Positions 1-23,348 of a stretch of DNA of 23,348 bases are shown here, piece after piece (within the stretch, counting starts at the first letter, position 1; every line of letters begins with the position of its first letter). This DNA comes from a virus. The position numbers were made by a program, and so were the translations under genes. The stretch is from positions 1 through 23,348 of the IMG/VR virus record IMGVR_UViG_3300022074_000389; one strand, written 5' to 3'. Below the pieces are notes generated by a model. The model saw nothing but the letters and a program-made list of their open reading frames with translations. It had not been told where the DNA came from and did no database searches.

Positions 1-479
1 AACTTGCCTACTGCTTTGCTGACAGCCTCCATCTCGCTTTCCTCCACCTGTAGATCCCCGTCGCATTGCAGGTCCAGGATTCCGCAGAACGCTTGAAACA
101 CCTCAAGTGGACCAAGAGCTTTACCCTCCGGAGTCTTCATCCAGTTTTTGCCGAAAAACAGACGACTCGCAGTGGCAGGGAGGGTGTAGGGGCAGGTTGC
201 CATCGCTTCTTCGTCTTTATTGGCCGCCGCGATAACCAAGTTCACATAACCGATAACCATTAAAACTTTCGGCCCCGGCTCTTTCAGCTTGCCGGTACGG
301 AATCCATGAATCTGACTGCTGTGTAGGCAGGGCTCCCCCAGGGCCAGGTCAGCCAGCTTCATTAACTGGGGCTGGGTCCACTGCGAAGCAAAGATTGACC
401 ACTTGCTTTGCCACTGTTTATGACCTTTCGGCATCAGTGACGAAGGGAGCAGGCTTGCCGGCTCAGGGTGGCCGTCCAT
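1..479 (-). CDS. unrecognised protein, partial (3' end beyond left edge)
   Basis: An open frame runs leftward from an ATG at 479-477 to the window edge with no stop, giving at least 159 residues. It begins MDGHPEPASLLPSS and holds phrases such as KGHKQWQSKWSIFASQW, SSQIHGFRTGKLKEPGPK and LGPLEVFQAFCGILDL. Upstream the frame is closed by a TAG at 522-524 and has no other ATG, GTG or TTG, so this start is firm if the gene is real. Codon use and amino-acid mix look like a soluble cytoplasmic protein; I see no signal peptide or clear membrane segment. The middle has a hydrophobic stretch (VLMVIGYVNLVIAAAN) that could be a core strand-helix. I do not recognise the family. It points the same way as the primase-helicase gene, about 420 bases downstream of it, so it may be a separate unit on that strand. 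Confidence 0.72.
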   Translation of the reverse strand, partial: MDGHPEPASLLPSSLMPKGHKQWQSKWSIFASQWTQPQLMKLADLALGEPCLHSSQIHGFRTGKLKEPGPKVLMVIGYVNLVIAAANKDEEAMATCPYTLPATASRLFFGKNWMKTPEGKALGPLEVFQAFCGILDLQCDGDLQVEESEMEAVSKAVGK

Positions 480-901
480 GGGTCGTATAAAGCAAGGGGA
501 ACTCGTCTGGCGAGAATAAACCTATTTACCTATTTCAAATCAGCATAAATAAGGACAGGTTTCGCCTTCGGCTGGAAATCCCGTTCTATCGGGCCCATCG
601 AACTGGGTAGCGCCGTAAAAATACCTAGACCGTAATTGGATAAATACCTAAAAAAAGCTCTGAGGGGGTGTGTTGTAAGTTTTGTCCTTTAATTCGAGAA
701 CCCCTGCAATTACTGGGATTCCAATGGCCAGAAATTATTAGACTCACCTGAGACTTGTCCGTTATTACCCGTTTCATGGCCAAAACCCCCTTCATGTCCG
801 TTATTGGCCGTTAATGTCCGGAAACTAATTAGTGGCCATCGAGACTTACCAGTCATACCAAGCGATCTCGAATAAAAGGACATTTTTCTCAACACACCCG
901 G
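480..901. other. non-coding region between unknown gene and primase-helicase gene; possible replication origin
   Basis: No convincing gene is seen in these 422 bases. The left part holds repeated TACCTA words (near 520-536, 622-627 and 645-650) and two small dyads near 568-595 (GCC-TTC-GGC and CCCG-TTCTAT-CGGG). The right part (about 651-917) is a long imperfect inverted repeat enclosing repeated TGTCC and TGGCC words, described separately. Lying immediately behind a primase-helicase gene makes an origin plausible, but that is inference. Confidence 0.5.
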
Positions 902-917
902 TCAGCTTTTTTCAGCC
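651..917. repeat. long imperfect inverted repeat, arms 666-698 and 867-899 plus flanks
   Basis: Positions 666-698 read forward and 867-899 read on the other strand match at 26 of 33 positions with no gap. Conserved blocks are GGGTGTGTTG (10/10), TGTCCTTT (8/8) and ATTCGAG (7/7). The symmetry goes further outward: AAAAAAGCT occurs at about 652-660 and, inverted, at about 908-916 inside the last codons of the primase gene. It goes further inward through ACTGG and ATGGCCA boxes (724-730, and inverted at 833-839). The enclosed interval is about 168 bases. It could be a symmetric origin, a tiny transposon-like element with terminal repeats, or a long-range hairpin in the RNA behind the primase gene. 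No target-site duplication was seen. Confidence 0.75.
683..838. repeat. iterated TGTCC / TGGCC words (iteron-like)
   Basis: TGTCC begins at 683, 756, 795 and 815 on the plus strand, and inverted at 878-882. Two copies are part of an 11-base exact repeat TGTCCGTTATT (756-766 and 795-805). TGGCC begins at 725, 777, 805 and 833; the last two spacings are both 28 bases. Short repeats of this density beside a replication gene resemble initiator-binding iterons, but no protein in the window is a known iteron-binding initiator. Confidence 0.5.
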
Positions 918-3193
918 CAGTAGGAATAGCTCGGCCTCCCTGCCTTGCTGGTAGTGGTCGTTCTCACTCGATGGATCTTCAGCCCAGGAACTGAGAGCAG
1001 CTCACTCAGTAGCCGCCTGACCTGCCTGGACGACATAGACAACGTATTCGCAATATCTTCTCCACTCATCGCGTTGCTCTCGTCGCGGCCTTGCAGCAGT
1101 TGCAGCAGGTTGCGGGATCCTTCGCGCAGCTTGTTCAATGAGTTCGCATCCCCGTTGTTCATCGTTTCAATTTGGAAGCTCAAGTCTTCCGTGCTTCCAC
1201 TTAATAGGAAGGTGTCTCCGCCTTGTGTCACACCGGTCCGTGGCTTCAGCACCTTGAGCAAAAACTTCGGCTCATCCTTCTCGCTATTGGGATCTCGGAT
1301 GATGCCCCAGATGTCGCTGGTGCCCGCTCCGATAAATGCAGAGCCATAAAGGTCTTGCATCCCAATATCAGACCGTGGCCCAGACTTGTGCATGTTGCTC
1401 TTGCGCAGGTGGTGGGTGAGCACGATCGCGCAGCCACACTCCGCCGCCAGGCTGTTCAGCAAATACATGTAGGTGCCTATTTCGGTCTCGTTTAGGTCCG
1501 CCCCACCGCCGAACAGCGACACCATGGAGTCCATCAGCACATATTTGGCGTTGTGCTCTGTGATCCACTGGCGCAACTCAGGGAACATTCCAGCGTTGAA
1601 CTTGAACTTCACCGCCACTGATTGTTTGGGCACGTTCAACTGCATCAGCTGGTTCTTGGCCCACATGTTTGAGTCCGACTCGTCCTTCTGGACAATCAGC
1701 ACATTTCCCTTCGTGGTCTTCAATGCACCTGCAAACAGTGACCCGTTGGCTGCGGCCTCTGCCATTCGGTAGATCAGCACTGACTTTCCCACTCCCCCGT
1801 CGCTGCCAACGATCGTCAGGGCGTTGAACGCCAGTAATCTTTCGATCGCGACTTCAATCGGTTTTGCATTTCCGACCACGTCTTCCCAGAAGCCCTCAGG
1901 GGTAGGTGCTTTCTCTTCAAACAGGTGTTGCACCAAAACCTTCATCTCCTTTTCTGAACAGTCCAGGGCCTTACCTAAATTCTGATAGGCCGCTTGGCGT
2001 TCCAGTGGCGTGTCCATATCATCGATCTCTTCCATGGCCTTTTTGAAGGCCTCGACCTTTTTGAGTACAGAAACCTTGAGCTGGGTGTGATCAATGCCGG
2101 TCGGTGGCTTAGCCCACTTCGGCGGTTTCCAGCCATTTTCAACTGCAAGAGCCCATGCTGCACCCCATGGCTGCACTTCCTCACCACCAGTTCCGCTGTT
2201 GATTAGTGATTCTGCGAACGAGTGCAGTGAACCACCGTTGACCGGTTCGCTGCCTTGGGAGCCATCCCAATCAGACTTTTTGTCCCAGTCGCCTCCTTCG
2301 AGCCAGGCCCTGAAAATCGACCAATCATCAATGCCTTTCGCAAGACTCAGTACGAGACGGCGCATCACTCCGTAGTGGCCAGCAAAACCAGTCCCAGCTT
2401 TGCCTCCCCGGTATGGCCAATACTTCTGCATCTGCCTGAGCAGCTTGACTTTTCGGCCTGGACTTAACAAATCCATTGCGGATTGGTCTGATTCTCTGCT
2501 GGTGGTGCTCGTCTCCTCTTTGTTTACCTTGAGATGCTTTGTCGCCATGTGGCGCACCAAACCGAAAATCATCCACTCAGGCAGCTCCGGTATCTCAACG
2601 TCAGCCGGGCTACTGCCCTCTTGCCATCTATAGAAATACTCGTCTCCTATGGGATGCTTACCCTCGATGACGGCATGAAACATCGTCGTCTCGTCCGGCT
2701 TGTCCTTGTCTCCTTTCTTTTCGTAAAGAAACTCAAAACCCTTGGTCGGCATGTCAGCTCCGGGAATTGAAAACCCCTTTAGAAGTTCAGTCCATGCCTC
2801 TGGCACTTGCATCAATGCCCTAAATCGTCCCGGTCTGCCGCTGGTGTTGATGGGTGACGGGGGTAGGTCACTGACCGGTCGGGAGAACAGCGTCTCGAAA
2901 TCGATCGATGCAGATTTAATGATTTCTCCTGTGGGTGAGACTTCCTCTCCATCGAAATCAAGCCAACAAAGCCGCCCTACTTTCGATCCAGTCATCAGCC
3001 CGATCCCTGTGTAGATCGGCTCTGATGCCTTTTTTGCCAGAGCTTTTTCAGCTGACAGCCATTTAGACGGGTCGCTGTTCCAATTCGTCTCAATCGGTCT
3101 CTTATTGACAACACATATAAATCGAGCCGACTCAGGCAAACCAGCCAATGGACCCAAACCAATCACCTGATCACTTGATTGTTTTTCTCGCAT
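902..3193 (-). CDS. primase-helicase: N-terminal prim-pol-like domain fused to RecA-type hexameric helicase ATPase
   Basis: A 763-residue replication protein expected to make primers and unwind DNA at the phage fork. The N-terminal third resembles archaeo-eukaryotic type primase/polymerase (prim-pol) domains: LDFDGEE at residues 78-84 supplies the metal-binding D-x-D pair (D79, D81), followed by SGRPGRFRALM. The C-terminal half is a RepA/DnaB-like ATPase with Walker A GSDGGVGKS near residues 462-470, a Walker B-like strand YVLMDSM near 548-554, and a switch segment VLTHHLRKSN near 590-600. The last 70 residues look like a winged helix (MSGEDIANTLSMSSRQVRRLL). The ATG at 3191-3193 has no obvious Shine-Dalgarno. 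It is divergent from the polymerase operon across about 310 bases. The prim-pol assignment is less certain than the ATPase, because I rely mainly on the D-x-D motif and overall architecture. Confidence 0.87.
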   Translation of the reverse strand: MREKQSSDQVIGLGPLAGLPESARFICVVNKRPIETNWNSDPSKWLSAEKALAKKASEPIYTGIGLMTGSKVGRLCWLDFDGEEVSPTGEIIKSASIDFETLFSRPVSDLPPSPINTSGRPGRFRALMQVPEAWTELLKGFSIPGADMPTKGFEFLYEKKGDKDKPDETTMFHAVIEGKHPIGDEYFYRWQEGSSPADVEIPELPEWMIFGLVRHMATKHLKVNKEETSTTSRESDQSAMDLLSPGRKVKLLRQMQKYWPYRGGKAGTGFAGHYGVMRRLVLSLAKGIDDWSIFRAWLEGGDWDKKSDWDGSQGSEPVNGGSLHSFAESLINSGTGGEEVQPWGAAWALAVENGWKPPKWAKPPTGIDHTQLKVSVLKKVEAFKKAMEEIDDMDTPLERQAAYQNLGKALDCSEKEMKVLVQHLFEEKAPTPEGFWEDVVGNAKPIEVAIERLLAFNALTIVGSDGGVGKSVLIYRMAEAAANGSLFAGALKTTKGNVLIVQKDESDSNMWAKNQLMQLNVPKQSVAVKFKFNAGMFPELRQWITEHNAKYVLMDSMVSLFGGGADLNETEIGTYMYLLNSLAAECGCAIVLTHHLRKSNMHKSGPRSDIGMQDLYGSAFIGAGTSDIWGIIRDPNSEKDEPKFLLKVLKPRTGVTQGGDTFLLSGSTEDLSFQIETMNNGDANSLNKLREGSRNLLQLLQGRDESNAMSGEDIANTLSMSSRQVRRLLSELLSVPGLKIHRVRTTTTSKAGRPSYSYWAEKS

Positions 3194-3505
3194 CTGAGAT
3201 GAATATGCAGACGGTTTCTAGGCTCACCTAAACAGACTGGCCACTTAAGTAAGTATTAAGAGGATCTGGTTTTGGCCGAACCCGTTGAGCCAACTAAAGG
3301 TAGATCGAGTAGACCGGTCACGACTTCGAGTTTTCTGGTTGCCGGATCCTGCCTACATCGGTATGTTCCGTGCGAGCCGAGGCTCCTCAAGTCCATTCTT
3401 CCCTTCTATGGCGGTTTTTCTTTTGATTCCACTTCTCGCAGCCTTGACCCGTCATCGCCGTAGTCCCCTCAAAAGCAGCCCGAACTACACCGGTCTGTAT
3501 ATGTG
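3194..3505. promoter_or_regulatory. divergent intergenic region, presumed to carry both early promoters
   Basis: This gap separates the leftward primase-helicase gene from the rightward polymerase operon, so promoters for both must lie here or nearby. I do not see a convincing -35/-10 pair. Visible dyads are GACCGGTC at 3312-3319 and GAGCC-GA-GGCTC at 3374-3385, either of which could be an operator. The same 8-base GACCGGTC also occurs at 2873-2880 and 7244-7251, so it is not specific to this gap. A possible leader ORF is listed separately. Confidence 0.45.
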
Positions 3506-3506
3506 A
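3408..3506 (+). CDS. possible 32-aa hydrophobic leader peptide
   Basis: An ATG at 3408 opens a 32-codon frame beginning MAVFLLIPLLAALTRHRR, a short hydrophobic segment followed by basic residues. Its TGA (3504-3506) overlaps the ATG of the next gene as TGATG, the coupling seen at several real junctions in this window. The frame is open upstream to 3285. There is no clear ribosome binding site, and such a frame can arise by chance, so this is a weak call. Confidence 0.22.
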   Translation: MAVFLLIPLLAALTRHRRSPLKSSPNYTGLYM

Positions 3507-3931
3507 TGGCCAACATCATTTTTTCGTGGGATGACGACGAACTAAAAGAAGCTTCGTCTGATGCTCTTCTTTTCAACCCTGAGCAGCTTCAGGCCATGGC
3601 TCTTCGTTATCTGAAGGCTTTGGTCTTTCAGCACGAAGCGATCGAGATTTACTATCTCATCAACATGGTCACTAATGAGAATTGTGACTTCATCGGCGTT
3701 TTCACCGCCTATGTCGAAGATCGGCAGATTCTCAGCCACTTACTGACCGTTCTTGACAACGTTTCATGCGAGTTTGAGCCACCCAACAATGAAGTTGTTG
3801 ATGCTGCACTTGATGTGGCAGCCAGCGAACGCGGGAAGCTCAAGCATCAACTGAACGTCAATCTGCTCGAAGATCTTTTCGAGAAATCCGAACCCGACAT
3901 TGACCCAGACACCAATGGAAAACCGTTCTAA
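3506..3931 (+). CDS. hypothetical acidic protein, first gene of the early operon
   Basis: A 141-residue protein (142 if the adjacent GTG at 3503 is used) beginning MANIIFSWDDDELKEAS. It is acidic and mostly helical by eye, with FNPEQLQAMALRYLKAL, FTAYVEDRQILSHLL and an acidic C-terminus (LLEDLFEKSEPDIDPD). I see no signal peptide, membrane segment, metal-binding motif or known family. It is the first clear gene rightward of the divergent gap and overlaps the next gene by 17 bases, so it belongs to the replication operon. Small acidic proteins at this position in phages are often early host-modifying factors, but nothing in the sequence proves that. Confidence 0.75.
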   Translation: MANIIFSWDDDELKEASSDALLFNPEQLQAMALRYLKALVFQHEAIEIYYLINMVTNENCDFIGVFTAYVEDRQILSHLLTVLDNVSCEFEPPNNEVVDAALDVAASERGKLKHQLNVNLLEDLFEKSEPDIDPDTNGKPF

Positions 3932-4175
3932 TCAAGGCCAAGCCAAAACCCGCGCTCCGGGCGAAGGTATCCACTTTTTCAGCCACACGCTTAGCCGGTA
4001 TTTGCGCCCTGCTGATTGTTACGACATGGACGACAAAGAACTTGGCATCCTATGGGCCGAGTGCAAAGCGACCGCAAGCCGCGATGACGACAAGATCAAA
4101 ATCGGTCGTGTTCGTAGCGCCAAAACTTTTGAACAGCTATGTGAACTTATCCTTGAGGGCAAGGTCGAGTCATGA
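3915..4175 (+). CDS. small hypothetical protein preceding DNA polymerase
   Basis: An 86-residue protein starting at ATG 3915; the frame is open five codons further, to a TTG at 3900. It reads MENRSNQGQAKTRAPG at the N-terminus, with a basic, probably flexible lead, then HFFSHTLSRYLRPADCYDMD and KTFEQLCELILEGKVES. No family is recognised. It overlaps the upstream gene by 17 bases, and its stop overlaps the polymerase start as ATGA (4172-4175), so its translation is probably coupled to the polymerase. A polymerase accessory role would fit the position only. Confidence 0.72.
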   Translation: MENRSNQGQAKTRAPGEGIHFFSHTLSRYLRPADCYDMDDKELGILWAECKATASRDDDKIKIGRVRSAKTFEQLCELILEGKVES

Positions 4176-6013
4176 TCAAAGACAGTATTAGCAAAAACTT
4201 TGCTTTAGTCGGTGACAGGTTTGCTGCTGACATGGAAACGGCACTCGCTCCTGAGTGTTTCAAAGGTAGGGATTGTGTTCGTCTCTTTCAGGCCTATAGC
4301 CCTGATCATGAGTTCTCGATTGATCTAGCCCAGTTGGATGACGATGAGTGGTCTGAACTGAAATTCAATCTCGAAAATCCAGATCTGAACACCATTTGGC
4401 ACAACGCCAATTTTGATTTAAGGGTGTTGCAAGCCTGTGGAATCAATGTTGGTGGTCATATCGATGACACCATGTTGATGGCATACCTGCTCACCAATGG
4501 GCAGGTGGTCGATTCCAAGTTCAAATCAAACGTTTCACTTGCAGCTTGCGCATTCCGTCAACTCGGGCAGCAAGTTTCCAAGGAATTGCAAGCTCAGGAC
4601 TGGATGAACAAGTCTCTAAGCGAAGAGGATTTCACCTATGCAATGAATGATGTTCGAGTTACCTGGCAACTTTTTTGTCACATGGAACCGCAGATCTTTG
4701 AACACGATCTAGCGCGTGTCTACGAGATCGAATTGAAAGCCCTGCTTCCGACCATCCAGATGGAATCAACAGGTCTTCACATGGATCGATCGTTGATCGA
4801 CAGTCAGATGCTTGAGCTTGACGAGACTCGCAATGATTCCCAGTCAGAGTTCGTCAATGAGTTGCATGTTCAGCTCATGGATCACGGGCATGACGGTCTG
4901 CCGACGTTGTCCAATGGCCTGGTCAACCTGAACAAGAAATCGACGAAGGACGCCGAGGGCAACAAAATTCCTGCCGGTTTCAATCCAGGCAGCTCCGCCC
5001 AGCTCCTCGACGTTTTCAAAAAGATCGGGATCGAGCCTAAGGACAGGACTGGTAAGCCCTCTGTTAATCAGCAGCTACTTGCCGACTACAAGGAATACCA
5101 GATCATCCGGACCTACTTGGTTTGGAAGAAAGCCGACAAGCACCTGCAAATGTGCAAAACGCTGATTAAGCATCAGCAGGAAGACGGGCGGATCTATGCC
5201 CGATTTAATCAATCGGGTACGTTTACGGGCCGTTACAGCAGCAGCACTCCCAACTTGCAGAACATCCCCAGAGGTGAATTGCGCTATGTGTTCACTGCGC
5301 CTCCAGGCCGTGAGCTAGTTGACCTCGATTACACCGGTATGGAGCTGGTGGGTCTGTGCTCAAAGCGAGTGGCTAATGAGCCCGCCATGGCTAGTGCATT
5401 CATTGAAGGCAAAGATGTTCACCGATCGACTGCCTCGAAGATGTTCTCGCTTCCAGAAGACGAGATCACAGATGAACAGCGCCGTCTCGCTAAAAGCGTC
5501 AACTTCGCTGCGGCTTACGGATCATCGCCTGGTGGAATCGTTGCTTACTTTCAAAGCCTTGGAATGACGATTTCCCTTGAGCAGGGCACGGACTTTCTGA
5601 ATGCCTGGATTGAAGCCTATCCCAACATCTACAAGTGGCATAACACCTGTAAAAACTTGGTCGATGCTGGTGAACCGGTTCGCATGGTTGATGGTCGTCG
5701 TTGCTTTCTTAACGGTGTCCGATCAAAGCACACGATTATGTGCAACAACATCGTTCAGGGATCTTGCGCTTCTGCAATGAAGCTTGCTCTCTACGGCATC
5801 TACAACGCCATGCCTGGCATTGATTCCAGTGCCCGCCTGGTCGGTGTCATCCATGATGAAGTTCTTATCGAGTGTGAGAAAGGTAAAGGACAGGCCATTC
5901 TGGATATGGCTAGGGCTCACATGATTCAGGCCGGTAGTGAGATCTTCGGATCGTCTGTCTCTTTCGCGGCTGATGGTGGGATCGGCAATAGCTGGGGAGC
6001 CGCTAAGTCATGA
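4172..6013 (+). CDS. polA: family A DNA polymerase (Klenow-like, with 3'-5' exonuclease)
   Basis: A 613-residue replicative DNA polymerase of the Pol I/T7 type, lacking the 5'-3' exonuclease domain. The proofreading domain is N-terminal: Exo I AADMET (D19, E21), Exo II HNANFD (D82), Exo III YAMND (Y156, D160). The polymerase domain contains NLQNIPRGELR, motif A VDLDYTGME (catalytic D386), motif B RRLAKSVNFAAAYG (R437, K441, F445, Y449) and motif C HDEV (H561, D562, E563). All expected catalytic residues are present. F445 is the position equivalent to E. coli Phe762, which affects nucleotide discrimination and has been used in marine virology as a lifestyle marker. Start ATG 4172 overlaps the upstream stop; the stop overlaps the next start (ATGA, 6010-6013). 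The symbol is used in the family sense only. Confidence 0.97.
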   Translation: MIKDSISKNFALVGDRFAADMETALAPECFKGRDCVRLFQAYSPDHEFSIDLAQLDDDEWSELKFNLENPDLNTIWHNANFDLRVLQACGINVGGHIDDTMLMAYLLTNGQVVDSKFKSNVSLAACAFRQLGQQVSKELQAQDWMNKSLSEEDFTYAMNDVRVTWQLFCHMEPQIFEHDLARVYEIELKALLPTIQMESTGLHMDRSLIDSQMLELDETRNDSQSEFVNELHVQLMDHGHDGLPTLSNGLVNLNKKSTKDAEGNKIPAGFNPGSSAQLLDVFKKIGIEPKDRTGKPSVNQQLLADYKEYQIIRTYLVWKKADKHLQMCKTLIKHQQEDGRIYARFNQSGTFTGRYSSSTPNLQNIPRGELRYVFTAPPGRELVDLDYTGMELVGLCSKRVANEPAMASAFIEGKDVHRSTASKMFSLPEDEITDEQRRLAKSVNFAAAYGSSPGGIVAYFQSLGMTISLEQGTDFLNAWIEAYPNIYKWHNTCKNLVDAGEPVRMVDGRRCFLNGVRSKHTIMCNNIVQGSCASAMKLALYGIYNAMPGIDSSARLVGVIHDEVLIECEKGKGQAILDMARAHMIQAGSEIFGSSVSFAADGGIGNSWGAAKS

Positions 6014-6288
6014 GCCAACACGATCCAGTAGTCGAAGCAAAGATCAAAAGGGGATCAGGCAAACCCAAATATCAGATTGGCGATGTTGTCTTTCGAGCTA
6101 CCAGACCGTTTGCTCGATACCACGACGAAGAAGAACCGGGGCGGGTAATCAGTGTCTATACGAAGCGAAATGAACGCGGCGCGTATTACTTCTACTACGA
6201 CGTTTTGTGGGGCAGCTCCAGAAGGCCATCGACCCACGCGCAACACCGGCTCAAGCTCATGACCATCTCTCCTTCTCAAGAAAAATGA
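6010..6288 (+). CDS. small beta-rich hypothetical protein (SH3/KOW-like by eye)
   Basis: A 92-residue protein coupled to its neighbours by ATGA overlaps at both ends. After a charged lead (MSQHDPVVEAKIKRGSG) come alternating strands: KYQIGDVVFRATRP, EPGRVISVYTKRN and AYYFYYDVLWG, then HAQHRLKLM. A turn-rich start with GDVV followed by a V-I-S-V-Y strand and an aromatic strand resembles small SH3-like or KOW-type barrels, which commonly bind nucleic acid or proteins. That is a fold impression, not a family match. Position between polymerase and dCTP deaminase suggests a role in replication or nucleotide metabolism. Confidence 0.75.
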   Translation: MSQHDPVVEAKIKRGSGKPKYQIGDVVFRATRPFARYHDEEEPGRVISVYTKRNERGAYYFYYDVLWGSSRRPSTHAQHRLKLMTISPSQEK

Positions 6289-6806
6289 TTCTTTCTGACT
6301 CCACGCTTCACGAATTCGCCCGTAACGGGTTGGTTTCTCCTTACGAACCTGAGAACATTCAGGGCTGCTCCATCGACTTGACTCTTGGAGACACGATCAA
6401 GGTTGAAACTCCAAAAGGCTTCAACAGTGTTTTTGAAGAGATCGAGATTAAGAGCAATCCCTTCCTGTTAATGCCGGGTCAGTTTGTACTCGCTTCTACT
6501 GCAGAGAAGATCAAAGTGCCAAACAACCACTGCGCAAGTTTGCTGCTCAGATCCACTGCCGCTCGCGCTGGGTTCGAGCATTCATTTTCAGGATGGTGCG
6601 ATCCGGGGTTTGAGGGAGAGCTTGTTTTAGAACTTCGCAACAACCTGCAGAATCACACCCTCGAACTGATGGCCGGTATGCGCTTGGTCCAGCTGGTGGT
6701 TCACAAGCTTGATCGGAACGCAAGTTCCTACGAATTGCGTGGCCACTATCAGCATCAACGCGGTGTGGTGGAGAGCAACAACTTTTTTGATCGTCTTGCA
6801 GCCTGA
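6285..6806 (+). CDS. dcd: dCTP deaminase / dUTPase-superfamily protein
   Basis: A 173-residue member of the trimeric dUTPase/dCTP deaminase superfamily, expected to deaminate dCTP to dUTP and so feed dTTP synthesis; some relatives also hydrolyse dUTP. The frame is open to 6207, but ATG 6285 fits: it gives the typical N-terminus MILSDSTLHEFARNGLVSPY and overlaps the upstream stop as ATGA. Family motifs are GCSIDLTLGD (residues about 29-38), LLRSTAARAGFEHS, and GWCDPGFEGELVLELRNN with the likely catalytic Glu116 in VLELRN. The usual I of the GWIDPGF motif is C here, a mild change. It sits between the polymerase operon genes and a DUF3310 gene, a typical phage nucleotide-supply context. I cannot tell mono- from bifunctional activity. 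Confidence 0.9.
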   Translation: MILSDSTLHEFARNGLVSPYEPENIQGCSIDLTLGDTIKVETPKGFNSVFEEIEIKSNPFLLMPGQFVLASTAEKIKVPNNHCASLLLRSTAARAGFEHSFSGWCDPGFEGELVLELRNNLQNHTLELMAGMRLVQLVVHKLDRNASSYELRGHYQHQRGVVESNNFFDRLAA

Positions 6807-6808
6807 CC

Positions 6809-7033
6809 ATGATTAACAAAGCACAGCACCCTGATCACTATTGCACTGGGGAGATCGAGTGTATTGATTCCATTCGAGCTTCGCTTTCTCGCGAGGGCTT
6901 TCTCGGCTACTGCAAAGGTAATTTGCAAAAATATATCTGGCGCTATGAGAAAAAACACGATGATCCCCTCGAAGATCTTCTCAAGGCAAAAGACTACTTG
7001 GAGTGGATGATTGAGGAGTTTTCAGTAAAATGA
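6809..7033 (+). CDS. DUF3310 family small protein
   Basis: A 74-residue protein matching the compact DUF3310 pattern found in many phages and related to part of T7 gp1.7 (a nucleotide kinase): PDHYCTGEIECIDSI at the start, GYCKGNLQKYIWRYEKK in the middle and DLLKAKDYLEWMIEE at the end. Conserved features are HY near the N-terminus, G-N-x-x-K-Y-x-W-R in the centre, and the K-A-x-x-Y-L helix. It starts two bases after the dCTP deaminase stop, supporting a nucleotide-metabolism or early role. The domain alone has no established reaction in most phages. Confidence 0.87.
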   Translation: MINKAQHPDHYCTGEIECIDSIRASLSREGFLGYCKGNLQKYIWRYEKKHDDPLEDLLKAKDYLEWMIEEFSVK

Positions 7034-7052
7034 ATATAGTTATGCAGCCTGC

Positions 7053-7211
7053 GTGGACCAATCCACCAGATCTGAAGTCCTTCGCAAGCTTCATGAAGCT
7101 GTGTCTAACGCAACGGCGGGTGAAATCCACCGTGCTACTGACTTCCTTACTTTTGCACGTTCGGTCAGATTGGGAAAAAATGACCTTCGTAAGAAGGGAA
7201 GATCTCGTTAA
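7053..7211 (+). CDS. possible 52-aa basic protein (GTG start), frame uncertain
   Basis: A frame from GTG 7053 to TAA 7209-7211 encodes 52 residues beginning VDQSTRSEVLRKLHEAV and ending in a basic tail (RLGKNDLRKKGRSR). It has a helical, charged composition and uses codons like its neighbours (GAA, CGT, GCT, GAC). About 60% of first codon positions are purine by hand count, against about 53% for the competing frame. The competing frame, 7030-7233 (67 codons from ATG, overlapping the upstream stop as ATGA), yields a leucine- and tryptophan-containing sequence with less convincing composition but a better-placed start. Only one of the two is likely real. I prefer this one slightly. Confidence 0.42.
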   Translation: MDQSTRSEVLRKLHEAVSNATAGEIHRATDFLTFARSVRLGKNDLRKKGRSR

Positions 7212-7237
7212 GCTAACCCTCAAATTTTGTTGATCGC

Positions 7238-7417
7238 ATGGTTGACCGGTCGATGGATCTGCTCATGGAAATCCAGGCATTATTAAAAGAAACATGTCTA
7301 AAGCTTGACAAATCCTCCGATTCCTTAACTGGATCAGACAGCGAGGTAACCAGATTGCTTGCCCTCCTCAACTACTTAAAAACTGTTCACTGGCTTATTG
7401 ACCCTCACGATGACTGA
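7238..7417 (+). CDS. 59-aa hypothetical protein
   Basis: ATG 7238 to TGA 7415-7417 encodes 59 residues, beginning MVDRSMDLLMEIQALLKE and ending NYLKTVHWLIDPHDD. It is rich in leucine with two likely amphipathic helices joined by a serine-rich turn (DKSSDSLTGSDSEV), so a small helical hairpin is plausible. Its stop overlaps the next gene's start region by eight bases, as in the rest of the operon. No family is recognised. Internal ATGs at codons 6 and 10 are alternative starts. Confidence 0.6.
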   Translation: MVDRSMDLLMEIQALLKETCLKLDKSSDSLTGSDSEVTRLLALLNYLKTVHWLIDPHDD

Positions 7418-7574
7418 CCTCGAAATCGATCGTTTGCTTCGTAGCTGGTGGTCTGGACTCGATGAATCCGGGCTGCCGAGCGAAAAAACCATTCATCTCA
7501 TAACCCGCTTCACTCGCTTCCTGTTGGAAGCAGAGGCAGAGCGTGTTGCTTCTTTCGATGATCCACTCAACTGA
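7410..7574 (+). CDS. 54-aa hypothetical protein
   Basis: ATG 7410 to TGA 7572-7574 encodes 54 residues: MTDLEIDRLLRSWW at the start, then a turn (GLDESGLPSEKT) and a second helix HLITRFTRFLLEAEAERV, ending FDDPLN. It overlaps the upstream gene by eight bases and ends eight bases before the excisionase-like gene. The helical, charged composition supports a real small protein; the function is unknown. A small early regulator or accessory factor is possible by position only. Confidence 0.6.
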   Translation: MTDLEIDRLLRSWWSGLDESGLPSEKTIHLITRFTRFLLEAEAERVASFDDPLN

Positions 7575-7582
7575 GCTAAAGC

Positions 7583-7783
7583 ATGACCCGTTTGCTCACG
7601 ATCCCTCAGGCGGCTGAAATTCTCAACGTCTCCCAAAGCCACATTTACCAGCTGATCTACGAGGCCGATGCCACCAAGCAAAGCAGGTGGAAGCATGGCC
7701 GCGAGATCATCACGCTTTCGCAGAAGAGCGCATTGCGCCGGACCCTACGCATCAACGTGGCTGCCATCCTCCCGGTTGAATGA
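7583..7783 (+). CDS. excisionase-like helix-turn-helix protein
   Basis: A 66-residue DNA-binding protein with the MerR-like winged-helix pattern of excisionases and AlpA-type regulators. LLTIPQAAEILNVSQSHIYQLI (about residues 4-25) is the helix-turn-helix, with the typical P-x-A-A-E-x-L-x-V-S core, followed by a short wing (RWKHGREIITL). It is the last gene of the rightward operon and converges on the integrase gene, overlapping its 3' end by 39 bases (7745-7783). That pairing fits a recombination directionality factor which tilts the integrase toward excision. It could instead be a transcriptional regulator. The likely binding sites are among the repeated motifs at 8872-9258, which is inference. 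Confidence 0.8.
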   Translation: MTRLLTIPQAAEILNVSQSHIYQLIYEADATKQSRWKHGREIITLSQKSALRRTLRINVAAILPVE

Positions 7784-8872
7784 CTTTTCAAGTTGCCCCC
7801 GTACCTTGACTTGGTTGCGGAGAATCGCATCAAGTGCTGAGGTTGCCAACTTATTAGGGTCAATCCAGCGTCGATAGGTCTCGGTGTGCTCTTTTTGGCT
7901 GTGACCCATAACCGCCGCCGCGGTGAACACTTCCAACTCACTACCGCCGTTGCGCCATAGCCTGCCGGCGTATGCGTGGCGCAGTGCGTAAGGCCTCCAT
8001 TTGATGCCCATTTTTATGCGCATCTTGTTCAGCCATTGCGAGCAGCCGTCATTGCGATCGACGTTGCGCTCTGACTCAGGACGTTCTGTCTTGAGGCGCA
8101 GGTCAAACATCTCAACCCACTCAAGCTGTTGGGGAATCACTGTCCGGTAGCCGGTTTTGGTTTGGTCATCAACTTGCACCAGCCAGATCCCGTCGTCGTT
8201 TTGGAGCAGCCGTGCCTCGTCGCACTCATGAGGCCGCAGTCCGTAGGTGGCCATCATTCCGAAATACCACTTGTAAGGAGCAGGTGCGGTCATGACCCAA
8301 TCAATAATCTCGTCATCGCTCGGTACGTCGGTCGGATCCATCGCTGATTTTTTAGTCAGTGGCACTCCAACCTCGGGGAACTCGATCCGGCAGATCTGCG
8401 CGATGTCCCTCAGTAAGTAATAGAGCTTTTTGTATGTGTACTGATCACGCTCGTATTTGGACAAGGCCTGTTCCAGGGCCTGGGGCGTGACTTCATCCTC
8501 CATGGGCATGAACTTCAAAGTGCCCATGTAGTTGACCTTCCAGGTTGATTCGCTGGTGCGACCAAGCGTCACCTTTTTTCTGTAAAGGGCTCTTATTGCT
8601 GCTGCCCATTTCTTTGGTGTGTCGCGTCCCGGCACTGCCGGCTTGGGAGCTTGAACCGACCAATCCGACCAGTTCCACTGACCCAAGTTCAGATCAGCTA
8701 TCGCCTTTTGCATGAGCTTTTTGGCCTTGGCTCGGTTGCGCTCGGTATCGACCATCTGCAGGGAAACCCGTTGCTGCTTCATTTTTCCGCTGCCGTCTTT
8801 GGCGGGGAACATGCCGAGCAGGTAGAGGCGATCGTTTTTGACGTTGATATTCATGGGTTGAGCTGAGCCCAT
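7745..8872 (-). CDS. int: tyrosine-family site-specific integrase
   Basis: A 375-residue tyrosine recombinase. The catalytic set is visible: Arg213 in YGLRPHE, Lys239 in QTKTGYR, Arg298 and His299 in ALRHAYAGR, His324 in MGHS, and the nucleophile Tyr333 in TETYRRW. The first His of the usual H-x-L-R-H box is Tyr here (YALRH), a known variation. The N-terminal region (residues about 15-180) has the expected strand-rich arm-binding part followed by a core-binding helical domain (LGRTSESTWKVNYMGTL). The start is ATG 8872 or the Met seven codons in (8854). A 9-bp inverted repeat overlaps or directly precedes these starts, suggesting autoregulation. The gene converges with the excisionase-like gene and is the main evidence for a temperate lifestyle. 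Confidence 0.95.
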   Translation of the reverse strand: MGSAQPMNINVKNDRLYLLGMFPAKDGSGKMKQQRVSLQMVDTERNRAKAKKLMQKAIADLNLGQWNWSDWSVQAPKPAVPGRDTPKKWAAAIRALYRKKVTLGRTSESTWKVNYMGTLKFMPMEDEVTPQALEQALSKYERDQYTYKKLYYLLRDIAQICRIEFPEVGVPLTKKSAMDPTDVPSDDEIIDWVMTAPAPYKWYFGMMATYGLRPHECDEARLLQNDDGIWLVQVDDQTKTGYRTVIPQQLEWVEMFDLRLKTERPESERNVDRNDGCSQWLNKMRIKMGIKWRPYALRHAYAGRLWRNGGSELEVFTAAAVMGHSQKEHTETYRRWIDPNKLATSALDAILRNQVKVRGQLEKSFNREDGSHVDA

Positions 8873-8900
8873 CCATACAACTTAGTTTTGCGTTGTATGG
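8873..8900. promoter_or_regulatory. perfect 9-bp inverted repeat at integrase start
   Basis: CCATACAAC (8873-8881) and GTTGTATGG (8892-8900) are perfect inverse copies separated by ten bases. The left arm abuts the ATG at 8872. It could be an operator for the integrase gene, allowing the integrase or excisionase to repress it, or the core crossover site. The ten-base spacer is longer than the usual six to eight for a tyrosine recombinase core. Confidence 0.55.
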
Positions 8901-8992
8901 GAGCGGCCTGAGATGTACTACGCCATCCATTGTTGTACGAAAGTATGGATTTTGGGGGTCTGCTCCGACTATGGACGAACTGTCCCATCCAT

Positions 8993-9042
8993 AAAAAATG
9001 GCCTAAAACGGCCCAAAAGAGCGTAAAACGCTCAAAAGAAAA
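8993..9042 (-). terminator. second and third leftward terminator hairpins
   Basis: Read leftward, GAGCGT-TTT-ACGCTC (9033-9019) is followed by TTTT (9018-9015). Then comes GGCC-GTTTTA-GGCC (9013-9000), followed after two bases by six T (8998-8993). Each is a hairpin plus U-tract on the minus strand; the third has only a four-base-pair stem. They follow directly after the stronger hairpin at 9043-9058 and lie upstream of the leftward integrase gene. Confidence 0.6.
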
Positions 9043-9058
9043 GGGGCCGTTTGGCCCC
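9034..9058 (-). terminator. rho-independent terminator facing leftward
   Basis: On the minus strand GGGGCC-AAAC-GGCCCC (9058-9043) forms a perfect six-base-pair GC stem with a four-base loop, followed by TTTTCTTTT (9042-9034). On the plus strand no T-run follows, so it works leftward only. It would stop transcripts coming from the late tail operon before the integrase gene, or ends a short leftward frame closing at 9085. Confidence 0.72.
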
Positions 9059-9084
9059 CGTATCTGCTGGTATGACTGGCTTCT

Positions 9085-9189
9085 TCAGCTGGCCAGGGCG
9101 ATCTCCAATTTCTCCCTTAACTCGCCGGAGTTATACGTTTTTTTAGTGGGTGACAGGGGTTTGCTTCTCTTCCATACTGGTATCCATAC
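9085..9189 (-). CDS. possible 3' fragment of a leftward gene ending before the terminators
   Basis: A leftward frame with TGA at 9085-9087 ends TYNSGELREKLEIALAS, which looks like a natural amphipathic C-terminus. The terminator hairpin begins 26 bases later. The frame is open upstream to 9291, but there it overlaps the rightward gene at 9225 and shows no good start. It may be a chance frame, or a short copy of a host gene's 3' end carried in the attachment site, as some integrases use. The limits given here cover only the more protein-like part. Confidence 0.2.
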   Translation of the reverse strand, partial: VWIPVWKRSKPLSPTKKTYNSGELREKLEIALAS

Positions 9190-9224
9190 CGTTTGAGCGG
9201 AGAAAACCTTATGGACGGAGTTGT

Positions 9225-9473
9225 ATGAAAGACACCTTCGAGAAAGGCGGTTTATGGATTCAGAGATCACGCCATCGGGAGGGTCCGCCACTCGTTTTTA
9301 CCTGCTGCTACAAGGGCAGTTCGTGGAGTGTCACAGACCCAAAAACCCTGCTTAAGCGTCTGCGAATCAGCACAAAGACCCCTACAGGGGATGCTCTGAG
9401 GGAATGGCTGGTCGAGCCGAAACCGGTGGTTGAACAGAAAGATCCCACAAGCGAGACCAAGATGATCACTTAA
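9225..9473 (+). CDS. 82-aa hypothetical protein
   Basis: The protein starts at ATG 9225, preceded by GGAG five bases upstream, one of the better ribosome binding sites in the window; the frame extends to 9150 but without support. The sequence runs MKDTFEKGGLWIQRSRHR, then PPLVFTCCYKGSSWSVTDPKTLLKRLRI, with a polar C-terminus (VEQKDPTSETKMIT). The strand-turn-strand followed by a basic helix suggests a small alpha/beta protein that could bind nucleic acid; no family is recognised. Two TCCATA motifs lie just before and inside its 5' end, so its expression might be tied to integrase or excisionase binding. Confidence 0.62.
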   Translation: MKDTFEKGGLWIQRSRHREGPPLVFTCCYKGSSWSVTDPKTLLKRLRISTKTPTGDALREWLVEPKPVVEQKDPTSETKMIT

Positions 9474-9506
9474 AAGTGACTAATCTTAGGTATCCGCACA
9501 GGTACT

Positions 9507-9680
9507 TTGTCCGACGATTACACCTGGCAATTCACCATCGAGAAGGTGCGTAGGGAGGTACAAGAATGCACCAGTATTGAGGCGATGCGAGAACTATCTT
9601 TGGAAACAATTATTCTGATGGAGAAGCAACGCCGCTGGTTCGTAAGCCAGTTCAAAGAGCATGACGATCAACCTTCGTGA
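9507..9680 (+). CDS. 57-aa hypothetical protein (probable TTG start) overlapping lysozyme gene
   Basis: The frame from TTG 9507 to TGA 9678-9680 gives 57 residues: LSDDYTWQFTIEKVRREV, then a second helix EAMRELSLETIILMEKQRRWFVSQF and end KEHDDQPS. The composition is strongly protein-like, a charged helical hairpin. There is no ATG early in the frame, so TTG is the likely start (AGG lies about four bases before it). It fills the gap between the 82-aa protein and the lysozyme, overlapping the latter by 20 bases. No family is recognised; I see no membrane segment, so it is not an obvious holin. Confidence 0.6.
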   Translation: MSDDYTWQFTIEKVRREVQECTSIEAMRELSLETIILMEKQRRWFVSQFKEHDDQPS

Positions 9681-10284
9681 CTTCTTTTACTGGTTCGATT
9701 CAGGGCGCAACGCTAATCAGAATGCCGCTGTCGATTTGCTCTTGGAGCAACTTCCTTCCTCACTAAAACGTGACGATGCTGCATGGGTGCGGCTGTACCG
9801 GAAACCGGTACGGGTTCCACAAGATGAAATGCCTTCGGCGGCCATCGACTTGATTTGTGAGTTTGAAGGCTTCAGGTCCCATCCCTATGACGACGGCATG
9901 GCGGTCGCCACGATCGGCTACGGCTCAACCTTTTATGAAGACGGAATGCCGGTGGAATATTCGGACAGTCCGATTGACGAACCGACCGCTCGTCGGATGA
10001 TGCTCAACATCGCCAAGACTGATTTTTGGGATGTGTTGCGCGTTCGCATTCCCTACTGGAACGAAATGACCGAAGGGCAGAGGGGTGCTCTCTTGTCTTT
10101 CGGATACAACGTGGGCTCGGGCTTCTACGGTTCACCTGGATTTGCCACCATCACTCAAGTCTTAAGCGACAAAGCATGGGACGAGGTTCCTGACGCCATG
10201 CGGCTCTACGTCAATCCGGGCACCTCTGTCGAAGCAGGTTTGCGCCGTCGCCGCGAAGCTGAGATTGCTATGTGGACAAGTTAG
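9661..10284 (+). CDS. T4-type lysozyme (GH24 endolysin) with N-terminal extension
   Basis: A 207-residue peptidoglycan-cleaving endolysin for host lysis. Residues about 60-207 match the T4 lysozyme (GH24) family: Glu69 in FEGFRS, Asp78 in YDDG, Thr84 in ATIGYGS. The spacing of nine and six residues equals that of the T4 catalytic E11-D20-T26 set. Further family phrases are LLSFGYNVGSGFYGS and GLRRRREAEIAMW. The first 55 residues (MTINLRDFFYWFDSGRNANQNAA) are extra compared with T4 and of unknown role; they contain no hydrophobic signal-anchor, so export would need a holin, which I do not see. It converges with the tail-fibre gene, with 28 bases between the stops. Confidence 0.94.
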   Translation: MTINLRDFFYWFDSGRNANQNAAVDLLLEQLPSSLKRDDAAWVRLYRKPVRVPQDEMPSAAIDLICEFEGFRSHPYDDGMAVATIGYGSTFYEDGMPVEYSDSPIDEPTARRMMLNIAKTDFWDVLRVRIPYWNEMTEGQRGALLSFGYNVGSGFYGSPGFATITQVLSDKAWDEVPDAMRLYVNPGTSVEAGLRRRREAEIAMWTS

Positions 10285-10312
10285 GCAATACCCGCAGACA
10301 CTCCAGCTTCAA

Positions 10313-13300
10313 TCATTGTGCTTCTAGTGCTGCGATCCGTGCTTCTAATTGTTCAATGCGTGCCATTGCTTCCTGCAAAGCACCGAAACCTTTTGTCATT
10401 ATGATACTATTTTTTACTGATTTTTGACCAGGGACCATGGCTTCTTCATCATCTAGGTCATCAGTATCAACAAGTTGAGGGCAAATTTCTTCTACTTCCT
10501 GAGCAATAAAACCAAGTAGTTTTTCCGGTCCAAAACCAACATCTTCAATGAAGTTAAAATTGACGAGTCTTAACGCCTTCACATCGTCCCATTGAGACTG
10601 AGCGTCAACGATGTTTTCTTTTAGCCTTTCGTCAGACAAACTGGTGTATTGATTTGCAGTATTCTGGACACCACCAGTAGTACGGACTCGAAATACCTCA
10701 GCGCCATCAGCTTGGTCAGCTCTACTAGAACTTCGATAACCAGAAATAATATAACGATTAGTACTGCTACCTTGGGCGGTCTTAAAAATATGTGCTCTTG
10801 TTGGAGCACCTTGTGCGGAAAAAATCTGTTGACCACTACTTTGAATCTGATGCCTACGATTACCACCAGTTATAAGAGCCATATGATTAGTACCGATTCT
10901 ATACATTCCAGTATCGTCATCACCGTTAAATTTGAAAGCAGCATTATTTTGTGTACCGTTACCAGCCCGAACTCTTTCCGATGCCTGAAGATTAACAAGT
11001 GAAAGAGTACCATTTCTGTTTAAGGTATAACGAGTGGTCGTATTTTCACGAATGTTAAGATTGCCAGCATTTAGGTCAAGATATAAGTGAGAACCATTAA
11101 AGAATAGTTCCGCATCGTCACCAGATCCAAGGCGAAGGATATCGTTGTCAGCTAAGTCAATAGCACTACGGAAATTTGCAACGCCATTAAATGTGATTGT
11201 TCCGGTAGCCGTATCGTTCGCATCGGAACGTAGGAATGAGCCGCCCTGGATGCCATCGACTGTGTCTGCGTCTAGGCCAGAACCACTACCGTCGTTGCCA
11301 GCGTGCCATACCTTATTAGTACCTGCTGCAAAAACATTTTGCCCCGTATTACCGAGATATATGTTTTTATTGGTTGCGTACCAATTGATATAACAACTAC
11401 CATTTGAAGGGCCATCGATATGCAGGTTGCTGCTGCAGCGAATGCGTGCAATGTTACTACTGTTCGAGGAAGACCACCCGCCGATGTATAGATGAGTGCT
11501 ATACGAAGCACTTCTGTCAACTTCTATAGCATGGCCGTTGTCTGATGAACCGACATTTATCTTGTTGCTGACAGTTAGATTGTTGCTAATATTAAAGTCC
11601 TGAAAATATCCGTTGTCCCAGTATCTACTCGATGTGCCAATTGTTCCTGTATTATTACCAGAAGGTCTGATAATACCACTGTCTTCAAGAATTATTCGAT
11701 CGGCTCCATTGTCTTGGAACACAATGCCGTTCTGCTTTAAGTTGTAATACAACCAGCCATTTGAACTAAAGTGAATACTTACATCATCACTACTACCAAA
11801 GTCTAAGTATTGGTTATCAGATAAATCTATGTTACCACGGATATTGACCCTCCCATTAAATGTCTTAGTATTTGATATAGTTTGATCGCCGGTTGTTCGT
11901 AATACTGTGCTATCAACGTGGACAGAATCAGCAGTAACATTGATGCCACTGCCTTGACCAACATTAAGAGTTCTATCTTGAGAAAGTGTTCCACCACCGG
12001 TCAATCCGCTGCCAGAAATAACTGAACGCCCGCAGTTGGTAGAGGTACTTGCTGTGACTGCGTTACCATTCAAAGTACCTACAAATGTAGTAGCTCTGAT
12101 TTTGTTTTCGCTTGGATTAAATCCAATAGTTGATTCGTTGTCTGTCTTTAGACGTTGGTTAGTAGCAGTGGCTTTGTCATCATCAATAAAAACAGGCCGA
12201 TGCCATGCGTTGCCTGTATCGTGGTCAATACGAGCATTTGTGGCATTAGTTGCGGTGGTTGCAGTAGAAGCATTGCCGGTGCAACTTGCAGAAGAACCAG
12301 TAATGTTGCTGCTAATTGTTGCAGGTAAGCGGGCATCAGAAATAGTCCCCGTGTTTAGATTGCCTGCGTTTCGATAGTAACTGCCGTGCTGACCATCGAG
12401 CTGATCAGCATTAGTTGCAGTAGCTGCATTGCCGGTGCAACTTGCAGAAGAACCCGTGATGTCACTGCTAATAGTTCCAGGTAGGCGAGCATCAGGAATA
12501 GTTCCCGTGTTTAGATTGCCTGCGTTTCGATAGTAACTTCCATGTTGCCCGTCTAGCGTATCAGCATCAATATTGAGTGCATCAATATCAGCTTTTGTCT
12601 GGTCCGCAGTAGCTCCAGACTCAATACCGTTCAACTTGGTGTGATCAGCATCAGTAAAAACATTGCTATCACTAGCAGAGCCTACAAGAGTTCTGATTTC
12701 AGCGGCTGTCTGGTCTGCTGTAGCTCCGGCCTCGATATTATTTAGCTTGGTCTTGTCTGCACCGGTCATCAGGCCGGAATTACCACCTGCTGCGACATTG
12801 GGCAGTGTCGCGTTAGTTCCAGTCGAAGATGCAATCGTTCGCGTGGAAGCTGTGTAGCTCAGATCAGTAGAGCCATCTGGACCGGCGGGGCCTTGTGGGC
12901 CAGTAGACCCGGTAGGTCCAGCCGGTCCCTGAGCACCCGTATTTCCGATGGGTCCCTGTGGACCTGTATTTCCTACGGGTCCTTGGGGTCCGGTTGGGCC
13001 TGCAGGACCTTGAGCACCCGTATTTCCGATGGGTCCCTGAGCACCCGTATTTCCGATGGGTCCCTGGGGACCTGTGTTTCCTACGGGTCCTTGAGCACCC
13101 GTAGCACCCGTAGCACCCCTTAAATCAGTTGTCGAAAAACTGAGGCCGTCGTCTGATGTGAAAAAGATGCGACCGCTTGTCGGCGAGTAGTAACCACCAG
13201 TGAATCCGTCGCCGTCTTCGCCCGCCACGCCCTGGGGGCCTTGCGCACCAGCTGCACCTCTGAGATTTCCTGTGGAAAAGCCCAACCCATCATTTGACGT

Positions 13301-13876
13301 GAAGGTGACTTCGCCGGTAGTTGAGTCATAGGAACCCCCGGTAAAACCATCACCATCTGCGCCATCCGCACCATCTGCCCCTCTTAAATCACCAGTAATA
13401 AATCCAAGCCCGTCGTCTGAAGTGAACGTAATTCGACCAGTTGCCGAGTCATAGCTCGCACCCGTGAATCCTGAGCCGTCAGCACCATCGGCACCTCGCA
13501 GATCCCCGGTCGAGAATCCGATTCCGTCGTCAGACGTGAAGGTGATTTGCCCCGTGCTTGGGTCGTAACTTCCGCCAGTAAAGCCAGGGCCGGTTGGTCC
13601 TGATACGCCTGCACAAATAATCCATGCCGTGCCGTTCCACACCCGTAGCTGATCAGTTGTCTGATCCAGCCAGAACTTGCCCTTTAGTGGGTTGGTAGGT
13701 GCATGGGTGTTGTAATAGATCCCGCCTACTTCGTAAACATTGCCGTCTGTTCCTTTGACCTGCAGGTAAGGGCCTGTTTCGTGGTTATTGACCGCAATTT
13801 CACCAAACTCAAGATCTGTCGAACTCGCATTGGTGTATGCGTTGTTCGAGTGCTTGTGAATAAGCTTGACGGCCAT
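10313..13876 (-). CDS. collagen-like tail fibre with C-terminal S74 self-cleaving chaperone
   Basis: A 1187-residue trimeric tail fibre. Residues 1-88 are a virion-anchoring-like domain shared with the adjacent 90-aa protein. Residues about 95-250 hold four repeats of the type [12 protein letters not shown]...TFTSDDGxGF...GDLRGA. About 253-333 is a collagen-like Gly-X-Y tract. Later come [14 protein letters not shown] repeats and a 52-residue tandem repeat ([20 protein letters not shown]). The central and distal parts are beta-rich ([21 protein letters not shown]). The end is an S74 intramolecular chaperone: SDERLKENI with nucleophile Ser1081 and Lys1086, about 107 residues, ending in a short coiled coil. 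Cleavage before Ser1081 after trimer assembly is known for the family. The start has GGAG nearby. The distal half is much more AT-rich than the proximal half. Confidence 0.95.
12243..12556 (-). repeat. 156-bp tandem duplication inside fibre gene (52 residues per unit)
   Basis: Two successive units encode [20 protein letters not shown] followed by DARLP and [11 protein letters not shown]. Equivalent points are 156 bases apart (for example TCGATAGTAA at 12371 and 12527), keeping frame. Differences are mostly single bases, so the duplication is fairly recent or kept alike by recombination. Confidence 0.8.
12872..13117 (-). repeat. collagen-like Gly-X-Y repeat tract with 27-bp units
   Basis: This tract encodes about 80 residues of Gly-X-Y triplets such as [10 protein letters not shown] 27-base unit, GAGCACCCGTATTTCCGATG plus GGTCCCT, starts at 12931, 13012 and 13039; spacings of 81 and 27 are multiples of 27. 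Slippage here would change fibre length in steps of nine residues without breaking the frame. Confidence 0.88.
13118..13590 (-). repeat. four diverged tandem repeats in fibre shaft (about 39-48 residues each)
   Basis: Four copies of a module beginning GFTGxxY, continuing TSxDGxxFxT and ending DLRGA or NLRGA are separated by short DGADG-type Gly-rich linkers. Copies differ at many synonymous and non-synonymous sites, so they are older than the collagen repeats beside them. Confidence 0.82.
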
Positions 13877-13902
13877 TGCACTTATCTCCGGTAGGGCTTA
13901 GA

Positions 13903-14175
13903 TCAGACGGAAACGTTGATCCAACTGGTCCCATCGTAGATATACAGATTACCCGCGACATTATTCAGCCACATTTTCCCGGGGATGGGATTGGTAGGAG
14001 CTGCCGTACCAATAAAGATGCCGCCCACCTGCACGATCGCGCCGTCTGAGTCTTTGACTTGCAGGTAAGGTCCTGATTCGTGATAGTTGACAGCTATCTC
14101 CGAATGTTCGATTTGATTGGAGCGGACGTTCTTGTACTGGACGCTCGAAGACTTGTGAATCAGCTTGGCGGCCAT
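13903..14175 (-). CDS. 90-aa protein paralogous to the fibre's N-terminal domain
   Basis: The first 88 residues align without gaps to residues 1-88 of the collagen-like fibre with 47 identities (53%). Shared phrases include KLIHK, EIAVN, GPYLQVK, VGGI and APTNP. The protein stops where the fibre continues into its shaft. It is therefore a stand-alone copy of the attachment-type domain, lying just upstream in the same leftward unit (26-base gap). It could cap or compete for the virion socket, mix into the fibre base, or be the remnant of a second fibre gene that lost its shaft. ATG 14175 has no clear Shine-Dalgarno. Confidence 0.88.
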   Translation of the reverse strand: MAAKLIHKSSSVQYKNVRSNQIEHSEIAVNYHESGPYLQVKDSDGAIVQVGGIFIGTAAPTNPIPGKMWLNNVAGNLYIYDGTSWINVSV

Positions 14176-14221
14176 TGCTATTTAGCGAAGAACACCCGCA
14201 TCCGGGGTACTTAAAGTCTAG

Positions 14222-14407
14222 TTAGATGGTCCAAGGCATAGATGTTCCTTGGTCTTCCCACTCTTCAGTGGTGGCGTTGAATTTGTACCACCTGTCTGAG
14301 GTGAAACGGATAGCACCATCCTCGTCTAAGCCGACGTTGCCGACCTCGTCATAGCTTGAATGCTCGTCCCAAGTCTCGGCAACAGGAATAGGAGTTGTTC
14401 TTGGCAT
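14222..14407 (-). CDS. 61-aa small fibre-associated protein
   Basis: A 61-residue protein, MPRTTPIPVAETWDEHSS at the start, then DEDGAIRFTSDRWYKFNATTEEWEDQ. Its ATG overlaps the stop of the 1681-aa fibre gene as TGATG, so translation is coupled. The alternating aromatic and polar residues (RWYKFNATTEEW) resemble the short strand motifs also seen around [17 protein letters not shown] in the neighbouring fibre N-terminus. A minor structural or assembly role in the fibre complex is inferred from position only. Confidence 0.72.
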   Translation of the reverse strand: MPRTTPIPVAETWDEHSSYDEVGNVGLDEDGAIRFTSDRWYKFNATTEEWEDQGTSMPWTI

Positions 14408-17400
14408 CAGCCCAAAATGATGTTATTTGAACTATAGGGACCCGCGTTGTTAGAAAGGCCACTGGCACTGTGTCCGAAGTCAATACCAGGTTTGACCAGA
14501 ACATACTTGAGGTTGAGGTTGTAAAGCTCAGATCCCGCTACGGTGAAAAGCCATCCCGGGCTGAAAATTGGATGACGGATTGCAGTTCCTGGGTTCGTGA
14601 TATTGCCGGTAATAGTGACGTACTTACCCACTCCGTTTCGCCTGAATAAGAAACCGCGAGTTGATTCCCAATCCCAGTTCGTTCCGGCGATGACTGAGCT
14701 GTTGGGTGAACCAGCATCACCTCCGAGTCTTTCCGCCGCGGTAGTGTCTAACAACGTCAGACCCATCTGTCTGTATGACGAGTCTGTAGTTCCGCGCCTT
14801 TTGCGATAAAGCCCAAAGAATCCAGCAACACCAGACGTTTTGTAGACCCTAGAGACCCGATGATCAGTGAAGTTGTGCCTATCGACGCGCCGACCCTTTG
14901 CACCGTTCCCATAAATCGCAGCAAAGGCAGGCCCCTGCTTGTGCATTTCAACGTCATTTGAGTCGAATGTTCCTCCTCTAGAGTCACGTTCATCTTTTGC
15001 TCGATCAGCGAGAGCCATATACCGGTAGTTGGAATTCAGAAGGTGGATGTTATTGCCGACCAGATTGCGATCAAAATCACTGCCTGCATCAACGATCGCG
15101 TGACCGTGCCCAAACTTGGTCGTCGCGACTGCGTTGGGTGAACGGTCGTTGATGGAAATGAGATAGTTGCTGAAACCAAAGAAGCTGAAGTTGTTATTAC
15201 CACTCCACGTCAAACTGCCACCACTGTTGCCGGCAAATCCATTGTCGTCGAGCGTGTTGTTGCCGATCAGATAGAGACCAGCAGCGTGCAGGGTTGCGTT
15301 ATCGATGAAGTTGAACAGTGGCTGGTCGTCGCCTTGCCCTGAGTTTTTGTATGGCAAGTTTGTGGCAGAGATTGCCAGATCTCTGACTGACAGCAAGTTC
15401 TGGAACCGGAAGGCTGAGTTCGAGCTGATCTGGCGCAGGTTGGTGACAGACAACTGCTGGCAGAGTTGGTAAACCCATGCGTTCAACACTTTCCGCCGAT
15501 CGGTTTGCGAACGGATCAGTTGAACCCCTGAGTCAGTCAGTCCGAAATGGCTATTGGGCACATAGATCTTGTCTGTGTTATCGCGGTTCCCTTGTGCCAT
15601 TTCACAAGTAGTGGATGCACCCCAGATGTGCATACCCACGATGTAGGACGGGTTACGGAAGACGAAGCTTGTGCTGCGGAAATTGACCGATGCAAACGTG
15701 CCCCCATTCCGCAGATCTACGGTGACTCGAGTGATGAAACACGGTGCAAGAGTTGAGTCTTTGAAGGTTTCCTCTAACGTTCCGCCGGATCCAACATCGT
15801 TGTTTCCTCCAGAAAGACTGTCAGTCGCGAGCTTGTTCAAACCACCGCCACTGGTGCTTCCGTTGCCGTTATCCGTTGAGCCGTCCCATCCGACGCCTCT
15901 GCCGTCGTTCCAATCACCGGAAGAAATGGTGTCGGCCATGAATTTGTGAGCACCACCGCCTCGCGTATCTGAGGTGACTTGGTTCAACTCAAATTTGTAG
16001 CCCTGCAGCAGAACCGGATGGGTAAAGGTGTGGGTGGTGCAGTCGTCGCTATAGACACCAGTGCCCAGGAAGTAATTGACGCGGGTGGTGGTTGCGACAG
16101 CCAAGTTGGCAAATTGAATCGCCAAAGTCAGCGTTGGGCAGGCGTATTCAGGACTTAGTGGCGGCTGGCTAATCAGCGTGTTGATGTCAGCGTTGTGGTT
16201 GACGCTCTCATTGTTCAGAGAATCAACAGCTGACATGTCAGCGGGTTCAACAGCTCTTGGATTCACGAAAATGTTGACGGACCCTGAGGTGACTCCGAGC
16301 AGCCCGTTCTTGCCTTTCCAAAGATCAATCCATGCCGGCGTGACGAAATGCGGGCCGCTGTAACCCTTGTTTGACGCCAGAGGAGAGGAGCCGTTTACAG
16401 CTGTGCCCTCTTCGTTATTGGTGTCAAAAGTTGCTGCTTCTGGGATGGGTGTCCCACCGCTGTGCATACCCGTAATCGCAGTAGCTGGTGCGATGTAGGC
16501 AAAACCCAGTCCGTTGCTTGGGGGGCGTGGGTTGTCGGTTTCGTGCTTGACGAATACCAGCGCCTGTTGATCCGATTGAATCGTGTCAGCTTTCAGCGTG
16601 CCTTCGACGGTTACATCACCGGGGAAGATCACGTTGTCCGTTGCTGAATCGTCTGAGCCCAGGCCTTCAGGCGAGAGCACTTCGCCGGTTTGCAGGTCCA
16701 CAAGGCCTGCAGCTGTAACTTGGAAGCCTTCTTCGTTGAAGCCGTTCAGATAGACACGTCCACCAGCACTATTAGTAAAGAAGAAGGTGAATTTATTACT
16801 CGCGGTCAGATCTTTTTGGTACTTAGGTAATGCTTTCGAGTAGTTATTTAGTCCGGCCCATTCAAAGGCATGACCAAACAATCTTATATTTGAAGGCCGG
16901 CGCATTGTCAGGGGCCAGTTATCCCAAGTGTTTGCAGCCCCAGTTGGGTTAGCAATACTGTCTAGTTGGGTTCCAGGATTCCGCTCACGCTCTGCAGTAT
17001 CTTTTGGTCGCAGGATTTTGTGAGCTGATACGTTCCCAAAACCAAGGCTTCTGAGAAGTGAATACAGGCCAAGGTAGTCGCTATTTGTGCGAAGTTGCCG
17101 GTAAAGTTGATCGTCTTGCCATAGGTCACTGTTTACATAGCCAAGGAAGGGATCTTCATTTGTGGGGTCTTTGTCACGGTCAAATACAATCGGTTTCTTC
17201 GTATTTTTGAAGAAGTCCTCCGGCGCATAATCGGAAGGCATGTGAACGTATGCCTGATCCCAATACTGAGTCTCAAACGTGGAAGTAGCGATATGCTCAA
17301 CGATGCACTTGTAGTGTTTGTTGAGATAACGGACTACGTCGCCAGGCCGGTAGTAGTTGTTGGTTGCGTGATAACCGGAGCGATATTCTCCTCTGTCATC

Positions 17401-19452
17401 CCAGTTATCAGACGCCGCTGCTCTGCGAATCTCAACTTTGTTGCGCCTGATAACACCTGAACCCTCAGGGGGCAGAACCGAAACCTTGCCGACGATGATT
17501 GGCTCATCAGCGTCGATGTATGTGTCTATCGACGTTTCTGTGATGTCAGTTTGAATGCCGTAGTCACGAACGATGTTTCGCGACTGCGTGCTGGTGTTGT
17601 TGCAGGTGATCGAATATGTCCGCTCTTCTAGGTTGCGAACGTCCCGAAGCCTTCTCACATAGGCACGCAATCCGGCAAGCGGTGGATAGACCCCACCCGG
17701 AGTAGGGCTGGGAGGTGTGCCGCCAACTGCAACAAAATCCATTGTGACATTGATTCTGTCGGGTGCGCTTGTCTCCCAGGCTGTGTTTGCTAGGGGTGCG
17801 TAGTAGTCAGGGCCGTTGGGGTTCTCGATCCAGATGTAACTGGTGCCACCGTAGTTATCGAGCGAGTAGCCGTTGTTGTCCAGAACTGCGGGCTTATTTA
17901 ACTCCGCACCGTCTAGCGGCACGGTCAGCTCAATAGTGGTTGCAGTGTTGCTTTGGTTGGCAACAATTTCACCAAGCTGGTAGGTGGCAAACTTATTGCG
18001 CAGTGGCGTAATGTCTCGCGCAACGTTAATAGTATGCAGAGACCAGTCGGTGTCTGTTGCATAAGTTTCGTTGTGAAATCCTTCTGCTAAAGAAGCGCAA
18101 CCTCCAAAGTTTGAGTTACTATTTGTAACAGTAAGTTCGCCCCCTGACTCTACCCAATGGTGAACCGATTGTCCGATAGCGAAGACACTTACTTCCTGAA
18201 TAATAGATTTATTTACGCAACGAATATGGAAGGTCCTGCGTGAAGTGTTTTGGCGCAGATTGTCCGGCTGTTCTGCGATATAAGTGCTGTAATTGTCGTG
18301 AGGGTTGCCGCTATCCGCCGTAATTTGTTGCCATGCGCCGGACACATAGCGCTCCCAGCAACGCATATCGCGCTGAAGTGCGATGGCTGTGTATTGCGCA
18401 ACCACCATAGATTTGAAGCCTTCGACATCATCGCCATTGGCGAAAATGCCGGACATTCCATACTTTGAGCGGATGGAACAGTTGTAGATATACGGGCTTG
18501 CTGATGACACGCCATCAGTGTCGATCGTCTGCGTGCCAGGGGCTGGAGCAGGTGCAACGATAATTACTTCGCTATCTCTTGTGCGAGTAAAGGTCGAACT
18601 AATGCCACCGTGTGCGCCGAAGCTGCTCAGGATCTTTTGATAGAAGGTGTCGGCCCTGGTACGTCCTGTGAACGAGAACGTGTCGAGCAGGTGGTGGGTC
18701 TTCTCGTAATCAAGCTTGTCAATGAAGGTGAAACCGTAGAAGAAGCCCGTTCCGGTAACGCGGAAGATCGGACGACGGTTTGAGTAGTCCTCTGCCTCAT
18801 CCAAAGGCAGGCTGTCGCCAGGCTGACCGGGGACATAGTTCGGGCGCAGGTTGCACTTCCGCAGGTCGATGCTGCAGAGGCTGCAACCTCTGGGCAGGAT
18901 GACACCACCATCGACGGCGTTGAACTTCGCTAAATCAGAATCAGTTGGCTCATAGCCATCAGGCCAAGTCGGGAAATCTCCGGATGTGTAGGCGATCCCT
19001 GGGTCATTGATGATCGTATGGACGCCAGGCGCAATGTTGATCGAAACCAGATCACCACACAGGTTCCCGGGCAGATTCAGGTAGTCCCTGCTGGTGATAA
19101 TTGCGGCTTCAATAACTGCACGGTTAATTGTCTTGAACGGCCGCGCCTCGGTATAGCCACACTCCAAGCGCTGCAGGCTGATCCGGCGCATCTTCTGCTC
19201 GAAGGTGCCGTCGTCAGCGGTGGCGTAATCACCAGTAACAAAAGTATCGCTGCCGATATACGGGTTGACATATAACTGGTACGGCGCAGTAAGGGGATCG
19301 TTGACAATGCTTCCGCTCTCTGCAATTTCAGCATTACCACCCAGCTGGCGGACAGCATCAGTCAGCGCATCAATCTGAGACCGAAAATGTCCCTGCGGTG
19401 TATCAATGTGGCCGAGCGAGTTGTTTTGACCAGCGCGGTTAATCTCAGTCAC
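14407..19452 (-). CDS. giant 1681-aa tail fibre/tailspike-like structural protein with beta-helix regions
   Basis: A GTG start (19452-19450) gives MTEINRAGQNNSLGHID. Near residues 80-170 is a pectin-lyase-like entry: LYVNPYIGSDTFVTGD, RPFKTINRAVIEAA and VSINIAPGVHTI, typical of parallel beta-helix proteins and, from memory, of large structural proteins in marine cyanophages. About residues 697-733 (YRPGDVVRYLNKHYKCIVEH...YWDQAY) look like a small carbohydrate-binding module of the GDVV-x-Y-x-x-x-x-Y-x-C type. A second helix-like region follows at about 1100-1500 (TLTLAIQFANLAVA, NYFLGTGVYSDD). It probably binds or degrades cell-surface polysaccharide during adsorption. No catalytic triad could be assigned by eye. 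It lies 12 bases after the 379-aa gene and is coupled to the 61-aa gene. Confidence 0.88.
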   Translation of the reverse strand: MTEINRAGQNNSLGHIDTPQGHFRSQIDALTDAVRQLGGNAEIAESGSIVNDPLTAPYQLYVNPYIGSDTFVTGDYATADDGTFEQKMRRISLQRLECGYTEARPFKTINRAVIEAAIITSRDYLNLPGNLCGDLVSINIAPGVHTIINDPGIAYTSGDFPTWPDGYEPTDSDLAKFNAVDGGVILPRGCSLCSIDLRKCNLRPNYVPGQPGDSLPLDEAEDYSNRRPIFRVTGTGFFYGFTFIDKLDYEKTHHLLDTFSFTGRTRADTFYQKILSSFGAHGGISSTFTRTRDSEVIIVAPAPAPGTQTIDTDGVSSASPYIYNCSIRSKYGMSGIFANGDDVEGFKSMVVAQYTAIALQRDMRCWERYVSGAWQQITADSGNPHDNYSTYIAEQPDNLRQNTSRRTFHIRCVNKSIIQEVSVFAIGQSVHHWVESGGELTVTNSNSNFGGCASLAEGFHNETYATDTDWSLHTINVARDITPLRNKFATYQLGEIVANQSNTATTIELTVPLDGAELNKPAVLDNNGYSLDNYGGTSYIWIENPNGPDYYAPLANTAWETSAPDRINVTMDFVAVGGTPPSPTPGGVYPPLAGLRAYVRRLRDVRNLEERTYSITCNNTSTQSRNIVRDYGIQTDITETSIDTYIDADEPIIVGKVSVLPPEGSGVIRRNKVEIRRAAASDNWDDRGEYRSGYHATNNYYRPGDVVRYLNKHYKCIVEHIATSTFETQYWDQAYVHMPSDYAPEDFFKNTKKPIVFDRDKDPTNEDPFLGYVNSDLWQDDQLYRQLRTNSDYLGLYSLLRSLGFGNVSAHKILRPKDTAERERNPGTQLDSIANPTGAANTWDNWPLTMRRPSNIRLFGHAFEWAGLNNYSKALPKYQKDLTASNKFTFFFTNSAGGRVYLNGFNEEGFQVTAAGLVDLQTGEVLSPEGLGSDDSATDNVIFPGDVTVEGTLKADTIQSDQQALVFVKHETDNPRPPSNGLGFAYIAPATAITGMHSGGTPIPEAATFDTNNEEGTAVNGSSPLASNKGYSGPHFVTPAWIDLWKGKNGLLGVTSGSVNIFVNPRAVEPADMSAVDSLNNESVNHNADINTLISQPPLSPEYACPTLTLAIQFANLAVATTTRVNYFLGTGVYSDDCTTHTFTHPVLLQGYKFELNQVTSDTRGGGAHKFMADTISSGDWNDGRGVGWDGSTDNGNGSTSGGGLNKLATDSLSGGNNDVGSGGTLEETFKDSTLAPCFITRVTVDLRNGGTFASVNFRSTSFVFRNPSYIVGMHIWGASTTCEMAQGNRDNTDKIYVPNSHFGLTDSGVQLIRSQTDRRKVLNAWVYQLCQQLSVTNLRQISSNSAFRFQNLLSVRDLAISATNLPYKNSGQGDDQPLFNFIDNATLHAAGLYLIGNNTLDDNGFAGNSGGSLTWSGNNNFSFFGFSNYLISINDRSPNAVATTKFGHGHAIVDAGSDFDRNLVGNNIHLLNSNYRYMALADRAKDERDSRGGTFDSNDVEMHKQGPAFAAIYGNGAKGRRVDRHNFTDHRVSRVYKTSGVAGFFGLYRKRRGTTDSSYRQMGLTLLDTTAAERLGGDAGSPNSSVIAGTNWDWESTRGFLFRRNGVGKYVTITGNITNPGTAIRHPIFSPGWLFTVAGSELYNLNLKYVLVKPGIDFGHSASGLSNNAGPYSSNNIILG

Positions 19453-19464
19453 TCGCCAACCTAC

Positions 19465-20604
19465 TTAGGACGTTTGTCTGAGTCTAATGTCTCCTGTAGT
19501 TACGAATCGTGCCGAGCCAGCTACTAAGTCTGTAGGTCGAACATTTACTGCTGTCTGCGTAACTAGCAGCTTGGCTGCATAGAACAAACCACCACCAATT
19601 CGATTGCGGCGCAGGTCAGGGTTCAGCTTCTCGTTCATCATCCAGAACTCAGCATCTGCTTCGCATCCCTTCTCTGTCATCAGCAGCAGCTGCATAAGAG
19701 CAAGAGCATTGTCGTCATCAACATCGAAGCATTCGCGGTCGATGTAATACTCCATTTGGCCACCGCCGTTGACCATTGCCTTAACTGCTGTGCCAAACCT
19801 TTCGCCAACGTTGCTGGTGTCAACTTGATCAGCCGCTAGCTCAAGATTCCACTCGCGGATTCCTGCGATGACTTGCCAACCGGGGAAGCCTGCCCCGACC
19901 CTGGGTTGCACGTCTGCGTTGTTGTAATCGCCTGTTCCTGCTACAGGTTTGTCGTAGGTCGGTTCGTGCTCGCAGATGCTTTCGTCTGTTGCATCGTCCT
20001 GAATATCGCTGAACCAGTAATCGCTTGTAGCCCCTGAGCAAGGCCCGTCGTAGCACTCCCAGAAAGCGTTTTGATAATCGACCGATCCGTAGGCGGTGAC
20101 GGTTACGTCTCCGTAGACGTTCGCGACTTCGACGCGATCCATGGGGGAACCGGTGAAGGCTTGGCATCTCGTTTCGTAGAAGCTCAGGAATCCAAACTGA
20201 TCTGCATGAACGAAGTAATCCTGCTCGCTGCAGTTCTCAGGGACTCCGCCGACAAGGTTCTTTGAATAGAACTTGGCGTCGTCTGCTGTGTTACCTGCTG
20301 GATATGCTTCCGTGCCGGTCTTGTAGTAACGATCGCTCTCGTTTAGGACGTGGTTCCGGTTTGGTCCCAGATACCACTTGCTTCCGGCGTAGACGCCAAA
20401 GCCACTGACCTTCCCGGGAATGCCGGACGTGTCGCAAACGTTGGGGAAGTCCTGCACCTGGACCCGGTCGCCATTCCACAACCAGTCGGGAGCACCTTTG
20501 ATCCGATCACAAAGGGTGTCTAGATAGCCCCCGTCTAGAACGACTGTCTTTTTGACGGGTAGGCGTTTGAGTTTTAGGCGTCCACCAGCTCCAAGAACAG
20601 CCAT
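19465..20604 (-). CDS. 379-aa tail structural protein with C-terminal tail-tube-like domain
   Basis: The N-terminal 230 residues are aromatic- and cysteine-containing (CYDGPCSGATSDYW, ENCSEQDYF, SICEHEP), with no recognised family. The C-terminal part (about 235-379) resembles the adjacent 129-aa protein in pattern: VIAGIREWNLELAADQVDTS corresponds to VVAKCRNWSLTISRNSVETT, followed by an LG or RFG turn, a G-x-x-x-x-x-Y strand, and an Asp-rich loop before a helix. This suggests a shared beta-sandwich of the tail-tube/tail-terminator superfold. The start overlaps the upstream stop (TGATG). It may sit near the tail tip, since it lies between the tail tip gene and the fibres. Confidence 0.75.
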   Translation of the reverse strand: MAVLGAGGRLKLKRLPVKKTVVLDGGYLDTLCDRIKGAPDWLWNGDRVQVQDFPNVCDTSGIPGKVSGFGVYAGSKWYLGPNRNHVLNESDRYYKTGTEAYPAGNTADDAKFYSKNLVGGVPENCSEQDYFVHADQFGFLSFYETRCQAFTGSPMDRVEVANVYGDVTVTAYGSVDYQNAFWECYDGPCSGATSDYWFSDIQDDATDESICEHEPTYDKPVAGTGDYNNADVQPRVGAGFPGWQVIAGIREWNLELAADQVDTSNVGERFGTAVKAMVNGGGQMEYYIDRECFDVDDDNALALMQLLLMTEKGCEADAEFWMMNEKLNPDLRRNRIGGGLFYAAKLLVTQTAVNVRPTDLVAGSARFVTTGDIRLRQTS

Positions 20605-20993
20605 CAGAAGATCATGTCGAAGGACCCGCTCAGCTGAAAGGCAATCTCACAAGCTTGCGCTTCTCCCACGGATACGCTCGGAGAGATTGAAGTAATAAAA
20701 CCATTGCCACCGACCTTCTGACCATTCACCTTATCCAGCACAAACTCAACCGATTCGCTGGTGTTACTCATGATGGTCTTCAGGAAGTTGACGGTATTGG
20801 TGTCGTCTGGGTCATAGAACAAGGAAGCACTGCCAGTAGCACCCTTAATCCCGGGGGTGTAGCTCCGATCATCGGCACCCAGAGTTGTTGTTTCTACGGA
20901 GTTCCGGCTGATTGTCAGCGACCAGTTCCTGCACTTCGCAACAACAGCACTGTTGTGCTTCAGTTGTCCGTCACTGCCAGTAAGAACGCCCAT
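20604..20993 (-). CDS. 129-aa tail-tube-like protein
   Basis: The pattern NWSLTISRNSVETTTLG (about residues 23-39), then GATGSASLFYDPDDTNTVNFLK and a late GEAQACEIAFQLSGSF strand, fits the small major tail (tube) proteins of long-tailed phages, which have a W-x-L strand, an E/D-V-T-T-L loop and a closing G-S-F motif. Length is typical for the compact members. It is coupled to both neighbours: one base after the 123-aa gene and overlapping the 379-aa start. Its position downstream of the tail tip gene is unusual for a main tube protein, so it might instead be a tube-fold tip or collar component. Confidence 0.72.
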   Translation of the reverse strand: MGVLTGSDGQLKHNSAVVAKCRNWSLTISRNSVETTTLGADDRSYTPGIKGATGSASLFYDPDDTNTVNFLKTIMSNTSESVEFVLDKVNGQKVGGNGFITSISPSVSVGEAQACEIAFQLSGSFDMIF

Positions 20994-20994
20994 T

Positions 20995-21366
20995 TCAGAC
21001 CTCCAAGGTTGCGATCAATCTGACGGACACTCTTGAAAGGCCGTTTTGGACAGTTTCGATTGATGGTGTTTCTGCCCATCTCCAGCTTAGGTAGTTTGGG
21101 AATATAGAAGAATCCATCCCGCTGAACATTGCGGTAGGCAAAACCAAAGTGTCGTTACCACCTTTCGCGTCTGTGTAGCAGTCCACAAGCTCATTTAACT
21201 GTGAATCAGTAAGTATGAATTCACAGTTCAGCTCTGCATCAAATGCCTTGCTACCAAAGAGACGAGTGAAGCCAGCACCGTTGATTGCATTGAATCTTTT
21301 GGTCGGGAACTGCCCAGGGTTATACCTGCGGCTGGTGGGTGAAATCTCAGGGAATAGAGTTGCCAT
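20995..21366 (-). CDS. 123-aa tail assembly/tip protein, family uncertain
   Basis: The protein begins MATLFPEISPTSRRYNPG and reads as strands and loops: FPTKRFNAINGAGFTRLFGS, FDAELNCEFILTDSQLNELVDCY, DTLVLPTAMFSGM, then YLSWRWAETPSIETVQNGLSRVSVRLIATLEV. The closing strands ending in L-I-A-T-L-E-V resemble small minor tail or tube-adjacent proteins of siphoviruses, but I cannot name the family. Its ATG overlaps the tail tip stop (TGATG at 21364-21368), so it is translated in coupling with it. The genomic setting makes a virion role likely. Confidence 0.75.
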   Translation of the reverse strand: MATLFPEISPTSRRYNPGQFPTKRFNAINGAGFTRLFGSKAFDAELNCEFILTDSQLNELVDCYTDAKGGNDTLVLPTAMFSGMDSSIFPNYLSWRWAETPSIETVQNGLSRVSVRLIATLEV

Positions 21367-23348
21367 CAGCGTTCTATGGTGAAAAAAGCGTCGGCAAAAT
21401 CTTCCTTCAGCATACTGTGGTCGTTTTCATCCAAAGGCCAGTAGATCGCAGTTACATCAATGTTTCCGTCCTCGTCAAATGCGATGCTCTGGACCTTATA
21501 GCCCTCAGCTTTGTTATCGCTGTCTTTTACGCAAAAGACACTAGATACGGCATCATTAGTCTGCTGGCCTAGCACCATGATTGTCTTCTCCGTCAGGGTG
21601 TTGCCGTCCCACAAAAGAACGTTGTGTTCGCCGTCATCTAAGTTCGGCCATGACGTAACAGTGCCATTCGCGGCAATCGCTCCGTTTGTAGCTGGTTGGT
21701 AGCTGATCGTTTCTATTGCCACCTTGATCACGCTGCCAACCTGGAAGTTCGCTTCACTAGGCAGCGTTTTGAACCGGATCGAATGTGTGATGTGTTTGCG
21801 CTGTTGGCACAACCACTTAGCTCGCTCAATAGCGTGGTTTTCGTTTGTGCAGAACGCACTCATATCAATCGCCTCATCTGGCGGCGAGCTGCCTGAATCA
21901 ACCCGCGTCACCAAGACCTCGCGAATTTGAGGAAATAGGCCTCTATCCGTCTCGCTCAGGCCTTGCCTCTCTTCGCGCCATTTCACTGAAACACGGGGCA
22001 GCAAGCGATCTTTTGAATCGAAGTAGTTCGCCTCAAAACTGTCCTCGATTATGTTGCCTGCAGTCATCAGGGCACGAATGCTTTCCGGTCCAGTGAAGTT
22101 GACTACTGGTGTGAGTGTGAATCTCCCTCCGCTGATGCCAAGATCCAAAAGGAAGTTGCTAGCCATGTCGGATCCCCAGCTTCTGAGATTCAGCTTTTCG
22201 CTGATTGCTCCGTCGTAGAAGTAGCGCCGATCCTCTGTAAATGTTGCTGCAGTTTCAAAAGTATCCTCGTCAATTTGTGCCCGATCGAAGAACCCACCGA
22301 CCCCATAAACCCGATTCATCAATAGGTCTTTGAAAACGTCTGGGAACAGGTGGGAATCAATCACTCCTCGCTGGACATAGACACTTACTTGATCGAGCTG
22401 TCTAATTTCTTTCGTGCTACGGATATTTAGACCGAGTAGTGCCAAGTTGTCGTACTCGGGGGTCGAAGGATTCTCTTCGATAATGTTCACATACGAGATT
22501 GTGTGCTCCGGCTGGTTGGCGCTGTTGGTTACGTCGTTGTATGTAAAAGCTTCTGCTAACCGGGCATAAGCATCGACGTAATAAGCCCCATCGTCTTCTG
22601 GCGCATATCCGATTGGCTCACGGGCACTGTCTCCGACCGACGTTACTGTCCAGCTCGCTTGATAACCGGCAGGCACACTCGATCCCAATCCCATGTCTGA
22701 CAGGCTTAGCGTCAAACTATCGCCAACTGAATAATCTTCTCCGCTGCGGGTGACAGTCCACGAAGTCACGCCTTGGGCCATTCCACCAGTGCTAACTCTT
22801 ACTTTTGCCCGTCGTCCTGTAGTTGAACCGCTTGGGTGAACTACTAATGAAGCCACCACATTCGTTTGGTTGCCGTAATAAAAGCCAGCATTATTCAAAG
22901 TAAGTGATGCTTGGCCTATGGCCAGCCCATCCGTTACGCCTGTATTCAGGTTTGCGAAGGCGTTAATACCAAGTACAGCCGATGTACGGTTCAGCCCTTC
23001 GATTCCATTAAAAATTAACTCAACTCCTCCACTGGTGCGTGTGACTTTGTTATCGACATGTGGATCTAGGAGCATCAAAGCACCAGCCCCCATCGCTTTG
23101 CTGTTTCTGATCTCCCAGCCACTTAAAGGGATAAATCTAAGCTCGCGTCTTTTGGCACTAGAAAATCTTAAACGGATGAAGTTGTAAACATCCTTGCTTG
23201 TCTGGCTACGGATTCCGAAGCACTCACTAATTGTTGTGTAGGTGGTTTGGTCTGCGTCCCGATATTGGATCTTAAAAAAGCTGTATCTATCATCAAAGCT
23301 GGTGTATCTGCCAGCAATAATTTCCTTGCGATATGAGTCTTCTTGGGG
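21366..23348 (-). CDS. tail tip attachment protein, lambda J-like (5' end beyond right edge)
   Basis: The frame stays open through the right edge, so the Met at 23093 is internal; at least 660 residues are visible. The first in-window residues read FIRLRFSSAKRRELRFIPLSGWEIRN, followed by many strands. Diagnostic of J-type central tail tip proteins are YARLAEAFTYND, NLALLGLNIRST, LMNRVYGVGGFFD, FEANYFDSKDRLLPRVSVKWRE, and the late domain NHAIERAKWLCQQRKHI followed by FQVGSVIKV. The protein ends shortly after at ITAIYWPLDENDHS..., so the long C-terminal fibronectin and stem region of lambda J is absent, with separate fibre genes downstream instead. It forms the tip hub through which DNA leaves and fibres attach. 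It is the first gene in this window of the leftward tail operon. Confidence 0.9.
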   Translation of the reverse strand, partial: PQEDSYRKEIIAGRYTSFDDRYSFFKIQYRDADQTTYTTISECFGIRSQTSKDVYNFIRLRFSSAKRRELRFIPLSGWEIRNSKAMGAGALMLLDPHVDNKVTRTSGGVELIFNGIEGLNRTSAVLGINAFANLNTGVTDGLAIGQASLTLNNAGFYYGNQTNVVASLVVHPSGSTTGRRAKVRVSTGGMAQGVTSWTVTRSGEDYSVGDSLTLSLSDMGLGSSVPAGYQASWTVTSVGDSAREPIGYAPEDDGAYYVDAYARLAEAFTYNDVTNSANQPEHTISYVNIIEENPSTPEYDNLALLGLNIRSTKEIRQLDQVSVYVQRGVIDSHLFPDVFKDLLMNRVYGVGGFFDRAQIDEDTFETAATFTEDRRYFYDGAISEKLNLRSWGSDMASNFLLDLGISGGRFTLTPVVNFTGPESIRALMTAGNIIEDSFEANYFDSKDRLLPRVSVKWREERQGLSETDRGLFPQIREVLVTRVDSGSSPPDEAIDMSAFCTNENHAIERAKWLCQQRKHITHSIRFKTLPSEANFQVGSVIKVAIETISYQPATNGAIAANGTVTSWPNLDDGEHNVLLWDGNTLTEKTIMVLGQQTNDAVSSVFCVKDSDNKAEGYKVQSIAFDEDGNIDVTAIYWPLDENDHSMLKEDFADAFFTIER

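Follow-up and report, generated by a model that had tools for sequence, protein, structure and literature searches.

A probable iteron replication origin directly behind the primase-helicase gene of a temperate siphovirus-like cyanophage

A long imperfect inverted repeat occupies the gap between the primase-helicase gene of a 23-kb virus record and its same-strand neighbour, which we call gene X. We propose that this element is the iteron replication origin of a temperate siphovirus-like cyanophage, situated directly behind the gene for its own initiator, and consider this reading probable. Read from sequence, it draws on the dyad itself, on the synteny conserved among relatives, on the short words iterated in the relatives' gaps, on the restriction of three such words to the gaps, and on the joint change of word and initiator domain.

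The window (the whole stretch of DNA analysed; 23,348 nucleotides, positions 1 to 23,348 of IMG/VR record IMGVR_UViG_3300022074_000389) contains genes for a primase-helicase, a family A DNA polymerase, a dCTP deaminase and an integrase, together with tail genes. The primase-helicase, our putative initiator, is a protein of 763 residues encoded at 902–3193 on the minus strand, with a putatively PrimPol-related N-terminal part, a RecA-like AAA_25 helicase domain (Pfam, E=2.9e-17) and a predicted C-terminal winged helix at about residues 683–763. Pfam gave no match to the Prim-Pol domain PF09250 in the window protein; this domain was matched in the protein of a relative (L103, E=5.4e-7). Gene X (3–479, minus strand) runs into the edge of the window and is the conserved downstream neighbour of the element in relatives. 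It matched no Pfam or PHROG family, and its best PDB sequence match had an E value of 0.7. The closest match to the integrase is that of Prochlorococcus cyanophage P-SS2 (identity 30%, covering 42% of its length). Given also the weak matches of the primase in Synechococcus phages S-LBS1 and S-CBS4, the host is likely to be a picocyanobacterium. Elsewhere in the window, a protein of 1187 residues (10313–13876) contains a collagen-like stretch of GPQGP repeats, and its C-terminal part presumably resembles the self-cleaving chaperones of tail fibres.

The arms of the inverted repeat lie at 653–716 (plus strand) and 849–912 (minus strand); without gaps they are 64 nt each, 72% complementary and 132 nt apart, and they score 28 when matches count +1 and mismatches −1. 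In comparison, 200 dinucleotide shuffles of positions 640–925 gave a mean score of 8.9 and a maximum of 15, and among 162 sliding 286-nt stretches of the record no other stretch scored above 17. The inverted repeat is thus real and far above chance. The 33-base arms described in an earlier note on this DNA form a core contained within the 64-nt arms, and the symmetry continues as that note described, reaching the primase stop region (AAAAAAGC ... GCTTTTTT) on the outside and passing through ACTGG and ATGGCCA on the inside.

Each arm belongs to one of two units in opposite orientation (649–740 and 825–916, identical at 60 of 94 aligned positions) that share a layout of outer word GGGTGTGTTG, iteron TGTCCTTTnATTCGAGA, box and then a TGGCCA word. 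The outer symmetric word GGGTGTGTTG is found at 666–675 (plus strand), with its partner CAACACACCC at 890–899, and the iteron TGTCCTTTA at 683–691 (plus strand) is matched by TGTCCTTTT at 874–882 in the opposite orientation (minus strand). Further iterons lie between the units on the plus strand: TGTCCGTTA at 756–764 and again at 795–803, each the start of an exact 11-mer, TGTCCGTTATT, whose two copies at 756 and 795 agree with the exact 11-base repeat of the earlier note, and the degenerate TGGCCGTTA at 805–813. TGGCC words, which had been described as recurring at 28-base steps, occur at 725, 777, 805 and 833, so that the first step is 52 nt and the next two are exactly 28 nt each. Taken alone, the window's own iterated words are degenerate and weak. 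Its best exact 8-mer is not significant, as 185 of 200 shuffles reach the same count, and its best 9-mer (one mismatch allowed) has four copies, a number reached by 1 of 40 shuffles and present in 3 of 60 control stretches. The assignment of the window therefore rests on synteny, the dyad and the relatives. Between the repeat and gene X lies an AT-rich 40-mer (513–552, minus strand; GC 0.23) that may serve as an unwinding region and ranks among the most AT-rich 40-mers of the whole record, genes included. Cumulative GC skew, a check suggested for the full genome, was run over the 23-kb fragment alone and shows no evident shift where the element lies.

Searches with the primase, gene X and the polymerase recovered metagenomic contigs with the same gene order; a DNA search of phages and two scans of genome contigs yielded no relatives. 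Among the 34 contigs whose primase end could be read, gene X lies 220–431 nt downstream of the primase in 30 and was not found within the sequence examined in the other four, and none of the 34 lacks the gap. This count leaves out contigs with a truncated primase (L004, L009, L010, L121, L122, L128 and L129), the weak matches L131–L136 and repeat fetches of the same contigs (for example L011, L101, L123, L124 and L130). Comparison of the locus across relatives, as the earlier note had advised, thus finds the gap kept throughout and its words iterated but different between phages.

Each gap typically carries one short word, iterated in one or both orientations and differing between phages (for example GTTGGTTTA, AACTGTCG, TGTCCGAG, AAAGCGCG and CTTTTACT), and AT-rich stretches are also present in the gaps. 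When the 34 gaps were reduced to a less redundant set of 27, a single 9-mer (one mismatch allowed) was iterated 4–13 times in 24 of them, a count reached by at most 2 of 40 shuffles and, for 20 of the 24, by none. No significant 9-mer was found by this measure in L005, L116 and L120. With exact 8-mers, no more than 5 of 200 shuffles attained the observed count for 30 of the 34 contigs; the exceptions were the window, L005, L119 and L120. Sixty control stretches from the same loci contained two or three copies in 57 cases, four in 3 and never more; four copies is also the number found in the window, L003, L119 and L138. Three words were searched for across whole records, and every copy fell within a gap: 12 of 12 copies of GTTGGTTTA in three records, 12 of 12 of AACTGTCGA in one 42-kb record and 8 of 8 of TGTCCGAG in two records.

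We take the C-terminal winged-helix domain of the initiator as the probable reader of the word. Between L096 and L103, whose initiators are unrelated and whose words differ, gene X is 91% identical; between L002 and L005, whose initiators are 55% identical and whose words again differ, it is 95% identical. Because gene X is this similar where initiator and word differ, it is not the reader of the word. L096 and L103 are two contigs of one metagenome in which the whole initiator gene has been replaced by one of an unrelated helicase family, and the gap with it. A smaller exchange separates L105 from L106, which are about 99–100% identical in DNA up to nucleotide 1953 of the primase gene and again from nucleotide 2559. 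The intervening block of low identity (605 nt, from codon 652) comprises the initiator's final 99 residues, the gap and some 77 nt at the start of gene X, and the words of the two contigs are ATACCGGC and GGCGGACA; adjacency alone could explain why domain and gap changed together here. L106 and L107, with C-terminal parts that are 97% identical, have the same word.

A group of closely related initiators separates the wing from the rest of the protein. In L108, L109, L111 and L114 the N-terminal parts are 97–99% identical and the recognition helix is identical, and among the pairs listed the wings are 35–47% identical, except for L111 and L114 (88%). Their words have TGTCCG in common and differ in the bases that follow. 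In the DNA of L108 and L109 the wing is 36% identical, the next 120 nt are 90–100% identical and the iteron zone is 53–83% identical; since wing and iterons are split by a conserved 120 nt, simple linkage does not explain this pair. The conserved stretch was seen in one of three pairs profiled, with identity there lowered to 61–86% in L108/L114 and L109/L111. Conversely, the N-terminal parts of L108 and L115 are just 84% identical, yet they have wing residues and the word TGTCCGTG in common. Across 14 of the 16 loci of this initiator family (L112 and L113 repeat L111), word similarity tracked wing identity once N-terminal identity was controlled for (partial r 0.56, 0 of 5000 permutations), and the N-terminal part retained a smaller correlation of its own with the word (0.28, 153 of 5000 permutations); words and columns were chosen after viewing the data and the loci are related, which makes these statistics a guide rather than a clean test. 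Together, the block swap and the wing/word correlation offer indirect support for specificity of the C-terminal domain towards its own iterons.

AlphaFold2 predicts three helices and a two-stranded wing for the C-terminal domain both of the window protein (mean pLDDT 69.7) and of the L108 family (74.9), values that give the winged-helix assignment moderate confidence. In Foldseek searches winged-helix regulators ranked first for the C-terminal domains, with none at E≤0.001. The residues that vary within the L108 family fall in and around the predicted wing (strands 73–80 and 86–93).

In the proposed origin, the C-terminal winged helix of the primase-helicase would bind the iterated words, and the two inverted iteron units, with the iterons between them, would load two helicase rings facing each other. 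Helicase and primase would go on to launch two forks, possibly at the AT-rich stretch beside the repeat, and the dyad of binding sites would be the source of the long inverted repeat. We infer origin activity, as we do the binding, ring loading, melting and priming that make up this scheme. The earlier note had favoured protein binding sites over a random hairpin, and the phage-specific words, their match to the winged helix and the confinement of the three searched words to the gaps all point the same way.

More tentatively, and with the view that this extension is rather likelier to be wrong than right, we suggest how such a code might be organised. A constant recognition helix would read the constant core TGTCCG and the wing the next 2–4 bases, such that near-identical phages would have mutually incompatible origins; the code would have diversified by swapping of domain-plus-origin blocks and by paired changes of wing and iteron, under pressure from co-infecting phages, prophages or satellites that compete for the same initiator. 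If the proposed reading is true, it points to the replication origins and initiators of a group of uncultured, probably cyanobacterial temperate phages, and the near-identical initiators with different words would allow the winged-helix/iteron code to be tested directly with small DNA-binding domains. The same would hold for the forces behind the diversification of phage origins.

The gaps also contain a second element, a sequence of about 25 nt near GAAATCCCTTGnGnnGnAAGGG that occurs once or twice in most of them, including those beside unrelated DUF3987 initiators, and that we regard as a conserved sequence box. A model of this box (R1), built without the window, had 46 matches in 31 loci, of which 40 lie in the gap, one (L142) just past the stretch read and five elsewhere; 30 of the matches are the copies that built the model and so match by construction. 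In the window, a candidate box (CGAGATCGCTTGGTATGACTGGTA) at 847–870 on the minus strand scores 8.5 bits (E=0.09 for the whole record), which is suggestive only, and a candidate inverted copy at 696–720 on the plus strand is weak (5.3 bits, E=0.95). The top R1 match in the window lies inside the primase gene (2731–2752, E=0.049), above both matches in the element, and the box is therefore not established in the window. A hairpin within the box was considered and rejected, pairing being 62.4% against 60.9% in column shuffles (113 of 500) and RNAalifold predicting no pair. Gene X is a candidate reader of the box. By analogy with the ssiA/ssiB priming sites of RSF1010, which are described in part of the text of PMC4234260, we also considered the box as a putative priming site. 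Strong copies lie several kilobases from the primase gap in L126 (~10274–10311) and L097 (~9108–9144); the L097 copy, AACCCCTGCAGCGCAGGGGTT, is nearly palindromic, as is that of L126, and the sequence that follows is similar in both phages. In L142 (7030–7429) a tandem repeat of about 24 nt (GCAGCTAAGCCCCTTGGCACTTAC) comes right after a DUF3987-family initiator and combines the word with part of the box.

Of the other explanations, an operator, at which the winged helix would control its own operon or gene X downstream by binding the iterons, would yield the same correlation between word and wing. The cluster does sit between two co-directional genes and upstream of gene X, and one promoter-like match falls within the element (761–734, minus strand; 0.5 expected by chance). 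However, up to 13 copies over 200–400 nt behind a gene exceed what an operator usually needs, the reading domain is fused to a replicative primase-helicase, and no copy of the searched words lies elsewhere in their records, the stretch ahead of the primase gene included; we hold an operator to be unlikely. It is quite improbable that the element serves in cis for something else, for example packaging or partition, with gene X or a host protein as its reader. In its favour, the second box is common to phages with unrelated helicase families and gene X is a constant neighbour, whereas the words follow changes in the initiator rather than in gene X; a packaging- or partition-type site could still hold for the second box alone.

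The strong hairpin first suggested a structured non-coding RNA or an unusual terminator, as the element lies behind the primase gene when read on the coding strand, is flanked by A and T tracts and folds strongly (z −6.7 on the minus strand and −5.0 on the plus strand), with the relatives L002, L003 and L006 folding at z −5.8 to −9.2. Across 16 loci (S-LBS1 and S-CBS4 left out), however, the two strands fold equally (mean z −3.4 and −3.6, Wilcoxon p 0.72), which is what one would expect of DNA with paired binding sites. Since folding favours neither strand, a structured RNA is disfavoured. Since gaps of different families cannot be aligned, base pairing was assessed for the conserved box alone, where it does not exceed that of column shuffles; moreover, no Rfam family was matched, no terminator-like site was found in 400–1000 and the words are also repeated in direct orientation, all of which makes an RNA highly improbable. 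A miniature mobile element, the alternative to an origin that the earlier note had offered, would account for long imperfect terminal repeats with no gene inside. Against it stand the single copy in its own record, the lack of a visible flanking target duplication and internal words that differ between relatives at the same place. Retention of the segment by all relatives had been named as evidence against recent mobility, and with no empty site among the 34 contigs a recent mobile element is disfavoured. We consider this explanation scarcely credible; the origin half of that earlier pair, by comparison, is favoured by words that track the winged helix and, where searched, occur only in gaps.

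An iteron origin behind its own initiator gene would follow a known design. As described in part of PMC7581432, the C-terminal domains of SaPI Rep and SCCmec Cch2 bind iterons that lie immediately behind the respective genes, and the C-terminal domain of Cch2 alone binds direct repeats in the gap behind its gene; for the putative Cch2 origin, with its different helicase family, three iterons are reported there. Downstream short iterons of this type are present across the family studied here (24 of 27 gaps) and weak in the window itself. SaPIs are satellites in Gram-positive hosts and use helicases of other families, whereas here the bearer is a tailed phage with a RecA-like AAA_25 helicase or, in relatives, a DUF3987 protein, and there are two inverted units and a conserved second box. 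The origin of the Sulfolobus plasmid pRN1 is a large stem-loop directly behind a primase-helicase gene whose product has a C-terminal winged helix, and phage BIP-1 has been likened to pRN1 by the authors' analogy; the same source (PMC4234260, seen in part), which also mentions P4 alpha, gives the pRN1 origin as one without iterons, whereas iterons dominate the family studied here. The window resembles pRN1 in its large stem-loop just behind the gene and differs in its helicase, which is RecA-like AAA_25 and not of the SF3 type found in pRN1. As to the archaeo-eukaryotic type of primase domain that belongs to the pRN1 design, the PF09250 match lies in L103 and not in the window protein. Phage P4 alpha is a further parallel. 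In Vibrio PLE, initiator specificity and origin are swappable modules, and only cognate pairs replicate (PMC8263062, in part); exchange of initiator specificity together with the origin is the likeness to our phages, and the difference is that PLE RepA is a RepA_N protein without a predicted helicase or primase (PMC7145576, likewise). The available text of these papers does not describe a series of near-identical initiators with differing wings and words, the conserved second box or such an origin in this phage group. In literature searches for cyanophage origins with iterons or inverted repeats, none of the titles listed describes such an element.

The arrangement recurs in a cultured phage. 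S-LBS1, an integrase-bearing cyanosiphovirus, has 10 copies of CTGCCTAAC in both orientations directly after its PrimPol-VapE gene (L089:8089–8493, MG271909), and the arrangement is therefore not confined to metagenome contigs. By the same measure, no significant word was found in the gaps of S-2L, S-EIV1 and S-CBS4. S-LBS1 differs from the window in its helicase family, and the search of the phage collection with gene X gave 0 matches. The words "repeat" and "iteron" are absent from the main text of the S-LBS1 genome paper. Part of the 8089–8493 stretch recurs at the end of the S-LBS1 record.

Follow-up and report, generated by a model that had tools for sequence, protein, structure and literature searches.

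A clustered TCCATA array beside a cyanophage integrase gene as a probable attP with arm-type sites

The stretch of DNA analysed here (the window, 23,348 bp) belongs to a cyano-siphophage-like virus, whose tail proteins are approximately 28% identical to those of S-CBS1, S-CBS3 and S-LBS1. Genes for a DNA polymerase A, an AAA-ATPase, a lysozyme and a dCTP deaminase are also present. Where the AAA-ATPase (replication) gene ends, in positions 500-905, a 57-nt imperfect inverted repeat (660-716 with 849-905, 74%) surrounds TGTCCGTTATTRSCCGTT direct repeats at 756 and 795, a possible origin or operator. The locus studied contains a tyrosine integrase gene (int), the gene of a helix-turn-helix protein (HTH66) convergent with int and overlapping its 3' end on the other strand, a divergent gene for an 82-aa protein and, occupying the 350 bp that separate the latter from int, an array of the hexamer TCCATA/TATGGA. 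The features are as follows.

7583-7783, plus strand: 66-aa helix-turn-helix protein HTH66 (PF12728 HTH_17; weak match to TIGR01764 'excise')
7745-8872, minus strand: tyrosine integrase of 375 aa (PF00589, PHROG integrase); alternative start at ATG 8854, 369 aa
8872-8877, plus strand: exact TCCATA, putative int-proximal arm-type site, extra to the family set; +258 from the candidate core start
8896-8901, minus strand: one-base variant CCCATA, forming CCATACAAC-N10-GTTGTATGG with the 8872 site
8926-8931, plus strand: one-base variant TCCATT
8944-8949, minus strand: exact copy, putative arm-type site, extra to the family set
8970-8993, both orientations: putative right inverted arm pair (exact copies at 8970, minus, and 8988, plus), TATGGATGGGACAGTTCGTCCATA on the int strand
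8993-9042, minus strand: 10-bp-phased T-tract direct repeats, candidate RDF/bend element
9042-9059, minus strand: terminator-like hairpin GGGGGCC-AAAC-GGCCCC followed by TTTTCTTTT, strong, for leftward transcription
9085-9135, minus strand: candidate attP core, resembling the 3' end of a protein gene, TATAACTCCGGCGAGTTAAGGGAGAAATTGGAGATCGCCCTGGCCAGCTGA (encoding YNSGELREKLEIALAS and a stop)
9118-9133, symmetrical: dyad TAACTC-GCCG-GAGTTA, inside the candidate core
9171-9188, plus-strand TCCATA copies at 9171 and 9183: putative left arm pair, read on the int strand as two direct TATGGA 12 bp apart (9188-9183, 9176-9171)
9210-9215, minus strand: exact copy, putative extra arm-type site
9224-9229, minus strand: one-base variant TTCATA, in the context CATACAAC
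9225-9473, plus strand: 82-aa protein with no assigned function (weak PHROG 37139), overlapping the left arm group
9253-9258, minus strand: exact copy, putative extra arm-type site within the gene of the 82-aa protein

Thirteen exact copies of the hexamer were counted in the whole window, eight of which lie within 387 bp beside int, as the initial annotation had claimed for about 390 bases; the other five are found elsewhere in the window. Its chance expectation of about 0.2 was borne out as low, since dinucleotide shuffles gave 7.9 copies per window, or approximately 0.13 per 390 bp, a density measured on one linear 23-kb IMG/VR fragment and not on a complete genome. The cluster is the tightest of any 6-mer in the window, and no equal one was detected in the rest of the fragment. 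A 6-mer occurring eight times in 390 bp appeared in one of 200 Markov-shuffled windows, and local shuffling of the 446-bp array region never reached such clustering (0/200). The next densest hexamer cluster, near 12,930, falls in the GPQGP collagen-like coding repeats (12916-13123) of a 1187-aa tail-fibre-like protein.

The copies form the two groups described before, 8872-8993 and 9171-9258, with the 9118-9133 dyad between them, and several of the sites make inverted pairs. Three one-base variants were found where two had been reported. The array had been said to run from the integrase start codon into the next rightward gene. The second part held, as that gene probably starts at ATG 9225, with GGAG upstream, and so contains the 9253 site; the integrase start at 8872 is uncertain and may instead be ATG 8854. 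A 'terminator block' had also been placed between the groups. A terminator is indeed there, with the correction that it reads leftward, on the minus strand, and that the block is also a 10-bp-phased T-tract array.

The integrase carries the catalytic R-K-(H/Y)xxR-H-Y set of lambda-type tyrosine integrases: R213, K239, Y295-x-x-R298, H324 and Y333 (375-aa numbering) are invariant in the alignment (A2), and the first box II histidine is replaced by Y in all five aligned integrases. Its AlphaFold model displays a beta-beta-beta-alpha N-terminal domain (residues 2-56, pLDDT above 93), and full-length lambda Int (1z1g/1z1b) was among the best fold matches, so that an N-terminal arm-binding domain is predicted. 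On the minus strand, TTTCGTACAACAATGG (about 8944-8927) looks like TTTCGTATTCGCCATGG at the start of int in relatives. Its ATG does not share the reading frame of int, which would suit an int leader lengthened by extra arm sites. HTH66, a candidate excisionase (recombination directionality factor, RDF), has a homologue beside int in 59 of the 80 loci retrieved, nearly every one of the approximately 60 closer integrase relatives among them. Homologues of the 82-aa protein adjoin the HTH66 homologue in loci L022/L093 and L055, and in L083 one lies upstream of att.

Single-sequence scans for the integrase gave no viral or genomic relative, a two-sequence profile gave two viral relatives, and a profile of five integrases (the window, L022 and three from cyanobacterial plasmids) retrieved 80 viral loci, approximately 58 of them 41-49% identical. 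It was observed that 42 loci share one order 5' of int: a left arm ATGNAC, 36 nt, a core, 10-bp-phased direct repeats, a pair of inverted arms some 152 nt past the core start and then int. The core of the relatives is a codon-conserved 3' gene end on the int strand, YDIRE(I/V)xExLYLAVLA (YDIREIDEDLYLAVLACR), which lacks a start codon, as it is often directly preceded by a stop. A degenerate-codon scan of 2.9 million viral contigs turned up 44 stretches with this gene end, and contigs of the integrase set account for 42. The other two are L127, a fragment with int cut off and a lysozyme 53% identical to that of the window, and contig G006.

The spacings are tightly kept. The gap between left arm and core is exactly 36 nt in 33 of the 42 relative loci, and the left arm is often doubled (ATGNNC-N5-ATGNAC), with the second site 11 bp farther out. 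The right inverted pair ATGNAC-N5-GTNCAT (ATGCACGGCCCGTGCAT) begins at +151-153 in 26 relatives and at 130-132 in two low-GC ones. In the window, the left TATGGA sites end 35 and 47 nt ahead of the candidate core start at 9135, and the right pair stands at +142/+160, with the position and order of ATGCACGGCCCGTGCAT in the relatives. The remaining exact copies of the array are at -123, -80, +186 and +258, so that the window has eight exact sites plus three variants versus about four sites in relatives. In both, arm-type sites flank the core or candidate core on its two sides at conserved spacing; the proposed search of related phages for the same array found the arm layout at the same place in 42 loci, most of them with the spacings given above. 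The Microcystis plasmid relative (L030) showed an AT-rich tandem repeat and no recognisable two-arm layout upstream of int, the Kovacikia relative (L032) no informative layout there, and a CCATACAAC-N8-12-GTTGTATGG dyad search of viral contigs returned unrelated matches only.

Contig G006 bears on where integration takes place. Its phage lysozyme is followed by ATGAAC, then after 36 nt by the core (YDIREVPEELYLAVLAARRALA and a stop), by a hairpin terminator and, where the contig ends, by a cytochrome c6 gene in convergent orientation; neither a right arm nor int was found beyond the core up to that end. Phage, arm, core and cytochrome c6 gene in this order, with no right arm or int, indicate an attR junction, with the core as the integration site. 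The cytochrome c6 gene we infer to be the host's and not the phage's, because of its identity and place. The relatives thus look to integrate in a cyanobacterial protein gene, at its 3' end. An attL/attR comparison had been proposed as a check, and this one relative contig shows the attR junction beside the core. The same place (L161, G006:C1:43891-44353) is a prophage-like right end adjoining a cytochrome c6 gene and marks a place where freshwater phages of picocyanobacteria insert preferentially.

Within the window, the core probably lies at about 9135-9085. Position (35 nt past the left arm), strand and following terminator are as in relatives. With an ungapped profile of the relatives' core, 9135 ranked second among approximately 46,600 placements, and MAFFT aligned the relatives' core there; support for 9135 consists of the ungapped profile rank and the spacing. 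Protein profile HMM and nhmmer searches gave no match between the two cores, and gapped local alignment was no better than shuffles (72/300). Homology of the candidate core to the relatives' core, unsupported by profile HMMs, was set aside, and a position is claimed rather than kinship with the relatives' host gene. The candidate core would imply a host gene ending in GELREKLEIALAS; the short peptide had no match in PDB, Pfam, NCBIfam, plasmids, phages or viral DNA.

A less favoured though serious reading keeps the attP and moves the exchange elsewhere between the arm groups, for instance to the 9118-9133 dyad or to a match with a non-coding host site. It draws on the lack of significant similarity between 9135-9085 and the relatives' core, on the peptide that matched nothing and on other members of the group that use tRNA 3' ends. 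Against it, 9135 is where the end of the peptide with its stop, the terminator, the strand and the spacing of 35 nt agree, and the interval contains no tRNA-like sequence. A tRNA search of the window came out empty and positions 7200-10400 matched no tRNA family, hence no copy of the 3' part of a tRNA or tmRNA is seen; when the array was searched for tRNAs and against Rfam and phage DNA, no core emerged, the phage-DNA matches being short terminator-like stretches. The dyad, a possible crossover point, has no counterpart at its position in relatives.

Between candidate core and right arm pair, five tracts of at least four T follow each other at 9-10-bp steps (8993-9042). This was not reproduced in 20,000 shuffles and is the sole such place in the window, where plain lag-10 identity over the interval is unexceptional. 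The same interval holds period-10 direct repeats (GGGACAGGAA type) in 35 of 38 relatives, with a lag-10 identity of 0.49 versus approximately 0.27. RDFs (Xis/Apl/Cox) have operators that repeat directly at intervals of one helix turn (PMC7498355), which makes the phased repeats the best candidate for the excisionase element. Their assignment as RDF sites is marginally favoured, and the region first read as a terminator block is more likely an excisionase-type phased repeat element as well. The phased T-tracts may bend the DNA.

A link between the arm sites and the integrase itself was observed in the relatives. Among loci whose right pair fits the fixed pattern, C/C arms accompany Q at the residue two positions ahead of the R/K of RLYL in 24 of 24 integrases, and none of the 15 integrases with H, L or F at that residue has such arms. 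On the best tree, arm base and residue change jointly seven times, three of them on well-supported branches, and never apart; labels for the 48 related integrases were coded by hand, and L039 and L043 (Y; ATGCAC sites, no recognisable pair), coded as non-C, could count as one exception. The model puts the covarying residue at the first beta hairpin of its N-terminal domain, the part with which arm-binding domains read DNA. The window integrase has K at this residue (K6 in the 369-aa numbering), and its arms have G. The covariation, which rests on related sequences, is indirect support for arm-site binding by the integrase.

The array thus very probably consists of the arm sites that the integrase uses in an attP, and it is enlarged relative to the family. 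The original suggestion of a probable attP with a two-arm layout is supported by the spacings in relatives, by one prophage-host junction and by the covariation of arm base and residue. For the window phage we infer binding, bending, an excisionase role and the exact core and crossover in the following scheme. The array would be the arm half of an attP lying 5' of int. In int orientation, extra arms would be followed by the left direct pair, 35 nt, the core (9135-9085), the terminator, the 10-bp-phased repeats as candidate HTH66 sites, the right inverted pair, further extra arms and the int start. The N-terminal domain would grip the TATGGA-type arm sites, and the core-binding and catalytic domains would hold the core. 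Bridging of bent DNA by the integrase would then allow strand exchange at a core that copies a host gene 3' end, and insertion would leave the host gene with a phage-supplied C-terminus and then the terminator.

The int leader lies under the right-hand sites, and integrase bound there would therefore be expected to repress its own gene; the chances of such autoregulation through the att sites are even. Given twice the number of sites of relatives, with some of them far out (-123 and +258), some sites of the window may be operators. It is doubtful that the attP acts as a lysis-lysogeny switch, in which the enlarged array, reaching the rightward gene, would let integrase occupancy switch lysis-side genes.

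Should the hexamers instead be operators of a repressor serving the divergent promoters of int and of the 82-aa gene, the array would be a lysogeny switch and not an attachment site. The two groups do directly precede two divergent genes, and inverted pairs are present among the sites. This explanation is nevertheless very improbable: relatives retain the layout about the 3' end of a host gene, with an integration junction seen as well, the identity of the arm base follows that of a residue in the integrase, and the 23 kb contain neither a repressor gene nor such a cluster at other promoters. Iterons of a replication origin are scarcely credible, for despite repeated short sites of uneven spacing near int in a phage with its own DNA polymerase, the sites are of mixed orientation, their position and spacing follow the integrase family and not a replication gene, and no initiator gene adjoins the array.

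Temperate cyanophages of picocyanobacteria are few, and those of their attP sites that were found described match tRNA genes. The integrase family reported here, mostly of freshwater cyanophages, appears to use a protein-gene 3' end beside a cytochrome c6 gene. It gives testable predictions on where to seek prophages and on how integrase arm specificity is encoded, and the compact cyanobacterial integrase/attP modules could serve as integration vectors.

The comparative case for an attP with arm sites is unusually well supported. A like order is found in other cyanobacterial elements. In P-SS2, a putative 53-bp attP 5' of int matches tRNA-Met (PMC2784084). Its integrase is a distant relative (30% identity over the catalytic part), and as in the window the core lies 5' of int on the int strand and is followed by a terminator-like hairpin, with repeats on both sides. 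In contrast to the window, the core is that of tRNA-Met and the arm words are others; arm sites are absent from the description in the accessible part of PMC2784084. The flanking repeats at L006 3044-3072 and 3287-3320, ACAGTTAGNAGTNACACC and CTACAGTGACA, are probable arm sites. On a Picosynechococcus PCC 8807 plasmid, CGTTCCAAG pairs precede a tRNA 3' half with a hairpin after it, and recur between the hairpin and int. This plasmid and P-SS2 share the order of the window with other arm words and cores. This unannotated, complete-looking attP lies on plasmid 'unnamed2' (L033:3383-3652 with L031:1-1101), and the 13-kb 'plasmid' may be an excised integrative element. The T7-like cyanophages S-TIP37 and P-SSP7 likewise combine a tyrosine integrase with an attP adjoining int, but theirs is 3' of int and matches tRNA-Leu (PMC8776855).

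Outside the cyanophages, mycobacteriophage Pixie has six predicted arm sites of mixed orientation (PMC3203893). Pixie and cluster K1 resemble the window in an attP 5' of a tyrosine integrase, with arms of mixed orientation on both core sides; close relatives among them have different arm words, for which candidate specificity residues lie in the N-terminal part, and in K1 core and arm are separated by a terminator (PMC3203893). Their core is in a tRNA or tmRNA gene, whereas the relatives of the window use a protein gene 3' end (PMC3203893), and they have another arm word and fewer sites than the window. The operator arrays of RDFs such as Xis, Apl and Cox (PMC7498355) place direct repeats with a spacing of one helix turn next to the core, as the phased repeats stand by the candidate core in the window. 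In KplE1 intS/attL and in P4, att overlaps the int leader, so that integrase and RDF can repress int (PMC2951348, PMC7498355); these are enterobacterial prophages, with which the window shares the layout alone, and it is from this layout that autoregulation would follow.
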